From: Paracoccus aestuarii
GTDB taxonomy: Bacteria > Pseudomonadota > Alphaproteobacteria > Rhodobacterales > Rhodobacteraceae
Reading direction: 5' to 3'
Length of the DNA stretch: 64,000 nucleotides
Assembly (NCBI RefSeq): GCF_028553885.1
Contig: NZ_CP067169.1
Span: 310,001-374,000, forward strand
Every line of letters begins with the position of its first letter. The first letter of the stretch is position 1. The notes under the pieces were generated by a model that saw only the letters and a program-made list of their open reading frames with translations, did no database searches and had not been told where the DNA came from. Made by a program: the position numbers and the translations under genes. Of this stretch, positions 1 through 64,000 are shown piece by piece.

Positions 1-1
1 C

Positions 2-808
2 GTGAACCCGATCTATGCCGATTTCCTGGCCGGGGTGGGCGAGGAATGCGCCCGCCGCCGGTTCGAGATCAACCTGACCGTGGTCCCCCATGACGACCAG
101 CCCGCCGCCTATCGGGCGCTGGCCTCCAAGGGGCTGATCGGGGGCGTGATCGTCCAGTTCCCGCGCCATGACGACCCGCGCCCGGCGCTCTTGGACCGGA
201 TCGGGCTGCCCTATGTGGTGCATGGGCGGGTGACGGGACATCAGGGCCCCTATAGCTGGGTCGACGTGAACAACCAGCGCGCCTTTCACCGCGCCGCCCA
301 GTTCCTGATCCAGCTGGGCCATCGCCGCATCGCCATCCTGAACGGGGACGAGACGCTGGATTTCGCCCGCCGCCGCCGCGACGGATACCTGGCCGCCCTG
401 CGCGAGGCCGGGCTGAGCCCCGACCCCGCGCTGATGTCCAGCGCCGAGATGACCGTGGCCCAAGGCTATGGCGGGGCGCGGCGGATGCTGGGGCTGGCGG
501 AGCGGCCGACGGCGATCCTTTGTGCGGCGACGATGGTGGCGACCGGCGTGCGCCAGGCCGCCGAGGAGATGGGCCTGCGCATCGGCCGGGACCTGTCGGT
601 GCTGACCTTCGACGACGACCTGTCCTATTACGCCAATCGCGATGCGGTGCCGGTCTTCAGCGCCATGCGATCGCCCGTGCGGCGGGCGGGGGAACGGGCG
701 GCGGCACTGCTGATCGACGCCATCACCGGGCGCCGTACCGAACCCGTGCAGGAGCTGCTGGAGGCCGAGCTGGTCATCGGCCAGTCCACCGCGCCTCCGC
801 CCGGATGA
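2..808 (+). CDS. LacI-family transcriptional regulator, 3' part
   Basis: Carbohydrate-type transcription regulator; only the effector-binding region is present, because the gene runs off the left edge of the window. About 268 residues are visible and they match the periplasmic-binding-protein-like core of LacI/GalR regulators: a middle segment with QLGHRRIAIL, a YLAALREAGL helix, and the late segment SVLTFDDDLSYY followed by SAMRSPVRRAGERAA. The N-terminal helix-turn-helix is not in the window, so the operator and regulon cannot be read. The first GTG at base 2 is probably internal. Its 3' end overlaps the convergent gene by 35 bp. The sugar sensed cannot be told from the sequence. Confidence 0.85.
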   Translation: MNPIYADFLAGVGEECARRRFEINLTVVPHDDQPAAYRALASKGLIGGVIVQFPRHDDPRPALLDRIGLPYVVHGRVTGHQGPYSWVDVNNQRAFHRAAQFLIQLGHRRIAILNGDETLDFARRRRDGYLAALREAGLSPDPALMSSAEMTVAQGYGGARRMLGLAERPTAILCAATMVATGVRQAAEEMGLRIGRDLSVLTFDDDLSYYANRDAVPVFSAMRSPVRRAGERAAALLIDAITGRRTEPVQELLEAELVIGQSTAPPPG

Positions 809-1607
809 CGTCCGGATCGCCCAGGATCTGGCCCTCGGACGGGGGCAGGGCCGGGTCGGGGCGCAGCATCCCCGCCAGCGCGTCGCGGGCATCCAGCCGG
901 GCCAGTACGCGCGCCAGCTCGGTCACCTGCATCGCGTCCAGGCAGGGATGGCCCGGCCGGTCGCGCAGGGTGATCCCCATCATCGAGGGATAGACCTCGG
1001 CCAGCACCACCCGGGCATCGCGGATCGGCTGGAACGGCCAGACGGCGATGACGGGATCCGCGCGCAACCGGTTCAGCCAGGGGATGGCGGTCAGGCTCTG
1101 GGCGCCGACGGCGCCTGCGCCGGCCGTCTGAAAGGGGGATTTGGGCCGCGCACCCGGCATGGGCCGGTCCGTGGCGCGCAGCGGCGGCAGCGGCGGGTCC
1201 GGGGGCCGCCTGCGCGGCAGGTCCGGCGTGGGCAGCCGCCGCACGTCCCCCCAGAAGGCCGGGCGGCCCAGGATGCGGTTCATCAGCGCCGCCTGGTCGC
1301 GCCAGGTGCTGGCATTGCGGTCGTCGTCGCGATGCCGCGCCGCCAGCCAGTCCCACAGCGCCAGCGCCGAGCCCTGCCCCGTCACCGCCTGGACCAGCCC
1401 GTCGGGATGGCCAAAGGCCACGTCCACCCCGATCAGCAGCCGCCCGCCCCCCGCGACGGCCCGCCGGATCAGCGCAAAGGCCTCGGCCCGGGTGGCGGGG
1501 TTGTCGCGCGCGCCCGTGGCATCGCCCAGCCACAGGGAATCGCGCCCGCGCTTGGGGCGGCCCGATGCCGACCAGTCGACGATCAGGATGCGGTCAAAGA
1601 CCGGCAA
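774..1607 (-). CDS. DUF429-like / RNase H-fold protein linked to mobA
   Basis: A 277-residue soluble protein of uncertain function. It starts FDRILIVDWSASGRPKRG, has a second acidic strand GVDVAFGHPDG near residue 60 and a late AEVYPSMM motif. This spacing of acidic strands resembles the DUF429 family (predicted RNase H-like fold), so a nuclease-like fold is an inference. Its start overlaps the end of mobA by 14 bp, so the two are very likely cotranscribed. Neighbourhood may have led to annotation as a molybdopterin guanine dinucleotide synthesis protein, but I see no nucleotidyltransferase motif. A Pro/Arg-rich linker lies around residues 125-150. Confidence 0.75.
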   Translation of the reverse strand: MPVFDRILIVDWSASGRPKRGRDSLWLGDATGARDNPATRAEAFALIRRAVAGGGRLLIGVDVAFGHPDGLVQAVTGQGSALALWDWLAARHRDDDRNASTWRDQAALMNRILGRPAFWGDVRRLPTPDLPRRRPPDPPLPPLRATDRPMPGARPKSPFQTAGAGAVGAQSLTAIPWLNRLRADPVIAVWPFQPIRDARVVLAEVYPSMMGITLRDRPGHPCLDAMQVTELARVLARLDARDALAGMLRPDPALPPSEGQILGDPDVIRAEARWTGR

Positions 1608-2184
1608 GCCGCGCCTCGGCCCGGGCCAGGTCCTCGGGGGTGTTTATATTGGCGAAGGGATCGCCCGCCCACAGGACCAGCCCCGCCTGATGGGCCTGGG
1701 TGAAATCGCGCATCCGCCGCCGATCCGCGGCCAGGGCGCGGGCCAGCGCCGGGCGCAGCGCCACGGGCCACAGCCCGAAGGTCGGGTGATCGCGCGGCGG
1801 CCCGCCCTGTTGGGGCCCCGCGCTGGCGGCGATGGCCAGCCCCTGCGGCCCCCGCCCCGCCGCCAGCCGCGCGGCCAGATCGGCGGGGGGGCAAGGCGAA
1901 TCGCCCGCCACCGTCAGCACGTGATCCGCGCCGATCGACGCGGCCCAATCCATCGCCGCCAGCACGCCCGCCAAGGGGCCGGGCCGGTCGGGCAGGCTGT
2001 CGGCCAGGACCGGCAGGCGGAATTCCGCGAACCGGGCCGGATCGCCATTCGCGTTCAGCGCCAGCGCCCCCGCCTGCGGACGCAGCCGGTCCAGGATATG
2101 CGCCAGCAGCGGCCGCCCGCCCAAGGGCAGCAGCGGCTTGTCGCGCCCCGCCATGCGGGTGGCGCGGCCTCCGGCCAGGATCAT
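1594..2184 (-). CDS. mobA: Molybdenum cofactor guanylyltransferase MobA
   Basis: Transfers GMP from GTP to molybdopterin to form the guanine-dinucleotide cofactor of DMSO-reductase-type enzymes. The protein (196 residues) opens with the nucleotidyltransferase signature ILAGGRATRMAGRDKPLLPL, with the lysine of DKPLL placed for phosphate binding, and has HVLTVAGDSPCPP near residue 95 carrying the metal-binding Asp. The start is the ATG at 2184: an in-frame TGA lies only 24 bases upstream, so the usual short N-terminal extension of the family is absent. A run of seven G near 1885 is read through intact, useful when judging indels elsewhere in the window. The downstream DUF429-like gene overlaps it. 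Confidence 0.93.
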   Translation of the reverse strand: MILAGGRATRMAGRDKPLLPLGGRPLLAHILDRLRPQAGALALNANGDPARFAEFRLPVLADSLPDRPGPLAGVLAAMDWAASIGADHVLTVAGDSPCPPADLAARLAAGRGPQGLAIAASAGPQQGGPPRDHPTFGLWPVALRPALARALAADRRRMRDFTQAHQAGLVLWAGDPFANINTPEDLARAEARLAGL

Positions 2185-2253
2185 CGCGGGGGCGTTCGGG
2201 CGTCATCGCGCCATGGTGGGGCAGGGGCGGGGCGGGGGCAAGGGCGGGTAATC

Positions 2254-2282
2254 TTGACTTCTTTCGTCAGGCTTGCTAGGGC
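2254..2282 (+). promoter_or_regulatory. Candidate sigma70 promoter of exbB operon
   Basis: In the 132-bp gap between divergent mobA and exbB a TTGACT (2254-2259) is followed after 17 bases by TAGGGC (2277-2282). The -35 box is good and the -10 box is weak. It would drive exbB, whose ATG is 35 bases downstream. No clear iron-regulator box was recognised. Confidence 0.35.
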
Positions 2283-2316
2283 GGCGCAAATCCCGCAGCG
2301 ACCCGAAGGCCCCGCC

Positions 2317-2997
2317 ATGACCGACACCCTCTCCGCCCTTGCCGGCCTGCCCGTGATCGGGCTGATCCAGGGGGGCGGCTGGACGATGTGGCTGATCGCC
2401 GCCCTGGCCGTGATCCTGCTGGCGGTGATCCTGTGGAAGGTCTGGTCGCTGTGGCGCATGGGCCTGTGGGGCGGGCGCCATTCGCGCCGCGCCGTCGATC
2501 TGTGGGGCCGCGGCCGCTGGGCCGATGCACTGGCGCAGGTGATGGGGCGCCCCTCGGCCCGGGCGCGGGTGGTGCAGGCCGCGATCGGCACCTCGATGGA
2601 TGCCCGTTTCGACGAGGCCGCCGCGCGCGAGGAGACCGCCCGCATCGCGCGCCAAGCCCTCTATCGCGCGCGCGAGGGGCTGCGCGCGTTGGAGCTGATC
2701 GCCACGATCGCGCCGCTGCTGGGCCTGCTGGGCACGGTGCTGGGCATGATCGCGGCATTCCAGGTGCTGCAGACGGCGGGGAACCAGGCCAATCCCTCGG
2801 ACCTGGCCGGCGGCATCTGGGAGGCGCTGCTGACCACCGCCGCGGGCATGGCGGTGGCCATCCCGGCGGGCGTCGCCCTGTCCTGGTTCGAGAGCCTGTC
2901 GGACCGGCTGCAATCGGATCTGGAGGATCTGGCGACGCGCATCTTCGTCGCCCCCCGCGCGGCGCCCCGCCCGCATCTGGCCGAGGCCGCGGCGTGA
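2317..2997 (+). CDS. exbB: MotA/TolQ/ExbB proton channel family protein
   Basis: Inner-membrane proton-channel subunit that, with ExbD, energises TonB for outer-membrane uptake of siderophores or other ligands. The 226-residue protein has one N-terminal membrane segment (WLIAALAVILLAVILWKVW) and two late ones, including the family-defining IAPLLGLLGTVLGMIAAF around residue 140 and LLTTAAGMAVAIPAGVALSWF around 175. It starts at ATG 2317. Its stop overlaps the GTG start of the next gene (GTGA). The adjacent exbD pair, tonB and siderophore ABC transporter favour ExbB over TolQ, since no tolA, tolB or pal is present. Confidence 0.93.
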   Translation: MTDTLSALAGLPVIGLIQGGGWTMWLIAALAVILLAVILWKVWSLWRMGLWGGRHSRRAVDLWGRGRWADALAQVMGRPSARARVVQAAIGTSMDARFDEAAAREETARIARQALYRAREGLRALELIATIAPLLGLLGTVLGMIAAFQVLQTAGNQANPSDLAGGIWEALLTTAAGMAVAIPAGVALSWFESLSDRLQSDLEDLATRIFVAPRAAPRPHLAEAAA

Positions 2998-3386
2998 TCC
3001 CGGCCATTGATCTGGGCGCGCCCCGGCGCGCGCGGCGCATGTCGCTGACGCCGATGATCGACGTGGTCTTCCTGCTGCTGATCTTCTTCATGCTGGCCTC
3101 GCGCTTCGGGATGGATGCGGTGCTGCCGATCCAGGGTGCGGCGACGGGCGGCGGCGGCGACTGGCAGGGCCCGCCCCGGCTGGTGGACATCGCGCCCGAC
3201 GGGCTGGCGCTGAACGGCGGCCCCGTTGCGCCCAAGGCGCTGGCCGATGCGGTCGCGGCGCTGATGCCCGATGCGGATGCGCCGGTGATCCTGCGCCCGC
3301 GCGACGGCGCCGACCTGCAGCGGCTGGTGGCGGTGATGGACCTGCTGCGGGCGGGCGGGGTCGGCACCCTGATCTTGGTGGAATAG
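2994..3386 (+). CDS. exbD: ExbD/TolR family protein (first copy)
   Basis: Single-span inner-membrane partner of ExbB, part of the proton-driven TonB motor. 130 residues. A short cytoplasmic basic segment is followed by MSLTPMIDVVFLLLIFFML at about residues 16-34, which holds the conserved membrane Asp, then a periplasmic domain ending GGVGTLILVE. I chose the GTG start at 2994 because it overlaps the exbB stop in a GTGA and gives the normal family length; no suitable ATG lies upstream in frame. A second exbD follows three bases later, so the locus carries two ExbD-type subunits. Confidence 0.92.
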   Translation: MIPAIDLGAPRRARRMSLTPMIDVVFLLLIFFMLASRFGMDAVLPIQGAATGGGGDWQGPPRLVDIAPDGLALNGGPVAPKALADAVAALMPDADAPVILRPRDGADLQRLVAVMDLLRAGGVGTLILVE

Positions 3387-3389
3387 GCC

Positions 3390-3770
3390 ATGCGCATCGA
3401 CATGCCCCCCCGGCGCCCGCGCGGCGAATCGATCATCCCGATGATCAACGTGGTGTTCCTGCTGCTGATCTTCTTTCTGCTGACGGCCCAGATCGCGCGG
3501 CCCGTGCCCTTTCCCCTGACCCCGCCGGAGGGGCAGTCGCCCGTCGCCTCGGACGGGGTCGAGGCGCTGTTCGTCGGCCCCGACGGCAGCCTGGCTTGGG
3601 GCGACGCGCGGGGCGAGGCGGTCTGGGACGCCATCGCCGCCCGCCCGGATCCCGGCCCGGTCGAGATCCGCGCCGATGCGGCCCTGCCCGCCGCGGTTCT
3701 GGCGGGGCTGCTGGCGCGCCTGCGCGCCGCGACGCCCGCGGGCGCGCGGCTGGTTGTGATCGGGGGCTGA
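3390..3770 (+). CDS. exbD: ExbD/TolR family protein (second copy)
   Basis: Second ExbD-type subunit of the same motor, 126 residues. The N-terminus is MRIDMPPRRPRGESIIPMIN followed by VVFLLLIFFLLTAQ, again with a polar residue at the start of the membrane helix; here the usual PMID is PMIN, so the key proton-carrying Asp is replaced by Asn. This copy may therefore be structural while the first copy carries the proton path; that is an inference. The periplasmic part (about residues 35-126) ends RLRAATPAGARLVVIGG. It lies three bases after the first exbD and four before tonB, in one operon. Confidence 0.9.
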   Translation: MRIDMPPRRPRGESIIPMINVVFLLLIFFLLTAQIARPVPFPLTPPEGQSPVASDGVEALFVGPDGSLAWGDARGEAVWDAIAARPDPGPVEIRADAALPAAVLAGLLARLRAATPAGARLVVIGG

Positions 3771-3774
3771 GCTC

Positions 3775-4696
3775 ATGCGTCTGCGCCGCACAGCCGAGAT
3801 GGCGGGCTTCGTGACCATGGCGGGGGCGCTGATGGTCTCGGCCGCGGGGGTTCTGCTGCCCGAGGGGGTGACGCGCGGCGCGCCGGTGCCGGGCCCCGAG
3901 GCGGCCCCCGCCCTGGCTGCCGGCGGCGAGGAGATCCGGGCCATGGTCGAGGCCTGGGACGCCCCGCCCGTCGCCGTCACTGTCGCTGCCCCGGCGATGA
4001 CGGCCCCCGAGCCCGCCCAGCCCGAGATCTCGCCGCCCGAGATGGCGCCCCCGCCGCCCGAGATGCCGGACCTGAGCCTGCCCGAGCCGATGGCACCCCC
4101 GAGGCGGCGCCCGATCTGCCCGCCCCCGTTCCCGAGCCGGAGCCTGCCCCCGAGCCGGAGCCCATGCCGGAACCGGAGGCGGAGCCGGAACCGAGTTTGG
4201 CCTTGGCAGCCTCGGCGCGGCCCGAGGCGCGGCCTGCGCGCCGCCAGCCCGAACCTGCGCGTCAGGCCGCGCCGCGGGCCGAGGCACCGAGAGCCGAGGC
4301 ACCGAGGGCCGAGACGCCGCCTGCCGCGCCTCAGGCGCAGGCCCGGCAGGCGGGTGCGGGCGGCCAGCAGGCGCAGAGCGCCAGCGGCGGCGGCGGGGCC
4401 AGCGCGGCGCAGCGCGCCGATGCGCTGCGGCAATGGGGGCGCAGGTGGCCGCCTGCATCCAGCGCCGCGCGCCCGCACCGCGCGGGCTGCGGCAGGGGGA
4501 CGGGCGGTCCTGGCGCTGGATGTGGCGCAAGGCGGGACGATCCGGGGGTGGGGCTGCGGTCATCCTCGGGGTGGCCGAGATCGACGCGGCGGCGGTGTCG
4601 GCGGCGCAGCGCGCCGGGCGCTGTCCCGGCGCGCCCGCCGGGCTGGACGCGGCCAGCTATCAGTTCGACCTGCCGATCACGATCGCCCCCCGCTGA
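3775..4696 (+). pseudogene. tonB: TonB-like protein, reading frame broken by five single-base losses
   Basis: TonB-type energy transducer. It begins MRLRRTAEMAGFVTMAGALM with an N-terminal membrane segment, then a Pro/Glu/Ala-rich linker, then a TonB C-terminal domain ending AGLDAASYQFDLPITIAPR. The frame changes five times, always as if one base were missing: the C run 4096-4100, the G run 4435-4439, the C run near 4472-4474, the G run 4544-4548 and the G run 4568-4571. Adding one base at each restores a continuous protein with ALRQWGAQVAACIQRR, AVLALDVAQGGTIRGVGL and SSGVAEIDAAAVSAAQRAGR, the expected order for the domain. Either the gene has decayed or these are homopolymer errors in the assembly. 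The exbBD genes just before it are intact. Confidence 0.85.
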
Positions 4697-4704
4697 GGCG
4701 GGCA

Positions 4705-4755
4705 GCGCGCGACGCCCCCATCGAAGGGGCGCCGCGCGCCGGGGACTGCGTCCCC
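4705..4755. terminator. Two hairpins between convergent tonB and siderophore ABC genes
   Basis: A 14-bp stem with one mismatch (4705-4718 with 4726-4739) is followed by a perfect 6-bp stem GGGGAC/GTCCCC (4741-4746 with 4750-4755). There is no T tract. The position between convergent genes suggests a two-way terminator. Confidence 0.5.
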
Positions 4756-4771
4756 GCGGGTCCCGGCCCCA

Positions 4772-5530
4772 TCAGGCGTGGTGCAGGACCAGCGGGCGGT
4801 CCAGATGCCGCCCCACCGCCACCGGCGTGTCATAGAGCGCCGAGAGGACCTGTTCGGTCAGCACCCGGTCGGGCGGCCCCTCGGCCAGGATGCGCCCCTG
4901 CTTCATGGCGATGACGTGATCGGCCCAAGCGGCGGCATAGTTCACCTCGTGCACGACCATGGCGACGCTGCGGCCTTGGGCATCCACCAGATCGCGCAGC
5001 CGGGTCATCAGGGCCCGCGCATGGGCCATGTCGAGGTTGTTCAGAGGCTCGTCCAGCAGCAGCCAGGGCGTGTCCTGGGCGAAGGCCATCGCGATATGGG
5101 CGCGCTGCGCCTGACCGCCCGACAGCTCGTCCAGGAAGCGGTGGGCCAGCGGCGTCAGATCGAAGGCGGCCAAGGCGCGGGCGGTGATCGCCCGGTCGCG
5201 CGGGCCCGCACGGCCCTTGTGATGCGGCCAGCGCCCGAAGGCCACCAGCTGTTCGACCCGCAGGCGGCTGGCGATGGCGGTCTGCTGGCCCAGGATCGCC
5301 ATCTGCCGCGCCAGCCGGTCCGTGGGGGTCGCGGCCACGTCCAGCCCGTCCACCGTGATACGGCCACGGCGGATCGGCTCCAACCGGCCGACCAGGCGCA
5401 GCAGGGTCGATTTCCCCGCCCCGTTCGGGCCGATCAGCGCGGTCAGCCGCCCTTGGGGCAGGGTCGTGGTGATGTCGTGCAGGATCGGCGCCGTGCCGAT
5501 CCGGTGGTCCAGCCCCTCGATGCGGATCAT
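4772..5530 (-). CDS. Iron-siderophore ABC transporter, ATP-binding protein
   Basis: ATPase that powers uptake of a ferric siderophore or similar chelate from the periplasm (FecE/FepC type). 252 residues. Walker A GPNGAGKST at about 34-42, signature LSGGQAQRAHIAMAFAQ near 137, Walker B WLLLDEPLNNLD and the switch His in MVVHEVNYAAAWADH. I placed the start at ATG 5530, which overlaps the stop of the permease gene by four bases (ATGA); the frame is open further upstream but that is permease coding sequence. Last gene of a four-gene operon with two permeases and a binding protein. Confidence 0.95.
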   Translation of the reverse strand: MIRIEGLDHRIGTAPILHDITTTLPQGRLTALIGPNGAGKSTLLRLVGRLEPIRRGRITVDGLDVAATPTDRLARQMAILGQQTAIASRLRVEQLVAFGRWPHHKGRAGPRDRAITARALAAFDLTPLAHRFLDELSGGQAQRAHIAMAFAQDTPWLLLDEPLNNLDMAHARALMTRLRDLVDAQGRSVAMVVHEVNYAAAWADHVIAMKQGRILAEGPPDRVLTEQVLSALYDTPVAVGRHLDRPLVLHHA

Positions 5531-6513
5531 CGGATGCGCCCCTTTACCAGCAGATAGAGAAAGAACAGCCCGCCCGCGAATTCCACCACCACCGACAGGG
5601 TGGCGGCCTGGCCCAGCTGACGCTCGAAGAGCCATTGCCCCCCGACCAGCAGGATCGCGGCCAGAAGCGCGCTGGCGGGCAGCAGGACGGCATGGCGCGC
5701 ATCCCGCATCAGACCATGCGCCAGGCCCGACACGATCAGCCCGAAGAAGGCCACCGGCCCCACCAGCGCCGTCGAGACCGAGACCAGCACCGCCACCAAG
5801 GCCAGCGCCGCGATCAGCACCCGCGCATGGGGCAGGCCCAAGGACAGCGCCGGATCGCGGCCGAGCGCCAGCACGTCCAGCCGCCGCGACAGCCGCCATG
5901 CCAGGACCAGCGCCACGGCGGTCGCCAGGCCCGCATGGGGCAGCAGCGCGGTCTCGACCCGGTTGAAGCTGGCGAAGCTGACGGCCTGGACGACGGCATA
6001 TTCGTTGGGATCCATCACCCGCCCCAGAAACCCCGAGACGGAGCGGAACATCACCCCCAGGATCACCCCGGTCAGGATCATCCGCGGCACGTCGCGCGCC
6101 CCGCGCAGCAAGAGCGTCCCGAACAGGACCGCCGCCAGCGCGGTCATCAGCGCGATCTCGGCGGCGAAGCGGGGGGCGGCGGGCAGGGCCGCCAGCCCCG
6201 ATCCGCCGATCGAGGCGACCAGCGCCGTCTGCAGCAGCACATAAAGCGCGTCGAAGCCCATGATCGAGGGCGTCAGCACCCGGTTCGCGGCGACGGTCTG
6301 GAACAGGATCGTGGCGGTGCCGATGGCGGTGGCCACGATGACCAGCGCGGCCAGCTTGGCGGCCCGCAGCTCCAGCAGGAAGGCGCGATTGCCGGGGCCC
6401 AGCCCCTGAACCATCCACAGCCCCGCCAGCGCCGCCAGGATCACCCCCAGCCCCGCCAGCATCGCGCCGGGCCCGCGCAGGGCCGGGTGCCGGGCGGTCA
6501 GCACGCTATCCAT
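5527..6513 (-). CDS. Iron-siderophore ABC transporter permease (FecCD family), second
   Basis: Inner-membrane permease, 328 residues, with about nine to ten hydrophobic segments typical of FecCD. Recognisable stretches are VATAIGTATILFQTVAANRVLTPSIMGFDALY, a family hallmark after the second helix, and VGPVAFFGLIVSGLAHGLMRDARH, the cytoplasmic loop that contacts the ATPase. It overlaps the upstream permease by eight bases and the ATPase by four, so the three proteins are translationally coupled. With its sister permease it probably forms a heterodimer. Its substrate cannot be read from sequence, but the linked exbBD-tonB genes fit an iron chelate. Confidence 0.94.
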   Translation of the reverse strand: MDSVLTARHPALRGPGAMLAGLGVILAALAGLWMVQGLGPGNRAFLLELRAAKLAALVIVATAIGTATILFQTVAANRVLTPSIMGFDALYVLLQTALVASIGGSGLAALPAAPRFAAEIALMTALAAVLFGTLLLRGARDVPRMILTGVILGVMFRSVSGFLGRVMDPNEYAVVQAVSFASFNRVETALLPHAGLATAVALVLAWRLSRRLDVLALGRDPALSLGLPHARVLIAALALVAVLVSVSTALVGPVAFFGLIVSGLAHGLMRDARHAVLLPASALLAAILLVGGQWLFERQLGQAATLSVVVEFAGGLFFLYLLVKGRIR

Positions 6514-7459
6514 GGGCCGGTCCCCGATGCAGCAGGACCAGGAACAGCCCCGCCCCCAGGATGCCCAGGATCAGCCCCGCCGGCAGCTCGTAGGGGTGGA
6601 TGACCAGCCGCCCGATCAGGTCGCAGGCCAGGACCAGCACCGCCCCCGACAGGGCGATGACCGGCAGGCTGCGGCGCAGGTCGTCGCCCATCACGCGGGC
6701 GACCATGTTGGGCACGACCAGCCCCACGAAGGGGATCATTCCCACCGTCGTCACCACCATGGCGGTCACCACCGAGGCCACCGCCATGCCGAGCCGCATC
6801 ACCGATCGCGCCGACAGGCCCAGCCCCGTGGCCACCTGATCGCCCAAGGCCAGGATGGCGAAGCGGTCGGCCGCGAACCATGCCAGCCCCGCCGCCCCGG
6901 CGGCCAGCCACAACAGCTCGTAGCGCCCCGAGATCACGCCCGAGAACTCGCCGCTCATCAGCCAGCTGCCGACATATTGCATCAGGTCCGTCTGCCAGCC
7001 GATGAAGGTGACCACCGATCCCAGCACGCCCGACAGGACCAGGCCCGCGATGGGGACCAGCATCACCTCGCGCGCGGGCAGGCGGCGGATCAGGGTCAGG
7101 AACAGCATGGTCGTGGCCATCGCCGCGACGCTGGCCGCGATCATGCGCAGCCAGATCGGGCTGGCGGGCGCCAGGATGGTGACGGCCAGCAGGCCCAGGG
7201 CCGCGCCCTCGGCCGTGCCGGATGTGTCGGGACCGACGAAGCGGTTCCTGACCAGGATCTGGATCAGCGCGCCCGCCACCGACAGCGCCGCCCCGGTCAG
7301 GGCCACGGACAGGCTGCGCGGCAGGCGCGATTCCATCAGGACCAGCGCCGCCTGCGGGTCGCGCAGGGCGGCGGTGACGGGGATGCTGGCGGCGCCGATC
7401 CCCAGGCTGGCCAGCATCAGGGCCGCCAGGGCGATCGACAGGGCGGGCAGGGGGCGCAT
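6506..7459 (-). CDS. Iron-siderophore ABC transporter permease (FecCD family), first
   Basis: Partner permease, 317 residues. It opens with a hydrophobic N-terminal helix (LSIALAALMLASLGIGAASIPV) and has SLSVALTGAALSVAGALIQILVRNRFVGPDTSGTAEGAALG, the conserved FecCD segment, then the coupling loop MIPFVGLVVPNMVARVMGDDLRRSLP. It overlaps the next permease by eight bases and lies three bases after the binding-protein gene. The two permeases are clearly different from each other, which points to a heterodimeric channel of the FatCD/CeuBC or VctDG kind rather than a homodimer. Confidence 0.94.
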   Translation of the reverse strand: MRPLPALSIALAALMLASLGIGAASIPVTAALRDPQAALVLMESRLPRSLSVALTGAALSVAGALIQILVRNRFVGPDTSGTAEGAALGLLAVTILAPASPIWLRMIAASVAAMATTMLFLTLIRRLPAREVMLVPIAGLVLSGVLGSVVTFIGWQTDLMQYVGSWLMSGEFSGVISGRYELLWLAAGAAGLAWFAADRFAILALGDQVATGLGLSARSVMRLGMAVASVVTAMVVTTVGMIPFVGLVVPNMVARVMGDDLRRSLPVIALSGAVLVLACDLIGRLVIHPYELPAGLILGILGAGLFLVLLHRGPAHG

Positions 7460-7462
7460 GGA

Positions 7463-8368
7463 TCAGGCCGGCGCGTCGCCGGAAAAGGCCGCGATCAGGC
7501 GGTCCAGCGTGCCCTCCAGCGCCGAATAGCCGCCGGCCGAGATATAGGTCTGGCCCGGATCCAGCACGACGACCTGATCCTGGCGCCAGGCGGTCGTGCC
7601 CGCGACCAGGTCCGATCGCAGCGTCTGCAGCGCGTCGGGGGCGGTCTCGCCGATGGCGGCGGCGCGGTCCACGACGACCAGCCAGTCGGGATCGGCCTGG
7701 GCGATGAATTCATGGCTGATCGCTTGGCCGTGATTGGCATTGTCGAGCCCGGGCACGGCCTCCTCCAGCCCGGTCGCGTCGAAGATCCAGCCGAATCGCG
7801 ACTGCGCGCCATAGGCTGACATGCGCGTGCCGTTGGTCATCACGATCAGCATGTCGCCCTTGCCTTGGGCGGCGTCGCGCAGCCGCTCCAGCCGGTCGTC
7901 CAGGGCGGCGTTCAGGGCGCGGGCCTCGTCCTCGCGGCCAAAGAGCGCGCCATAGCCGTCGATGCGCAGCCGCGCATCCGCCAGAAGGTCGGCGCCCAGG
8001 GTCATGTCGATGGCCGGGGCCACGTTCGACACCGCGCCCAGCTGGACCGAGGACCGCCCGCCCACGATCACCAGATCGGGGGCCAGCGCGGCCAAGGCCT
8101 CCAGATCCGGCTCGAAGAGCGTGCCGACGGGGCGGGCGGACCGGGCGGCCCGGGCCAGTTCGGGGACCTGGATCGGGTCGATCGTGGCGGCGGGCATCAC
8201 CCCCAAGGCCAGCAGCGTATCCAGCGCCGCCATGTCATAGACGGCGATGGTGGCGGGGTTCGCCTCCACCGTGACCGGGCCTTGGGCGGTGGGGATGGAC
8301 AGGGGCTGGGCCAGGGCAGGGGTGGCCAGGGTGGTGGCCAGCACCAGCGGCAGAAGCGGTTTCAGCAT
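7463..8368 (-). CDS. Siderophore-binding periplasmic protein
   Basis: Periplasmic substrate-binding protein of the same transporter, 301 residues. A signal peptide is visible (MLKPLLPLVLATTLATPALA then QPLS). The mature part has the type III binding-protein layout: VYDMAALDTLLALGV, DLEALAALAPDLVIVGGRSS, a long central helix, and WLVVVDRAAAIGE in the second lobe. It has no lipobox Cys, so it should be soluble in the periplasm. First gene of the operon. The closest known types are catechol-siderophore binders such as CeuE/FatB, an inference from overall pattern, not from ligand residues. Confidence 0.93.
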   Translation of the reverse strand: MLKPLLPLVLATTLATPALAQPLSIPTAQGPVTVEANPATIAVYDMAALDTLLALGVMPAATIDPIQVPELARAARSARPVGTLFEPDLEALAALAPDLVIVGGRSSVQLGAVSNVAPAIDMTLGADLLADARLRIDGYGALFGREDEARALNAALDDRLERLRDAAQGKGDMLIVMTNGTRMSAYGAQSRFGWIFDATGLEEAVPGLDNANHGQAISHEFIAQADPDWLVVVDRAAAIGETAPDALQTLRSDLVAGTTAWRQDQVVVLDPGQTYISAGGYSALEGTLDRLIAAFSGDAPA

Positions 8369-8507
8369 GGCAGATCCTTTCGATGTCAGGCTCTGCGTGT
8401 GGCTGGGGTGATGGCTTCACGCGGCACGGGCTTAGCGCGGCCGGGCGTCGGTGGCAAGAATACCGGGGGCTTTTTGTCGGAAATGGCGTTGACAGGTTTG
8501 GCCGCGA

Positions 8508-8526
8508 TTTTGCACAAGACGCAAAA
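8508..8526. promoter_or_regulatory. Inverted repeat TTTTGC-N7-GCAAAA, possible operator
   Basis: Perfect six-base arms (8508-8513 and 8521-8526) with a seven-base centre lie in the gap between the divergent siderophore operon and the DUF2218 gene, 14 bases downstream of a TTGACA (8489-8494) where a -10 would sit. It ends 17 bases before the DUF2218 ATG. The position suits a repressor site. The regulator is unknown. Confidence 0.4.
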
Positions 8527-8543
8527 CGCCCCGAGGAGGCCCC

Positions 8544-8828
8544 ATGATCCTGACCACCGCCTATGCATCCGAACGCGCCGAGGCGCTGATGGGCACGATG
8601 TGCAAGCATTTCGGCCACAAGATCCCCGTCGCCGATCGCGGCGATCACGCGGTTCTTGATTTCGGCACCGGGCTGGCGGTGCTGCGCGCCAGCGACGGCG
8701 TGCTGCACATCGCGCTGGAGGCCGACAGCGCGGGCGACGGCGACCGTCTGCGCGAGGTTCTGGAAAGCCACCTACTGCGCTTTGCCCATCGCGAGGATCC
8801 CGCCCCCCTGGTCTGGGCGGCCGAGTGA
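8544..8828 (+). CDS. DUF2218 domain protein
   Basis: Small soluble protein of 94 residues matching the DUF2218 family in length and pattern: an alanine-rich start with MCKHFGHKIPV, a core DRGDHAVLDFGTGLAVLRAS, then VLHIALEADSAGDGDRLREVLESHLLRFAHRED. Members of the family often sit beside siderophore transport genes, as here, where it is divergent from the ABC operon. It is proposed to act in the cytoplasm in iron handling, but no catalytic residues are evident and the role is unknown. A good Shine-Dalgarno (GAGGAGG) precedes the ATG. Confidence 0.85.
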   Translation: MILTTAYASERAEALMGTMCKHFGHKIPVADRGDHAVLDFGTGLAVLRASDGVLHIALEADSAGDGDRLREVLESHLLRFAHREDPAPLVWAAE

Positions 8829-8968
8829 GGCGGCCCCGCCTGACGCGGCTGTGACGGGGGCTTCGGGCGGTTTCCGCTGGATCGGGGCGCGGGTTTCTGG
8901 TGGAAGGGGGGCAAATCCCGCGGCCCCGACACCCGGGCCGCCCCAGCCAGCCGGAGGCCGGAACCGTC

Positions 8969-9583
8969 ATGAGTATCCACCTGTATCCCAACGACCTGCC
9001 CGAGGATCTGGACCTGGGTCCGGTCGTGGCCATCGACACCGAGACGATGGGTCTCGACCCGCGCCGCGACCGGCTGTGCCTGGTGCAGATCTCGTCGGGG
9101 GACGGGGATGCGCATCTGGTCCAGATCGACCGCGGCCAGACCGAGGCCCCGAACCTGACGAAACTGCTGACCGACCCCAAGGTGTTGAAGCTGTTCCATT
9201 TCGGCCGCTTCGACATTGCCGCGCTGGAGAATGCCTTCGGCGTCGTCACCTCGCCCGTCTGGTGCACCAAGATCGCGTCCCGGCTGGTGCGGACCTTCAC
9301 CGACCGGCACGGGCTGAAGGTGCTGCTGAACGAATTGGTCGGCGTCGATGTCAGCAAGCAGCAGCAGACCAGCGATTGGGGCGCGGCGGATCTGTCGGAC
9401 GCCCAGCTGGAATATGCGGCATCGGATGTGCTGCACCTGCACAAGCTGAAGGAGGCGCTGGAGGAGCGCCTGAAGCGCGAGAACCGGCTTGGTCTGGCGC
9501 AGGCCTGCTTTGACTTTCTGCCAGCGCGCGCCCATCTGGACCTGTTGGGCTGGGCGGATGAGGGAGACATCTTCCGCCACTGA
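8969..9583 (+). CDS. rnd: Ribonuclease D, short form (3'-5' exonuclease)
   Basis: DEDD-family 3'-5' exoribonuclease acting on tRNA precursors and other small RNAs. 204 residues, about the length of the catalytic domain alone, with no HRDC domains. Motif I VVAIDTETMGLDP (DxE) is near residue 22, motif II FHFGRFDIAALENAFG near 83, and motif III QLEYAASDVLHLHKLKEAL (Y-x3-D) near 155. I start it at ATG 8969, where GGAGGCC lies upstream, rather than at 8900, since the family begins a few residues before the DxE motif. Short RNase D proteins of this kind are usual in Rhodobacteraceae. Confidence 0.9.
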   Translation: MSIHLYPNDLPEDLDLGPVVAIDTETMGLDPRRDRLCLVQISSGDGDAHLVQIDRGQTEAPNLTKLLTDPKVLKLFHFGRFDIAALENAFGVVTSPVWCTKIASRLVRTFTDRHGLKVLLNELVGVDVSKQQQTSDWGAADLSDAQLEYAASDVLHLHKLKEALEERLKRENRLGLAQACFDFLPARAHLDLLGWADEGDIFRH

Positions 9584-9593
9584 GGCGGGACAT

Positions 9594-9615
9594 GGGTATT
9601 TGGACAACGGAGAAG
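9594..9615 (+). repeat. Dispersed repeat GGGTATTTGG, copy 1
   Basis: One of four copies in the window of a sequence close to GGGTATTTGGGCAACGGAGA. This copy has one change (GGA for GGG) and its GGAGAAG end lies just upstream of the kdsD GTG, so it may form part of that ribosome-binding region. Confidence 0.7.
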
Positions 9616-9623
9616 GGCGGAGC

Positions 9624-10568
9624 GTGGCGGATTACATCGAGACGGCGCGGCGGGTAATCGGGGTCGAGGTGGCGGGGCTGGAGGCCCTGTCGGCGGGCCT
9701 TGGCGATGAATTCTCGCGCGCGGTCGAGATGATCCTGGCGGTGCGCGGTCGGGTGATCGTGTCGGGCATGGGCAAGTCGGGCCATGTGGGGCGCAAGATC
9801 GGGGCGACGCTGGCCTCGACCGGGACGCCCGCGCAATTCGTCCATCCGGCCGAGGCCAGCCATGGCGATCTGGGCATGGTGACCCGCGACGACCTGGCGC
9901 TGGTCCTGTCCAACAGCGGCGAGACGCCGGAACTGGCCGACCTGATCGCCCATACGCGGCGCTTTTCCATCCCGCTGATCGGGGTGGCGGCGCGGCCGCA
10001 ATCGACGCTGATGCGCCAGGCCGATCTGGGGCTGGTCCTGCCCGCAGCCCCCGAGGCCTGCGGCAACGGGATCGTGCCCACGACCTCGACCACCATGACG
10101 CTGGCCTTGGGCGATGCGCTGGCCGTCGCGCTGATGGAGCATCGCCGATTTACCCCCGAACATTTCCGCACCTTTCATCCCGGCGGCAAGCTGGGGGCGC
10201 TGCTGGCCAAGGTGGGCGACCTGATGCATACCGATCTGCCCTTGGTGGCAGAGCACGCCCCCATGTCCGAGGCGCTGCTGGTCATCAGCCAGAAGGGCTA
10301 TGGCGTGACCGGCGTCGTCGATGGTGCGGGCGCGCTGGTGGGCATCATCACCGATGGCGACCTGCGGCGCCACATGCAGGGGCTGCTGGATCTGGACGCC
10401 GCCGCCGTGATGACCCCCGCGCCGCGCACCATCGCGCCGGGCGCCCTGGCCGAGGCCGCGCTGGCCCAGATGCAGGATCGCAAGATCACCTGCCTGTTCG
10501 CGGTCGAGGACGGCATGCCCCGCGGCATCCTGCATATCCATGACTGCCTGCGCGCCGGGCTGGTCTGA
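9624..10568 (+). CDS. kdsD: Arabinose-5-phosphate isomerase, KpsF/GutQ family
   Basis: Converts ribulose 5-phosphate to arabinose 5-phosphate, the first step of KDO synthesis for lipopolysaccharide. 314 residues: an SIS domain (RVIVSGMGKSGHVGRKIGATLASTGTPAQFVHPAEASHGDLGMV, about 45-90) and a pair of CBS domains in the C-terminal third (MSEALLVISQKGYGVTGVVD and ITDGDLRRHM). The start is the GTG at 9624, giving VADYIETARRVIGVE, the usual family beginning, with GGGCGGAG upstream; no ATG is available in frame. It is followed one base later by lptC, linking KDO synthesis with LPS export. Confidence 0.94.
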   Translation: MADYIETARRVIGVEVAGLEALSAGLGDEFSRAVEMILAVRGRVIVSGMGKSGHVGRKIGATLASTGTPAQFVHPAEASHGDLGMVTRDDLALVLSNSGETPELADLIAHTRRFSIPLIGVAARPQSTLMRQADLGLVLPAAPEACGNGIVPTTSTTMTLALGDALAVALMEHRRFTPEHFRTFHPGGKLGALLAKVGDLMHTDLPLVAEHAPMSEALLVISQKGYGVTGVVDGAGALVGIITDGDLRRHMQGLLDLDAAAVMTPAPRTIAPGALAEAALAQMQDRKITCLFAVEDGMPRGILHIHDCLRAGLV

Positions 10569-10569
10569 G

Positions 10570-11142
10570 ATGAACCGCACCCGCATCGTCCGCTGGCTGC
10601 AGGTGGTGCTGCCGCTGCTGGCGCTGGTGCTGCTGTCGACGATGTTCCTGTTCTCGCGCGGGTCGGATGTGGAATCGCGCATCCCCTATGCCGAGGTGGA
10701 CGCCCAGGCCGCCGCCCGCGACAGCCGCATCCTGGCGCCCGAATATAGCGGCGTGACCGATGACGGCGCGCAGGTGACGCTGCGCGCGGACCGTGCCATG
10801 CCGACCCCCGGCGGCGGGCAGGCGGGCGCGCTGCAGCTGGACTGGCTGCGGCCCGACGGGCTGTCGGCCCGGGTCACCGCCCCCGCGGGCGGGGCCGGGG
10901 ACGGGGTCCTGCGGCTGGAGGGCGGGGTGCGGATGACCACCTCCAGCGGCTGGCGCCTGGACGCCCCCGACCTGGAGGCCGAGACCGCCCGGTCCGAGAT
11001 CCGCGCCCTGAACGGGGTCGATGCGACCGCGCCCTTCGGGCGGATCACCGCCGGGCGGATGATGCTGGCGCCGTCGGCGCCCGACAGCGATCCGGCGATC
11101 TTGAATTTCTCGGACGGCGTGCGTCTGATATACCAGCCTTGA
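10570..11142 (+). CDS. lptC: LPS export ABC transporter periplasmic protein LptC
   Basis: Bitopic inner-membrane protein that receives LPS from LptB2FG and hands it to LptA. 190 residues: one N-terminal membrane helix (WLQVVLPLLALVLLSTMFLFSRG) followed by a periplasmic beta-jellyroll with ILAPEYSGVTDDGAQVTLRADRA and LEGGVRMTTSSGWRLDAPDLEAE. It starts one base after the kdsD stop. Its identity rests on position and on the typical helix-plus-jellyroll pattern, as sequence conservation of LptC is low. Confidence 0.9.
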   Translation: MNRTRIVRWLQVVLPLLALVLLSTMFLFSRGSDVESRIPYAEVDAQAAARDSRILAPEYSGVTDDGAQVTLRADRAMPTPGGGQAGALQLDWLRPDGLSARVTAPAGGAGDGVLRLEGGVRMTTSSGWRLDAPDLEAETARSEIRALNGVDATAPFGRITAGRMMLAPSAPDSDPAILNFSDGVRLIYQP

Positions 11143-11164
11143 AACCCCCCAAGCGAAGGCCGCC

Positions 11165-11647
11165 ATGACCCTGCGCCCCCTGATCCTTGCCCTGACCCTG
11201 GCGCTGCCCGCGCCGGTCCTGGCCCAGAACCTGGCCTTCGGCGGGATGCGGGCCGATCTTTCCGCCCCGGTCGAGGTCTCGGCCGACAATCTGACCGTCG
11301 ATCAGTCCGACGGCAGCGCGCTGTTCACCGGCAATGTCGTGATCGGCCAGGGCGAGATGCGCCTGAGCGCAGAGGAGGTCACCGTCGATTACGCCACCGG
11401 CGGCCAGGACCGCATCAGCCGCATGACCGCGACCGGCGACGTGACGCTGGTATCGGGGCCCGACGCGGCCGAGGCGCAGCAGGCGGTCTATGACGTGGAA
11501 GCGGGCACGGTCCTGCTGACCGGCGACGTGCTGCTGACCCAAGGGCGCAACGTGCTGGCCGGGGACCGGGTGACGGTCGATCTGGCCACCGGATCGGCCC
11601 GGGTCGAGGGTCGGGTGCGGTCGGTCCTGCAGCCGGGGACGCCCTGA
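11165..11647 (+). CDS. lptA: LPS transport periplasmic protein LptA
   Basis: Periplasmic bridge protein carrying LPS between inner and outer membranes. 160 residues with a cleavable signal peptide (MTLRPLILALTLALPAPVLA then QNLA) and an OstA-type core: VEVSADNLTVDQSDGSALFTGNVVIGQGEMRLSAEEVTVDY and a second repeat TVLLTGDVLLTQGRNVLAGDRVTVDLATG. These two repeats are the hallmark of the LptA fold. Its stop overlaps the lptB start by one base (TGATG). Confidence 0.94.
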   Translation: MTLRPLILALTLALPAPVLAQNLAFGGMRADLSAPVEVSADNLTVDQSDGSALFTGNVVIGQGEMRLSAEEVTVDYATGGQDRISRMTATGDVTLVSGPDAAEAQQAVYDVEAGTVLLTGDVLLTQGRNVLAGDRVTVDLATGSARVEGRVRSVLQPGTP

Positions 11648-12399
11648 TGCGCCGCGCCGCCGCCACGCCGGGCGGCCAGGGGCTGGTCGTCGAGGGGCTG
11701 CGCAAGTCCTATCGCAACCGCCCCGTCATCCGCGACGTGTCGGTGCGGCTGCAGCGCGGCGAGGTCGTGGCGCTTCTGGGGCCGAACGGGTCGGGCAAGA
11801 CGACCTGTTTCTACTGCATCGCGGGGCTGGTCACGCCGGATGCGGGCCGGGTCGCCATCGACGGGCGCGACGTGACGCGCCTGCCGATGTTCCGCCGCGC
11901 GCGCATGGGCATCGGCTATCTGCCGCAGGAGATGTCGATCTTTCGCGGCCTGTCAGTCGAACAGAACATCATGGCCGTGCTGGAGGTCGCGCTGGACGAT
12001 CCGCGCCACAGGCGCGACCGGCTGGAGGAGTTGCTGGCCGATTTCTCGATCACCCATCTGCGCGGCGCATCGGCCCTGGCCCTGTCGGGGGGCGAACGCC
12101 GGCGGGCCGAGATCGCGCGCTGCCTGGCGTCCGATCCGTCCTTCCTGCTGTTGGACGAACCCTTCGCGGGCGTCGACCCCATCGCCGTGGGCGAGATCCG
12201 CACCTTGGTCCACGCCCTGAAATCGCGCGGCATCGGCGTGCTGATCACCGATCACAACGTGCGCGAGACCTTGGGCATCGTCGATCGCGCCTATATCCTG
12301 CATGACGGGCATGTGCTGATGTCGGGTTCGACCGACCAGATCGTGGCCGATCCCCGCGTGCGCGAGGTCTATCTGGGCGAAGGCTTCACCTTGGGCTGA
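11647..12399 (+). CDS. lptB: LPS export ABC transporter ATP-binding protein LptB
   Basis: Cytoplasmic ATPase of the LptB2FGC complex. 250 residues: Walker A GPNGSGKTT near 43, Q-loop YLPQEMSIFRGLSVEQNI, signature LSGGERRRAEIARCLA, Walker B FLLLDEPFAGVDPIAV and ITDHNVRETLGIVDRAYIL with the switch His. These sequences are highly typical of LptB. In many proteobacteria rpoN follows lptB; here hpf follows directly, so rpoN must lie elsewhere or be absent. Confidence 0.96.
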   Translation: MRRAAATPGGQGLVVEGLRKSYRNRPVIRDVSVRLQRGEVVALLGPNGSGKTTCFYCIAGLVTPDAGRVAIDGRDVTRLPMFRRARMGIGYLPQEMSIFRGLSVEQNIMAVLEVALDDPRHRRDRLEELLADFSITHLRGASALALSGGERRRAEIARCLASDPSFLLLDEPFAGVDPIAVGEIRTLVHALKSRGIGVLITDHNVRETLGIVDRAYILHDGHVLMSGSTDQIVADPRVREVYLGEGFTLG

Positions 12400-12556
12400 A
12401 TCGGTCACGGGCCCGTGTGGCCCGTTGACAGATGCCGCGCACTGTCACCAAATCGAGATATGCGGGTGCGCAGATGGCGTCCCGCACATACCCGCCTTCG
12501 CCCTTGCCGGCCCCCGGGTCTGCATCGCGGCGGCGGGCAACCGGAGAGGAGTGACG

Positions 12557-13132
12557 ATGCGCTACACCATCAGCGGAAAACACATCGATGTCGGAGATGC
12601 GTTGAGCACGCATGTGAAATCCGAAATGGGCGAGACCTTGGAGAAGTATTCCCAACGCCCGACCGATGCGGCGGTGACCTTCTCGAAAGACGCCCACCAG
12701 TTCCTGTGCGACGCCACCGTGCATCTGTCCAGCGGCATGACCGTCGCCGCCCGGGGCAGCGCGACCGACATCTATGCCGCCTTCGAGGCCTGCCGCGAAA
12801 AGATGGACAAGCAGCTGCGCCGCTACAAGCGCCGTCTCAAGGATCACCACAAGGACCATGCCGAGCCTGTTGTCTTTGGCCAGGCCGACAGCTATGTGCT
12901 GGCCCCCGAGGATGATGACGCGGAATCGCAGGGCGGCAGCCTGGAGCCGATCATCATCGCCGAGATGGAAAGCCGCGTGCCCACCCTGTCGGTGGGGGAT
13001 GCGGTGATGCATATGGAACTGTCCGGCAGCCCGCTGCTGGTGTTCCGCAACGAGAAACATGGCGGCGTCAACGTCGTCCACCGCCGCGACGACGGCAATG
13101 TGGGCTGGATCGACCCGCGCGGCAATGGCTGA
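12557..13132 (+). CDS. hpf: Ribosome hibernation promoting factor, long form
   Basis: Binds the 30S subunit and promotes dimerisation of idle ribosomes (100S) in slow growth. 191 residues: S30AE domain (MRYTISGKHIDVGDALSTHV to about residue 100, with KYSQRPTDAAVTFSKDAHQFLCDATVHL), a linker rich in acidic residues, and the C-terminal dimerisation domain (PTLSVGDAVMHMELSGSPLLVFRNEKHGGVNVVHRRDDGNVGWIDP). The two-domain layout marks the long form. ATG 12557 follows GGAGAGGAG. The 157-base upstream gap holds a TTGACA at 12425-12430 but no convincing -10, and a CACGGGCCCGTG palindrome at 12406-12417. Confidence 0.95.
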   Translation: MRYTISGKHIDVGDALSTHVKSEMGETLEKYSQRPTDAAVTFSKDAHQFLCDATVHLSSGMTVAARGSATDIYAAFEACREKMDKQLRRYKRRLKDHHKDHAEPVVFGQADSYVLAPEDDDAESQGGSLEPIIIAEMESRVPTLSVGDAVMHMELSGSPLLVFRNEKHGGVNVVHRRDDGNVGWIDPRGNG

Positions 13133-13164
13133 TCGCCGCCGCGTCTGACGCCGGATCGGATGCC

Positions 13165-13188
13165 GCCCCCGGACGCCTGTCCGGGGGC
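13165..13188 (+). terminator. Perfect 10-bp hairpin between hpf and ptsN
   Basis: Arms GCCCCCGGAC (13165-13174) and GTCCGGGGGC (13179-13188) flank a GCCT loop. No T run follows, so it may act as a weak terminator or attenuator lowering ptsN expression relative to hpf. Confidence 0.5.
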
Positions 13189-13214
13189 GCAGAGTTTGGG
13201 AAAGACTGGACGCG

Positions 13215-13679
13215 ATGCAACTTGCAGAAATCCTCAGCCCCGGCGCGGTGCGCTCGCTCGGGCAGGTCACGTCGAAGAAGCGGCTGTTCCAGGAACTGGC
13301 CGACCTGGCCCATTCGCAATACGGGCTGAACGCATCCGAGGTGCTGGACGCGCTGCAGGAACGCGAGAGCCTGGGCCCGACGGGCGTGGGCCAGGGCGTG
13401 GCGCTGCCCCATGCGCGGCTGCACGGGCTGGACAAGGTCGCGGGGCTGTTCCTGCGGCTGGAAAAGCCCCTGGATTTCGACGCGGTGGACCGCCAGCCGG
13501 TGGATCTGGTCTTTGCCCTGCTGGCGCCGGAGACCAGCGGCGTTGATCACCTGAAGGCCTTGGCCCTGGTGTCGCGCACGCTGCGCGACCAGGACCTGCG
13601 CGCCAAGCTGCGCGCCAATGACGACCCGGTGGCCCTGCATGCCGTGCTGGCCGCGGCGCAAGGCATCAAGGCCGCCTGA
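13215..13679 (+). CDS. ptsN: Nitrogen PTS EIIA component (EIIA-Ntr)
   Basis: Regulatory phosphocarrier of the nitrogen-related phosphotransferase system; receives phosphate from NPr and regulates partner proteins. 154 residues with the EIIA type-2 fold: EVLDALQERESLGPTGVGQGVALPHARLHGLDKVAGLFLRLEKPLDF. The His of LPHAR, near residue 66, is the phosphorylation site. Following lptB and hpf it completes the conserved gene order seen around rpoN in proteobacteria. Confidence 0.95.
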   Translation: MQLAEILSPGAVRSLGQVTSKKRLFQELADLAHSQYGLNASEVLDALQERESLGPTGVGQGVALPHARLHGLDKVAGLFLRLEKPLDFDAVDRQPVDLVFALLAPETSGVDHLKALALVSRTLRDQDLRAKLRANDDPVALHAVLAAAQGIKAA

Positions 13680-13756
13680 GCCTTTGCCGAAACCGGGGGG
13701 TTCAAATCGGACCGGATCGGCCCTATCCTTGGCCCCGTGACCAAGGAGGAGCCGAC

Positions 13757-13942
13757 ATGACCCGTCATCTTGCCGACCGTCCGCGCCTGCGGGGCCCGTC
13801 CCGCATCGGCGCCTTTCTGGACCAGGACCGCAAATCCGCGCCCGGTCCGGCCGTGCTGAAACTGCTGTCCCGCCCCAAGGACCGCGACGGCGCCACCCGC
13901 GCCAGCCGCTATCTGGACATCGCGCGGGGCCGCGAGGCGTGA
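13757..13942 (+). CDS. Small hypothetical protein (61 residues)
   Basis: Short reading frame with a very good ribosome-binding site (AAGGAGGAG, seven bases before the ATG). The product is basic and polar with no membrane segment: it starts MTRHLADRPRLRGPSRIGAF, has LDQDRKSAPGPAVLKLLSRP and ends ASRYLDIARGREA. I do not recognise a family. The strong Shine-Dalgarno and the hairpin just after its stop are the arguments that it is real. Confidence 0.5.
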   Translation: MTRHLADRPRLRGPSRIGAFLDQDRKSAPGPAVLKLLSRPKDRDGATRASRYLDIARGREA

Positions 13943-13948
13943 CGGCCC

Positions 13949-13972
13949 GGGGCCGCCGCGCAGGGCGGCCCC
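13949..13972. terminator. Perfect 9-bp hairpin between small ORF and ilvE
   Basis: GGGGCCGCC (13949-13957) pairs with GGCGGCCCC (13964-13972) around a six-base loop. It lies between convergent genes and can serve both. Confidence 0.55.
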
Positions 13973-13985
13973 GAACCATGGCCCG

Positions 13986-14855
13986 TCAGGCGCGGACCAG
14001 CGCCTCGTAGCTTTCGGCCACGTCGCGGGTGATCTGGCCGACCTGGAAATGCCAGTCGCCGATCTGGCCCACCGGGGTGACCTCGGCCGCGGTGCCGGTC
14101 AGCCAGCATTCCTGGAAGGATTCCAGTTCATCCGGCAGGATGCGGCGTTCATGGACGGCATAGCCCTTGTCCTTCAGCATCTGGATGATGGTCTGGCGGG
14201 TGATGCCGTTCAGGAAACGGTCGGCCTTGGGGGTGTGGATCTCGCCATCCTTGACGAAGAAGATGTTGGCGCCGGTGGCCTCGGCGACGTAACCCTGCCA
14301 ATCCATGAACAGCGCGTCGGAACAGCCCTTGGCCTCGGCCGCGTGCTTGGACATGGTGCAGATCATGTAGAGACCGGCGGCCTTGGCGGCGGTGGGGATG
14401 GTTTCGGGGCTGGGGCGCTTCCACTTGGCCACGTCCAGCTTCGCGCCCTGCCATTTGGCATCGCCGTAATAGCTGCCCCATTCCCAGGCCGCGACGGCCA
14501 TGCGCACCGGGTTGCGCGCCGCCGACACGCCCATGTCCGGCCCCGACCCGCGCCATGCGACGACGCGGATATAGGCGTTGGCGAAGCCGTTGGCGCGCAG
14601 CACCTCCTCCTTGGCGGCGTCGATCTCCTCGGCGGAATAGGGGATGGGCATGTCCAGCAGCCGGCCCGATTCGATCAGGCGCAGCGAATGTTCGTGGCCC
14701 TTGAAGATCTTGCCGTCATAGCAGCGTTCGCCCTCGAAGACCGAGCTGGCGTAATGCAGCGCATGGGTCAGCACATGCACCTTGGCGTCGCGCCAGTCCA
14801 CAAGCTCTCCATCCATCCAGATCTTGCCGTCGCGGTCGTCGTAAGCCAGCATCAT
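13986..14855 (-). CDS. ilvE: Branched-chain amino acid aminotransferase
   Basis: PLP-dependent transaminase for leucine, isoleucine and valine. 289 residues, the usual length. Fold-type IV features: ALHYASSVFEGERCYDGKIF near residue 35, the lysine in VAKWKRPSPETIPTAAKAAGLYM, the loop ALFMDWQGYVAEATGANIFFVKDG and GITRQTIIQMLKDKG. Two ATGs stand in tandem at the start; I use the first (14855), six bases after GGAGAC. An upstream extension to 14927 is open but unlike the family. Divergent from petP with overlapping promoters. Confidence 0.95.
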   Translation of the reverse strand: MMLAYDDRDGKIWMDGELVDWRDAKVHVLTHALHYASSVFEGERCYDGKIFKGHEHSLRLIESGRLLDMPIPYSAEEIDAAKEEVLRANGFANAYIRVVAWRGSGPDMGVSAARNPVRMAVAAWEWGSYYGDAKWQGAKLDVAKWKRPSPETIPTAAKAAGLYMICTMSKHAAEAKGCSDALFMDWQGYVAEATGANIFFVKDGEIHTPKADRFLNGITRQTIIQMLKDKGYAVHERRILPDELESFQECWLTGTAAEVTPVGQIGDWHFQVGQITRDVAESYEALVRA

Positions 14856-14932
14856 ATGTCTCCATCGCCCGCCCGGTTGTTCGTTTCTTGCGTCTGTCGG
14901 GGCGGAACAGGGCGGTTTGTTACGCAAGATGC

Positions 14933-14960
14933 TTGACGGCTAGCAATCACGCCCTAGAAA
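14933..14960 (+). promoter_or_regulatory. Candidate sigma70 promoter of petP-petR
   Basis: TTGACG (14933-14938) and TAGAAA (14955-14960) with a 16-base spacer, 33 bases before the petP ATG. Confidence 0.45.
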
Positions 14961-14965
14961 GTCAA
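14937..14965 (-). promoter_or_regulatory. Candidate sigma70 promoter of ilvE
   Basis: On the minus strand TTGACT (14960-14965) and TAGCCG (14937-14942) with a 17-base spacer. It overlaps the petP promoter almost completely, so polymerase at one should exclude the other. Confidence 0.4.
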
Positions 14966-14993
14966 CAACGCTGCCATATCGGGGAGACGGGCC

Positions 14994-15527
14994 ATGTCGG
15001 GGATCGCAATGCAGGAAAAGGCGCGGATGCAGGCCATGGTGGGCGAGGATCTGCTGTTCCTGACCGACGACCAGCTGCGCCGCGGGATCGAGGCGATGTT
15101 CTTCGCCTATCGCGCCTTCACCGCCGATCCCGACATGATCCTGGCCGATCTGGATTACGGGCGCGCCCATCACCGGGCGCTGCATTTCATCAACCGCGAT
15201 CCGGGCCTGACGGTGACCTCGCTGCTGGCGGTGCTGGGGGTGACCAAGCAATCGCTGAACCGGGTGCTGCGCACGCTGATCGATGACGGGCTGGTGGACA
15301 GCCGCATCGGCAGGCGCGACCGGCGCGAACGCCAGCTGCACCTGACCCCCAAGGGCACCGCGCTGGAGCGCCGCCTGTCGGAATCGCAGCGCGCGCGGAT
15401 GCGGGCGGCCTATCGCGCGGCGGGGCCGCAGGCCGTCAGCGGTTTCCGGCAGGTGCTGGAAGCGATGATGGACCCCGAGACCCGCGCACAGTATCAGGCC
15501 CTGAAGGATCTGCCCGAGGACCGCTGA
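14994..15527 (+). CDS. petP: MarR-family regulator PetP
   Basis: Winged-helix MarR regulator, 177 residues. The DNA-binding part is FINRDPGLTVTSLLAVLGVTKQSLNRVLRTLIDDGLVDSRIGRRDRRERQLHLTPKG (about 62-118), with LGVTKQSLNRVL as recognition helix. Followed seven bases later by petR, the pair known in Rhodobacter capsulatus where petPR is needed for cytochrome bc1 expression; the name is assigned on family plus gene order. ATG 14994 follows GGGGAGACGGG. A later ATG (MQEKARM) is possible. Confidence 0.85.
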   Translation: MSGIAMQEKARMQAMVGEDLLFLTDDQLRRGIEAMFFAYRAFTADPDMILADLDYGRAHHRALHFINRDPGLTVTSLLAVLGVTKQSLNRVLRTLIDDGLVDSRIGRRDRRERQLHLTPKGTALERRLSESQRARMRAAYRAAGPQAVSGFRQVLEAMMDPETRAQYQALKDLPEDR

Positions 15528-15534
15528 GGCCGCC

Positions 15535-16236
15535 ATGACCGCACCCGATTGTCACCTGCTGGTCGTCGATGACGACGAACGCATCCGCGCCCTTCTGGGG
15601 CGGTTTCTGCGCAAGAACGGCTATATGGTGACGATGGCGCGCGACGCGGCGCAGGCGCGGCGGCTGCTGGCGGGGCTGGAATTCGATCTGATCGTGCTGG
15701 ACGTGATGATGCCGGGCGAGGACGGGCTGGCCCTGACCCGCGCCCTGCGCGAGCGTCTGGACACGCCCATCCTGCTGCTGACGGCCAAGGGCGAGACCGA
15801 GGACCGCATCAACGGGCTGGAAAGCGGCGCCGACGATTACCTGCCCAAGCCCTTCGAGCCGCGCGAGCTGTTGCTGCGGATCGGCGCGATCCTGCGCCGG
15901 GTGCCCGTGGCCGAGGTGGCGCCCCCCAAATTCCTGTCGCTCGGGGCGCTGCGATACGACACGGACAAGGGCGAATTGTGGAACGGCGACGCGCCCTTGC
16001 GCCTGACCGGCACGGAAACCGCGCTGCTGCGCCGCCTGGCCGCCAGCCGCGGCCAGCCCGTCAGCCGGTCCGAGCTGATCGAGGATCTGGGCCGCGGCGG
16101 CGACGAGGCCGAGGGCGGCGAACGCGCCATCGACGTCCAGATCACCCGCCTGCGCCGCAAGATCGAGCCCGACCCGCGCGAGCCGCGCTTTCTGCAGACG
16201 GTGCGCGGCACCGGCTATATGCTGGTCGTGGATTAG
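15535..16236 (+). CDS. petR: OmpR-type response regulator PetR
   Basis: Two-domain response regulator, 233 residues. Receiver: LLVVDDDERIRALL with the acidic pair near residue 11, phospho-acceptor Asp in LIVLDVMMPGEDGLAL near 56, and Lys in DYLPKPFEPREL near 105. C-terminal winged-helix: LRLTGTETALLRRLAASRGQPVSRSEL and AIDVQITRLRRKIEPDPREPRFLQTVRGTGYML. No histidine kinase lies next to it; in the petPR system it is cotranscribed with the MarR protein PetP instead. Confidence 0.9.
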   Translation: MTAPDCHLLVVDDDERIRALLGRFLRKNGYMVTMARDAAQARRLLAGLEFDLIVLDVMMPGEDGLALTRALRERLDTPILLLTAKGETEDRINGLESGADDYLPKPFEPRELLLRIGAILRRVPVAEVAPPKFLSLGALRYDTDKGELWNGDAPLRLTGTETALLRRLAASRGQPVSRSELIEDLGRGGDEAEGGERAIDVQITRLRRKIEPDPREPRFLQTVRGTGYMLVVD

Positions 16237-16240
16237 GGGC

Positions 16241-17053
16241 ATGGAGGCGCCGCGCTATCAGGGATTCGAGCTGGATGCCGAGACGGCGCTAGCGCTCTTG
16301 GACTGGCAGATCGAGATGGGCGCGGACCTGCCGGTGCTGGACGCCCCCCTGGACCGGTTCGAGCTGCCCGCGCGCAGCCCCGCCGCGGCGCCCGCCCCGG
16401 AACCCGCCCCCGCGCTGGCCTTGGGCGCCGAGGGCGACCTGGCCGCCCGCCTGGCCGAGGCCGAGGGGCTGGCCGCCGCCGCCGCCAGCCTGGCCGACCT
16501 GGCCGCTGCGCAGGAGGGTTTCGACGGGCTGGACCTGAAGAAGGGCGCGCGGAATTTCTGCTTCGCCGATGGCGATCCCCGCGCCCGCATCCTGATCCTG
16601 GGCGAGGCGCCCGGCGACGAGGAGGACCGCCAGGGCCGCCCCTTTGTCGGCCGCGCGGGCCAGATGCTGGACCGCATGTTCGGCGCGATCGGGCTGGCGC
16701 GGGATGCGGTGGATGCGGAACGCGGGCTCTATATCACCAATGTCCTGCCGTGGCGCCCGCCCGGCAATCGCGACCCCGAGCCCGATGAAATTGCCGTGAG
16801 CCTGCCCTTTCTGCGCCGCCATGTCGAGCTGGCCGATCCGCAGATCATCGTGCTGATGGGCAACATCGCCTGCCAGGCCGCGATCGAGCGGCGCGGCATC
16901 CTGCGCCTGCGCGGCCAATGGGTGCAGGCCTTCGGCCGTCCGGCCATCCCCATGACCCACCCCGCCTATCTGCTGCGCAACCCGCCCGCCAAGCGCGATG
17001 CCTGGGCGGACCTTCTGTCGCTGGCCGACCGGCTGGAATCGCTTTCCGTTTAG
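16241..17053 (+). CDS. Uracil-DNA glycosylase, family 4-like, lacking Fe-S cysteines
   Basis: Removes uracil from DNA as the first step of base-excision repair. 270 residues: an Ala/Pro-rich N-terminal third, then the family 4 core with motif A GEAPGDEEDRQGRPFVGRAG (about 125-144), NVLPWRPPGNRDPEPDEI, and MTHPAYLLRNPPAKRDAWADL with the catalytic-loop His. The usual CxxC before motif A, the Cys in the KCRPPGNR motif (here PWRPPGNR) and the next Cys are all absent, so the [4Fe-4S] cluster of classical family 4 enzymes is probably missing. Only two Cys are present, in FCFADG and IACQAA. It lies four bases after petR. Confidence 0.85.
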   Translation: MEAPRYQGFELDAETALALLDWQIEMGADLPVLDAPLDRFELPARSPAAAPAPEPAPALALGAEGDLAARLAEAEGLAAAAASLADLAAAQEGFDGLDLKKGARNFCFADGDPRARILILGEAPGDEEDRQGRPFVGRAGQMLDRMFGAIGLARDAVDAERGLYITNVLPWRPPGNRDPEPDEIAVSLPFLRRHVELADPQIIVLMGNIACQAAIERRGILRLRGQWVQAFGRPAIPMTHPAYLLRNPPAKRDAWADLLSLADRLESLSV

Positions 17054-17107
17054 GTTCCGTTTCCCCATCATGGTCTAAGCCGGCCATCCCAAGATGGACC
17101 TGATGCC

Positions 17108-18451
17108 ATGCGCTTTCTGACCCGCAGCCTGCTGGGGCTGTTCCTGACCTTCCTGACATTGGCCCTGCTGTTTCTGGCGGGGTTCCAGCTCGTCCAGGCG
17201 ATGCAGGGGCGCGGCGAGGGCGCGGGCCGCGCCCGGCCCGCGGGCGAACAGGTCTATGCCGCGCGGCTGGTCGCGGTCCAGGCCGACGTGATCCGGCCCG
17301 AATTGCAGGTCTTCGGCCAGGTCCGGTCGCGGCGCGAATTGCAGCTGCGGGCGGGCGCGGCCGGGCGGATCGTCCAGCTGGACCCCGCCCTGCAGGAGGG
17401 CGGCACCGTCGTCGCGGGCCAGCTGCTGGCACGGATCGACCCGGCGGCGGCCCAGGCCGCGCTGGACAGCCGCCAGGCCGAACGCGACGATGCCCAAGGC
17501 ACGCTGCGCGATGCGGTGCGGCGGGTGGACATCGCCGATCAGGACGTGGCCGCCGCCGAACGCCAGGCCCAGCTGCGCGAGGCCGCGCTGGACCGCCAGA
17601 ACCAGCTGGGCGACCGGGGCCTGGGCACCACGCTGGACCGCGAGACGGCCGAGCTGGCCGCTTCATCGGCCCAGCAGACCCTGATCGCCAGCCGCGCCGC
17701 CCGCGCGGATGCCGAAAGCGCCGTCACCGCCGCCGAGAACGCCCTGCGCCGGGCCGAGATCGCCCTGGCCGAGGCCCGCCGCGCCCTGACCGATACCGAG
17801 ATTCGCGCGGGCTTCGACGGCCGCGTCACCGGCGTCACCGTGGTCGAGGGCGCGCTGGTCGGCGTGAACGAACAACTGGCCACCATCGTCGATCCCGCCG
17901 CGCTGGAGGTCCAGATCCCCCTGTCGCTGGACCAGTTCGCGCGCCTGCTGGACGATGCGGGCGCGCTGATCGCCCAGGATATCCGGGTGATGCTGCCCGG
18001 CGCGGGCGGGGTGATGCAGGTCGGCGCCCGGCTGGACCGGGCCGCCGCATCGGTGGCCGAAGGGGGCGCGGGCCGTGTCGTCTATGGCGCGATCACCGAT
18101 GGCGGCGCGCTGCTGCGCCCGGGCGATTTCGTCAGCCTGGCCATTCCCGAACCGCCGTTGGAGGGGGTGGCGATGCTGCCCGCGACGGCGGTGGGATCGG
18201 ACGGCACCGTGCTGGCCGCCGATGCCGAGGGCCGCCTGACCGCGCTGCCCGCGCAGGTGCTGCGCCGTCAGGGCGATCAGGTGATCATCCGCGTCTCCGA
18301 CGCACTGGACGGCGCGCGGATCGTGGCCGAACGCGCGCCCCAGCTGGGCACCGGCATCCGCATCCGCGAGATCGGCCAGGACGAGGCCGCGACCGGCACC
18401 GCCCCGCGGGCCGAGACGGTCGCCGCGCCTGCGGGCCCCGATCATGGCTGA
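17108..18451 (+). CDS. RND efflux system periplasmic adaptor (MFP) subunit
   Basis: Membrane-fusion protein linking an RND pump to an outer-membrane channel. 447 residues. N-terminal membrane anchor (LLGLFLTFLTLALLFLAGFQLV), lipoyl half-domains around LQLRAGAAGRIVQLDPALQEGGTVVAGQLLARIDP and IRAGFDGRVTGVTVVEGALVGVNEQLATIVDP, and a long alpha-helical hairpin between them with Ala/Glu/Arg heptads (about 110-225). No lipobox. It overlaps the RND gene by eight bases. No TolC-type channel is in the window. Confidence 0.92.
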   Translation: MRFLTRSLLGLFLTFLTLALLFLAGFQLVQAMQGRGEGAGRARPAGEQVYAARLVAVQADVIRPELQVFGQVRSRRELQLRAGAAGRIVQLDPALQEGGTVVAGQLLARIDPAAAQAALDSRQAERDDAQGTLRDAVRRVDIADQDVAAAERQAQLREAALDRQNQLGDRGLGTTLDRETAELAASSAQQTLIASRAARADAESAVTAAENALRRAEIALAEARRALTDTEIRAGFDGRVTGVTVVEGALVGVNEQLATIVDPAALEVQIPLSLDQFARLLDDAGALIAQDIRVMLPGAGGVMQVGARLDRAAASVAEGGAGRVVYGAITDGGALLRPGDFVSLAIPEPPLEGVAMLPATAVGSDGTVLAADAEGRLTALPAQVLRRQGDQVIIRVSDALDGARIVAERAPQLGTGIRIREIGQDEAATGTAPRAETVAAPAGPDHG

Positions 18452-21400
18452 TCGGCGGGGGATCCTGTCGCTTTTCGTGCGGCATGCGACGCTGGCCAAT
18501 CTGGTGCTGGCGGTGATGGTGGTGGCGGGGCTTTACGCCGCGCCGCGGCTGCGCGCCCAGTTCTTTCCCGACACGGTGATCCAGCAGATCCAGGTCTCGG
18601 TCCGGTGGGACGGGGCGGGGGCGGATGACGTGGACCGCTCGGTCGTGGCGGTGCTGGAACCCGCGCTGATGGGGGTCGAGGGGGTGGCCCTGACCTCCAG
18701 CCAGGCCAGCCAGGGATCGGCGCGCATCACCTTGGAATTCGAGCCGGGCTGGGACATGTCCCGCGCCGTGGGCGAGGTCGAGACCGCCGTCGCGGGCGCG
18801 GGCAACCTGCCCGACGGGGCCGAGACGCCCGAGGTCAGCCGCCGCGCCTGGCGCGACCAGGTGGCCGATGTGGTGATCGCGGGGCCGGTGGGCCTGGACC
18901 AGCTGGGGCGGATCGCGGATGATCTGACCAACAGGCTTTACGCCCGCGGCGTCACGCGGCTGTCGGTGGCGGGCATGGCCGCCCCTGAGACGCTGGTGGA
19001 GCTGGGCATGGCCGATATGGTGCGCCATGACGTGACGCTGGACCAGATCGCACAGGTCATCGCGGCGGCCTCGGCCCCGATCCCGGCGGGGGACGTGGCC
19101 TCCGGCACCTCGCGCGTGCGGACCGGCGGCCAGGCCCGCAGCCCGGCCGAGATCGGCGCGCTGGTCCTGCGCGCCCAGCCCGATGGCAGCCTGCTGACCC
19201 TGTCAGACGTGGCGCGGATCAGCGATACAGGCATCGACCGGGGCGTGGCCTATTTCAGCGGCACCGACCCGGCGCTGGTGATATCCGTCCAGCGCAGCGC
19301 CTCGGGCGATGCGATCGGCCTGCAGCGCGAGGTCGAGGAGGCGGTGGCCCAGATGACGCCCTCGCTGCCGCAGGGGGTCACGGCGGAACTGGTGCGCACG
19401 CGGGCCGAACAGATCTCGGCCCGGCTGGCGCTGCTTCTGGACAATGCGATCCTGGGGCTGGCGCTGGTGGTGGGGCTGCTGTTCCTGTTCCTGAACGCGC
19501 GCACGGCGATCTGGGTCGCGGCGGGGATCCCGGCGGCGCTGCTGGCGGCGGTGGCGCTGATGTATGCGGCGGGGATGACGCTGAACATGATCTCGCTGTT
19601 CGCGCTGATCCTGACCTTGGGGATCATCGTCGACGACGCGATCGTGGTGGGCGAACACGCCGATTTCCGCGCCCGCAAGCTGGGCGAGCCCCCCAAGGTC
19701 GCCGCCGAGCGCGCCGCCGCCCGCATGGCATCCCCGGTCATCGCATCGACCCTGACCACGATCATCGCCTTCGGCGGGCTGGTCCTGATCGGCGGGCGCT
19801 TCGGCACGATGGTGGCCGACATCCCGCTGACGGTGATCCTGGTGCTGGCGGCCTCGCTGGTGGAATGTTTCCTGATCCTGCCCAATCACATGGCCCATGC
19901 CTTGGCGCATCGGGCGCGGGATGCCTGGTATGACCGGCCCTCGATCGTGGTGAACCGGATGCTGGACCGCTTCGTGGCGCGCGTGCTGCGGCCGCTGACG
20001 CGGCTGGTGCTGGTCGCGCGCTATCCGGTGCTGGCGCTGCTGATGGTGGCGTTTTCATGGGCCTCGGTCCAGCTGATGACGGGGGCGGTGCCGTGGCGGT
20101 TCTTCGACGCGCCCGAACAGGGCAGCGTGACCGGCAATGTCGCCATGCTGGAGGGTGCGGACCGCGCGGATACGCTGCGCGTTATGGGGCTGGTCCAGGA
20201 CGCCGTGGCGGGCGTCGCCGCGCGATACCAGGACGAATACGGCATCAACCCGGTGACCCATGTCCTGGCCCAGGTCGGCGGCAATGCCGGGCGCCCCCTG
20301 CCGGGGGCCGAGACCAAGGATGCCGACCTGCTGGGCGCCATCCAGATCGAGCTGATCGACCCGGATTTCCGCCCCTATTCCAGCTTTGAATTCGTGTCGG
20401 CCCTGCAGGAGGCGATGCCCGCCGATCCGCGGCTGGAGACGGTCAGCTTTCGTGGGGGGCGGTCGGGGCCGGGGGGCGATGCGATCTCGGTCCGGATGTC
20501 GGGGGCGGGGGCGCAGCAGCTGAAGGCCGCCGCCGAGGCGCTGAAGGCCCGGCTGGCCGAGGCGCCCGAGGTCTCGGCGCTGGAGGACAGCCTGGATTAC
20601 GACAAGGACGAACAGGCCCTGCGCCTGACGCCCCAAGGCGAGGCCCTGGGCTTCACCACCGACGCGCTGGCCCGCGACCTGCGCCAGCGGTTGGGCGGGA
20701 TCGAGGCCGCGACCTGGCCCGAAGGCCCCCGCACCGGCGCCGTCACCGTCCGCCTGGACGAGGATGACCGCCGCGACGATTTCCTGGACCGGATGCTGAT
20801 GCGCAGCCCGTCCGGCACCTGGGTGCCCTTGGCCGATATCGTGACCGTGTCGTCCGAGGCCGGGTTCTCGGTCGTGCGGCGCGAGAACGGCGAGCGGGTG
20901 ATCACGGTCACCGGCGACATATCGGGCGATGATCCGGCGCGGGCGGCGGCGATCACCGCCGATCTGCAGACCCGCCTGCTGCCCCAGATCGCCGCCGAAT
21001 TCGGCATCACCTATGAGGAGACGGGCCTCGCCCAGCAGGAACGCGAATTCCTGGGCGAGGCGCTGACGGGCTTCGCGCTGGCCCTGACCGGGATCTACAT
21101 GGTGCTGGCCTGGATCTTCGCCAGCTGGTCGCGGCCCTTGGTGGTGATGTCGGTCATCCCCTTCGGCATCATCGGGGCGGTCTGGGGCCATGCGGCCTGG
21201 GGCCTGCCGATGAGCCTGTTTTCCGTCGTCGGCCTGATCGGCATGTCGGGGATCATCATCAACGATTCCATCGTGCTGATCTCGACCGTGGATGATTATG
21301 CCCGCACGCGCGGGCTGCGCCCGGCGATCATGGATGCGGTGGCCGACCGGTTCCGGCCGGTGCTGCTGACCACGGCGACGACGGTGCTGGGGCTGACGCC

Positions 21401-21797
21401 GCTGCTCTATGAACGGTCGTCGCAGGCGCTGTTCCTGATGCCGACGGTGGTGACGCTGGCCTTCGGGCTGGCCTTCGGGATGGTGCTGGTGCTGATCGTG
21501 GTGCCCGCCGTGCTGGCGGTGGGGTCGGATCTGGGCCGGGCGCGCCGGGCCTTTCGCCGCAGCCTGCGCAAGGGGCGCATCCGTCGTCCGATGCAGGGGG
21601 TGGCCTTGGCCGCGGGGGTGGCGATGCTGGTCGTGATGGGGCCGGTGACGCTGGCCCCGGCGATGGGGCTGGCGCTGCCCGCATGGCTGCCGGTGGCGGC
21701 ATCGGCGGGGGCGGCGCTGGCGGTCTTCGCCGCCCTGCTGGCGGCGATCCTGGTCGTGGCGGGGCTGATCCTGGGACGTTCAGTCCGCGCAGCCTGA
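18444..21797 (+). CDS. RND multidrug efflux permease
   Basis: Proton-driven inner-membrane pump of the HAE1-type RND family. 1117 residues. The N-terminal helix carries LFVRHATLANLVLAVMVVAGLYAAPRLRAQFFP, the central membrane block has ISLFALILTLGIIVDDAIVVGEHADF with the two proton-relay Asp residues, and the second block has LPMSLFSVVGLIGMSGIIINDSIVLISTVDDYARTRG. The last roughly 80 residues (from about RRPMQGVALAAG) add a hydrophobic extension with two further predicted membrane segments, longer than the usual 1030-1050 residues. The 3' end overlaps the convergent dsbD-like gene by 18 bp. Substrate unknown. Confidence 0.93.
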   Translation: MADRRGILSLFVRHATLANLVLAVMVVAGLYAAPRLRAQFFPDTVIQQIQVSVRWDGAGADDVDRSVVAVLEPALMGVEGVALTSSQASQGSARITLEFEPGWDMSRAVGEVETAVAGAGNLPDGAETPEVSRRAWRDQVADVVIAGPVGLDQLGRIADDLTNRLYARGVTRLSVAGMAAPETLVELGMADMVRHDVTLDQIAQVIAAASAPIPAGDVASGTSRVRTGGQARSPAEIGALVLRAQPDGSLLTLSDVARISDTGIDRGVAYFSGTDPALVISVQRSASGDAIGLQREVEEAVAQMTPSLPQGVTAELVRTRAEQISARLALLLDNAILGLALVVGLLFLFLNARTAIWVAAGIPAALLAAVALMYAAGMTLNMISLFALILTLGIIVDDAIVVGEHADFRARKLGEPPKVAAERAAARMASPVIASTLTTIIAFGGLVLIGGRFGTMVADIPLTVILVLAASLVECFLILPNHMAHALAHRARDAWYDRPSIVVNRMLDRFVARVLRPLTRLVLVARYPVLALLMVAFSWASVQLMTGAVPWRFFDAPEQGSVTGNVAMLEGADRADTLRVMGLVQDAVAGVAARYQDEYGINPVTHVLAQVGGNAGRPLPGAETKDADLLGAIQIELIDPDFRPYSSFEFVSALQEAMPADPRLETVSFRGGRSGPGGDAISVRMSGAGAQQLKAAAEALKARLAEAPEVSALEDSLDYDKDEQALRLTPQGEALGFTTDALARDLRQRLGGIEAATWPEGPRTGAVTVRLDEDDRRDDFLDRMLMRSPSGTWVPLADIVTVSSEAGFSVVRRENGERVITVTGDISGDDPARAAAITADLQTRLLPQIAAEFGITYEETGLAQQEREFLGEALTGFALALTGIYMVLAWIFASWSRPLVVMSVIPFGIIGAVWGHAAWGLPMSLFSVVGLIGMSGIIINDSIVLISTVDDYARTRGLRPAIMDAVADRFRPVLLTTATTVLGLTPLLYERSSQALFLMPTVVTLAFGLAFGMVLVLIVVPAVLAVGSDLGRARRAFRRSLRKGRIRRPMQGVALAAGVAMLVVMGPVTLAPAMGLALPAWLPVAASAGAALAVFAALLAAILVVAGLILGRSVRAA

Positions 21798-22565
21798 CTG
21801 TTCCGTGGCCCCGTCCTCGGCGATCACCGTCAGCCGCAGGGCCTGCGGGTCCAGATCGAAGGGGCCGCCTTCGGGGCCAACCATGTCCACCCGGGCCACC
21901 GGACCGTCCGGGCCGGGATGGATCTCCGCGCCCGAGACCCAGATCTCGGGGCGGTCGTCCAGCTCGATCGCGGCCAGCGTCACCTGGGGGACGGGCAGGG
22001 TCATGGTGACCTGCATCCCGTCGGCGATGGGGGCGATGGTGCAGGCGGGCCCATCCTCCAGCCGCTGCGGCTCCAAGGCCAGGGCCTCCAGGATGGCGGG
22101 GTCGGGCTGCGGGGCCGGGGGCGGGGCGACGAGGTCCAGATGGGCGGGCACGCAGATGGATTCGCACAGCCCCAGGCTGACCTGCAGCGCCAGGTCGATG
22201 GGCTGGTCGGGATCGGCGGGCAGGGCGGTGAAGGGCAGGACCAGGCGGTCGTGATAGCCCATCTCCAGCACCGCGCCGGACCGGATCGCCTGCGGGGCGG
22301 GCCAGTGCAGCCGGGCGTGATCCAGGTTCGCCGACCCCTCCCACGCGAAATGCGGCGGCAGGCCGGTATCGCCGGGGCTGCGCCAATAGGTCTTCCAGCC
22401 GGGCTCCAGCACCAGCTCCAGCGCGGCGATGCGCCCGCCGTCATCACCGGTCCAGCCCGGCAGCAGCCGCGCCGAGGCCAGCCCCGGCGGCAGATCGGCC
22501 AGCGCGGGCAAGGGCAGGATCAGGGCGGCGATCAGGGGCGCGGAGAGGCGGTTCGGATGGGTCAT
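21780..22565 (-). CDS. DsbD N-terminal domain-like thiol:disulfide interchange protein
   Basis: Periplasmic protein of 261 residues similar to the N-terminal domain of DsbD/ScsB, which passes electrons to periplasmic disulfide substrates. A signal peptide is visible (LSAPLIAALILPLPALA then DLPP). The domain shows GWKTYWRSPGDTGLPPHFAWEGSANLDHARLHWPAP and VSLGLCESICVPAHLDLVAP, typical of this family. The membrane and thioredoxin-like parts of DsbD are absent, so it would need a partner encoded elsewhere. A further Cys pair is in GPACTI and the C-terminal SGCAD. Confidence 0.85.
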   Translation of the reverse strand: MTHPNRLSAPLIAALILPLPALADLPPGLASARLLPGWTGDDGGRIAALELVLEPGWKTYWRSPGDTGLPPHFAWEGSANLDHARLHWPAPQAIRSGAVLEMGYHDRLVLPFTALPADPDQPIDLALQVSLGLCESICVPAHLDLVAPPPAPQPDPAILEALALEPQRLEDGPACTIAPIADGMQVTMTLPVPQVTLAAIELDDRPEIWVSGAEIHPGPDGPVARVDMVGPEGGPFDLDPQALRLTVIAEDGATEQSGCAD

Positions 22566-22668
22566 GGCCCAGCCATAGCGGGGGGCGCCGCCGGGGGGGA
22601 AGTCACAAATCCGCGCAAGGCTTGCAACATGGCCCCCGGCACACGATCTTTTCAGAAAAGGAGCGACG

Positions 22669-23268
22669 ATGACACCCACCCCGCAGACCGGACTGGACGG
22701 CCCCCCGCAGAACCTGACCGGCAAGATCCTGATCGCCATGCCCGGCATGGCCGACCCCCGGTTCGAGCGGTCGGTCGTGCTGGTCTGCGCCCATTCCGAC
22801 GAGGGGGCGATGGGCCTGGTGCTGAACCGGCCCCTGCCCGAGATCGGCTTTGACGAGCTGCTGGACCAGCTGGGCATCGAGGCGGCGGATGACGCGCGCC
22901 GGATCGAGGTGCGCTTCGGCGGCCCGGTCGAGCCGGGGCGCGGATTTGTGCTGCACCGCGTCGCCGCCCATGGCGAGGACCCGGAGGGGCGGCTGCGCAT
23001 CGGCCAGGCCCTGGCGATGACCACGACCCGCGACATCCTGATGGAGCTGGCCCAGGGGCAGGGGCCCGACCCGGCGGTGCTGGCCCTGGGCTATGCCGGA
23101 TGGGGGCCGGGCCAGCTGGAGGGCGAGATGCTGGCCAATGGCTGGCTGACGGGCGAGGGCGCGGATGAGCTGATCTTCGATGCCAGCCATGACGACAAGT
23201 GGCAGCGCGCGCTGCGCATTCAAGGGATCGACCCGTCCCTGCTGTCGGGCGAGGCCGGCCACGCCTGA
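22669..23268 (+). CDS. yqgE: YqgE/AlgH family protein (UPF0301)
   Basis: Cytoplasmic protein of 199 residues of unknown biochemical role. It shows the complete family pattern: LTGKILIAMPGMADPRFERSVVLVCAHSDEGAMGLVLNRP near the N-terminus, RFGGPVEPGRGFVLHR in the middle and ALGYAGWGPGQLEGEMLANGWL near residue 140. In other bacteria the family has been linked to transcription or redox control but no activity is firmly known. AAAAGGAG precedes the ATG. Confidence 0.95.
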   Translation: MTPTPQTGLDGPPQNLTGKILIAMPGMADPRFERSVVLVCAHSDEGAMGLVLNRPLPEIGFDELLDQLGIEAADDARRIEVRFGGPVEPGRGFVLHRVAAHGEDPEGRLRIGQALAMTTTRDILMELAQGQGPDPAVLALGYAGWGPGQLEGEMLANGWLTGEGADELIFDASHDDKWQRALRIQGIDPSLLSGEAGHA

Positions 23269-23283
23269 ATTGCGTCCCGCGAC

Positions 23284-23309
23284 GGCCGGGGGGTTCCCAC
23301 CCCCCGGCC
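23284..23309. terminator. Perfect 10-bp hairpin between yqgE and map
   Basis: GGCCGGGGGG (23284-23293) pairs with CCCCCCGGCC (23300-23309) around a six-base loop TTCCCA. It lies between convergent genes and can terminate from both sides. Confidence 0.6.
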
Positions 23310-23329
23310 CCCCCGGGCGCCGGTCCCTG

Positions 23330-24127
23330 TCAGGACAGGTCGGGGAAGAACCGGTCCGAGGGGGTGAAGATCTCGCATCCGTCGGCGGTCACGCCGATCG
23401 AATGTTCGAACTGGGCCGACAGCGACTTGTCCCGCGTCACCGCCGTCCAGTCATCGGCCAGGACCTTGGTTTCCGGGCGGCCGAGGTTGATCATCGGCTC
23501 GATGGTGAAGAACATGCCCTCCTCCAGCACGGCGCCCTTTCCGGGGCGGCCGAAATGCAGGACGTTCGGCGGCGCGTGGAACACCCGCCCGATGCCGTGG
23601 CCGCAGAAGTCGCGCACCACCGACATGCGCCGATCCTCGGCATAGGTCTGGATCGCGGCGCCGATATCGCCGAAGGTCGCGCCGGGGCGCACGGCCTCGA
23701 TCCCCTTCATCAGCGCGTCATGGGTCACCTGCAGCAGGCGCTGCGCCTTGAGCGGCGCGCGGCCCGCGACATACATGCGGCTGGTATCGCCGAACCAACC
23801 ATCCACGATCACCGTCACGTCAATGTTCAGGATGTCGCCATCCTTCAGCACCTTGTCGCCCGGGATGCCGTGGCAGACCACGTGGTTGACGCTGATGCAG
23901 CTGGCATGCTGATATCCGCGATAGCCGATCGTGGCCGAGGTCGCGCCCAGTTCGGCCACCCGGTCGCGGATGAAATCGTCCAGCGCGCCGGTCGTGACGC
24001 CGGGCGCGACCATCGGTCCCACCTCGTCCAGGATCCGCGCCGCCACGGCCCCGGCCGCTCGCATTCCGGCGAAATCGCCCGGCATGTGCAGGCGGATGCC
24101 CTCTTTCGTGATACGGCCTTCGTCCAT
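23330..24127 (-). CDS. map: Methionine aminopeptidase, type I
   Basis: Removes the N-terminal Met from nascent proteins; dinuclear metal enzyme in the cytosol. 265 residues. Metal and catalytic residues are in VNHVVCHGIPGDKVL (His), LNIDVTVIVDGWFGDTSRMY (two Asp), DFCGHGIGRVFHAPPNV (His), FFTIEPMINLG (Glu) and SAQFEHSIGVT (His/Glu). All expected ligands are present. It is a single gene here, divergent from the CinA/MoaB-like gene. Confidence 0.96.
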   Translation of the reverse strand: MDEGRITKEGIRLHMPGDFAGMRAAGAVAARILDEVGPMVAPGVTTGALDDFIRDRVAELGATSATIGYRGYQHASCISVNHVVCHGIPGDKVLKDGDILNIDVTVIVDGWFGDTSRMYVAGRAPLKAQRLLQVTHDALMKGIEAVRPGATFGDIGAAIQTYAEDRRMSVVRDFCGHGIGRVFHAPPNVLHFGRPGKGAVLEEGMFFTIEPMINLGRPETKVLADDWTAVTRDKSLSAQFEHSIGVTADGCEIFTPSDRFFPDLS

Positions 24128-24229
24128 CGCTGATCCTTTCTGTCTGCCGCCCTAGATAGAGGCGCGCGCCCACTTGTTCCAGCCCCGCCGGCGGGCATAG
24201 ATGAGGCGCCACACCCAAGGGAGAGCCCC

Positions 24230-24970
24230 ATGCAGTCCGACAACCCCACAGCCGCCATCCTGGTCATCGGCGACGAGATCCTGTCGGGCCGCACCCGCGA
24301 GGGAAACGCCCATCACCTGGCCCAGGTGCTGACCGCCACCGGCATCGACCTGCGCGAGATCCGCGTCGTCTCGGACGATCACGACCATATCGTGGGGGCG
24401 ATCCGGGCGCTGGACGGGACCTTGGGGGGCAGCTGCGATCTGCTGTTCACCTCGGGCGGGATCGGGCCCACCCATGACGACATCACCGCCGATGCCGTGG
24501 CCGCAGCCCATGGCACCACGGTCGAGGTCCACGCCACCGCCCGCGCCCTGCTGGCCGACCGCTGCGACCGCATGGGGGTCGAACTGAACGAGAACCGCCT
24601 GCGCATGGCCCGCATCCCCGTGGGTGCCACGCTGATCGACAATGCCGTCTCGGCCGCGCCCGGCTTTTCCATTGGCGCGACCCATGTGATGGCGGGCGTC
24701 CCCGAGGTCTTCCGCGCCATGGTCGCCTGGCTGATCCCGCAGCTGCCCGTGGGCCGCCCGGTCCGGTCGCTGACCGTCGAGGTGCGCCGCGGCGAAAGCG
24801 AGGTGGCCGAGGATCTGAAGGCCATCGCCGCCGATTATGCCGACCTGTCGCTTGGATCCTATCCCTTCCGCGACGATACGGGCTGGGGCACGAACCTGGT
24901 CGTGCGGGGCCTTGATGCCGCCCGCGTCGATCAGGCCATGGCCGCGCTGCGCACGCGCATCGGGCTGTGA
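24230..24970 (+). CDS. Competence/damage-inducible protein A-like, MoaB/Mog fold
   Basis: Single-domain protein of 246 residues with the molybdopterin-binding fold of MoaB/MogA and of the CinA N-terminal domain. Key stretches: AAILVIGDEILSGRTREGNAHHLAQVL, LLFTSGGIGPTHDDITADAVAAAHG (the GGxGPxxDD motif) and ARIPVGATLIDNAVSAAPGFSIGATHVMAGVPEVFRAM. The CinA C-terminal amidohydrolase domain is absent. It may act on an ADP-ribose type substrate or on molybdopterin; the sequence does not decide. It overlaps the acetyltransferase gene by four bases. Confidence 0.9.
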   Translation: MQSDNPTAAILVIGDEILSGRTREGNAHHLAQVLTATGIDLREIRVVSDDHDHIVGAIRALDGTLGGSCDLLFTSGGIGPTHDDITADAVAAAHGTTVEVHATARALLADRCDRMGVELNENRLRMARIPVGATLIDNAVSAAPGFSIGATHVMAGVPEVFRAMVAWLIPQLPVGRPVRSLTVEVRRGESEVAEDLKAIAADYADLSLGSYPFRDDTGWGTNLVVRGLDAARVDQAMAALRTRIGL

Positions 24971-25686
24971 GGCCCGACCCCGCCCTGGCCGCGGCCTTCG
25001 AGGCGACCTGGCCCGCATCGCAGACCATCCGCTGCGGCGGCTTCTTGGTCGGGCGCGGCGCGGGGGCGGGCGAGCGTGTCAGCTCGGCCGTGGCGGTCGG
25101 GCCGTGGACGGATGCCGATATCGACGCCGCCTGCGCGCAGCATGCCGCATGGGGCCAGCCGCCGCTGTTCCGGGTCTGGGGCGACGATGCCGCGCTGATC
25201 GGCGCCCTTCGCGCCCGCGGCATGCGCGCCCATACCCCCACCATGGTCATGGAGGCGCCGATGGAGGCGCTGACCGACCGCGCCCTGCCGCCCGTCACCG
25301 CTTTCGCCATCTGGCCGCCCTTGGCGATCCAGCGCCAGATCTGGGCCGCGGGCGGCATCACCCCCGCCCGTCAGGTCGTGTTCGACAGCGCGCCCCACCC
25401 CAAGGCCGCGCTGCTGGGCCGCATCCGCGACCGGGCCGCCGGGGCGGGCTTCGTGGCCATCCACGGCCCCGTCGCGATGATCCATGCCGTCGAGGTCCTG
25501 CCCGCCTATCGCCGCCAAGGCCTGGCCGGCTGGATGATGCGCCAGGCCGCCTTCTGGGCCCGCGATCACGGCGCCACGCGCATCGCCCTGGCCGTGGCCG
25601 AGGCGAACGGCCCCGCGCAGGCCGTCTATGCGGGCCTGGGCTTCACCGCGGCAGGCCGCTACGCCTATCACGCCCCCGACGCCTGA
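24967..25686 (+). CDS. GNAT family N-acetyltransferase
   Basis: Acetyl-CoA-dependent transferase, 239 residues. The GNAT core is in the C-terminal third: AMIHAVEVLPAYRRQGLAGWMMRQAAFWARDHGATRIALAVAEANGPAQAVYAGLGFTAAGRYAYH, where QGLAGWM is the pyrophosphate loop. The N-terminal half has a diverged GNAT-like segment, so it may be a tandem fold. The start is GTG 24967, overlapping the previous stop as GTGA. The substrate is not evident. Confidence 0.88.
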   Translation: MRPDPALAAAFEATWPASQTIRCGGFLVGRGAGAGERVSSAVAVGPWTDADIDAACAQHAAWGQPPLFRVWGDDAALIGALRARGMRAHTPTMVMEAPMEALTDRALPPVTAFAIWPPLAIQRQIWAAGGITPARQVVFDSAPHPKAALLGRIRDRAAGAGFVAIHGPVAMIHAVEVLPAYRRQGLAGWMMRQAAFWARDHGATRIALAVAEANGPAQAVYAGLGFTAAGRYAYHAPDA

Positions 25687-25701
25687 AGGGACAGGGCGAC
25701 C

Positions 25702-25726
25702 GCGCCCGGACCGCAGGTCCGGGCGC
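25702..25726. terminator. Perfect 10-bp hairpin between GNAT gene and kynA
   Basis: GCGCCCGGAC (25702-25711) pairs with GTCCGGGCGC (25717-25726) around CGCAG. It lies between convergent genes and probably ends both the acetyltransferase transcript and the long aminobenzoate operon. Confidence 0.55.
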
Positions 25727-25787
25727 CACCGACGGCCGCGACCCCGGCCCGTCAGGGCCGGTCAGGCGCGGCCGTCCGCCCCCTTCC

Positions 25788-26609
25788 TCACAGCGCGGTC
25801 CGCAGCTCCCACAGGTCCGGGAACAGCACCACGTCCAGCATCCGCCGCAGATAGGTCACCCCCGAGGTGCCCCCCGATCCGCGCTTGAAGCCGATGATCC
25901 GCTCCACCGTCGTCACATGATTGAACCGCCAGCGGCGGAAATAATCCTCGAAATCGACCAGCTTTTCGGCCAGCTCATAGAGCTCCCAATACCGCCCCGG
26001 ATCGCGATAGACCTCGGCCCAGGCCGCCCGCGCCGCCGCATCCGGCGCATGGGGTGCGTCCAGCGCCGGGCGCGCCGCCACGTCGAACCCCGCCGCCCGC
26101 AGCCGCCCCAGAACCTCGTCATAGAGCGACGGTCGCGCGGCCTCGGCCCGCAGCGCATCCGCCAGGTCGGGCCGATGCGCATGGGGCGCGATCATCGCCA
26201 TGTTGCGGTTGCCCGCGACGAATTCGATCATCCGGTATTGATGCGACTGAAACCCGCTGCTTTCGGCCAGCGCGGGGCGAAAGGTCGAATATTCCGACGG
26301 CGTCATGGTGCGCAGCACGTCCCAGGCCGAATTCAGCTGCTCCATGATCCGCGCCACGCGGGTCAGCATCTTGAACGCCGGGCGCAGATCGCCCTCGGCG
26401 ATCCGCTCGCGCGCCGCCCCCATCTCCAGCAGCGCCAGCTTCATCCACAGCTCGGAGGTCTGGTGCTGGATGATGAACAGCATCTCGTCATGCGCATCCG
26501 ACAGCGGGTGCTGTGCCGTCAACAGCCGGTCCAGCCCCAGGTAATCGCCATAGGACATGCGCCCGTCGAAGGACATGCGCGCGCCTTCCTGTGCAGGGTC
26601 GATACTCAT
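25788..26609 (-). CDS. kynA: Tryptophan 2,3-dioxygenase
   Basis: Haem dioxygenase that opens the indole ring of tryptophan to N-formylkynurenine. 273 residues, the bacterial length. Family motifs: [41 protein letters not shown] near the start, [19 protein letters not shown] in the middle and [29 protein letters not shown] with the haem-ligand His and substrate loop near the end. The start overlaps the stop of the CoA-ligase gene by four bases, so it is the last gene of the operon. kynB and kynU, needed to reach anthranilate, are not in the window. Confidence 0.96.
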
Positions 26610-28216
26610 TGCTTCAGCCTGAACCTCTGGATCTTGCCGGTCTGGGTCTTGGGCAGGGCCTCGCAGAAGACCACCCGGCGGGGATATTTGAAGGGCGCGA
26701 TCGCATCCTTCACATGACGCTGCAACCGCTCCGCGGTCGCGGTATCGGGCGCGACGCCGGGGGCCAGCACCACATGCGCCTCGACGATCTGGCCGCGTTC
26801 GACGTCCGGCGCGCCGATCACCGCGCATTCCAGCACGTCGGGATGCGCCAGCAGCGCGGCCTCCACATCCGGCCCCGCAATGTTGTAGCCCGCCGACACG
26901 ATGATGTCGTCGCAGCGCGCCGCGAAATGGAACCGCCCGTCATCGTCCTGCCAGAAGGTGTCGCCGGTCAGGTTCCAGCCGCCCTGCACATACTCCGCCT
27001 GCCGTGCATCGTTCAGATAGCGGCAGCCCGTGGGCCCGATTACTGCCAACCGCCCCATCTCTCCGCGCGGCACCTCCTGTCCCGCATCGTCTACGATCCG
27101 GGCGCGGTATCCCTGCACCGGCCGCCCGGTGCAGCCCGGATGGCTGTCATCCAGCCGGTTGGTCAGGAAGATGTGCAGCATCTCGGTCGCGCCGATCCCG
27201 TCCAGCATCGGCTTGCCCGTGCGGTCGTGCCAATCCTGCCAGATGGGGGCGGGCAGGGTCTCTCCGGCGCTAATCGCCACGCGCAGGCTGGACAGGTCCG
27301 CCCCCTGATCCATCGCGCGCAGCATCACCCGGTACGCCGTGGGCGCGGTCACGCAGATCGTGGCGCGGTGGCGTTCGATGATCTCGATCATGTTCGGGGG
27401 CGAGGCATCCTCCAACAGCACCGCGCTGGCCCCAAAGCGCAGCGGAAACACCGCCAGCCCGCCCAGCCCGAAGGTGAACGCCAAGGGCGGCGACCCCACG
27501 AAGACATCGTCGGGCGTCACCCCCAGCACCTCGCGCGCATAGCCGTCGGCGATGATCAAGAGGTCGCGGTGGAAATGCATCGTGGCCTTGGGCTCGCCCG
27601 TCGACCCCGAGGTCATCCCCAGCAGCGCCACGTCATCGCGCCCGGTCCGCACCGCCTCGAAGCGCACGGGCTTGGTCAGCGCCGCGCGGTCCAGCTCCGC
27701 GTCATGGTTCGCGGTGCCGTCGAAGCCAACGACCGTCGTCAGCGTCGAACCCCTGGCCGCCGCCACCAGCTCATCCATCAGCCGCGTGTCGCACAGCGCA
27801 TGGGTCACCCGCGCCTTGTCGATGATCTGGGACAGCTCCTTGGCGCGCAGCATGGGCATGGTGTTCACCACCACCGCCCCCGCCTTGGTCGCGGCCAGCC
27901 AGCAGGCGACCGTCGCGGGGTTGTTGGCCGACCGGATCAGCACCCTGTTGCCCGGCCGCAGCCCGTAATCCGCGACCAGCGCATGGGCCAGCCGGTTGGT
28001 CCAGTCCGACAGCTCCTTGTAGGTCCGGGCCCGCCCGTTGCCGACCAGCGCCACCCGGTCGCCAAAGCCGCGATCGACCATGCGGTCGGTCAGCTCCGCC
28101 CCCGCGTTCAGCCAGTCGGGATAGTCGTATCCGGACAGGTCGATCCGCGGCCAGGCCTCCGGCGGGGGCAGGTTGTCGCGCGTGAAGCTGTCCTCGTGCC
28201 CGCTTGGTCCCAGCAT
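26606..28216 (-). CDS. abmG: 2-aminobenzoate-CoA ligase (benzoate-CoA ligase family)
   Basis: Acyl-adenylate-forming enzyme, proposed to activate anthranilate (2-aminobenzoate) with ATP and CoA. 536 residues: AMP-binding motif [21 protein letters not shown] (about 205), [22 protein letters not shown], the hinge [20 protein letters not shown] and the catalytic Lys in [12 protein letters not shown]. The overall sequence type is that of benzoate/2-aminobenzoate-CoA ligases rather than acetyl-CoA synthetase. Substrate is inferred from the linked monooxygenase/reductase fusion and tryptophan dioxygenase. It lies 9 bases after the Rid-family gene. Confidence 0.88.
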
Positions 28217-28225
28217 GACGTCCCC

Positions 28226-28621
28226 CTATTCCGGCACCACGGCGGTGGCCTCGATCTCGACCTTGGCGCGGTCCTCGACCAGCGCCACGACCTGCACCAG
28301 CGCCATGGCCGGGTAATGCCGCCCGATCACGTCGCGATAGGCCGCCCCCACATCGCGCAGCGCGCCCAGATATTCGTGCTTGTCGGTGACATACCAGGTC
28401 AGCCGCACCAGATGCTCGGGCCCCGCGCCGCCCTCGGCCAGGACCGCCACGATGTTCTCCAGCACCTGCCGGACCTGTCCCGCGAAATCGTCGGTCTGAA
28501 AGACCTGATCCGCGTCCCAGCCCACCAGCCCGCCGGTAAAGATCATCCGCCCCCGCGCCATCACCCCGTTGGAATAGCCCGAGGCGCGCTTCCACGTCGC
28601 CGGATGCAGGGGTTCATGCAT
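28226..28621 (-). CDS. Rid family (YjgF/UK114-like) protein
   Basis: Small trimeric-type protein, 131 residues, of the Rid superfamily that includes enamine/imine deaminases. Family stretches: FTGGLVGWDADQVFQTDDFAGQVRQVLENIVAVLAEGGAG, LVRLTWYVTDKHEYLGALRDVGAAYRDVIG and KVEIEATAVV. The Arg that classic RidA uses (PARS motif) is Met here (PAMALVQVVAL), so deaminase activity is uncertain. It may act on an amino-bearing intermediate of 2-aminobenzoyl-CoA breakdown; this is inference. The start ATG 28621 overlaps the thioesterase gene by eight bases. Confidence 0.85.
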   Translation of the reverse strand: MHEPLHPATWKRASGYSNGVMARGRMIFTGGLVGWDADQVFQTDDFAGQVRQVLENIVAVLAEGGAGPEHLVRLTWYVTDKHEYLGALRDVGAAYRDVIGRHYPAMALVQVVALVEDRAKVEIEATAVVPE

Positions 28622-29003
28622 GATGCGCCTCCAGTGTCTGTCGCATGGCGTCCGGCCAGGGGGACGGGGTGAAGTCGCGGTCCATCCAGACCACCGTGGT
28701 CCGCGCCTCGACCCGGTCCTCGCCGCGCACCAGGAAGCGCGCGCTGGTCCGGCCCAGATGCTCGACCACCAGCGTCCAGTCCAGCCGGTCGCCAAGGCGC
28801 GCGGGCTTGCGGAAGGCCATCTCCAGCGCGACGGTGGGCATGCCCTGACCGGCCGCCATCATCGGCCCGAAGCCATGCCCCACGACCTCCAGAAAGAAGT
28901 TCTCCACCATGTGGTTCACCATCTCCGCATAGCGGGGATAGAAGACGATCCCCGCCGGGTCGCAGTGGCAGAATTCGATGGGAATGGTGCGGGAATAGGT
29001 CAT
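28614..29003 (-). CDS. Acyl-CoA thioesterase, 4-hydroxybenzoyl-CoA thioesterase family
   Basis: Hot-dog-fold thioesterase, 129 residues. The N-terminal motif [29 protein letters not shown] carries the catalytic Asp of the 4HBT family (residue 15 or so). The rest, with [29 protein letters not shown], fits the family. In this operon it may release CoA from a dead-end aryl-CoA or from a ring-reduced intermediate. It overlaps the acyl-CoA dehydrogenase gene by four bases. Confidence 0.9.
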
Positions 29004-30130
29004 GCGCCCTCCAGGATGCTGCGGGCGATGACGACGCGTTGCACGTCGCTGGCCCCCTCATAGATGCGCAACGCGCGGATCTCGCGGTACAGGCTCTCGA
29101 CCACGCTGCCGGTGCGCACGCCGTCGCCGCCATGCAGCTGCACGGCTTGGTCGATGACCTCCTGCGCGACCTCGGTGGCATAGAGCTTGGCCATCGCCGC
29201 CTCGCGCGTGATGCGGGGCGCACCGTGGTCCTTGGCCCAGGCCGCCCGATAGATCAGCAGGGCGGCGGCGTCGATCTTCAGCGCCATGTCGGCCAGATGC
29301 CCCTGGACCATCTGCAGCTCGGCCATCGGCGCGCCATGGATCCGGCGCGACCGCACCCGCGCCAGCGCCTCGTCCAGCGCCCGGCGCGCGAAGCCCAGGG
29401 CCGCGGCCCCCACCGTAGGCCGGAAATGATCCAGCACCGTCATGGCGATGCGGAAGCCCTGACCCGGCTGCCCGATCAGCGCCTCCCCCGGCAGCCGCAC
29501 CCCGGTCAGCCGCAGATGCGCCAGCGGATGGGGGGCCATCACGTCGATGCGCCCGACCACCTCCAGCCCCGGCGTTTCCGCTTGCAGCAGAAATGCCGAC
29601 AGCCCCCGCGCGCCCTCACCCTCTCCGGTCCGCGCGACGATCACATAAACATCCGCGATCCCGCCGTTGGAGATATAGGTCTTCTCCCCGTCCAGAACCC
29701 ACCCGTCGCCGTCCCGCCGCGCGGTGGTCGCCAGGCGCGCGACGTCCGACCCCGAGGCAGGCTCGGTCAGCGCAAAGCCCGAAATCGCCTGCCCCGCCCG
29801 CGTCCGCTCCAGCCACGCCCGCTGCGGCCCGCTGCCGAACAGCGTCACCGCCCCCATGCCCAGCCCCTGCATGGCGAAGGCGAAATCCGCCAACCCGTCA
29901 TGGCGCGCCAGCGTCTCGCGGATCAGGCACAGCGCGCGCACGTCCAGCGCCTCGCCCCCCGAATGCGCCAGCCAGCCGCCGTCCCCCAACGCCCGCACCA
30001 GCCCCCGGCAGGCTCCGTCCACGTCGCCGTGATCCACGGGCAGCGCACCTGCCGCCCAATCCTCCAGCCCTTCGGCCAGCACCCGATGCCGATCCTCGAG
30101 GAACGGCCAGTCCAGAAAGCTGCGGTCCAT
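29000..30130 (-). CDS. Acyl-CoA dehydrogenase
   Basis: FAD enzyme that oxidises an acyl-CoA to the 2-enoyl-CoA. 376 residues with the family layout: [52 protein letters not shown] in the middle domain, and the C-terminal helical domain with [43 protein letters not shown] and [19 protein letters not shown] start it at ATG 30130 (MDRSFLDWP); the longer reading from 30154 merely translates a dispersed repeat as GIWATEK. It probably acts in the beta-oxidation-like steps of this operon. Isovaleryl- or cyclohexanecarboxyl-type substrates cannot be excluded. Confidence 0.93.
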
Positions 30131-30152
30131 CTTCTCTGTTGCCCAAATACCC
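30131..30152 (-). repeat. Dispersed repeat GGGTATTTGG, copy 2
   Basis: Same repeat as at 9594, here on the minus strand with one change (CAACAG for CAACGG). Its last bases GAGAAG abut the ATG of the acyl-CoA dehydrogenase gene and act as ribosome-binding site. Confidence 0.75.
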
Positions 30153-30158
30153 AAAAAA

Positions 30159-30971
30159 TCAGTTGCCCTCGAAGACCGGCGTCTGTCTGGCGACGAAGGC
30201 CCGATAGGCCCGCTCGAAATCGCGCGTCGTCATGCAGATGGCCTGGGCCTGCGCCTCGGCCTCGATCGCCTGATCCAGACCCATGGTCCATTCCTGCAGC
30301 AGCTGCGTCTTGGTGATGCCATGCGCCCAGACAGGCCCCGCCGCGATCGCCCGCGCCAACTCCATCGCGGCGGCAAAGACGTCGTCATGCAGGCTGTTCC
30401 AGAACCCCCACCGCTCGCCCTCCTCGGCGCGCAGCACGCGGCCCGTATACAGCAGTTCCGCCGCCCGCCCCTGGCCCACGATCCGCGGCAGCATCGCGCA
30501 GGCGCCCATGTCGCAGCCCGCAAGCCCAACCTTGGTGAAGAGGAACGCGGCCTTGGCCGAGGGCGCCGCCAGCCGCAGGTCGCTGGCCATGGCCATGATC
30601 GCGCCCGCGCCGACACAGACCCCCTCGACCGCGGCGATCACCGGCTTGCCGCAATGGATCATCGCGCGCACCAACTCCCCCGTCATGCGGGTGAAGGCCA
30701 AGAGCTGCGGCATCTCCATCCCGACCAGCGGGCCGATGATCTCATGCACGTCGCCGCCCGAGCAGAAATTCCCGCCATTCGACGCCAGCACAACCACATC
30801 CACGTCCGACGCATGGGCGAGCATCCGGAAGCAGGCGCCCAGTTCGGCATAGCTGTCGAAGGTCAGGGGGTTCTTGCGCTCGGGGCGGTTCAGGCGGATC
30901 ACCGCGATGCGGTCCGTGACCTCCCACAGAAAATGCTCGGGTGCCAGATCGGCCATGGGGACGGGGTTCAT
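30159..30971 (-). CDS. Enoyl-CoA hydratase/isomerase family protein
   Basis: Crotonase-fold enzyme, 270 residues. Oxyanion-hole segments are [20 protein letters not shown] and [72 protein letters not shown]. The usual first catalytic Glu position reads GCD-MGA, so Asp may replace it. In this operon a role in hydrating or opening the ring-reduced CoA intermediate fits. Start ATG 30971 overlaps the MarR gene's stop by four bases. Confidence 0.9.
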
Positions 30972-31402
30972 TCGGGCCTCCCGGCGCGGGACAGGATGTC
31001 GCGCAGCGCCTCCAGATCGGTTTCGGACAATCGGCTCAGGATCGCGTCGACCTCGGCCTCATGGCCCAAGGCCATGATCTCGAACGCCTCCAGGCCTTCG
31101 GGCGTCAGGCGCACGCGGATGCGGCGGCGGTCGCCATCCTCGGCCTCGCGGCGAACCAGGCCATCGGCCTCCAGCCGGTCGACGACCGCCGTGGCATTGC
31201 CGTTCGACACCAGCAGCAGGCGCGACAGCTCGGACATGGTCACGCCGTCGCGCCTGCGCCACAAGGCCGCCATCACGTCGAACCGGGGCAGGGTCGTGCC
31301 ATGCGCGCGGCGCAGATAGTCGCGCAGGTGGTTCTCGGCCCCCCGCGTCACGCCCAGAAGGCGGATCCAGGTCTTCAGCCGCCGCTTGGACAGGTCGGTC
31401 AT
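30968..31402 (-). CDS. MarR-family transcriptional regulator of the aminobenzoate operon
   Basis: Winged-helix regulator, 144 residues: [63 protein letters not shown] holds the recognition helix ([16 protein letters not shown]) and the wing. It sits inside the operon, overlapping both neighbours by four bases, so it should control its own expression. Regulators of this type in aryl-CoA pathways commonly bind a CoA thioester; whether that is so here is inference. The perfect palindrome at 34446-34459 is the best candidate operator. Confidence 0.92.
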
Positions 31403-32124
31403 GCGCTCTCGCCCCCGTCCAGGACGATGGCCTGGCCGTTCGCGCTGGCCGCCGCGGGGGAAGCCAGCCACAAAGCGGTCGCCGTGACCTCGGAGGGCGC
31501 GATCAGCCGCGCCTGCGGGTTCTTGCCCGCCAGCGCGGCCACCGCCGCATCATGGTCGCGGCCGGTCTTGTCCATGATGTTGGCGATGCTGCGCCGCGTC
31601 ATCTCGGTATCCAGATAGCCGGGGCAGATCGCGTTGACGGTGATGTCCTTCTTCGCGACCTCCAGCGCCAGCGACCGCACGAGGCCCATCACCCCATGCT
31701 TGCTGGCCGCATAGGGCGCCGCATAGGCCGCCCCGCGCACCCCGGTGATCGAGCAGATGGCGATCATTCGCCCCCCCGGTCCCATCTGCGCCAGCGCCTG
31801 GCGGAAGGTCAGGAACACCCCGGTCAGGTTCACCGCGATGATGCGGTGCCAATGCTCCATCGTGACCTTGCCGAAGGGCGCGGCCTCGGCGATGCCCGCA
31901 TTGGCGATGACGACCTGACAGGGACCGGCCGCGTCAAAGACCGCGCGGACCTGATCCTCGTCGCTGACATCGCCCGGCACGGCGCGGATCAGGCCCCCCG
32001 CCACCGCCCCCAGTTTCGCCGCATCGCGGCCGGTGATGACGACCTCATGGCCTTGGGCCGCAAAGGCGCGGGCCATGTCGGCGCCGGTGCCGCTGCCGCC
32101 GCCGGTGATCAGGATGCGGGTCAT
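31399..32124 (-). CDS. SDR family NAD(P)-dependent oxidoreductase
   Basis: Classical short-chain dehydrogenase, 241 residues. Cofactor motif [22 protein letters not shown] at the N-terminus, [15 protein letters not shown], catalytic Ser in ICSITGVRG, YxxxK as PYAASKHG near residue 153, and [20 protein letters not shown] after it. Likely oxidises a 3-hydroxyacyl-CoA in the lower part of the 2-aminobenzoyl-CoA route. Acetoacetyl-CoA reductase-like activity is another possibility. Coupled by four-base overlaps to the regulator gene and to the monooxygenase gene. Confidence 0.92.
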
Positions 32125-34400
32125 GCGCGGATCTCCTCGGCCTGTTTCGCGGCCAGGCGGCGCGCCTGATCGCGGCTCGCGTGATAGGGCAGGGGCCAGT
32201 CCGCCGGATCGCCCAGGGCCGTCGCCGCATGCAGCGTCCAATAGGGGTCGGCCAGATGCGGCCGCCCGATGGCCACCAGATCGGCGCGCCCCGCCATCAG
32301 GATGCCGTTGGCCTGATCGGCATCGGTGATGTTGCCCACCGCCATCGTTGCCAGCCCCGCCTGGTTGCGGATGCGGTCCGAGAACGGCGTCTGGAACATC
32401 CGCCCATAGACGGGCCGCGCCTCGGGCGTCGTCTGACCGGCCGAAACGTCGATGATATCCGCCCCCGCCGCATGGAAGGCCCGCGCGATGGCGACCGATT
32501 CGTCCGGCGTCACGCCATCCTCGGTCCAGTCCGTGGCCGAGATGCGCACCGACATGGGCCTGTCCTGGGGCCAGACGGCGCGCATGGCGGCGAAGACCTC
32601 CAGCGGCCAGCGCAGGCGGTTCTCCAGGCTGCCGCCATAGTCATCCGTGCGCCGGTTCGACACCGGCGACAGGAAGCCCGACAGCAGATAGCCATGCGCC
32701 GCATGCAGCTCGATCATGTCAAAGCCCGCCGCATCGGCCATGCGGGTCGCGGCCACGAACTGTTCGGTCACCGCCTCCATGTCGGCGCGGGTCATCTCCT
32801 GCGGGACGGCATTGCCCTCGGACCAGGGCAGGGCGGAGGCCGCCATGATCGGCCAGTTGCCGTCCTCAAGGGGCTGGTCCATCCCCTCCCACCCGATGCG
32901 GGTGGAGCCCTTGCGGCCGGAATGGCCGATCTGACAGCAGATCCTGGCATCCGTCTCGGCATGGACGAAATCGGTGATCCGCCGCCAGGCCGCCTGATGC
33001 TCGGGCGCGTAGAGGCCAGGACAGCCCGGCGTGATGCGGCCTTCGGGGCTGACGCAGGTCATCTCGGTGAAGACCAGGCCCGCGCCGCCCTTGGCGCGTT
33101 CGCCGTAATGGACCAGGTGCCAGTCGGTCGGGCAGCCTTCGCGCGCCTTGTACTGCGCCATGGGCGAGACCACGATGCGGTTCTTCAGCGCCATGTCGCG
33201 CAGGCGGAAGGGCGCGAAGATCGGCGCGCGGCCCGGCTGGCCGCCGGCCTGCCGTTGGAACCAGTCCTCGGCCTCGCGCACCCAATCCGGGTCGCGCAGG
33301 CGCAGGTTTTCGTGGCCGATGCGCTGGCTGCGGGTCAGCAGGGAATAGGTGAACTGGATCGGGTCCAGGTCCAGGTAACGCTCGACCTCCTCGAACCATT
33401 CCAGGCTGTTGCGGGCCGCCGATTGCAGGCGCAGCACCTCGACGCGCCGTTCCTCCTGATAGCGTTCGAAGGCGCGGGGCAGGTCGGGTTCGGAGTGCAG
33501 ATAGTCGGCCAGCGCGATGGCGCTGTCGAGCGCCAGCCGCGTGCCCGACCCGATCGAGAAATGCCCCGTGGCCGCCGCATCGCCCATCAGCACGACGTTC
33601 TCATGATACCAGCGGTCGCAGATGACGCGGGGAAAGTTCATCCAGACGGCCGAGCCGCGCAGGTGGGCGGCGTTCGACATCAGCTCGTGCCCGCCCAGAT
33701 GGTCCTTGAAGACGTTGCGGCAGGTCTCGACGATCTGCTCCTTGGACATGCCTTCGAAGCCCATCGCGTCCCAGGTGTCTTGGGCGCATTCCACGATGAA
33801 GGTCGCAGTGTCGGCATCGTAGGAATAGACATGCGCCCAGAGCCAGCCCTGCGGCGTCTTTTCGAAGATGAAGGTGAAGGCGTCGTCGAATTTCTGCTTG
33901 GTGCCCAGCCAGACGAACTTGCAGCGGCGCATGTCGATGTCGGGGCGGAACACGTCCGCATACTCAGTGCGGACGCGGCTGTTCAGCCCGTCGCAGGCCA
34001 CGACCAGATCATAGTCGCGGCGATAGGTTTCGGCGGTCTGGAACTCGGTCTGGAATTGCAGGTCCACGCCCAGTTCGCGCGCGCGCTCCTGCAGCAGGAT
34101 CAGCAGCTGCCGCCGCCCGATCCCGGCGAAGCCGTGCCCGCCCGAGACCTGGCGGTGCCCGTCGCGGACCACCGCGATGTCGTCCCAATAGATGAAGTGG
34201 TCGCGGATCGCCTGCGCCGAGGGCGGGTCGTTGCGTTCCAGCCGCAACAGGGCGTCGTCGGACAGCACCACGCCCCATCCGAAGGTGTCGCCCGCATTGT
34301 TGCGCTCCAGCACTGTCACGTCATGCGACGGATCGCGCAGCTTCATCGAGATCGCGAAATAGAGGCCCGCAGGCCCGCCGCCCAGACAGAGAATCTTCAT
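32121..34400 (-). CDS. abmA: 2-aminobenzoyl-CoA monooxygenase/reductase (salicylyl-CoA 5-hydroxylase/OYE fusion)
   Basis: Two-part flavoprotein of 759 residues. The N-terminal part (1 to about 385) is a FAD aromatic hydroxylase: [74 protein letters not shown]. The C-terminal part (about 395-759) is an Old Yellow Enzyme-type reductase: [55 protein letters not shown] and [15 protein letters not shown]. This fusion is the one described for 2-aminobenzoyl-CoA monooxygenase/reductase, which hydroxylates and then reduces the ring. First gene of the operon. Salicylyl-CoA 5-hydroxylase is the main alternative, less likely given the linked tryptophan dioxygenase. Confidence 0.9.
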
Positions 34401-34435
34401 CCCGTGCCACCTCCTGCGATGCAGGCTGGCACGGG
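34401..34435 (-). promoter_or_regulatory. Hairpin covering the abmA ribosome-binding site
   Basis: In the RNA of the minus strand CCCGTGCCA pairs with TGGCACGGG (9 bp, outer stem, 34427-34435 with 34401-34409), and CCTGC with GCAGG (inner stem). The Shine-Dalgarno GGAGG overlaps the inner 3' arm and the internal loop, and the stem ends exactly at the ATG. It could lower or control translation of the first gene of the operon. Confidence 0.55.
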
Positions 34436-34442
34436 TCCGAAA

Positions 34443-35711
34443 TCATTTCAAGCTTGAAACTTCTCTGGCGATGGAGGCTGCGATCATCGCGGGCACTTCG
34501 GGCGCGAGGCCCACCGGGTCCAGGCGCGGGCCGGTGAAGCCCGCCTGATCCAGCGCCTGCGGCAGGTCGTCGGTCACATGCTCGGCGCGCAGGGCGAAGA
34601 GCGGCAGGCTGATGGCGCGGTCGAGGCCGCGGGCGGCGTCGGCGATGAAGGGCTCCTGTTCGACGAAGCCTGCGACCACGTGGGCGAAATGCGGCGCGAT
34701 GCGGGCGGCCAGCGCCATGGTGATGTCATGGCTGGCCTGCCCGCGCTGCGAGCCGTGCGCGGACAGCAGCAGCGTCGTGTCGGACAGCGCCCAGCCCTGG
34801 GCATCGGCCGCCTGTCGCGCCTTTTCGACGACCAGCGCGTCGAGGCCGGGATCGGTGCCGAAGGGGCGCATGATATGCGCGCCGGGCGCGCCGGCCTGGG
34901 CCAGGCGGCGGGGCAGCTCGATCCCGGTGAACCAGCCCTCGGCCATGAACATCGGATAGATGATACAGTCGCTGCGGCAGGTCCGGGGCAGGGCGTCGGG
35001 ATCGGCAAGCGTCGCGCCCAGGACCTCGACGCCCGGGGCGTGGGCCGCGACCTGGGCGGCCAGGGCCTCGATGGCGGCCTGCTGGGGGGCGGGGTCGCCA
35101 GGCTGGCCATGCGAGACGATGACGGCGCGCGACAGGGTGCGGGGCTGGTCGGCCTCGTGGAAATACTGCGCCAAGGCGTCGGGCATGGGGAATTCGGCCA
35201 GGGCGCGGGCGCGGGCCTCGGCCGACATCTTGCGGGCGGTCTTCTCGATGATGCGGGGGATCTTGTGGTCGGGCTGTTCGGCCATGAAATCGCCCAGATA
35301 CCAGCGGATGAAGGTGAAGCAGATCACATCCTCCAGCGCCTGCACCTGGGGGTCGCGCTTGATGCCCTGTTTCGTCAGCATCTTTCGGGCGCGGTCGATG
35401 TCATCGTCGTCATAGCCCGCATCGGCCATGATGCCCGCGATGCGGTCCGCGTGACGGCGGCCCTGTTCCTGGCGCCAGGCCAAATAGCCGGGGCGGTTCA
35501 TCGGATAGGCGGCCCGCGGCAGCAGCCAGCGTTCGACATGCTGGCCGCGGCAGGCGATGCGCAGAACGTCGTCGGCGTCGGGGAACAGTCGCTGCTGTTC
35601 TGCCGTCATCCGCTGGCCGTAGAGGAGGTTGGCGGGCTGGCCGTCCTGGAGGTTGGGGTCCTGGGCGTTGGCGGCGTCGATGGCGGTGAAGGCGTGGTCG
35701 AGGCGGGTCAT
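34443..35711 (-). CDS. DUF4202 - CbiX-like chelatase fusion protein
   Basis: Two-domain protein of 422 residues, reading continuously. Residues 1 to about 195 match DUF4202: LDHAFTAIDAANAQDPN, HVERWLLPRAAYPMNRPGYLAWRQEQGRRHADR, DVICFTFIRWYLGDF and KIPRIIEKTARKMS. Residues from about 215 match CbiX/SirB-type sirohydrochlorin chelatases: AVIVSHGQPGDPAPQQAAIEALAAQV, IIYPMFMAEGWFTG, and LLLSAHGSQRGQASHD with metal-binding His residues. A tetrapyrrole-linked role, for example siroheme iron insertion, is inferred; DUF4202 has no known activity. The start ATG 35711 gives the expected DUF4202 N-terminus. Its end abuts the abm operon but it is probably transcribed from its own promoter. Confidence 0.8.
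   Translation of the reverse strand: MTRLDHAFTAIDAANAQDPNLQDGQPANLLYGQRMTAEQQRLFPDADDVLRIACRGQHVERWLLPRAAYPMNRPGYLAWRQEQGRRHADRIAGIMADAGYDDDDIDRARKMLTKQGIKRDPQVQALEDVICFTFIRWYLGDFMAEQPDHKIPRIIEKTARKMSAEARARALAEFPMPDALAQYFHEADQPRTLSRAVIVSHGQPGDPAPQQAAIEALAAQVAAHAPGVEVLGATLADPDALPRTCRSDCIIYPMFMAEGWFTGIELPRRLAQAGAPGAHIMRPFGTDPGLDALVVEKARQAADAQGWALSDTTLLLSAHGSQRGQASHDITMALAARIAPHFAHVVAGFVEQEPFIADAARGLDRAISLPLFALRAEHVTDDLPQALDQAGFTGPRLDPVGLAPEVPAMIAASIAREVSSLK
34446..34459. promoter_or_regulatory. Perfect palindrome TTTCAAGCTTGAAA, candidate MarR operator
   Basis: A 14-base perfect palindrome sits 46 bases before the abmA start and overlaps the last codons (Val-Ser-Ser-Leu-Lys) of the DUF4202-CbiX gene. 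It is a good candidate for the binding site of the MarR protein encoded in the operon. Confidence 0.5.
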
Positions 35712-35771
35712 GGCGGGCTCCGGCTGTTTGGGGGAGTGTGCGCAGGGCGGGAGCGGGTGGCAAGCGGGGAA

Positions 35772-35788
35772 GGGGGGCGCTGCCCCCC
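35772..35788. terminator. Hairpin GGGGGGC/GCCCCCC
   Basis: Seven-base perfect arms (35772-35778 and 35782-35788) with loop GCT, in the gap between the FAD-oxidase and DUF4202 genes on the minus strand. It may end the FAD-oxidase transcript. The dispersed repeat copy at 35809 lies beside it. Confidence 0.45.
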
Positions 35789-35808
35789 GTCCTTGCGGAC
35801 TCCCCCCG

Positions 35809-35829
35809 GGGTATTTCGGCAACGGAGAG
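35809..35829 (+). repeat. Dispersed repeat GGGTATTTGG, copy 3
   Basis: Same repeat as at 9594 with one change (TTTCGG for TTTGGG). No plus-strand gene starts after it, so here it does not serve as a ribosome-binding site. Confidence 0.7.
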
Positions 35830-35832
35830 GCG

Positions 35833-36876
35833 TCAGGGCAGGGCGAAGAGGTCGGGGATGTCCTGGTGGTCGTCGAGCATGATCCGGGCGGCCAGATCGG
35901 CGATCAGCGGGGCCATGCCGAAGCCGATCTTGAAGCCGCCATTGGCGATCAGGTGGCCGGGGCGGCCGGGCCAGGGGGCCAGGATCGGCGCGCGCGATCG
36001 GGCGCGGGGGCGCAGGCCGGCCCAGATGTCGAGGACGGGCGCCGTGGCCAGGGCGGGGCAGAGGGTGATGGCGCGGGCCAGCAGGTCATCGGCCTGATGG
36101 TCGGGATCGGGATGGTCCCACGCGTTTTCGGATGTCGAGCCGATGGCCGTGGTGCCGTCCGCATGGGGGACGATGTGCAGCCCATCGGCGAAGATCTGCG
36201 GGCTGTCCGGCACGGCATGGGCGAGGAGCAGCGACTGGCCCTTGACGCCTTGGCCTATGCGGCGGTCGAGCGCGGTGTTCAGCGCCTCGAGCCCCGGGGT
36301 GCCGGTGGCCCAGAGGGTGGGCGCGTGGTCCTGCGGGGCGGGGGTGTCTTCGGTGATCGGGACGCCGGCCTGGCGCAGGGCCTGGGCCAGCGCGGCCAGG
36401 GCTGCGCGCGGGTTCAGCCGGGCGGTCAGCCCGTCATGCAGCCACAGCCCCGTCGGGCTGGGCGGGATCAGCGGGCCTTGGGGGTCGCGGGTCAGGGTCA
36501 TGCCCATCCCGGCGGGCCAGTGCCGGGCCGCCGCCGCGATGCGTTCGGGCAGATGTTCGGCCATGCGCGCGTCGGGGACGGGCTGGAGGCGCCCGGTGCG
36601 GGCATAGCCGGTGGGCAGGCCGGATGCGGCCTCGACCCCGGGCCAGAAATCGGGCGCGGCCAGCAGGCTGGTCAGTTGCAGCGCCTTCTTGGGGTTCCAC
36701 GGGTCGGGCGCATGCGGGGCGAGCGCGCCGACATGGCCGCCCGAGGAGCCTGCGCCGATGGTCCGCGCCTCGAAGACCCGCACCGCCGCGCCGCGCCGCG
36801 TCAGCGCCCAGGCCGCGGCCAGCCCGAAGACCCCCGCCCCCGCCACATGGATCACCCTTGCCAAATCGCAGCCCAC
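35833..36876 (-). CDS. FAD-dependent oxidoreductase, MnmC C-terminal/DAO type
   Basis: D-amino-acid-oxidase-fold FAD enzyme, 347 residues: VIHVAGAGVFGLAAAWALTRRGAAVRVFEA at the N-terminus, GAGSSGGHVGALAPHAPDPWNPKKALQL, and the C-terminal LRPRARSRAPILAPWPGRPGHLIANGGFKIGFGMAPLIADLAARI. Its divergent neighbour is mnmD, so it may be the oxidase half of MnmC, which removes the carboxymethyl group from the tRNA wobble uridine. It could also be a generic amino-acid oxidase. The start is uncertain: ATG 36876 leaves only 17 bases to the mnmD start, and a GTG seven codons in (VIHVAGAG) is an alternative. Confidence 0.8.
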   Translation of the reverse strand: MGCDLARVIHVAGAGVFGLAAAWALTRRGAAVRVFEARTIGAGSSGGHVGALAPHAPDPWNPKKALQLTSLLAAPDFWPGVEAASGLPTGYARTGRLQPVPDARMAEHLPERIAAAARHWPAGMGMTLTRDPQGPLIPPSPTGLWLHDGLTARLNPRAALAALAQALRQAGVPITEDTPAPQDHAPTLWATGTPGLEALNTALDRRIGQGVKGQSLLLAHAVPDSPQIFADGLHIVPHADGTTAIGSTSENAWDHPDPDHQADDLLARAITLCPALATAPVLDIWAGLRPRARSRAPILAPWPGRPGHLIANGGFKIGFGMAPLIADLAARIMLDDHQDIPDLFALP

Positions 36877-36893
36877 CCCCGAAAGTCGCGCCC

Positions 36894-37565
36894 ATGTCCG
36901 ACCTAGCCCATCCCGCCCCGGAAGACGAGCCTGCGCTGGATTGGCGCGAGGGCGGCGTGCCGGTCTCGCGCGACTTCGACGACCCCTATTTCAGCCTGGC
37001 CGGCGGGCTGGAGGAGACGCGCCATGTCTTTCTGGCCGGCAATGACCTGCCCGCGCGGCTGGTGCCCGGGTTTCACGTGGCCGAGCTGGGCTTCGGCACC
37101 GGGCTGAACGCGCTGGCCTTGGCGCAGGTGGCGCAGGTCCCGGTGCGCATGACCAGCTTCGAGGCCTTTCCGATGACCGTGCCGCAGCTGGCCCGGGCCC
37201 ATGCGGCCTTTCCGGCGCTGGCCGATCTGTCGGCGCAGCTGCGGGCGGGCTGGGGGCGGGGGGTGATCACCTTGGGCCGGGTCAGCCTGACGCTGGTCCT
37301 GGGGGATGTGCGCGCGACACTGCCCGCGTGGCGGGACCGGGCGGATGCCTGGTTCCTGGACGGGTTCTCGCCCGCCAAGAACCCGCAGATGTGGGGCGCG
37401 GATGTCATGGCGCAGGTCGGTTCCCATACCGCGCCGGGCGGCAGTTTCGCCACCTATACCGCCGCGGGCCATGTGCGCCGGGCGCTGCAGGATGCGGGCT
37501 TCGCCGTCGCGCGCGCCCCGGGCTTCGGCCGCAAGCGCCACATGAGCCGCGGCCGCCTGGCCTGA
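36894..37565 (+). CDS. mnmD: tRNA (5-methylaminomethyl-2-thiouridine) methyltransferase MnmD
   Basis: SAM-dependent methyltransferase that completes mnm5s2U at the wobble base of some tRNAs. 223 residues; the methyltransferase part of MnmC alone. Motifs: HVAELGFGTGLNALALAQ (SAM binding, near 60) and WFLDGFSPAKNPQMWGADVMAQV, the strong family signature, near 155, then TYTAAGHVRRALQDAGFAVARAPGFGRKRHM. In gamma-proteobacteria this domain is fused to a FAD oxidase; here the oxidase is a separate divergent gene. Confidence 0.95.
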   Translation: MSDLAHPAPEDEPALDWREGGVPVSRDFDDPYFSLAGGLEETRHVFLAGNDLPARLVPGFHVAELGFGTGLNALALAQVAQVPVRMTSFEAFPMTVPQLARAHAAFPALADLSAQLRAGWGRGVITLGRVSLTLVLGDVRATLPAWRDRADAWFLDGFSPAKNPQMWGADVMAQVGSHTAPGGSFATYTAAGHVRRALQDAGFAVARAPGFGRKRHMSRGRLA

Positions 37566-37657
37566 CCGATATCGCCGCGCGCCACTGGCAATCGCCCCGC
37601 CGGCGCCCTATCTGCCCAACCGGGCCCCCGGCCCGGCACCCCAAACCGGAGAGGCCC

Positions 37658-38583
<926 letters not shown>

Positions 38584-38587
<4 letters not shown>

Positions 38588-39351
38588 GCATCAACTGGCG
38601 CGGGGTCTGGGCGATCTTTCATCACGAGATGATGCGGTTCTTCCGCACCATCTGGCAGTCGCTGGCATCGCCGGTCCTGTCCACGGTGCTGTATTTCGTG
38701 GTCTTCGGCGCGGCCATAGGCGGGCGCATCGAATCGGTCGAGGGGGTGGCCTATGGCGCCTTCATCGTGCCGGGGCTGATGATGCTGACGGTGCTGCAGC
38801 AATCGGTCAGCAATGCCAGCTTCGGGATCTATTTCCCGAAATTCAGCGGCACGATCTATGAATACCTCGTCTCGCCGGTGGGCTGGATCGAGGTCACGAT
38901 GGGCTTCGTGGGGGCCGCGGCCGCCAAGGCGCTGCTGATCGCGCTGGTGATCCTGCTGACGAGCTTCGCCTTCGTGGGGGTCCATATCCTGCATCCGTTC
39001 TGGATGATCGCCTTTCTGGTCCTGTCTGCGGTGGGGTTCAGCCTGCTGGGCTTCATCATCGGGCTGTGGGCCAAATCCTTCGAGCAGCTGCAGATCGTTC
39101 CGATGATGGTCATCATGCCCTTGGTGTTTTTGGGCGGGGCCTTCTATTCCGCCAGCATGCTGCCCCCCTTCTGGGAGGGGGTCGCCAAGCTAAACCCGGT
39201 GCTCTACCTGATCTCCGGGGTGCGCTGGTCCTTCTTCGGGCTGGCCGATGTGCCGGTCGGCGTGTCGCTGCTGGCGGTGGGGGTGATGGTGGTGGTCTGC
39301 CTCGGCGTCATCCGCTGGATCTTCGCGACCGGCTGGCGTCTGCGCGACTAG
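38584..39351 (+). CDS. ABC-2 type transporter permease
   Basis: Membrane partner of the ATPase before it, 255 residues with six membrane segments: [123 protein letters not shown] and the final helix [20 protein letters not shown]. The pattern of PEYLVSPV after the second helix is typical of NodJ/DrrB proteins. Its 3' end overlaps flgD by four bases, convergent. Confidence 0.93.
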
Positions 39352-39998
39352 GCCGGGTCGCGCAGGGCCGTCACCTCGCCCGCGGGGGCCGATCCGCCGC
39401 CCTCGAAGACCACCCGCCCGCCGGCTGAGTCGAACTGCGCCTCGACGATCCGGGCATAGGCAGGCACGCGGGTCTCGGCGATCAGCTCGCCCGCGCGGCG
39501 GCTTTCCAGAGTGAAGCTATAGGCCCCCTGGTGCAGAGTGCCGCCATCCTCGGTCCGGCCCATCCAGTCGACCTGGCCCGATCCGGGGCCGATCTCCTCG
39601 CGCGTGATCTCGCGGCCATTGGCGTCGCGGGTGACAAGCTGGACGCTGTCGGCCAAGGCATGGGGGGCGACGTCCAGCGTCACCGCCCGGTCGCCGAACC
39701 AGACGGGGGCGGTGGTCCGCGCCTCCTTGCCGATCCAGCCGGCGATGCCGCCGCCGCCGGACTGGCCGACCATCTGTTCCAGGAACCGGTTGCTCAGCGC
39801 CTGCTGTTCGACGCCCGCGAAGGTGGCCAGCTGGATCGCGAAATCCGTGCTCTCCATCGGGTTCAGCGGGTCCTGGTTCTTCAGCTGCGCGGTCAGCATG
39901 GTCAGGAAGGTCTGGAAATCGGCGCCCGCGCTGGCGCCGGAAAATCCCGCCGGGCGGGGCTGCGTCGTCGTCGTGGCAGAGGTGATGGCATCGACCAT
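39348..39998 (-). CDS. flgD: Flagellar basal-body rod modification protein FlgD
   Basis: Scaffold cap needed for hook assembly, 216 residues. N-terminal signature [50 protein letters not shown] (about 28-77) is decisive. The C-terminal half holds the Tudor/FlgD Ig-like folds ([40 protein letters not shown]). It lies 15 bases after fliK on the minus strand. Confidence 0.95.
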
Positions 39999-40013
39999 GG
40001 GGGTGTTTCCTTG

Positions 40014-41245
40014 TCAGATCCTGATGTCCAGCCGGCGGTCGCTGAGGACCCGCGGGCTCAGCCGCAGCGATTCGGTGGGGGCGGGGGCGGCCCCGTCGCC
40101 GTCCGTGCCCGTGTCACGGGCCTGCATGCCCCAGCCCTCGGGGCGGTCGTCGCGGCGGAATTCCATGCTGCCGCCGCCGATCCCGGCATCGGCCAGCTGC
40201 TGGGCCAGCAGGTCGGCATTGCGCCGCACCAGGTCCAGCGTCTCGGGGCGTTCGGCCCAGATCGTCACATGCGTCCGGTCCGGGCCGGTGAAGACGACGC
40301 GCAGGCGCCCCAGCTCCTCCGGGGACAGGGCGAGCTCGGTCCGGTCCGCGCGCGAGGTGACCAAAGCCTCGGCGACCTGCTGGACGACCGGGCGGGGCTG
40401 ATCGGGCATGGCCGCCGCCGATGCGGGGGCCGTGCGCGCAGGCGCGGTCATGTCGGGCGCATCGGGCATGCGCAGGGCTGCGGCCTCGGGGCCCGCGGGT
40501 GCGGGGGCGGGCTGTTCGGCAGGGGCGGGCATGGGCCGCGCCTCCGTGCTGCGGGAATCCGTCCGAGGGTCGAGCGGTTGCGCCCGCGGCTGATCCTCGG
40601 GGGCGTCCGCCGCCTGCACGGGCTGGTGCGGCTCGGCCATGGGGCGGCGGTCCTGCAGGGCCGGAGCGGCGGCGGGTGCCGGCGCGGCCGAGAGGGCGCA
40701 GGCCGGGCATCGTAATGCTGGACCGCCGCGGCGGGCGCCGGCTTCGGCAGATCGTCGGCAGGGCGGGGGACCGGGACGGCCTCGGGGGTGGGAGCGGGCG
40801 GTGCAGACATCTGCGGCGCGGCATCGTCCTCCGGCGGCGTGGGCTGATTGCGGAGGGTGGCCTCGGGCCGGGCGACGGGGGCATCGGGCTGGTCCGGTTC
40901 CGAGGGCGGCATGAAGACCGCCTCCTCGGTCAGCACGGGCAGGGCCTCGGGCAGCTGCGGCAGGGCTGCGTCCAGCGCGGCGATGGCCGGATCGATCAGG
41001 CCGCCGTCGAGCTGGGCGGTCACCCCGCCCTGGTCGTCCAGCCACTGGGCCAAGGCATCGGCCTGGGACAGGGGGGCGGCACCCTCGGGCGCGGGGTCTG
41101 AAACGGGGGCGGGGGCGGGCCAGGCGGCGATCAGCCCGGTCAGCGCCGCAAAACCCGAATCGCCGGTCGGCAGCGGCATCATCCCGGGCGGCAGGGGCAT
41201 GTCGGGACGGAAGGCGGGGATCTGGGTCGTCGGAATCTCGGTCAT
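40014..41245 (-). pseudogene. fliK: Flagellar hook-length control protein FliK, one frameshift
   Basis: Export-switch ruler protein. N-terminal part (from ATG 41245, MTEIPTTQIPAFRPDMPLPPG) is Pro/Ala-rich; the C-terminal part carries the FliK domain QVAEALVTSRADRTELALSPEELGRLRVVFTGPDRTHVTIWAERPETLDLVRRNADLLAQQLADAGI. The two parts are in different frames; one base lost in the GGG at 40694-40696 (CCC in the coding strand) explains it. Restoring it gives a continuous protein of about 410 residues. It may be a sequencing error, since flgD and the rest of the flagellar genes are intact. Confidence 0.8.
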
Positions 41246-41285
41246 GGCCACCCCTTGCGGTTTTTTCCTCATTATCCGGAACTCC

Positions 41286-41300
41286 TTACCAATTATTTAC
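41286..41300. promoter_or_regulatory. TTAC-N7-TTAC, possible CtrA-like site
   Basis: In the AT-richer gap between divergent fliK and the rod-binding protein gene two TTAC half-sites are spaced by seven bases, as in the CtrA box TTAA-N7-TTAA. The match is partial. CtrA controls flagellar genes in many alphaproteobacteria. Confidence 0.3.
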
Positions 41301-41343
41301 CGCTGCCCCATATTTTCGACCCATCCTCGAACCAGATGGGAAC

Positions 41344-41592
41344 ATGATGCAGATCGACGCGATTCCGGCCGCGGCCGGCCCGACCCCGATGACGCGACAG
41401 CTGGCCGACCAGCTGGAACAGGTCTTCCTGGAAGAGATGTTGAAATATTGCGGGCCCCAGGCCTCGGAGGGCGCGTTCTCGGGCGGCGCGGGCGAGGAGC
41501 AGTTCGCCAGCTTCCTGACCCGCGAACATGCCGCGATCCTGGCCCGTCAGGTGGATCTGGGATTCGCCGCGATGCTGGGGGTCCGCGCATGA
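41344..41592 (+). CDS. Rod-binding protein (FlgJ N-terminal type)
   Basis: Small protein of 82 residues like the N-terminal rod-capping part of FlgJ: QLADQLEQVFLEEMLKYCGPQASEGAFSGGAGEEQFASFLTREHAAILARQVDLGFAAML. The muramidase domain of enteric FlgJ is missing, which is usual in alphaproteobacteria where a separate enzyme is used. Its stop overlaps the next start (ATGA). Confidence 0.85.
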   Translation: MMQIDAIPAAAGPTPMTRQLADQLEQVFLEEMLKYCGPQASEGAFSGGAGEEQFASFLTREHAAILARQVDLGFAAMLGVRA

Positions 41593-41906
41593 GCCGCCCC
41601 GTCGTCAAGGCCATGGACCAGGTCCGCGCGGCGCTGTTGTCGGGGGATGCGCAGGGTGCGCTGGCGGGGATCGACGTGCTGGTGGCCGCGGCCGCCCGGC
41701 GCGGCATCGACCCCGCCCTGCGCGACGGGCTGGAGGCCCGGTTGGAGGAACTGCGCCTGCTGGCCCAGGCCTCGCTGACGGGCGCGCAGCAGGCGGCCGA
41801 TCAGGTGCGCGGTATCCTGCAGGCCGCCCGCAGCCTGCAGACCTACGATTCCCTGGGGCGGCGCATGGTGACGGCCACCCAGGCCGACGCGCCGCAGCGG
41901 TTTTAG
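41589..41906 (+). CDS. Small flagellar-locus protein of unknown function
   Basis: Helical protein of 105 residues, alanine-rich, with heptad-like stretches (AMDQVRAALLSGDAQGALAGIDVLVAAAARRGIDPALRDGLEARLEELRLLAQASLTGAQQAADQVRGIL). It overlaps the rod-binding gene by four bases, so they are coupled. The size and helical pattern resemble the FlgN-type export chaperones, but the match is not strong. I call it unknown. Confidence 0.7.
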   Translation: MSRPVVKAMDQVRAALLSGDAQGALAGIDVLVAAAARRGIDPALRDGLEARLEELRLLAQASLTGAQQAADQVRGILQAARSLQTYDSLGRRMVTATQADAPQRF

Positions 41907-42073
41907 TAAAATCCGACGGAAGCTTTGTTTGGAGGAAGGGGGCGAGTTCACTAGTTGTAAATCACCGGCGGATAGAACGGTGACATGCCAAAAACGGCGC
42001 AGGGCAGATGCCCGATCGGTCAGAAGGCCTTTGATGCAACCTCGGTGCAAAGCACCATCCAAGGACAGATATC

Positions 42074-42916
42074 ATGACCAGCATCCTGACCAACAACAGC
42101 GCCATGGTCGCGCTGCAGACCCTGAAAAGCATCAACTCGCAGCTGGGTAAAACCCAGAGCGACATCGCGACCGGCAAAAGCATCGCGAACGCCAAGGACA
42201 ACGCCGCGGTCTGGGCGATCTCGAAGGTCATGGAAACCGACCAGTCGGGCTTCAAGACCATCCAGTCCAACCTGAACGTGGCCGATGCCGTCGTGGGCAC
42301 CGCCCGCGCGGGGGCCGAACAGATCACCGATCTGCTGAAGGAAATGAAGAACCTGGCCATCGGCGGCGCGAACGATGCCGCCGATTTTGGGAAAATCCAG
42401 ACCGACATCGCCAAGAAGGTCGAGCAGATCACCGCGATCATCGAGGCGACGCAGCTGAACGGCGTCAATCTGCTCAAGACTAACCCGACCGGCACCAACA
42501 CCGCTTTTACGGTTCTGGGCTCGTTGGACCGCACGAATGGAACCGTGGCCACCGGTGCCGCAAATATCGAAGTTGACTCGGTCGATTTCGAGGCCGGTCT
42601 GGACGTCGCAGGTCTTACTGCGATCACGGACCGCGCTACCGCCGAAACCGCTATCGAGGAGATCGAGGAACTGATCGACATCGCGGTTCAGGGCGCGGCC
42701 GATCTGGGTTCGGCCGGCAAGCGCATTACCGACCAATCCAACTTCGTGGGCAAGCTGGCCGACTCGCTGAAGTCGGGCATCGGCTCGCTGGTGGATGCCG
42801 ACATGGAGGAAGCCTCGGCCCGCCTCCAGGCGCTGCAGACGCAGCAGCAGCTGGGCATCCAGGCGCTGTCGATCGCCAACCAGGGTCCCTCGGCGGTCAT
42901 GTCGCTCTTCCGCTGA
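42074..42916 (+). CDS. fliC: Flagellin
   Basis: Structural subunit of the filament, 280 residues. N-terminal D0/D1: MTSILTNNSAMVALQTLKSINSQLGKTQSDIATGKSIANAKDNAAVWAISKVMETDQSGFKTIQSNL; C-terminal D1/D0: GKRITDQSNFVGKLADSLKSGIGSLVDADMEEASARLQALQTQQQLGIQALSIANQGPSAVMSLFR. The short middle part (about 140-205) is the exposed variable region. It is preceded by a 167-base leader with no recognisable sigma28 box; in alphaproteobacteria such leaders are targets of FlbT, which is encoded downstream. A strong terminator follows. Confidence 0.96.
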   Translation: MTSILTNNSAMVALQTLKSINSQLGKTQSDIATGKSIANAKDNAAVWAISKVMETDQSGFKTIQSNLNVADAVVGTARAGAEQITDLLKEMKNLAIGGANDAADFGKIQTDIAKKVEQITAIIEATQLNGVNLLKTNPTGTNTAFTVLGSLDRTNGTVATGAANIEVDSVDFEAGLDVAGLTAITDRATAETAIEEIEELIDIAVQGAADLGSAGKRITDQSNFVGKLADSLKSGIGSLVDADMEEASARLQALQTQQQLGIQALSIANQGPSAVMSLFR

Positions 42917-42922
42917 TGAAAC

Positions 42923-42949
42923 CGGCGGGCGCCCCTGGGGGGCGCCCGC
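42923..42949 (+). terminator. Perfect 12-bp terminator hairpin after flagellin
   Basis: GGCGGGCGCCCC (42923-42934) pairs with GGGGCGCCCGCC (42938-42949) around TGG. The strongest hairpin in the window by stem length after the HEPN-side one. It should limit read-through from abundant flagellin mRNA into flaF. Confidence 0.7.
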
Positions 42950-42983
42950 CACCCCATGATCACTCCAGAACGGGAATACGATC

Positions 42984-43349
42984 TTGAATGCGGTTACGCA
43001 ATTGACCAGTCATGGTTATCAGTCATCCACCCTGCGCACGGCGCGCGACGCGGAATACGACATCTTTTCGCGCGTGACCCGGATGATGCGCCAAGCGCCC
43101 CGCCGCGCGGACAATCCCGACACCATCCAGGCGGTGCACAAGAATTCCGAACTCTGGACGCTGCTGGCCGCCGATCTGGCGCAGCCCGGCAACGCCCTTC
43201 CCGACGAAACCAGGGCGGGACTGATCTCGCTGGCCGGTTTCGCGATCCGCCACGGCCAGGCCGTGATGGCGGGCAATGCCCAGACCGATCCGCTGATCGA
43301 TATCAACATGACCGTCATGCGCGGCCTGCGCGGGGATGTCGGCGCATGA
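42984..43349 (+). CDS. flaF: Flagellar biosynthesis regulator FlaF
   Basis: Alphaproteobacterial regulator needed for flagellin synthesis or secretion, 121 residues. TTG 42984 gives MNAVTQLTSHGYQSSTLRTARDAEYDIFSRVTRMMRQAPRRADNPDTIQAVHKNSELWTLLAADLAQPGNALPDETRAGLISLAGFAIRHG, the full family pattern. No in-frame ATG gives a better N-terminus; the ATG at 42988 is in another frame. Overlaps flbT by four bases. Confidence 0.9.
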   Translation: MNAVTQLTSHGYQSSTLRTARDAEYDIFSRVTRMMRQAPRRADNPDTIQAVHKNSELWTLLAADLAQPGNALPDETRAGLISLAGFAIRHGQAVMAGNAQTDPLIDINMTVMRGLRGDVGA

Positions 43350-43750
43350 GCGGCCTGGTCCTCAAGCTGGCCCCGAACGAGCGCGTCCTGATCAACGGCG
43401 CCGTCATCGAAAATGGCGACCGTCGCACCAAGATCGCGATCAAGACCCCGAACGTGAACGTGCTGCGCCTGCGCGACGCCATCCATCCCGACAGCGCCCG
43501 CACGCCGGTGACCCGTGCGCTCTATATCGCGCAGCTCATCCTGGCGGGCGATGCCGAACCCGAGGAGGGGCGGCGCCAGCTGCTGCTGGCCATCGAACAG
43601 CTGAGCCAGGTCTTCGATGACCGAGACAGCCGCCTGCTGCTGGCCGATTCCACGGCCGCGGTGGTCGAATCGAACTTCTACCAGGCGATGCGGAAGCTGC
43701 GCGACCTGATCCCGCGCGAATCCCGGCTGTTCGCCTCGGCCAGGGGGTGA
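43346..43750 (+). CDS. flbT: Flagellin mRNA regulator FlbT
   Basis: Post-transcriptional regulator that binds the flagellin mRNA leader in Caulobacter. 134 residues: MSGLVLKLAPNERVLINGAVIENGDRRTKIAIKTPNVNVLRLRDAIHPDSARTPVTRALYIAQLILAGDAEPEEGRRQLL, typical FlbT. ATG 43346 overlaps the flaF stop. With flaF it sets flagellin level; FlaF usually counteracts FlbT. Confidence 0.93.
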   Translation: MSGLVLKLAPNERVLINGAVIENGDRRTKIAIKTPNVNVLRLRDAIHPDSARTPVTRALYIAQLILAGDAEPEEGRRQLLLAIEQLSQVFDDRDSRLLLADSTAAVVESNFYQAMRKLRDLIPRESRLFASARG

Positions 43751-43754
43751 CGCC

Positions 43755-44546
43755 GTGACGATCCCCATCAGCGTCGGCGCCACGGGCCTGCTGGGCTGGA
43801 AGATCGTCCAGCGCACCGAGGCCCGCCAGATCGAGACCGTGGCCCGCGACCCGGTGGTCCAGCGCTCCACCGCCTATTTCCGCGACAACATCGACCGCGT
43901 CACCAAGGCCGAGGAGCTGGTCAAGGATTACCGCCTGCTCAGCACCGCCCTGTCGGCCTTCGGGCTGGAGGGGGACATCGCGAACAAGGCCTTCATCCAG
44001 AAGGTCCTGGAATCCGATATCTCGGACAAGTCCTCGCTGGTGAACCGGTTGGCCGACAAGCGCTATCTGCGCCTGGCCGAGGCCTTCGGCTATGGCGCGG
44101 ACAAGCCCGCTGCCAACCTGGCCGAAACCGTCAGCACGAATTTCGTGCAGCGCGAATTCGAACGCCGCATCGGGGAATCCGACGAGAACCTGCGCCTGGC
44201 CCTGAACGCCCGCCGCGACCTTCAGGAATTCGCGGGGCGCGAATCCTCGGAACGCACCTTGTGGTTCGAGGTGATCGGCAACCAGCCCCTGCGCAAGGTC
44301 TTCCAAGGCGCCTTTGGCTTCAGCGAAAGCTATGGCCGCCTGCCCGTGGACCGTCAGCTGGAGGAATACACCAAGGCCGCCAAGCGCCTGCTGGGCAGTT
44401 CCGATTTCAAGGAAATGGCCAAGCCCGAGAACATGGAGCGCCTGGTCCAGACCTTCATGGTGCGGTCCCAGCTGGTCGATGCGCCGGTCGCGAACCGCTA
44501 CAGCGCGGCGCTGACGCTGCTTCAGGGTGGACGCGACGGCAACTAA
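43755..44546 (+). CDS. DUF1217 domain flagellar protein
   Basis: Protein of 263 residues with DUF1217, found in alphaproteobacterial flagellar loci. Visible family stretches: GLLGWKIVQRTEARQIETVARDPVVQRSTAYFRDNIDRVTKAEELVKDYRLLSTALSAFGLEGDIANKAFIQKVLESD and YGRLPVDRQLEEYTKAAKRLLGSSDFKEMAKPENMERLVQTFM. Start is GTG 43755, four bases after flbT. The role is unknown; a link to filament or export is inferred from position. Confidence 0.85.
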   Translation: MTIPISVGATGLLGWKIVQRTEARQIETVARDPVVQRSTAYFRDNIDRVTKAEELVKDYRLLSTALSAFGLEGDIANKAFIQKVLESDISDKSSLVNRLADKRYLRLAEAFGYGADKPAANLAETVSTNFVQREFERRIGESDENLRLALNARRDLQEFAGRESSERTLWFEVIGNQPLRKVFQGAFGFSESYGRLPVDRQLEEYTKAAKRLLGSSDFKEMAKPENMERLVQTFMVRSQLVDAPVANRYSAALTLLQGGRDGN

Positions 44547-44561
44547 TCCCGCCGCGGCACC

Positions 44562-44589
44562 TTGCGCCCCGGCGGTGGCTGGCTATAAC
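44562..44589 (+). promoter_or_regulatory. Candidate promoter of carB
   Basis: TTGCGC (44562-44567) and TATAAC (44584-44589) with a 16-base spacer, about 40 bases before the carB ATG. Confidence 0.4.
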
Positions 44590-44630
44590 CCCGGTCGATT
44601 TGCGCACATCCAGCAGAACCGGGGGCCGCC

Positions 44631-47969
<3,339 letters not shown>

Positions 47970-47991
47970 ATAGTCAGCGCATAGCATTTTA

Positions 47992-48375
47992 TCAATCAGC
48001 TTCGCCGGACTTCATTCCGGCGAAGCTGACGGTACACGTTTCACGTTTACCTTGATAGGCTCGCCGATCGCGAAACTCGCCGCTATGGCCAATGATCGCG
48101 AAAACGAAAACCTCTACCAGCCACTGCATAAGCAACCAAGCCTCGTACAGTTCAACGGCATCCGGCACATAGTTCTGGTCTTGATGGACGAGTTTGTTCC
48201 GAATGAACGAAAGTGCGGCTAGACCGTCTGTGAGACTCCAAGCCCTCGCCACCCTTTCTACAGCCGGACTGTGTTGGCAAACAGGGTGATCGATTCGCAG
48301 GAAGCTGATTGTGGCACGCAGCTTGTCAGCAAATTCTTTACTGTCCTTAATCAACCTTTGCGACCAGCCTGCCAT
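47992..48375 (-). CDS. HEPN-like protein, 5' end abutting an IS element
   Basis: AT-richer gene than its neighbours, 127 residues from ATG 48375, which lies 18 bases from the left end of the IS. Sequence FIRNKLVHQDQNY contains the R-x4-H motif of HEPN domains, and the flanks are helical, as in HEPN nuclease or abortive-infection-type proteins. It may be complete, having lost only its promoter, or truncated at the N-terminus: on the far side of the IS the frame meets a stop after 13 codons with no start. Its last 11 codons overlap a perfect hairpin. Function unknown. Confidence 0.55.
   Translation of the reverse strand: MAGWSQRLIKDSKEFADKLRATISFLRIDHPVCQHSPAVERVARAWSLTDGLAALSFIRNKLVHQDQNYVPDAVELYEAWLLMQWLVEVFVFAIIGHSGEFRDRRAYQGKRETCTVSFAGMKSGEAD
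47997..48028 (+). terminator. Perfect 13-bp hairpin after carB
   Basis: CAGCTTCGCCGGA (47997-48009) pairs with TCCGGCGAAGCTG (48016-48028). It fits a terminator for carB and overlaps the 3' end of the minus-strand HEPN-like gene. Confidence 0.6.
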
Positions 48376-48393
48376 CCGCTCAAGTATGTAGTA

Positions 48394-49244
48394 GGTCGTG
48401 TTGACAAAAGGGATTCCTCTGGCAGTCGTCGTATGATTCAAGCTCATCTCTACGTGGGAGATGAACTTGGCACGCAACCTGATATCCGACGATGAGTGGA
48501 CCTTCTTCGAAGGCTTCATTCGTGCCGTCCGGCACGCTAACGGGCGGAAACCCGCGAACCATCGTCTTGTTCTCGATGGAATTTTCTGGATCGCAAGGAC
48601 TGGTGCGCCATGGCGTGATCTGCCCGAAGAGTTTGGCAAGTGGTCCTCGGTCTACCGTCAGTTCCGCCGCTGGACTTTGGCGGGACTGTGGGAGGATATC
48701 CTGGATGCGCTGAACCACGCTGAGATCGCGCCAGACAAGCTCCAGATGGTTGATAGCACTGTGATCCGCGCGCACCATCATGCGGCGGGCGCAAAAGGGG
48801 GACTCCGAAAGAGGCTCTTGGCCGTTCGAGAGGTGGGTTCTCGACCAAGATCCATCTCAGGGTCAACGGCGCAGGCCTCCCGATGAGGACCGAGATCACG
48901 CCGGGGCAAGAGTCCGATTACACCGGCTACGATCTGGTGATGGCCGACAATCTTCCACAGCCCGCCGTTCTGGTCGCCGACAGGGGCTATGACTCTGATA
49001 AAATTCGGGAAGACATCGAGAGCCGCAACGCCCTGCCCATGATACCGATGCGAAAGAACCGAAGGGTGCGCAAGGCTGTCGACATGACCATCTATACCCT
49101 GCGCAACATGGTCGAGCGCTGCTTCAACAAGCTGAAAAACAGCCGCCGCCTGGCAACCCGCTACGACAAAACCGCCGAAAGCTTCCTCGGCTTCGTCGAC
49201 GTCGCCTGCATCAGGCTCTGGCTCCGCCATTTGTCAACATGACC
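48394..49244 (+). mobile_element. IS5-family insertion sequence, 851 bp
   Basis: Ends carry 18-base inverted repeats that differ at two positions: left GGTCGTGTTGACAAAAGG (48394-48411), right (minus strand from 49244) GGTCATGTTGACAAATGG. A TA duplication flanks the element (48392-48393 and 49245-49246). Size, TA duplication and the transposase point to the IS427 group of IS5. The element inserted in an AT-richer segment between carB and cobF. Confidence 0.9.
48461..49242 (+). CDS. IS5-family transposase, two frames joined by -1 frameshift
   Basis: DDE transposase in two overlapping frames. First frame 48461-48886 (141 residues) has DDEWTFFEGFIRAVRHANGRKPANHRLVLDGIFWIARTGAPWRDLPEEFGKWSSVYRQFRRW and the first Asp in MVDSTVIRAHHHAAGAKGG. 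The second frame, continuing from about KEALGRSRGGFSTKIHLRVNGAG, runs to 49242 with the second Asp in LVADRGYDSDKI and Glu in MVERCFNKLKNSRRLATRYDK. The switch is at the AAAAGGGGG tract (48793-48801). A programmed -1 shift is common in this group; a decayed copy is the alternative. The stop lies inside the right terminal repeat. Confidence 0.88.
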
Positions 49245-49266
49245 TAGACGAAACCACGCCAACCCC

Positions 49267-49371
49267 TTATACCCCACTCCGCTTAATCATCTCCTTCAGC
49301 AGCGCCCTCTTCCCCCTCTCGCTGATCCGGCGGGGTCCTTCTATCAGCACCCCCGCCCCAAGCTCCGAGGT
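49267..49371 (-). pseudogene. Possible 3' remnant of an unidentified gene
   Basis: About 34 protein-like codons ending in TAA (49267-49269) read SELGAGVLIEGPRRISERGK and then RALLKEMIKRSGV, with no start of their own, squeezed between cobF and the IS right end. Looks like the tail of a gene cut by rearrangement. Weak evidence; it may be chance. Confidence 0.25.
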
Positions 49372-49421
49372 GAACGCGGCGGCTCGTTGCCCGTGCCTGC
49401 CAGCGCAGCGGCTCCCGAAGC

Positions 49422-50150
49422 TCAGGCCGAGCGCGCCAGCAGGTAGCAGTCCATGATCCAGCCATGGGCGGCGCGGGCGGCGGTGCGGGTGGCCTCGATG
49501 CGGGGGGCGGCCTCGGCCAGGGGGCCGTGGTCCAGGCGCTCTTGGGGCATGCCCAGATAGGCGCCCCACCAGATCTCCAGCCCCTCTGGCGGCAGCGTCG
49601 CGAAGGCGCAGCCGCCGTCCAGCATCACCACTGCGCGGTCGCAGTCTGGGGGCCAGCCGCCTTCGCGCAGCTGGCGGCCGGTGGTGATGCGGACCTCTCC
49701 GCCAAGGGCGTTCAGGGGGATGGCATGGGCCGCGCACAGCGCCTGGATCGCCGTGATGCCGGGGATCACCCGCGGCCGCCAATCCAGCCGCGCCGCGATC
49801 CGCAGGCTGCTGTCATAGAGCGACGGATCGCCCCAGACCAGCATCGCCACCGTGCCGCCCTGCGGCAGGTCCACGGCCTGCGCCCAGGCCGCGGCGATGG
49901 CGTCGTGCCAGGCCTCGACCCCGTCCAGATAGGGCAGGGACGGGTCGCGGCGGGGCAGGTCGACATGGGCAACCGCGCCGTCGGGGCGGTGGCGGGCCAG
50001 CATCGCGTGGCGCAGATGGGCTAGGTCCTCCTTGCCCGCGCCCTTGCGGGGGATCAGGACCAGGTCGGCCTCCTGCAGGGCGCGGACGCCCTGCAGGGTC
50101 AGGTGGTCGGGATGGCCGGTGCCCGCCCCGATCAGCACCAGCTCGATCAT
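49422..50150 (-). CDS. cobF: Precorrin-6A synthase (deacetylating) CobF
   Basis: SAM methyltransferase that adds the C-1 methyl and removes the acetyl group from precorrin-5 in aerobic cobalamin synthesis. 242 residues. Typical CobF features: LVLIGAGTGHPDHLTLQGVRALQEADLVLIPRKGAGKEDLAHLRHAML, VAMLVWGDPSLYDSSLRIAARL and VIPGITAIQALCAAHAIPLNALGGEVRITTGRQL. Start at ATG 50150, overlapping the cbiM stop by four bases. It is the last gene of the riboswitch-led cbiM-cobF unit. Confidence 0.94.
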   Translation of the reverse strand: MIELVLIGAGTGHPDHLTLQGVRALQEADLVLIPRKGAGKEDLAHLRHAMLARHRPDGAVAHVDLPRRDPSLPYLDGVEAWHDAIAAAWAQAVDLPQGGTVAMLVWGDPSLYDSSLRIAARLDWRPRVIPGITAIQALCAAHAIPLNALGGEVRITTGRQLREGGWPPDCDRAVVMLDGGCAFATLPPEGLEIWWGAYLGMPQERLDHGPLAEAAPRIEATRTAARAAHGWIMDCYLLARSA

Positions 50151-50812
50151 GCGTAGAGCCGCGGCGTGACCAGCCCGCTGCCGCGCAGGCCGCGCGCGGC
50201 CTTGGCGCCTGCCAGCACCGCCAGATCGACCAGCGGCTCCAGCGCCAGGACCAGCATATAGGCCGCGCCGAAGGACAGGATGCCGGGCAGCGCCTCGGCC
50301 CCCTGGCCATAGAAGGCCCAAAATGCAACCCAGACCACGATGCCGCCCTGATAGGCCGCCGACAGCGCCAGCGCCTGGCCATAGCGCAGGTCCACATAGG
50401 CCGTGCCCGGCGCGATGATCCGCCGCGCCACCGCCTGCAGCGCGAACAGCGGCACCAGCAGCGTCGTCACGTTCATCCCGTATTGCGGCAGATCGAAGGG
50501 CGCGAAGACCAGCCCCTGGATCAGCAGGCCAAGCGCCAGCCCGATCGCCGCGGGCGCGGCCCCCAGGATCAGGAACAGGGTCGAGCCGAGGATCAGGTGC
50601 ACCTCGGACACGCCCACGGGCCAGGTCGGCAGGACCTCGAAGAACAACAGCGTCGCGGCCGTGGCCAGGCCCGCCCGCGCGGCCAGCGATGCCGCGCCCT
50701 GCGCGCGCAGCGCCCCGGCCGCCAGCTTCAGGGTATAGAGCCCCGCCGCGGCTGCGGTCGCATGGCTCAGGATGATCTTGGCGCCGGTGACGACGCCTTC
50801 CTCGATATGCAT
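50147..50812 (-). CDS. cbiM: Energy-coupling factor transporter permease, CbiM-like
   Basis: Membrane S-component for cobalt or nickel uptake, 221 residues. The N-terminus MHIEEGVVTG matches the metal-loop start (MHIPDG type) of CbiM/NikM, followed by about six hydrophobic segments, e.g. LPGILSFGAAYMLVLALEPLVDLAVLAGAKAARG. Neither cbiN, cbiO nor cbiQ is in the window, so the energising parts must be elsewhere or the protein works alone. It starts the transcript below a cobalamin riboswitch, in keeping with cobalt supply for cobalamin synthesis. Confidence 0.88.
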   Translation of the reverse strand: MHIEEGVVTGAKIILSHATAAAAGLYTLKLAAGALRAQGAASLAARAGLATAATLLFFEVLPTWPVGVSEVHLILGSTLFLILGAAPAAIGLALGLLIQGLVFAPFDLPQYGMNVTTLLVPLFALQAVARRIIAPGTAYVDLRYGQALALSAAYQGGIVVWVAFWAFYGQGAEALPGILSFGAAYMLVLALEPLVDLAVLAGAKAARGLRGSGLVTPRLYA

Positions 50813-50857
50813 GTCACACTCCTTCGGCCGTCCACCCGACGGCATGGGGTTGGCTGA

Positions 50858-51046
50858 CATGGCCGGTCTCCTGGCTCGCGGGTCGTGGCGCGGCGTCGGC
50901 CTTCCCGGATCGCTCCAGTGGCCATGGGTGACGCGCGCTCTCCGCATACAGTCGCGGGGGCGGCCGGGGCTTGGGGCGCCGCGATTGGGTCCGCCCTTCC
51001 CCGTTCCCGATGAAGCCCGACGCTGAGCGTCTGACGGGCACCATGC
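50858..51046 (-). promoter_or_regulatory. Cobalamin riboswitch upstream of cbiM-cobF
   Basis: On the minus strand the conserved blocks occur in order: GGTGCCCGTC at the 5' side, CCCCCGCGACTGT (the CCCGCxACTGT block), GCCACTGG, GGGAAGGC and finally AGCCAGGAGACCGGCC. These match the B12-element core. It should lower cbiM-cobF expression when adenosylcobalamin is plentiful. Confidence 0.85.
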
Positions 51047-51081
51047 AGTGCCATCACCTAGACGTGATCGCCCCGTCCGCG

Positions 51082-52392
51082 TCAAGCCGAGGCTGGGGCG
51101 ATCAGGTGAAAGAAGGTGCCGGTGACCTGATCGCGGCGGCTGCCGGTCTCGGGGACCTCGGCGCCGGTCGCGTCGGTCACGCGGGCCAGGGGCGCGTCGG
51201 GCTGGGACAGGACCGTGGCATAGTGGAATTCATGCCCGCGCAGCGCCACCCGCCCCAGCCCCGGCAGAGCGGTCAGCGGCTCGGCTCGGCGGTATCCCAG
51301 ATGCATCCGGCGCTTGGCATAGCTGGTCTCCAGCCCCAGCAGGCCCAGCATCGGGTGGCGCAGCCCATCGGCATCGACCAGCCCCGCCCCAAGCGCCATA
51401 TAGCCGCCGCATTCCCCATGCACCGGCCGCGTCGCCGCAAAGCGGTGCATGGCCGTGCGGAAGCCGTTGCAGGCGGCCAGCCGGGGCGCGTGCAACTCCG
51501 GGTATCCGCCCGGCAGCCAGCAGCAATCGGCGCCGTCATCCGGCCCCTCATCCGCCAGCGGCGAAAAGGGCAGGATCGTGGCCCCGGCCCGCCGCCAGGC
51601 CTCCAGCACATGCGGATAGACGAAGCTGAAGGCCGCGTCGCGGGCCAGCGCGATCCGTCCCCCCGGCGGCGTCAGCGGTCGGGGCGCGGGGGCCTCGGGC
51701 AGGGCACGATGGGCGGCGGCGGCGATGATCGCCTCCAGGTCGCAATGCGCGGCGATGAACTCGCCCGCATGGTCCAGGATGGCCTGCAGTCCCGCCGTCT
51801 CCTCGGCCTGAATCAGACCCAGATGGCGTTCAGGCAGGGTGATGTTGCCCTGACGCGGCAGGCTGCCCAGCACGCGGATGCCCGCCTGATCCATCCCCTC
51901 GCGGATCAGCCGGTCGTGGCGCGGCGAGGCCACGCGGTTCAGCACCACCCCCGCAAAGGGCAGATCGGGGCGCAGCGTGGCAAAGCCCCGCGCCGTGGCC
52001 GCCGCCGATTGCGCCTGTCCGCCCACGTCCAGGATCAGCACCACGGGCCAACCCATCATCTGGGCGATTTCCGCGCTGGAGCCGATGCCGGTTTCCCCCG
52101 CGGTCGCCACCCCGTCGAACAGGCCCATCGACCCCTCGGCCAGGACCAGATCGGCGGGCGGTTGGCCGGTCGCATGGGCGATCAGCCGCCCCGGCTCCAT
52201 CGCCCAGGCATCCAGGTTGAAGCTGGCTCGCCCCGAGGCCGCCAGGTGGAACCCCGGATCGATGTAATCCGGCCCCGACTTGAAGGGCTGCACCGTGAGT
52301 CCCTGCCGGCGCAACGCGGTCAGCAGGCCCAGCATCAGCATCGTCTTGCCCGTCCCCGATGCGGGGGCGGATATCATCAGACCCGGGGTCAT
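51082..52392 (-). CDS. cobB: Cobyrinate a,c-diamide synthase CobB
   Basis: Glutamine-dependent amidation of carboxyl groups a and c on hydrogenobyrinate. 436 residues: P-loop [19 protein letters not shown] at residues 6-24, [16 protein letters not shown], the glutaminase half with [10 protein letters not shown] and [18 protein letters not shown] (catalytic Cys) and the later [11 protein letters not shown] (His). The size and layout are those of CobB/CbiA. It overlaps cobM by four bases and lies above the riboswitch, which reads away toward cbiM. Confidence 0.95.
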
Positions 52393-53156
52393 TCCGGAAA
52401 CCTCGGCGCGTCGCCCACGGGGCGATAGCGGCGGTCATAATCGGCGGCGTAAAGGCGGCTGTCCTCGAACCCCTCGCCCGCCAGCGCGGGGCCGACCAGG
52501 ATCAGCGCGGTGCGGTCGATGCCCTGCGCGTCTACCGTTGCCAGGGTCGCGCGGATCACCCGCTGGTCCGGCCAGCTGGCCCGCCAAACCACCGCCACCG
52601 GGCAGTCGGGGCCGTAATGCGGGGTCAGATCGGCCACCACCTGCTCCAGCGCGTGGATCGACAGATGGATCGCCAGCGTCGCTCCGGTCGCGGCGAAGGC
52701 CGCCAGCGTCTCGCCCCCGGGCATCGAGGATGCGCGCCCCGGCGTCCGGGTCAGAACCACGGATTGCGCAAGGCCCGGCAGGGTCAGTTCGGTCTGCAGC
52801 GCGGCGGCGGCGGCGGCGAATGACGGCACGCCCGGCGTCACGTCGAAGGGGATGTCCAGCGCTCGCAACCTTCGGATCTGTTCCCCCATCGCGGACCAGA
52901 CCGACAGATCGCCGGAATGCAGCCTCGCCACGTCCTGGCCCGCCGCATGGGCGGCGGCGATCTCCTCCATGATCCGGTCCAGCGACAGGGGCGCGGTGTT
53001 CACGATCCGCGCGCCGGGCGGGCAATGGGAGAGCAGCGCGGCAGGCACCAGCGACCCGGCATAGAGGCAGACCGGGCAGGCCGCGATCAGGTCGCGGCCG
53101 CGCAGGGTGATCAGGTCGGGCGCGCCGGGGCCTGCGCCGATGAAATGGACGGTCAT
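52389..53156 (-). CDS. cobM: Precorrin-4 C11-methyltransferase CobM
   Basis: SAM methyltransferase of the middle of the corrin pathway, 255 residues. Pattern: [85 protein letters not shown], and [33 protein letters not shown]. All typical of CobM/CbiF. Overlaps cobB and cobE by four bases. Confidence 0.96.
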
Positions 53157-53476
53157 GGAACCTCTGCGATCGCGATGGTGACGGGACCGAAGGTCCGGCG
53201 CGGATGGGTCAGGCGGCCGCCCGCCGCAAGGGCGGCGGCCTCGGCCACCGATCCGGTGCCGAAGGCGGCCAGGATGCGGGCGGATTGCGTGGGTGTGGCG
53301 ACGCCTGCCACCGCGACCAGGTGCAGGGGCAGGGTGCGGGCCCGCGCCAAGGGGCGCAGCTCGGGCGCGCGTTCGGGAATGGTGGCCAGCGCGTCGGCGC
53401 CGCCCGCGGCCTCCAGCGCGGCCAGCAGGGCGGGCAGGGGGGTGCCCGGGCGGCAGCCTATTCCGGCGATGCGCAT
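53153..53476 (-). CDS. cobE: Cobalamin biosynthesis protein CobE (CbiG C-terminal-like)
   Basis: Small protein of 107 residues similar to the C-terminal part of Cbi[72 protein letters not shown]. It is needed for cobalamin synthesis in Pseudomonas but its chemical role is unclear. Start ATG 53476 is preferred; ATG 53488 gives four more residues (MERH). It overlaps cobL by 19 bases. Confidence 0.88.
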
Positions 53477-54654
53477 GTGACGCTCCATTGCACGATCGGG
53501 CGGGCGGGGGTCCAGCCGCGCATCCGGCCCAGGGGCGCGGCCTCGGCGATGTCGATGCGCAGCAGGCGGCCGCCGTGATCGGCGTGCCAGCGGGCCAGCA
53601 GCGATTCCGTCTCCAGCGTCACAGCATTGGTGACCAGCCGCGCGCCGGGGGGCAGGCGGGCCCACAGCGCCTCCAGCAGCGCCTGCGACGCGCCGCCGCC
53701 GACAAAGACCGCATCAGGGGCGCCGGGCGGCAGCGCCTCGGGGGCCGAGCCTTCGATCACCGTGACCCGCCCCCCCAGGCCGAAGGCGTCCAGATTGGCG
53801 CGGATGGTGGCGATGCGGTCGGCGCGCGGCTCCACCGTCACGGCGCGGCCCCCGGCCAGCGCCCATTCCACCGCGACCGATCCCGAACCGCCGCCGATAT
53901 CCCACAGCACCTCTCGCGCGCGCGGGGCCAGGGCCGCCAGTGTCAGCGCGCGGATGGGCGATTTGGTGATCTGCCCGTCATGGGTGAACAGCGCATCCGC
54001 CCGCCCCGGCACCGCAGGCAGGCCAAAGCCACGCGGCAGATCCGCCCCGTCGATGGCCACCGCCACCGGTGCCGCGCAGGTCAGGGCAAAGCCGTCGGCG
54101 CGCGTGCTGCGCACCCGTTCGGACGGCCCGCCAAGACGCTCCAGCACCGTCAGCCGCGCAGCCCGCGCGCCCTGTCCGACCAGCCATTGGGCCAGCGCGG
54201 CGGGCGCGTCGCCATCGCGCAGCGTCGCGATGATCCGGCAGCCGCGCACCAGATGCGGCCGCAGCCGCGCGAAGGGGGCGGCATGCAGGCCCAGGGTCGC
54301 GGTGTCTTCCAGCCGCCAGCCAAGCCGGCCCGCCGCCAGCGACAGCACCCCCGGCGCGGGCAGGGCGCACCATTCGTGACGCTCCAGCGCCGCCGCGATG
54401 CTGCCCCCCGCCCCGCACCAGAAGGGATCGCCCGATACCAGCGCCGCCACCCGCCGCCCCCGCAGCGCCAGCAGCGGCGCCAGATCGAAGGGCACCGGCC
54501 AGGCCCGCCCCCGCGCGCCCACCCCCACCAGGGCCAGGTGGCGCGGGCCGCCAAAGACGACCTCGGCAGCCTCTAGCGCGCGCAGGCTTGCGCCGGGCAG
54601 GCCGTCCGGTCCATCTTCGGTGATCCCGATGATCGTCAGCCAAGGGTCAGACAT
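53458..54654 (-). CDS. cobL: Precorrin-6Y C5,15-methyltransferase (decarboxylating) CobL
   Basis: Bifunctional enzyme, 398 residues: N-terminal CbiE-type methyltransferase ([44 protein letters not shown]) and C-terminal CbiT-type part ([69 protein letters not shown]). ATG 54654 shares bases with the ATG of divergent cobK (CATG). Upstream in-frame ATGs exist but lie in cobK. Confidence 0.95.
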
Positions 54655-55390
54655 GCGACGCATCCTGCTGCTGGGCGGCACGAGTGAGGCCAGCCGCCTG
54701 GCCGCCCTGCTGGCCCGCGCCGGTGTCGCGGCGGTCTTCTCCTATGCCGGACGGACCGAGGCGCCCATCTCCCAGCCCCTGCCCACGCGGATCGGCGGCT
54801 TCGGCGGGGTCGAGGGCATGGCGCGCTACCTGCGGGACCAGGACATCGGCGCGGTCATTGATGCGACCCATCCCTTTGCCGCCCAGATCAGCCGCAATGC
54901 GGATGCCGCCTGCCGCGCGGGCGGCGTGCCGATGCTGATGCTGCGCCGCCCCGCCTGGCCGGTCGATCCCGGCTGGAGTCGCATTCCCGACATCGCGGGC
55001 GCGGTCGCGGCGCTGCCTTGCGCGCCCACCGGCGTGTTCCTGGCCATCGGCAAGCAGACCTTGGCGCCCTTTGCCGCCCTGCCGCATCGCTGGCTGCTGC
55101 GGCTGGTCGATGCGCCGGGTGCGCCGCCCCTGCCCGGCGCGCAGGTCGTGCTGGCGCGCGGCCCCTTCACAGTCGCGGGCGACCGGGCGCTGATGGCCGC
55201 GCATGGCATCACCCATCTGGTCGCCAAGAACAGCGGCGGCGCGGGGGCGCGGGCGAAGCTGGACGCGGCGCGCGATCTGGGCGTGCGGGTCGTGCTGATC
55301 GACCGGCCCGCGGCGCCCGACCGGCCGCAGGTCGACACGCCGGAACAGGCGCTGGACTGGCTGCATCAGACTGCCCCCCGGGGGGTATAG
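54653..55390 (+). CDS. cobK: Precorrin-6A reductase CobK
   Basis: NADPH-dependent reduction of precorrin-6A to 6B. 245 residues: [59 protein letters not shown], and the C-terminal HLVAKNSGGAGARAKLDAARDLGVRVVLIDRPA. It is the only plus-strand gene in this part of the cob cluster: its start overlaps that of cobL and its end overlaps that of cobJ by 25 bases. Confidence 0.95.
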   Translation: MRRILLLGGTSEASRLAALLARAGVAAVFSYAGRTEAPISQPLPTRIGGFGGVEGMARYLRDQDIGAVIDATHPFAAQISRNADAACRAGGVPMLMLRRPAWPVDPGWSRIPDIAGAVAALPCAPTGVFLAIGKQTLAPFAALPHRWLLRLVDAPGAPPLPGAQVVLARGPFTVAGDRALMAAHGITHLVAKNSGGAGARAKLDAARDLGVRVVLIDRPAAPDRPQVDTPEQALDWLHQTAPRGV

Positions 55391-56094
55391 ACCCACCGGC
55401 CCACCCGCCGCGTGGCGCGGTTGCCGACCAGCACGACGGTGCGCATGTCGGCCATGTCGGGCGTGGCCTCCTCCAGCGTGACCACGCGCAGCGCCTCGTC
55501 AGGCGTGGTGACGGCGCGGGCAAAGATCATCAGGCGTTCGGGTTCGCATTCCTCGCGCAGCACCTCCAGCACGCGGGCAAAACCTGCGGGTCGGCTGGCC
55601 GAGCGCGGGTTGTAGAAGGCCATCGCGAAATCACCCCGCGCCGCGTGGCGCACCCGGTGTTCGATCAGCGCCATGGGTTTGAGGTTGTCCGACAGGTTGA
55701 TCGCGCAGAAATCATGGCCCAAAGGAGCGCCTGCCCGCGCCGCCGCCGCCAGCATCGCGGTGATGCCGGGCAGGATGCGGATGTCGGGGTCGGCGCCCTC
55801 GGCCTCCAGCGCCTCGAACAGGGCGGAGGCCATGGCGAAGACGCCGGGATCGCCCGACGAGACGATCACCACCCGCGCGCCCTGCGCTGCCAGGGACAGA
55901 GCATGGCGGGCGCGGTCCAGCTCCACACGGTTGTCGCTGGCATGCAGGGTCAGGCCGGGCCGAGCCGCCACCCGCGCGACATAGGGGATATAGCCGATCA
56001 CGTCCGTCGCCTGATCCAGCGCGGCGGCGACTTCGGGGGTCACCATGGCGTCAGACCCCGGCCCCAGCCCCGCGACGGTGATCCAGCCGGTCAT
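55366..56094 (-). CDS. cobJ: Precorrin-3B C17-methyltransferase CobJ
   Basis: SAM methyltransferase that contracts the macrocycle ring. 242 residues: WITVAGLGPGSDAMVTPEVAAALDQATDVIGYIPYVARVA, VIVSSGDPGVFAMASALFEALE, DIRILPGITAMLAAAARAGAPLGHDFCAINLSDNLKP and FYNPRSASRPAGFARVLEVLR. Typical CobJ. It overlaps cobI by four bases and cobK by 25. Confidence 0.96.
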   Translation of the reverse strand: MTGWITVAGLGPGSDAMVTPEVAAALDQATDVIGYIPYVARVAARPGLTLHASDNRVELDRARHALSLAAQGARVVIVSSGDPGVFAMASALFEALEAEGADPDIRILPGITAMLAAAARAGAPLGHDFCAINLSDNLKPMALIEHRVRHAARGDFAMAFYNPRSASRPAGFARVLEVLREECEPERLMIFARAVTTPDEALRVVTLEEATPDMADMRTVVLVGNRATRRVGRWVYTPRGAV

Positions 56095-56831
56095 TCCGCC
56101 ACCCGCGCCATGGGGCGCCGTCCATGACCATGGACCAGCAGGATGGCGAAATAGGGGCAGTCGTCATCGGCCACCTCCGCCACAGGCGCGATGCGCTGGC
56201 CGGGCATGGTGCCGCGTTCGATCAGCCAGGCATCCGCCAGACGCCCGGACGCCGCCAAGGCGCGGCGCAGCTTGGGCAGGTTGCGGCCGGTCTTCATCAC
56301 CACCAGCGCGTCGCTGCCCTGCATGTGGCGGATCAGGTCCGCCTCGGGCAGGGTGCCCATCAGCACGGTCAGCACGTCATCGCCCCAGGTCATCGGCTGG
56401 CCTACCGCGTTCCAGCAGCCGACCATGCCGGGAATGCCGGGGATCACCTCGACCTCGGCCAGTCCGGTCAGCCGCACCTGCAGATGCATGAAGCTGCCAT
56501 AGAGGAACGGATCGCCCTCGCACAGGACCACCACATCCTCGGTCTGGGCCAACTGTGCCAGACGCGCGGCCCAGAGGTCATAGAACCCCGCCAGCGCGTC
56601 GTTGTAATCGGGATGATCGAAGGGGATCTCGGTCGTGACTGGATATTCCATCGGGTATTCGACCGCATCCGGGGAGAGCATCCCCTGGACGATGCGCCGC
56701 GCCTGACCGGGACGGCCGGGTTTCCTGAAATACGCGACGTGGCGCGCGGCGCGCACCGCCCGGTCGGCCCGGACCGAGATCAGGTCCGGATCGCCCGGCC
56801 CCAGACCCGCGCAGATGATGCGTCCCATCAT
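56091..56831 (-). CDS. cobI: Precorrin-2 C20-methyltransferase CobI
   Basis: SAM methyltransferase of the early corrin pathway, 246 residues: GRIICAGLGPGDPDLISVRADRAVRAARHVAYFRKPGR, VVVLCEGDPFLYGSFMHLQVRL, VEVIPGIPGMVGCWNAVGQPMTWGDDVLTVLMGTL and VMKTGRNLPKLRRAL. The first of two adjacent ATGs (56831) overlaps the cobH stop as ATGA. Confidence 0.95.
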   Translation of the reverse strand: MMGRIICAGLGPGDPDLISVRADRAVRAARHVAYFRKPGRPGQARRIVQGMLSPDAVEYPMEYPVTTEIPFDHPDYNDALAGFYDLWAARLAQLAQTEDVVVLCEGDPFLYGSFMHLQVRLTGLAEVEVIPGIPGMVGCWNAVGQPMTWGDDVLTVLMGTLPEADLIRHMQGSDALVVMKTGRNLPKLRRALAASGRLADAWLIERGTMPGQRIAPVAEVADDDCPYFAILLVHGHGRRPMARVAE

Positions 56832-57460
56832 TCCCTCCGGCTGGCCAGCGCGTTGATCGCGGCGACGGTGATGGCCGATCCGCCCAACCTGCCGCGCACG
56901 ACGACCGACGGCGCGGGCGGTGCGGCCATCAGCGCGTCCTTCGATTCCGCCGCGCCGACGAAGCCCACGGGGCAGCCGATGATCGTGGCGGGGCGGGGGC
57001 AGGCGGGGTCCTCCAGCATGGTCAGCAGGTGAAACAGCGCGGTAGGCGCATTGCCGATGGCCACGACCGCCCCCGCCAGATGCGGCCGCCACAGCTCAAG
57101 TGCTGCGGCGCTGCGGGTGTTGCCCATGTCGCGCGCCATATCGGGCACGCGCGGGTCGCGCAGGGTGCAGATCACCGCGTTCTCCGCGGGCAGGCGGGCG
57201 CGCGTCACGCCCTCGCTGACCATATGCGCGTCGCAGAGGATCGGCGCACCGGCGGCCAGCGCGGCGCGGGCCGCCCGCGCCATGCCGGGGGTGAAGGCCA
57301 CGTCACGCTCCAGCCCCACCAGGCCCGCGGCATGGATCATGCGGACGACGACGGGTTCCTCATCCGCGTCGAAACGCGCCAGATCGGCCTCGGCCCGGAT
57401 GGTGGCGAAGGACTGGCGATAGATCGCGGCGCCGTCCTTTTCGTAATCATGGGGCATCAC
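56828..57460 (-). CDS. cobH: Precorrin-8X methylmutase CobH
   Basis: Moves a methyl group from C-11 to C-12 to give hydrogenobyrinate. 210 residues: YEKDGAAIYRQSFATIRAEADLARF, VVRMIHAAGLVGLERDVAFTPGMARAARAALAAGAPILCDAHMVSEGVTRARLP (catalytic His in RMIHAAG), NAPTALFHLLTML and GCPVGFVGAAESKDALM. Tandem ATGs at the start. Confidence 0.96.
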   Translation of the reverse strand: MMPHDYEKDGAAIYRQSFATIRAEADLARFDADEEPVVVRMIHAAGLVGLERDVAFTPGMARAARAALAAGAPILCDAHMVSEGVTRARLPAENAVICTLRDPRVPDMARDMGNTRSAAALELWRPHLAGAVVAIGNAPTALFHLLTMLEDPACPRPATIIGCPVGFVGAAESKDALMAAPPAPSVVVRGRLGGSAITVAAINALASRRE

Positions 57461-58545
57461 AGAACCTTCGGCAGTTGATCGGGGTGCAGACCGCGCAGGG
57501 CGGCGGGGTCTTGGGCGCGGCCATGGCGGATCAGGTCGAAGCCCGCGCCCGTCGCGGTCAGCGTCACATCCGCCGCGCGCGGCCAGCCGCAGCCCTTGGC
57601 GCAGCCGCTGACATGCAGCACCGCATCCGCCGGGATCAGCGGCGCCAGCGCGCGGGCCAGGGGGCGGGTCGCGGCCTGTGCCTGGGGGCAGGCGGGCGCG
57701 CCCGGACAGGCCCGCAGGCGCAGGCGCGGATCATGCGGATCGAGGATCAGGCCGGGGATCGCGGGAAGGCGGCGCGCGCCCCGGATCAGCACCATCCGCC
57801 ACGGCGTCAGGCGCAGGGGCGCCAGCCGCCCGAGGCGGCGCAGCGTGTCCGGCCCGATCTGCCCGAATTCCAGCCCGACCAGCAGGCCATCTGCATGTGG
57901 CCCGGGCCGCAAAGGGGCTGCGGGCAGGGCTGCGGGCAGGGTGGCGCCGGGCGGTGTCAGCCGGGCGGTCAGCGCGGCCATCCGCCCGCGTCCCGACGGC
58001 GCGCCGCCCTGATCCAGAAACCACCGCGCCAAGGCCAGCGCATCGCCCGGCCCGCGATAGGGCGCGGCACGGGTGGCCCCGTCGGCGCGCAGGGTCGGGC
58101 CCGGCTCGATGCGGATATCGGCGGGGTCGCGGGTCAGGACGGGCGTCGCGCCGGGATCAACGGCAAAGCCGAACTTGGCGGGCAGGGCCAGGTCGCTGGC
58201 GGCCAAGGCCTCGGCCAGTTCGGCGGCCAGCCGGTCGGCCTCGGCATCGGCAAAGGGCGTTACGATGATGTTGCGCCGCCCTTCGGCGCGCGCATCCGCG
58301 TCGATCAGCCCATGGGGCCGCAGGGCCTCGATCAGCGGCGCATGGCTGGCGGGCGTCACGCCGCGCAGCTGCAGGTTGGCCCGCCCGGTCAGTTCGATCA
58401 CGCCGTTGCCATGCGCCTCGGCCGCATCCGCGATGGCCTGGGCCTGGGCGCTGTCCAGCCGCCCGCCAGGGGGGCGGATGCGCACCACCCAGCCATCGCC
58501 CGAATCCATCGGACGCAGCGCGCCGGGGCACCAGCCGCGGATCAC
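57457..58545 (-). CDS. cobG: Precorrin-3B synthase CobG
   Basis: Fe-S monooxygenase that makes precorrin-3B with O2, marking the aerobic route. 362 residues from GTG 58545, which overlaps the cobN stop as GTGA; an ATG at 58584 would give 375 residues but overlaps cobN by 43 bases. Motifs: RGWCPGALRPMDSGDGWVVRIRPPGGRLD, TGRANLQLRGVTPA, and the cluster Cys ACPGAPACPQA with HVSGCAKGCGWPRAAD. Confidence 0.9.
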   Translation of the reverse strand: MIRGWCPGALRPMDSGDGWVVRIRPPGGRLDSAQAQAIADAAEAHGNGVIELTGRANLQLRGVTPASHAPLIEALRPHGLIDADARAEGRRNIIVTPFADAEADRLAAELAEALAASDLALPAKFGFAVDPGATPVLTRDPADIRIEPGPTLRADGATRAAPYRGPGDALALARWFLDQGGAPSGRGRMAALTARLTPPGATLPAALPAAPLRPGPHADGLLVGLEFGQIGPDTLRRLGRLAPLRLTPWRMVLIRGARRLPAIPGLILDPHDPRLRLRACPGAPACPQAQAATRPLARALAPLIPADAVLHVSGCAKGCGWPRAADVTLTATGAGFDLIRHGRAQDPAALRGLHPDQLPKVL

Positions 58546-61500
58546 GACAGCCCCGCCGAGATCGAATTGCGCCGCGTCACCCACAGCCCCGCCTCATGCA
58601 GCCGCCGGAACAGATCGCGCAGGGCGGCCAGCGCCTCCGGGTTCGCGCCCTCCATGAAATCCACGATCTCGGGGCGCCCCAAGGTCGCGTCGTGATAGAG
58701 GTCGAACAGATGCGCCGGCACCGCCCCCGCCAGATGCGCGAAGGCCGCCATATGGTCCAGCGTGGCCGCGATCTCGGCCGCGCCGCGATAGCCATGGGCG
58801 GTCATCGCATCGGCCCAGGCCGGATCGGCGGCGCGGGCGCGGATGGTGCGGGCGATCTCCTCGGTCAGGGTGCGGGCGCGGGGGCGGCCCGGCTGCGTGG
58901 CATCCAGGTGATAAAGCGCGGCGCGCCCGCCGATCCGCGCCATGGCGGCGGCAAATCCCCCCTCATGCGCGGCATAATCGGCGGCCAGCAGCAGGTCCGT
59001 CTCGGGCAGGTCCTGGGCATGGACGAAGCTGTCGCTGCGGGCCAGCCGCGCCTCCAGCGCGGTGCGGTCCGGACGGCTGGTCCCGTCCGTGCCGATCGCC
59101 CAGCTTGACGCGGCGATCCAGGCCTCGCCCGCCGCCGCCCGCGCGGCATCGGTGAATTCCGTGGCCGCCGTGCCCATGCCCAGCCCGTATCGCCCGGGCT
59201 GCGGGCCAAACACGCGCGCCCCGCCGCGATAGGGGTTCTGGCAGGCCTCCTCGTCCCGCGCGGCCAAGGCCTCGGCCCCGGTCTGGAACAGCTGGGCCAG
59301 CACCGGGAACAGGTCGCGAAACAGCCCCGAGACGCGCAGCGTCACATCGATGCGCGGCCGCCCCAGCAGGGCCAGAGGCAGCACCTCGACCCCCGTCACC
59401 CGCCCCGATCCCGCATCCCGGATCGGCCGCAGCCCGGCCAGATGCAGGGCCATGGCGAAATCCTCGCCCGCCGTGCGCATCGTGGCGCTGCCCCACAGAT
59501 CGACGACCAGCCCGCGCGGCCAGTCGCCGTGATCCTGCAGGTGACGGCGCAGCAGCTCCTCGGCCAGCCTGACGCCCTGGGCATGGGCCGATGGCGTGGG
59601 CAGGGCACGCGGATCAACGCTGAAGAGGTTGCGCCCCGTGGGCATCACATCCGTCCGTCCCCGGTTGGGCGAACCCGACGGCCCCGGCGGCACGAACCGC
59701 CCCGCCAAAGCCGCCGCCAGCCCCGCGCGTTCCGCATCCCCGCAGGGGCCGGTCCCCCAGACATGCAGCCCCGCGCCATACTGGCTTTCCTTGATGTCGC
59801 AGACGAAGCGGTCGATGCGGGTGATCGCCTCGGCCGCGCTGGCGTCGGGGGGGATGCCCAGATCCGCTTCGACGCCCAAGGCGCGGGCCTCGTCCCGGAT
59901 GGCCGCGATCAGGCGGTCGCGGCGCGCGGGATCCAGCCCGTCGGCGGTGGAATATTCGTCCAAGCTGCGCTCCAGCCCCGCCATGCCGGGGGGCAGGGCG
60001 GCGGCGCGCATCGGGGGCGGCATATGGCCCAAGGTCACCGCACCCAAGCGGCGCTTGGCCTGCGCGGCCTCGCCCGGATCGTTGACGATGAAGGGATAGA
60101 CGACCCGCATCCCTCCGGCCAGCGCCTGCGGCCAGCATTCCCCCGACAGCGCCACCGCCTTGCCCGGCAGCCATTCCAGCGTGCCATGCGCCCCCATATG
60201 GATCATCGCGCCAAGACCCTGCTCGGCCAGCCACAGATAAAAGGCGACATAGCCATGGCGCGGCACGCGGGTCAGGTCGTGATAGCTGTCCTCGCGCCCG
60301 ATGCGGTGGCTGCGTTCGGGCTGCAGCGCCAGGATCACCGGCCCGTGGCGGCTGGCGCGCAGGGCAAAGGCGCCTTCCACGCAATCGGGGTCCTCCTCAG
60401 GCGCACCCCAGGCCGCAGACAGATCGTCGCGCAACCCCTGCGGCAGGCGGGCCAGCGCGCGGCGGTAATCGGCCAGCGGCCAGCGGATGACGCCCTGCGG
60501 CAGACCGGGCAGCGCGACCCCCAACGCCCGCCCCACCGCCTGCGCGGATGCGGGCGCGTCCAGCCCGACCGCATGGGCCTGCTGCCAGTCGCGGCCGGGA
60601 TAGGTCGACAGCACCACCGCCACATCCCGCGCCGCCCCGCGCCAGGCGACGATCCGGTCCACCGCCTGCCCCAGCAGCCCCATATCCGGCCGATGGACGA
60701 AACGCGCATATTCCAGATCCGGATCGCGCGGCGCGACGCCCTTGAAGCTGACGACCCCCGCCAGGATCCGGCCATCCACCTCGGGCAGCACGACGGTCAT
60801 GGCCAGATCGGACGGCGACAACCCCCGCTCCGCCGCCAGCCAGTCGCGGCGCCGGTTCGTCGACAACACCACCTGAAACACCGGGCAGGACCATCCGCCG
60901 AAGGGCGCGACCCCCGCCGTTTCTCCGTTGCCCAAATACCCATCGACCGCGCCACCCGAAAACCCGGTCGCATTGACGACCATCCCCGGCCCGCCCGGCA
61001 GCGCCCCCGCCAGCCATTCCGCCAGCCCCTCGGCCTTCAGGGACGGCGCGAATGCCCCCATCGCCGCGATGCCGCGATCGCGCAGCGCATGGATCAGCGC
61101 GTCGATCGGCGCCACATCCGCCGCCGCCAGCCAGCTGCGATAGAAGGTGACCAGCGCCCCCACCGGGCCGGGATCGGGGATGACCCCGCGCCCCGGGTCA
61201 TAGAACCCCATCCGCGGCAGGGCGGGGCGGCCCAGGACCGGCGCGGCCTGCAGCCCCGCCGCGATGGCCAGCTGCGCCAGCGCCGCCTGCGCGGCCACCG
61301 CCCCGCCCTCGTCGCAATGACGCCGCAGCACGCGCAGGACCGATGCGGGCACCGTCGAGGCCCGGTCCAGCCGCGGATCGTCGCGCCCATCCGCCGGCAG
61401 GACCGCCAGCGCGATCCCCCGCCTGCGCGCCAGATCCTGGACCGAGGCCAGCCCATAGGGCCACCAGTCCTCGCCGCCGATCAGGCGGATCAGGATGCCG

Positions 61501-61739
61501 CGCGCCCCCGACAGGGTCCGCTCGACATAGGTATCGACCGAGACCGGATGGCGCAGCGCCACAAGGTTGCACAGGCGCGTCGAGGGCAGGCCCCCCGCCG
61601 CGCGGCGCCAGCCCTCCGCAAAGGCCCCCAGGTCGCTGTCCGAAAAGGACAGCACGACCAGATCGCCGGGCGTCTGCCCGGGATCGAAGGGGGCGTCGGT
61701 CCGGTCCAGACCGACCTCTTCGCGAAAGACCACATGCAT
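58542..61739 (-). CDS. cobN: Cobaltochelatase subunit CobN
   Basis: Large subunit of the ATP-dependent aerobic cobaltochelatase (with CobS and CobT, not in the window). 1065 residues, a short member of the family. Features: VNATGFSGGAVDG in the N-terminal third, IHMGAHGTLEWLPGKAVALSGECWPQAL near the middle, LFSVDPRALPTPSAHAQGVRLAEELLRRHLQDHG, VDLWGSATMRTAGEDFAMALHLAGL and RVSGLFRDLFPVLAQLFQ. A dispersed repeat lies in frame at 60921-60941, encoding GYLGNGE, before GGWSCPVFQVVLS. Confidence 0.95.
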   Translation of the reverse strand: MHVVFREEVGLDRTDAPFDPGQTPGDLVVLSFSDSDLGAFAEGWRRAAGGLPSTRLCNLVALRHPVSVDTYVERTLSGARGILIRLIGGEDWWPYGLASVQDLARRRGIALAVLPADGRDDPRLDRASTVPASVLRVLRRHCDEGGAVAAQAALAQLAIAAGLQAAPVLGRPALPRMGFYDPGRGVIPDPGPVGALVTFYRSWLAAADVAPIDALIHALRDRGIAAMGAFAPSLKAEGLAEWLAGALPGGPGMVVNATGFSGGAVDGYLGNGETAGVAPFGGWSCPVFQVVLSTNRRRDWLAAERGLSPSDLAMTVVLPEVDGRILAGVVSFKGVAPRDPDLEYARFVHRPDMGLLGQAVDRIVAWRGAARDVAVVLSTYPGRDWQQAHAVGLDAPASAQAVGRALGVALPGLPQGVIRWPLADYRRALARLPQGLRDDLSAAWGAPEEDPDCVEGAFALRASRHGPVILALQPERSHRIGREDSYHDLTRVPRHGYVAFYLWLAEQGLGAMIHMGAHGTLEWLPGKAVALSGECWPQALAGGMRVVYPFIVNDPGEAAQAKRRLGAVTLGHMPPPMRAAALPPGMAGLERSLDEYSTADGLDPARRDRLIAAIRDEARALGVEADLGIPPDASAAEAITRIDRFVCDIKESQYGAGLHVWGTGPCGDAERAGLAAALAGRFVPPGPSGSPNRGRTDVMPTGRNLFSVDPRALPTPSAHAQGVRLAEELLRRHLQDHGDWPRGLVVDLWGSATMRTAGEDFAMALHLAGLRPIRDAGSGRVTGVEVLPLALLGRPRIDVTLRVSGLFRDLFPVLAQLFQTGAEALAARDEEACQNPYRGGARVFGPQPGRYGLGMGTAATEFTDAARAAAGEAWIAASSWAIGTDGTSRPDRTALEARLARSDSFVHAQDLPETDLLLAADYAAHEGGFAAAMARIGGRAALYHLDATQPGRPRARTLTEEIARTIRARAADPAWADAMTAHGYRGAAEIAATLDHMAAFAHLAGAVPAHLFDLYHDATLGRPEIVDFMEGANPEALAALRDLFRRLHEAGLWVTRRNSISAGLS
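60921..60941 (-). repeat. Dispersed repeat GGGTATTTGG, copy 4, inside cobN
   Basis: An exact match to GGGTATTTGGGCAACGGAGA lies in sense within the cobN gene and is translated as part of GYLGNGE. It keeps the frame. Confidence 0.75.
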
Positions 61740-62782
61740 CAGGCGGGCACGCCCGTCAGCACCGCGCGGATCGCCTCCGCGTCGACATGGTCATGTTCCG
61801 CGATCACCACCAGCCGCGAGGCGCGCGGGGTCGTGCCCCAAGGCCGGTCGTATTGATGGCGCACCCGCGCGCCCACCGCCTGGACCAGCAGGCGCATCGG
61901 CTTGCCCGCCACCGCGACATGGCCCTTCACCCGCAGGATCCGCTGTTCGGTGGCCAGCCGCCCGATGCGCGCGGCCAGATCGGCGGGGTCGGTGATCTCG
62001 GGCAGGTCGATGACGACCGTGTCGAAATCCTCGTGCTCGTGATCGTCGGCGCCGTCATGATGGCTGGGGCGGGCGTCCAGGTCATCCTCGGCGGCGCGGC
62101 CCAGGCCCAGGATCAGGCGCGGATCCACCACGCCCTCGGTCACGGTCAGGATGGGCAGGGGGCGGGGCGCCTCGGCGGCGATGGCGTCCCGCGCGGCGGC
62201 GACCCCCGCATCGCCCGCCAGATCCGCCTTGGTCAGCAGCACTACATCGGCGCAGGCGATCTGGTCGCCGAAGACCTCGGATAGGGGGGTCTCGTGGTCC
62301 AGGCCCTCATCGGCGGCGCGCTGCGCGTCCACCGCCGCCACGTCGGGGGCGAACCGGCCCGCGGCCACCGCCTCGGCATCGGCCAGGGCGATGACGCCAT
62401 CGACCGTGATCCGCAGCCGGATCGCGGGCCAGTCGAAGGCCTTGAGCAGCGGCTTGGGCAGCGCCAGACCCGAGGTCTCGATCAGGATGTGGTCGGGCCG
62501 CCGCGGCAGAGCCATCAGCGATTCCAGCGTGGGGATGAAATCATCGGCCACGGTGCAGCAGATGCAGCCGTTCGACAGCTCCAGGATGTTCTCGGCCGGG
62601 CAGGCCTCGTCGGCGCAGCCGCGCAGGATGTCGCCATCCACGCCCATCGTGCCGAATTCGTTGACGATCACCGCCAGACGCAGCCCGCCGGGATTGCGCA
62701 GCAGGTGGCGGATCAGGGTCGTCTTGCCCGATCCCAGAAATCCGGTGATCACGGTGACGGGGGTCTTGGTCAGGTCGGTCAT
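61739..62782 (-). CDS. cobW: Cobalamin biosynthesis protein CobW
   Basis: GTPase of the COG0523 family thought to supply cobalt to the chelatase. 347 residues: P-loop VITGFLGSGKTTLIRHLL near 10-27, VIVNEFGTMGVDGDIL, the metal motif NGCICCTVADDF (CxCC) near 73, LIETSGLALP, LLTKADLAGD and a His-rich stretch near 245 (SHHDGADDHEHED). Its end overlaps the start of cobN by one base (TGATG type). Confidence 0.95.
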   Translation of the reverse strand: MTDLTKTPVTVITGFLGSGKTTLIRHLLRNPGGLRLAVIVNEFGTMGVDGDILRGCADEACPAENILELSNGCICCTVADDFIPTLESLMALPRRPDHILIETSGLALPKPLLKAFDWPAIRLRITVDGVIALADAEAVAAGRFAPDVAAVDAQRAADEGLDHETPLSEVFGDQIACADVVLLTKADLAGDAGVAAARDAIAAEAPRPLPILTVTEGVVDPRLILGLGRAAEDDLDARPSHHDGADDHEHEDFDTVVIDLPEITDPADLAARIGRLATEQRILRVKGHVAVAGKPMRLLVQAVGARVRHQYDRPWGTTPRASRLVVIAEHDHVDAEAIRAVLTGVPA

Positions 62783-62784
62783 GG

Positions 62785-63144
62785 TCACTCCTGCGGGGGG
62801 ATGCGGGCAAGGCTCTGCTTGCGGAAGATGGCGGGGCGTTCGCGCCACGGCACGACCCCGTCGGCCGCGGCGGCATAGGCGGCGGCGCCCGACAGGATCT
62901 GGGCCGCGTCGTCAGGCGTCAGGCGGCCATAGACATAGGACCACTTGGCCCGCCCCGACAGCGCGACGGCACAGCCCTGCGAACAGGCGGACAGGCATTC
63001 GACGGGGCGGATCCGGACCCCCGGCGGGGCATCGCCCGACAGCGCGGCCAACAGGCGCGCGCCCGCGCGGGGCGCGCAGGGATCGGGATCGTCATCGGGC
63101 AGGGTGCCGCGACAGGTGGTGCAGACATGCAGAACGGCGCGCAT
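62785..63144 (-). CDS. DUF1636 protein (ferredoxin-like, cobalamin-linked)
   Basis: Protein of 119 residues with the Cys pattern of thioredoxin-like 2Fe-2S ferredoxins: MRAVLHVCTTCRGTLPDDDP and VECLSACSQGCAVALSGRAKWSYVYG. DUF1636 genes commonly accompany cobW and cobN under cobalamin riboswitches; a metal-transfer or electron role is inferred. It is the first gene below the second riboswitch, two bases before cobW. Confidence 0.88.
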   Translation of the reverse strand: MRAVLHVCTTCRGTLPDDDPDPCAPRAGARLLAALSGDAPPGVRIRPVECLSACSQGCAVALSGRAKWSYVYGRLTPDDAAQILSGAAAYAAAADGVVPWRERPAIFRKQSLARIPPQE

Positions 63145-63254
63145 CGCGGCCCCTTTCTCCTTGCGGCAAAGGGGCGTCCGGAAGGTGCAGGCACGGGGCA
63201 TCCGGCCATCACCTGCCGGTTGCGAAACACCCCGTTCGCCCGTCATCATCCGGT

Positions 63255-63436
63255 GCTGGCAGGTCTCCCGGCTTGCGGATCCGGGGTTTCCCCCACGATC
63301 GCCCCCCTTCCCGGCCCTTGGGGGCCAGTGGATCGGGCGACCTCTCCGGTCACGGTCGCGGGGGCGGCTGCGCTTGGGGCCCTTTGGGGGGCCTTGTCGC
63401 ATTCCCTCTTCGCCTGTCATAGACAGGAACCAACAC
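63255..63436 (-). promoter_or_regulatory. Cobalamin riboswitch upstream of DUF1636-cobW-cobN
   Basis: On the minus strand: TTGGTTCCTG, GAAGAGGGAAT, AGCCGCCCCCGCGACCGT, CCACTGGC, GGGAAGGGGG and GCAAGCCGGGAGACCTGCC, in the order of the B12 element. It leads the operon DUF1636-cobW-cobN-cobG-cobH-cobI-cobJ, whose genes overlap or nearly touch. The 345-base stretch from 63145 to 63489 contains only this element plus leader and promoter sequence. Confidence 0.88.
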
Positions 63437-63489
63437 GCCCGCGACCAAACCCCCGTCCCCGCCCATTGTCAACCGCAAGGAGCGACCGC

Positions 63490-64000
63490 ATGACGCAGAC
63501 CGACCCCATTCCCGAAGACGACCTGGCCCGCCACAGCCGCAAGATGGCCAAGAAGAAGGCCGCCCGCGACCGCATGATGGAAAGCCGCACCGGCGAGAAG
63601 GGGCTGGTGATCGTCCATACCGGGCCGGGCAAGGGCAAATCCTCCAGCGGCTTCGGGATGATCATGCGCTGCATCGCGCATCAGATGCCCTGCGCGGTGG
63701 TCCAGTTCATCAAGGGCGCGTGGGATACCGGCGAACGGCGCCTGCTGACCACGCATTTCGCGGGCCTTTGTCAGTTCCACGCGATGGGCGAGGGCTTCAC
63801 CTGGGAAACCCAGGACAAGTCGCGCGACATCGCCGCCGCCGCCGCGGGCTGGGACCGCGCCAAGGATCTGATCCGCGACCCCGCCATCCGCATGGTCCTG
63901 CTGGACGAGATCAACATCGCCTTCCGCTACGGCTATCTGGATGTGGCCGAGGTGCTGGCCTTTCTGGAGGCCGAGAAGCCGCCGATGACCCATGTCGTGC
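63490..64000 (+). CDS. cobO: Cob(I)alamin adenosyltransferase CobO, 5' part
   Basis: Transfers the adenosyl group of ATP to the corrinoid cobalt. The window ends within the gene; about 170 residues are visible. MTQTDPIPEDDLARHSRKMA leads to the P-loop GLVIVHTGPGKGKSSSGFGMIMR near residue 40, then AVVQFIKGAWDTGERRLL, FHAMGEGFTWETQDKSRDIAAA and MVLLDEINIAFRYGYLDV. These are diagnostic of CobO/BtuR. AAGGAGCG precedes ATG 63490. Divergent from the second riboswitch, with about 50 bases between. Confidence 0.95.
   Translation, partial: MTQTDPIPEDDLARHSRKMAKKKAARDRMMESRTGEKGLVIVHTGPGKGKSSSGFGMIMRCIAHQMPCAVVQFIKGAWDTGERRLLTTHFAGLCQFHAMGEGFTWETQDKSRDIAAAAAGWDRAKDLIRDPAIRMVLLDEINIAFRYGYLDVAEVLAFLEAEKPPMTHVV

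Follow-up and report, generated by a model that had tools for sequence, protein, structure and literature searches.

The window (the whole stretch of DNA that was analysed, 64,000 nucleotides from Paracoccus aestuarii) was found to contain an open reading frame on the minus strand in which a DUF4202 domain and a class II chelatase are joined in a single predicted protein of 422 amino acids (see Table 1 for details). One frame joining both domains had been described in an initial annotation made from the sequence alone; Pfam and phmmer agree with that description, and the coordinates were retained, while the strand, which had been missing, was corrected to minus (the plus-strand translation of the same interval contains a stop). 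A GGAG motif is located at positions 35721-35718, six bases upstream of the ATG. The DUF4202 part spans residue 1 to about residue 190 and was recognised by Pfam with an E-value of 1.5e-63 and 214.4 bits, passing the gathering cut-off of 35.1, and the CbiX domain was recognised with an E-value of 1.2e-10. The AlphaFold model of the whole fusion had a pLDDT of 90.1 and a pTM of 0.77. The fusion is present in one copy in the host genome (3.68 Mb), and no match to the protein was found among 50,697 phage records. DDP1 and GRIP1, which were returned by phmmer against the PDB at E-values of 0.005 and above, look like chance matches and were rejected as relatives.

Table 1. Features of the fusion gene in the window
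Feature	Position in window	Strand	Details
Fusion gene duf4202-cbiX	34443..35711	-	422 aa; ATG start at 35711, stop at 34443
DUF4202 domain (PF13875), residues 6-181	35169..35696	-	Pfam; predicted HD fold; canonical HD metal ligands apparently mostly lost, by alignment
Class II chelatase domain, Paracoccus-type CbiX, residues 195-418	34458..35129	-	phmmer, Foldseek
His319, equivalent to essential His127 of Pp-CbiX	34755..34757	-	Mapped by alignment; mutant data in PMC4063343
His378, equivalent to essential His187 of Pp-CbiX	34578..34580	-	Mapped by alignment; mutant data in PMC4063343
Domain junction, residues 187-199, ADQPRTLSRAVIV	35115..35153	-	TGATG at this point in most of the unfused relatives read

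Other genes were also noted on both sides of the fusion gene. An FAD oxidoreductase (DAO) gene at 35836-36876 (minus strand) and a divergent Methyltransf_30 gene at 36903-37562 (plus strand) are presumably the two halves of MnmC, kept separate. A gene at 32124-34400 (minus strand) carries FAD_binding_3 and Oxidored_FMN on one chain; SDR, MarR and enoyl-CoA hydratase genes come next, and the set looks like an aromatic pathway of the salicylyl-CoA 5-hydroxylase type.

The chelatase half of the protein was aligned by phmmer (E 1.5e-74) to PDB entry 4CCS, the sirohydrochlorin ferrochelatase CbiX of Paracoccus pantotrophus (Pp-CbiX; Bali et al. 2014, PMC4063343). Foldseek comparison of the whole-protein model with 4CCS gave an E-value of 2.4e-18, a TM-score (target) of 0.90 and 61% identity over 223 columns, and the C-terminal part therefore has the chelatase fold, the lack of which had been named as grounds for rejecting the original reading; counting the two alignment rows gave 124 identical positions out of 204 aligned. 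The description "CbiX/SirB chelatase-like" thus stands as far as the chelatase is concerned, and can be stated more exactly as a characterised enzyme type, that of Pp-CbiX. Pp-CbiX together with cobA is reported to rescue an E. coli cysG strain, to prefer iron and to depend on the essential residues His127 and His187, while deletion of CbiX in P. denitrificans is reported to abolish anaerobic growth on nitrate and to leave aerobic cells requiring cysteine and ammonium (PMC4063343). The equivalents of both histidines, His319 and His378, are present in all 20 fused genes identified in the genus. On the basis of homology and fold, we regard the identification of the C-terminal half as a terminal sirohydrochlorin ferrochelatase, a known enzyme, as settled, and its predicted role with iron and siroheme as well founded by homology.

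A function in siroheme rather than cobalt metabolism, which had been favoured in the initial annotation, is indicated by the closest relative of known structure, which has been proven to be a sirohydrochlorin ferrochelatase, and the mutual replacement of CbiX and CysG-N across the family (see below) also speaks for it. A cobalt chelatase for B12 was judged unlikely, as that relative prefers iron and plasmid genes annotated as cobN and cobG (precorrin-3B synthase) have matches in the window's right-hand part. There was no match over the cut-off for NirJ in the host genome, which makes heme d1 an unlikely end product of the pathway; siroheme in the host most likely serves reductases instead. CysG-N (TIGR01470) gave no match in the host genome, and the NAD(P)-binding domain of precorrin-2 dehydrogenase (PF13241/TIGR01470) gave none in the fusion protein.

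The distribution of the two domains was determined in 125 genomes of the host genus and 246 genomes of the host family. The DUF4202/CbiX query matched 122 of the 125 genus genomes; CysG-N is present in two of the three without a match, the remaining one being 84% complete. CysG-N over the cut-off was missing in 121 of the 125, while NirJ was found over the cut-off in 40 of the 125, none of them among the 20 with the fusion. For this genus, a role of DUF4202 confined to heme d1 was therefore rejected. A single frame over both domains was identified in 20 of the 125 genomes, with no stops in any of the 20, and the fused rows formed one group in a 36-row tree (support 90/91, 89% of bootstrap trees). 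A sequencing join or chimera, the other ground on which the fusion might have been dismissed, was thus ruled out and the fusion is genuine. In one of the fused-gene genomes (G490, contig C20, 36281-36697) there is a CysG-N-like stretch broken by a TAA codon, perhaps a decaying relic. The junction was also read in 12 unfused genomes, 11 of the genus and one of another genus of the family (best-match loci, not a random draw), and duf4202 lay directly upstream of cbiX in all 12; the sequence TGATG, in which the duf4202 stop codon overlaps the cbiX ATG, was observed in nine, and a gap of 13 to about 66 bases in three. In most genera of the family DUF4202 and CbiX are not adjacent.

The search for the domain pair which had been suggested at the outset returned, beyond the 20 fusions of the genus, one more in a MAG of Hyphomicrobium sp. 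(L234). This protein of 488 amino acids has DUF4202 over residues 50-230 and CbiX in two stretches; with a chelatase identity of only about 35%, it probably arose independently. No literature naming DUF4202 or PF13875 was found under the names searched, and neither the fusion nor a link of DUF4202 to siroheme was found under those names. The terms "DUF" and "fused" are absent from the main text of PMC4063343.

Two alignments of the DUF4202 domain were used, A3 (the window domain and 66 rows from 80 named loci) and A4 (32). The model built from the 66-row alignment had a pLDDT of 95.4 and a pTM of 0.91, and the top seven rows returned for it by VIA-align were HD-type hydrolases (2pq7, Z 12.3, rmsd 3.8 over 152 residues; YpgQ, Z 10.9; MESH1, Z 9.4), on a scale where helical models can reach a Z of 13 through a common arrangement. 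For this reason the PF01966 match of a distant homologue, L088, which scores both as DUF4202 (5.6e-17) and as an HD domain (PF01966, 2.6e-07), also counts for the HD fold. E-values from Foldseek were weak, the top row being MESH1 with PAPS bound (E 0.12), and a PDB sequence search using the DUF4202 alignment gave two weak rows, 8cpn (E 0.18) and DatZ (E 1.1). The modelled domain has the HD fold as far as these comparisons predict it. In the sequence alignment to L088, the position of the first HD histidine is not conserved in DUF4202 (G/A), the position of the HD pair reads QH (Q57-H58) in DUF4202 proper and the last HD aspartate is kept as D128; the H...HD...D metal-binding set accordingly aligns as mostly lost. 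The residues invariant in all 67 rows are D12, N15, Y31, M35, Q57, H58, R61, W62, R66, G75, Y76, W79, R80, H87, K114, Q124, E127, D128, F134, F142, K150, T158, K161, M162 and A170, many of which are basic or polar (Y31, Q57, H58, R61, R66, R80, H87, K114, Q124, E127, D128 and K161).

With such a fold, DUF4202 could actively hydrolyse a small phosphorylated metabolite at a remodelled active site, its place near siroheme genes being due to operon history. The HD hydrolases among the best VIA-align rows fit this explanation, as do the weak Foldseek match to MESH1 with PAPS bound and the ATP sulfurylase/APS kinase gene found upstream of DUF4202 in three Acidobacteria loci (see below), but only the last aspartate of the metal-binding set is kept in the alignment to L088, and we consider an active hydrolase to be improbable.

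Several unusual forms of the domain were also observed. At L088 (344-2222), the protein scoring as both HD and DUF4202 follows an inositol-phosphate cytidylyltransferase/phosphotransferase-like gene, and the same gene pair is also clustered at L089 (9762-12270), both genomes being of the window's phylum; it is possible that these proteins are an evolutionary bridge between HD hydrolases and DUF4202. Six DUF4202 matches were found in one genome of the window's class (G124; L090, L091, two in L092, L093 and L094), five of which have an N-terminal extension of about 170-250 amino acids with no Pfam match, and extensions likewise without a Pfam match occur in G228 (L066, about 170 amino acids) and G044 (L074, about 430 amino acids).

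The neighbours of stand-alone DUF4202 were analysed in 80 named loci fetched by sequence, in 75 of which DUF4202 was called as a gene (the other five stand outside the counts); one representative of each neighbour type was named by NCBIfam or Pfam and the rest were identified by similarity to the representative. DUF4202 had a gene of siroheme, nitrite or sulfate metabolism as its immediate neighbour in 34 of the 75 loci, compared to 50 of 1019 for the other non-marker genes of the same loci and 5 of 547 for those at least five places away. In 27 loci, all Bacteroidota by record title, DUF4202 lies directly after nirD (nirB-nirD-DUF4202). A NarX/NarQ-like kinase (below family cut-offs) comes next in most of them, and NarL-like, NarK-like, nasA-like, SUMT or cysG-N genes are often nearby; being from one phylum, these 27 cases may represent one event. 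DUF4202 was found directly after an ATP sulfurylase/APS kinase gene in three loci from Acidobacteria MAGs (L177 by Pfam, L179 and L195 by similarity), adjoining cysG-N in two Bacteroidota loci (L168 and L224) and adjoining a convergent SUMT gene on the opposite strand in a further two. An Fnr-type regulator was located directly upstream on the same strand in 10 of the 75, all from gammaproteobacteria and mostly Cellvibrionaceae by name. At around 10 kb in loci within L157-L175 (Gilvimarinus, Marinimicrobium, Cellvibrio and other gammaproteobacteria), DUF4202 stands between an Fnr-type regulator and either a PF04247 SirB or an unnamed protein of 177 amino acids.

In genomes of the family, nor/nir operons that have cbiX as their last gene are bordered by a Crp/Fnr gene and DUF4202, in that order (annotated in L125, by similarity in others such as L117), and a Crp/Fnr-DUF4202 pair occupies the same position on a Roseibium aggregatum plasmid. 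Record listings place norF beside DUF4202 on Labrenzia plasmids, and a nitrate/nitrite cluster on a Hymenobacter plasmid includes a cobA gene that is convergent with DUF4202. In Ruegeria pomeroyi, DUF4202 shares 4 bases with the Crp/Fnr gene, with no nor, nir or siroheme gene annotated within 14 kb; the plasmid stretches of Pseudoalteromonas and Terrarubrum that were read around DUF4202 likewise have none annotated. In 21 DUF4202-positive proteobacterial genomes from outside the family, no NirB, NirD, SUMT, CysG-N, ATP sulfurylase or CbiX was found in the stretches examined, in a search which used crude gene calls, covered three of the six contigs of G124 and had no sulfite reductase among its markers. 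An Fnr-type gene adjoins DUF4202 in one of the 21, and unrelated neighbours outside the family include nadB/nadA, trpC and CTP synthase; at L082 (8108-11434, window's class) DUF4202 is flanked by nadB and nadA, with all three genes on one strand.

The proposal of the initial annotation that a chelatase partner would link DUF4202 to tetrapyrrole metal insertion held in part: nirBD, ATP sulfurylase, cysG-N and the nor/nir islands suggest a tie of the domain to the wider siroheme, nitrite and sulfate economy, and not to the insertion step itself. The lack of markers in the stretches examined of the 21 proteobacterial genomes outside the family, together with the varied neighbours, would suit an unrelated housekeeping role for DUF4202, with the cbiX and nirD adjacencies as separate accidents; this seems to us a poor explanation of the data, given that DUF4202 repeatedly has marker genes as neighbours, in Bacteroidota, Acidobacteria and two orders of alphaproteobacteria, that such genes adjoin so few of the distant genes in the same named loci, and that two fusions exist.

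Alternatively, DUF4202 could be a sensor or regulatory ligand binder with an HD fold in nitrate, nitrite or NO metabolism, its link to siroheme being indirect. The Crp/Fnr genes directly upstream in the alphaproteobacterial loci, in L076 and in the 10 named loci are consistent with regulation, as are the kinases adjoining DUF4202 in Bacteroidota operons and the association of DUF4202 with nirJ in the family (present in 29 of 37 NirJ-positive versus 22 of 209 NirJ-negative genomes). Both fusions, however, join DUF4202 to a chelatase and not to a regulator, and the host genus keeps the gene pair where nirJ was not found; a regulatory role is regarded as unlikely, although it and the unrelated hydrolase are real rivals to a siroheme function.

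Co-occurrence of DUF4202, CbiX and CysG-N was assessed across the 246 family genomes. DUF4202 was found with CbiX in 34, with both CbiX and CysG-N in 9, with CysG-N in 8 and alone in none; CbiX alone was found in 27, CbiX with CysG-N in 9, CysG-N alone in 143 and none of the three in 16. In these counts G668 (weak CbiX, 1.1e-4) is CbiX-positive, being left out of the within-CbiX test only, the below-cut-off CysG-N match of G788 is counted as absent (as is that of G004 in a further tabulation) and G783 is counted as DUF4202-positive on a contig fragment. CbiX and CysG-N tend toward mutual exclusion (CbiX without CysG-N in 61, CysG-N without CbiX in 151, both in 18 and neither in 16; odds ratio 0.03, all such tests counting related genomes as independent). 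CbiX was present in 43 of 51 DUF4202-positive compared to 36 of 195 DUF4202-negative family genomes, an association seen within NirJ-negative genomes and not within NirJ-positive ones (P 0.53). A CysG-N or CbiX/SirB-type candidate was identified in all 51 DUF4202-positive family genomes and in 72 of 72 tested overall, and DUF4202 gave no match in any of 14 control genomes, E. coli among them.

Outside the family, CysG-N or PF01903 was present in 21 of 21 DUF4202-positive genomes and 43 of 57 controls (P 0.016), a comparison in which the controls include small or incomplete genomes and some candidates are weak or may be something other than siroheme chelatases (low PF01903 scores in G281 and G313, a 135-residue frame in G277 and short CysG-N-like proteins in G113 and G124). 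Two of an original 23 positives, G287 and G318, had been dropped as distant HD homologues. Neither CysG-N alone (9 of 21 versus 30 of 57) nor PF01903 alone (13 of 21 versus 25 of 57) differed significantly, and NirJ was found in 6 of 21 compared to 5 of 57 (P 0.06).

These distributions also bear on the proposal that DUF4202 supplies, or helps, the oxidation of precorrin-2 to sirohydrochlorin without CysG, SirC or Met8, chiefly in anoxic conditions, which would prevent the autoxidation of precorrin-2. The general lack of CysG-N in the genus, and its presence in two of the three genomes without the DUF4202/CbiX match, are in its favour, and for P. denitrificans Bali et al. report the lack of any obvious precorrin-2 dehydrogenase candidate (PMC4063343). 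Among NirJ-positive (heme d1) genomes, DUF4202 was present in 20 of 22 without CysG-N versus 9 of 15 with it in the family (P 0.042) and in 3 of 3 versus 3 of 8 outside it (P 0.18; pooled P 0.003), in a test chosen after the data were seen; restricted to CbiX-positive NirJ-positive family genomes, P was 0.07. Against this proposal, DUF4202 and CysG-N are unrelated within CbiX-positive family genomes (P = 1), only 14 of the 39 CbiX-positive family genomes without nirJ and CysG-N have DUF4202, and DUF4202 stands directly beside cysG-N in the two Bacteroidota loci, all of which lowers the case for a general precorrin-2 dehydrogenase; in addition, the fusion lacks PF13241/TIGR01470 and its fold is of the HD type. 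Precorrin-2 oxidation is not favoured, and we rate it as very unlikely.

DUF4202 most likely belongs to the siroheme economy, perhaps as a tetrapyrrole carrier, because of the two fusions, the overlapping genes and the recurrent siroheme, nitrite and sulfate neighbours in the several lineages named above. Our tentative explanation of the gene product, to which we give somewhat less than an even chance, is a two-domain siroheme-pathway protein in which DUF4202 handles a tetrapyrrole or siroheme. The chelatase half would insert iron into sirohydrochlorin to give siroheme for nitrite and sulfite reductases, while DUF4202 would bind a many-carboxylate tetrapyrrole or siroheme itself, passing the tetrapyrrole to the chelatase or siroheme from the chelatase to a reductase. 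Binding of an eight-carboxylate tetrapyrrole would fit an HD domain that lacks the metal site and has numerous invariant basic residues. Elsewhere DUF4202 would act as a separate siroheme-handling factor beside nirBD, cbiX or sulfate-activation genes, and the fusion would have fixed a pair of genes which already overlapped. DUF4202 is not required for chelation itself, since Pp-CbiX works in E. coli (PMC4063343), and its absence from many CbiX genomes suggests that it helps the pathway without catalysing an obligatory step. The 27 family genomes with CbiX and with neither CysG-N nor DUF4202, in which the chelatase therefore occurs without it, and the 21 outside-family genomes without marker neighbours in the stretches examined count against a siroheme role. 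The broader claim that several phyla use DUF4202 as a dedicated siroheme-pathway component, as a carrier of siroheme or a precursor or in precorrin-2 oxidation without a CysG-type enzyme, is more doubtful.

Siroheme is the cofactor of nitrite- and sulfite-reducing enzymes, and the company kept by DUF4202 in several further groups of bacteria suggests that it too has a siroheme role. If so, this would be the first function for a widespread domain of unknown function, and two questions would become testable: the handling of siroheme between its synthesis and the reductases, and the conversion of precorrin-2 to sirohydrochlorin in Paracoccus-like bacteria without a recognisable dehydrogenase, a gap stated by Bali et al. 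(PMC4063343). The fusion offers one protein in which both could be assayed.

Compared to known systems, the C-terminal half is closest to Pp-CbiX in sequence, in fold and in the conservation of both essential histidines, while Pp-CbiX is a stand-alone chain of 231 residues and the fusion adds an N-terminal DUF4202. The second Foldseek match of the whole model was DR2241 of Deinococcus (2JH3, titled a multi-domain protein; E 4.2e-07, 26% identity). The DUF4202 half resembles the HD phosphohydrolases 2pq7, YpgQ and MESH1 in its predicted fold and differs from them in the H...HD...D set as aligned to L088. Like CysG and Met8p, the fusion would carry more than one siroheme-related function per chain, but its domains are unrelated to theirs, with neither the dehydrogenase NAD(P)-binding domain nor a methyltransferase domain.
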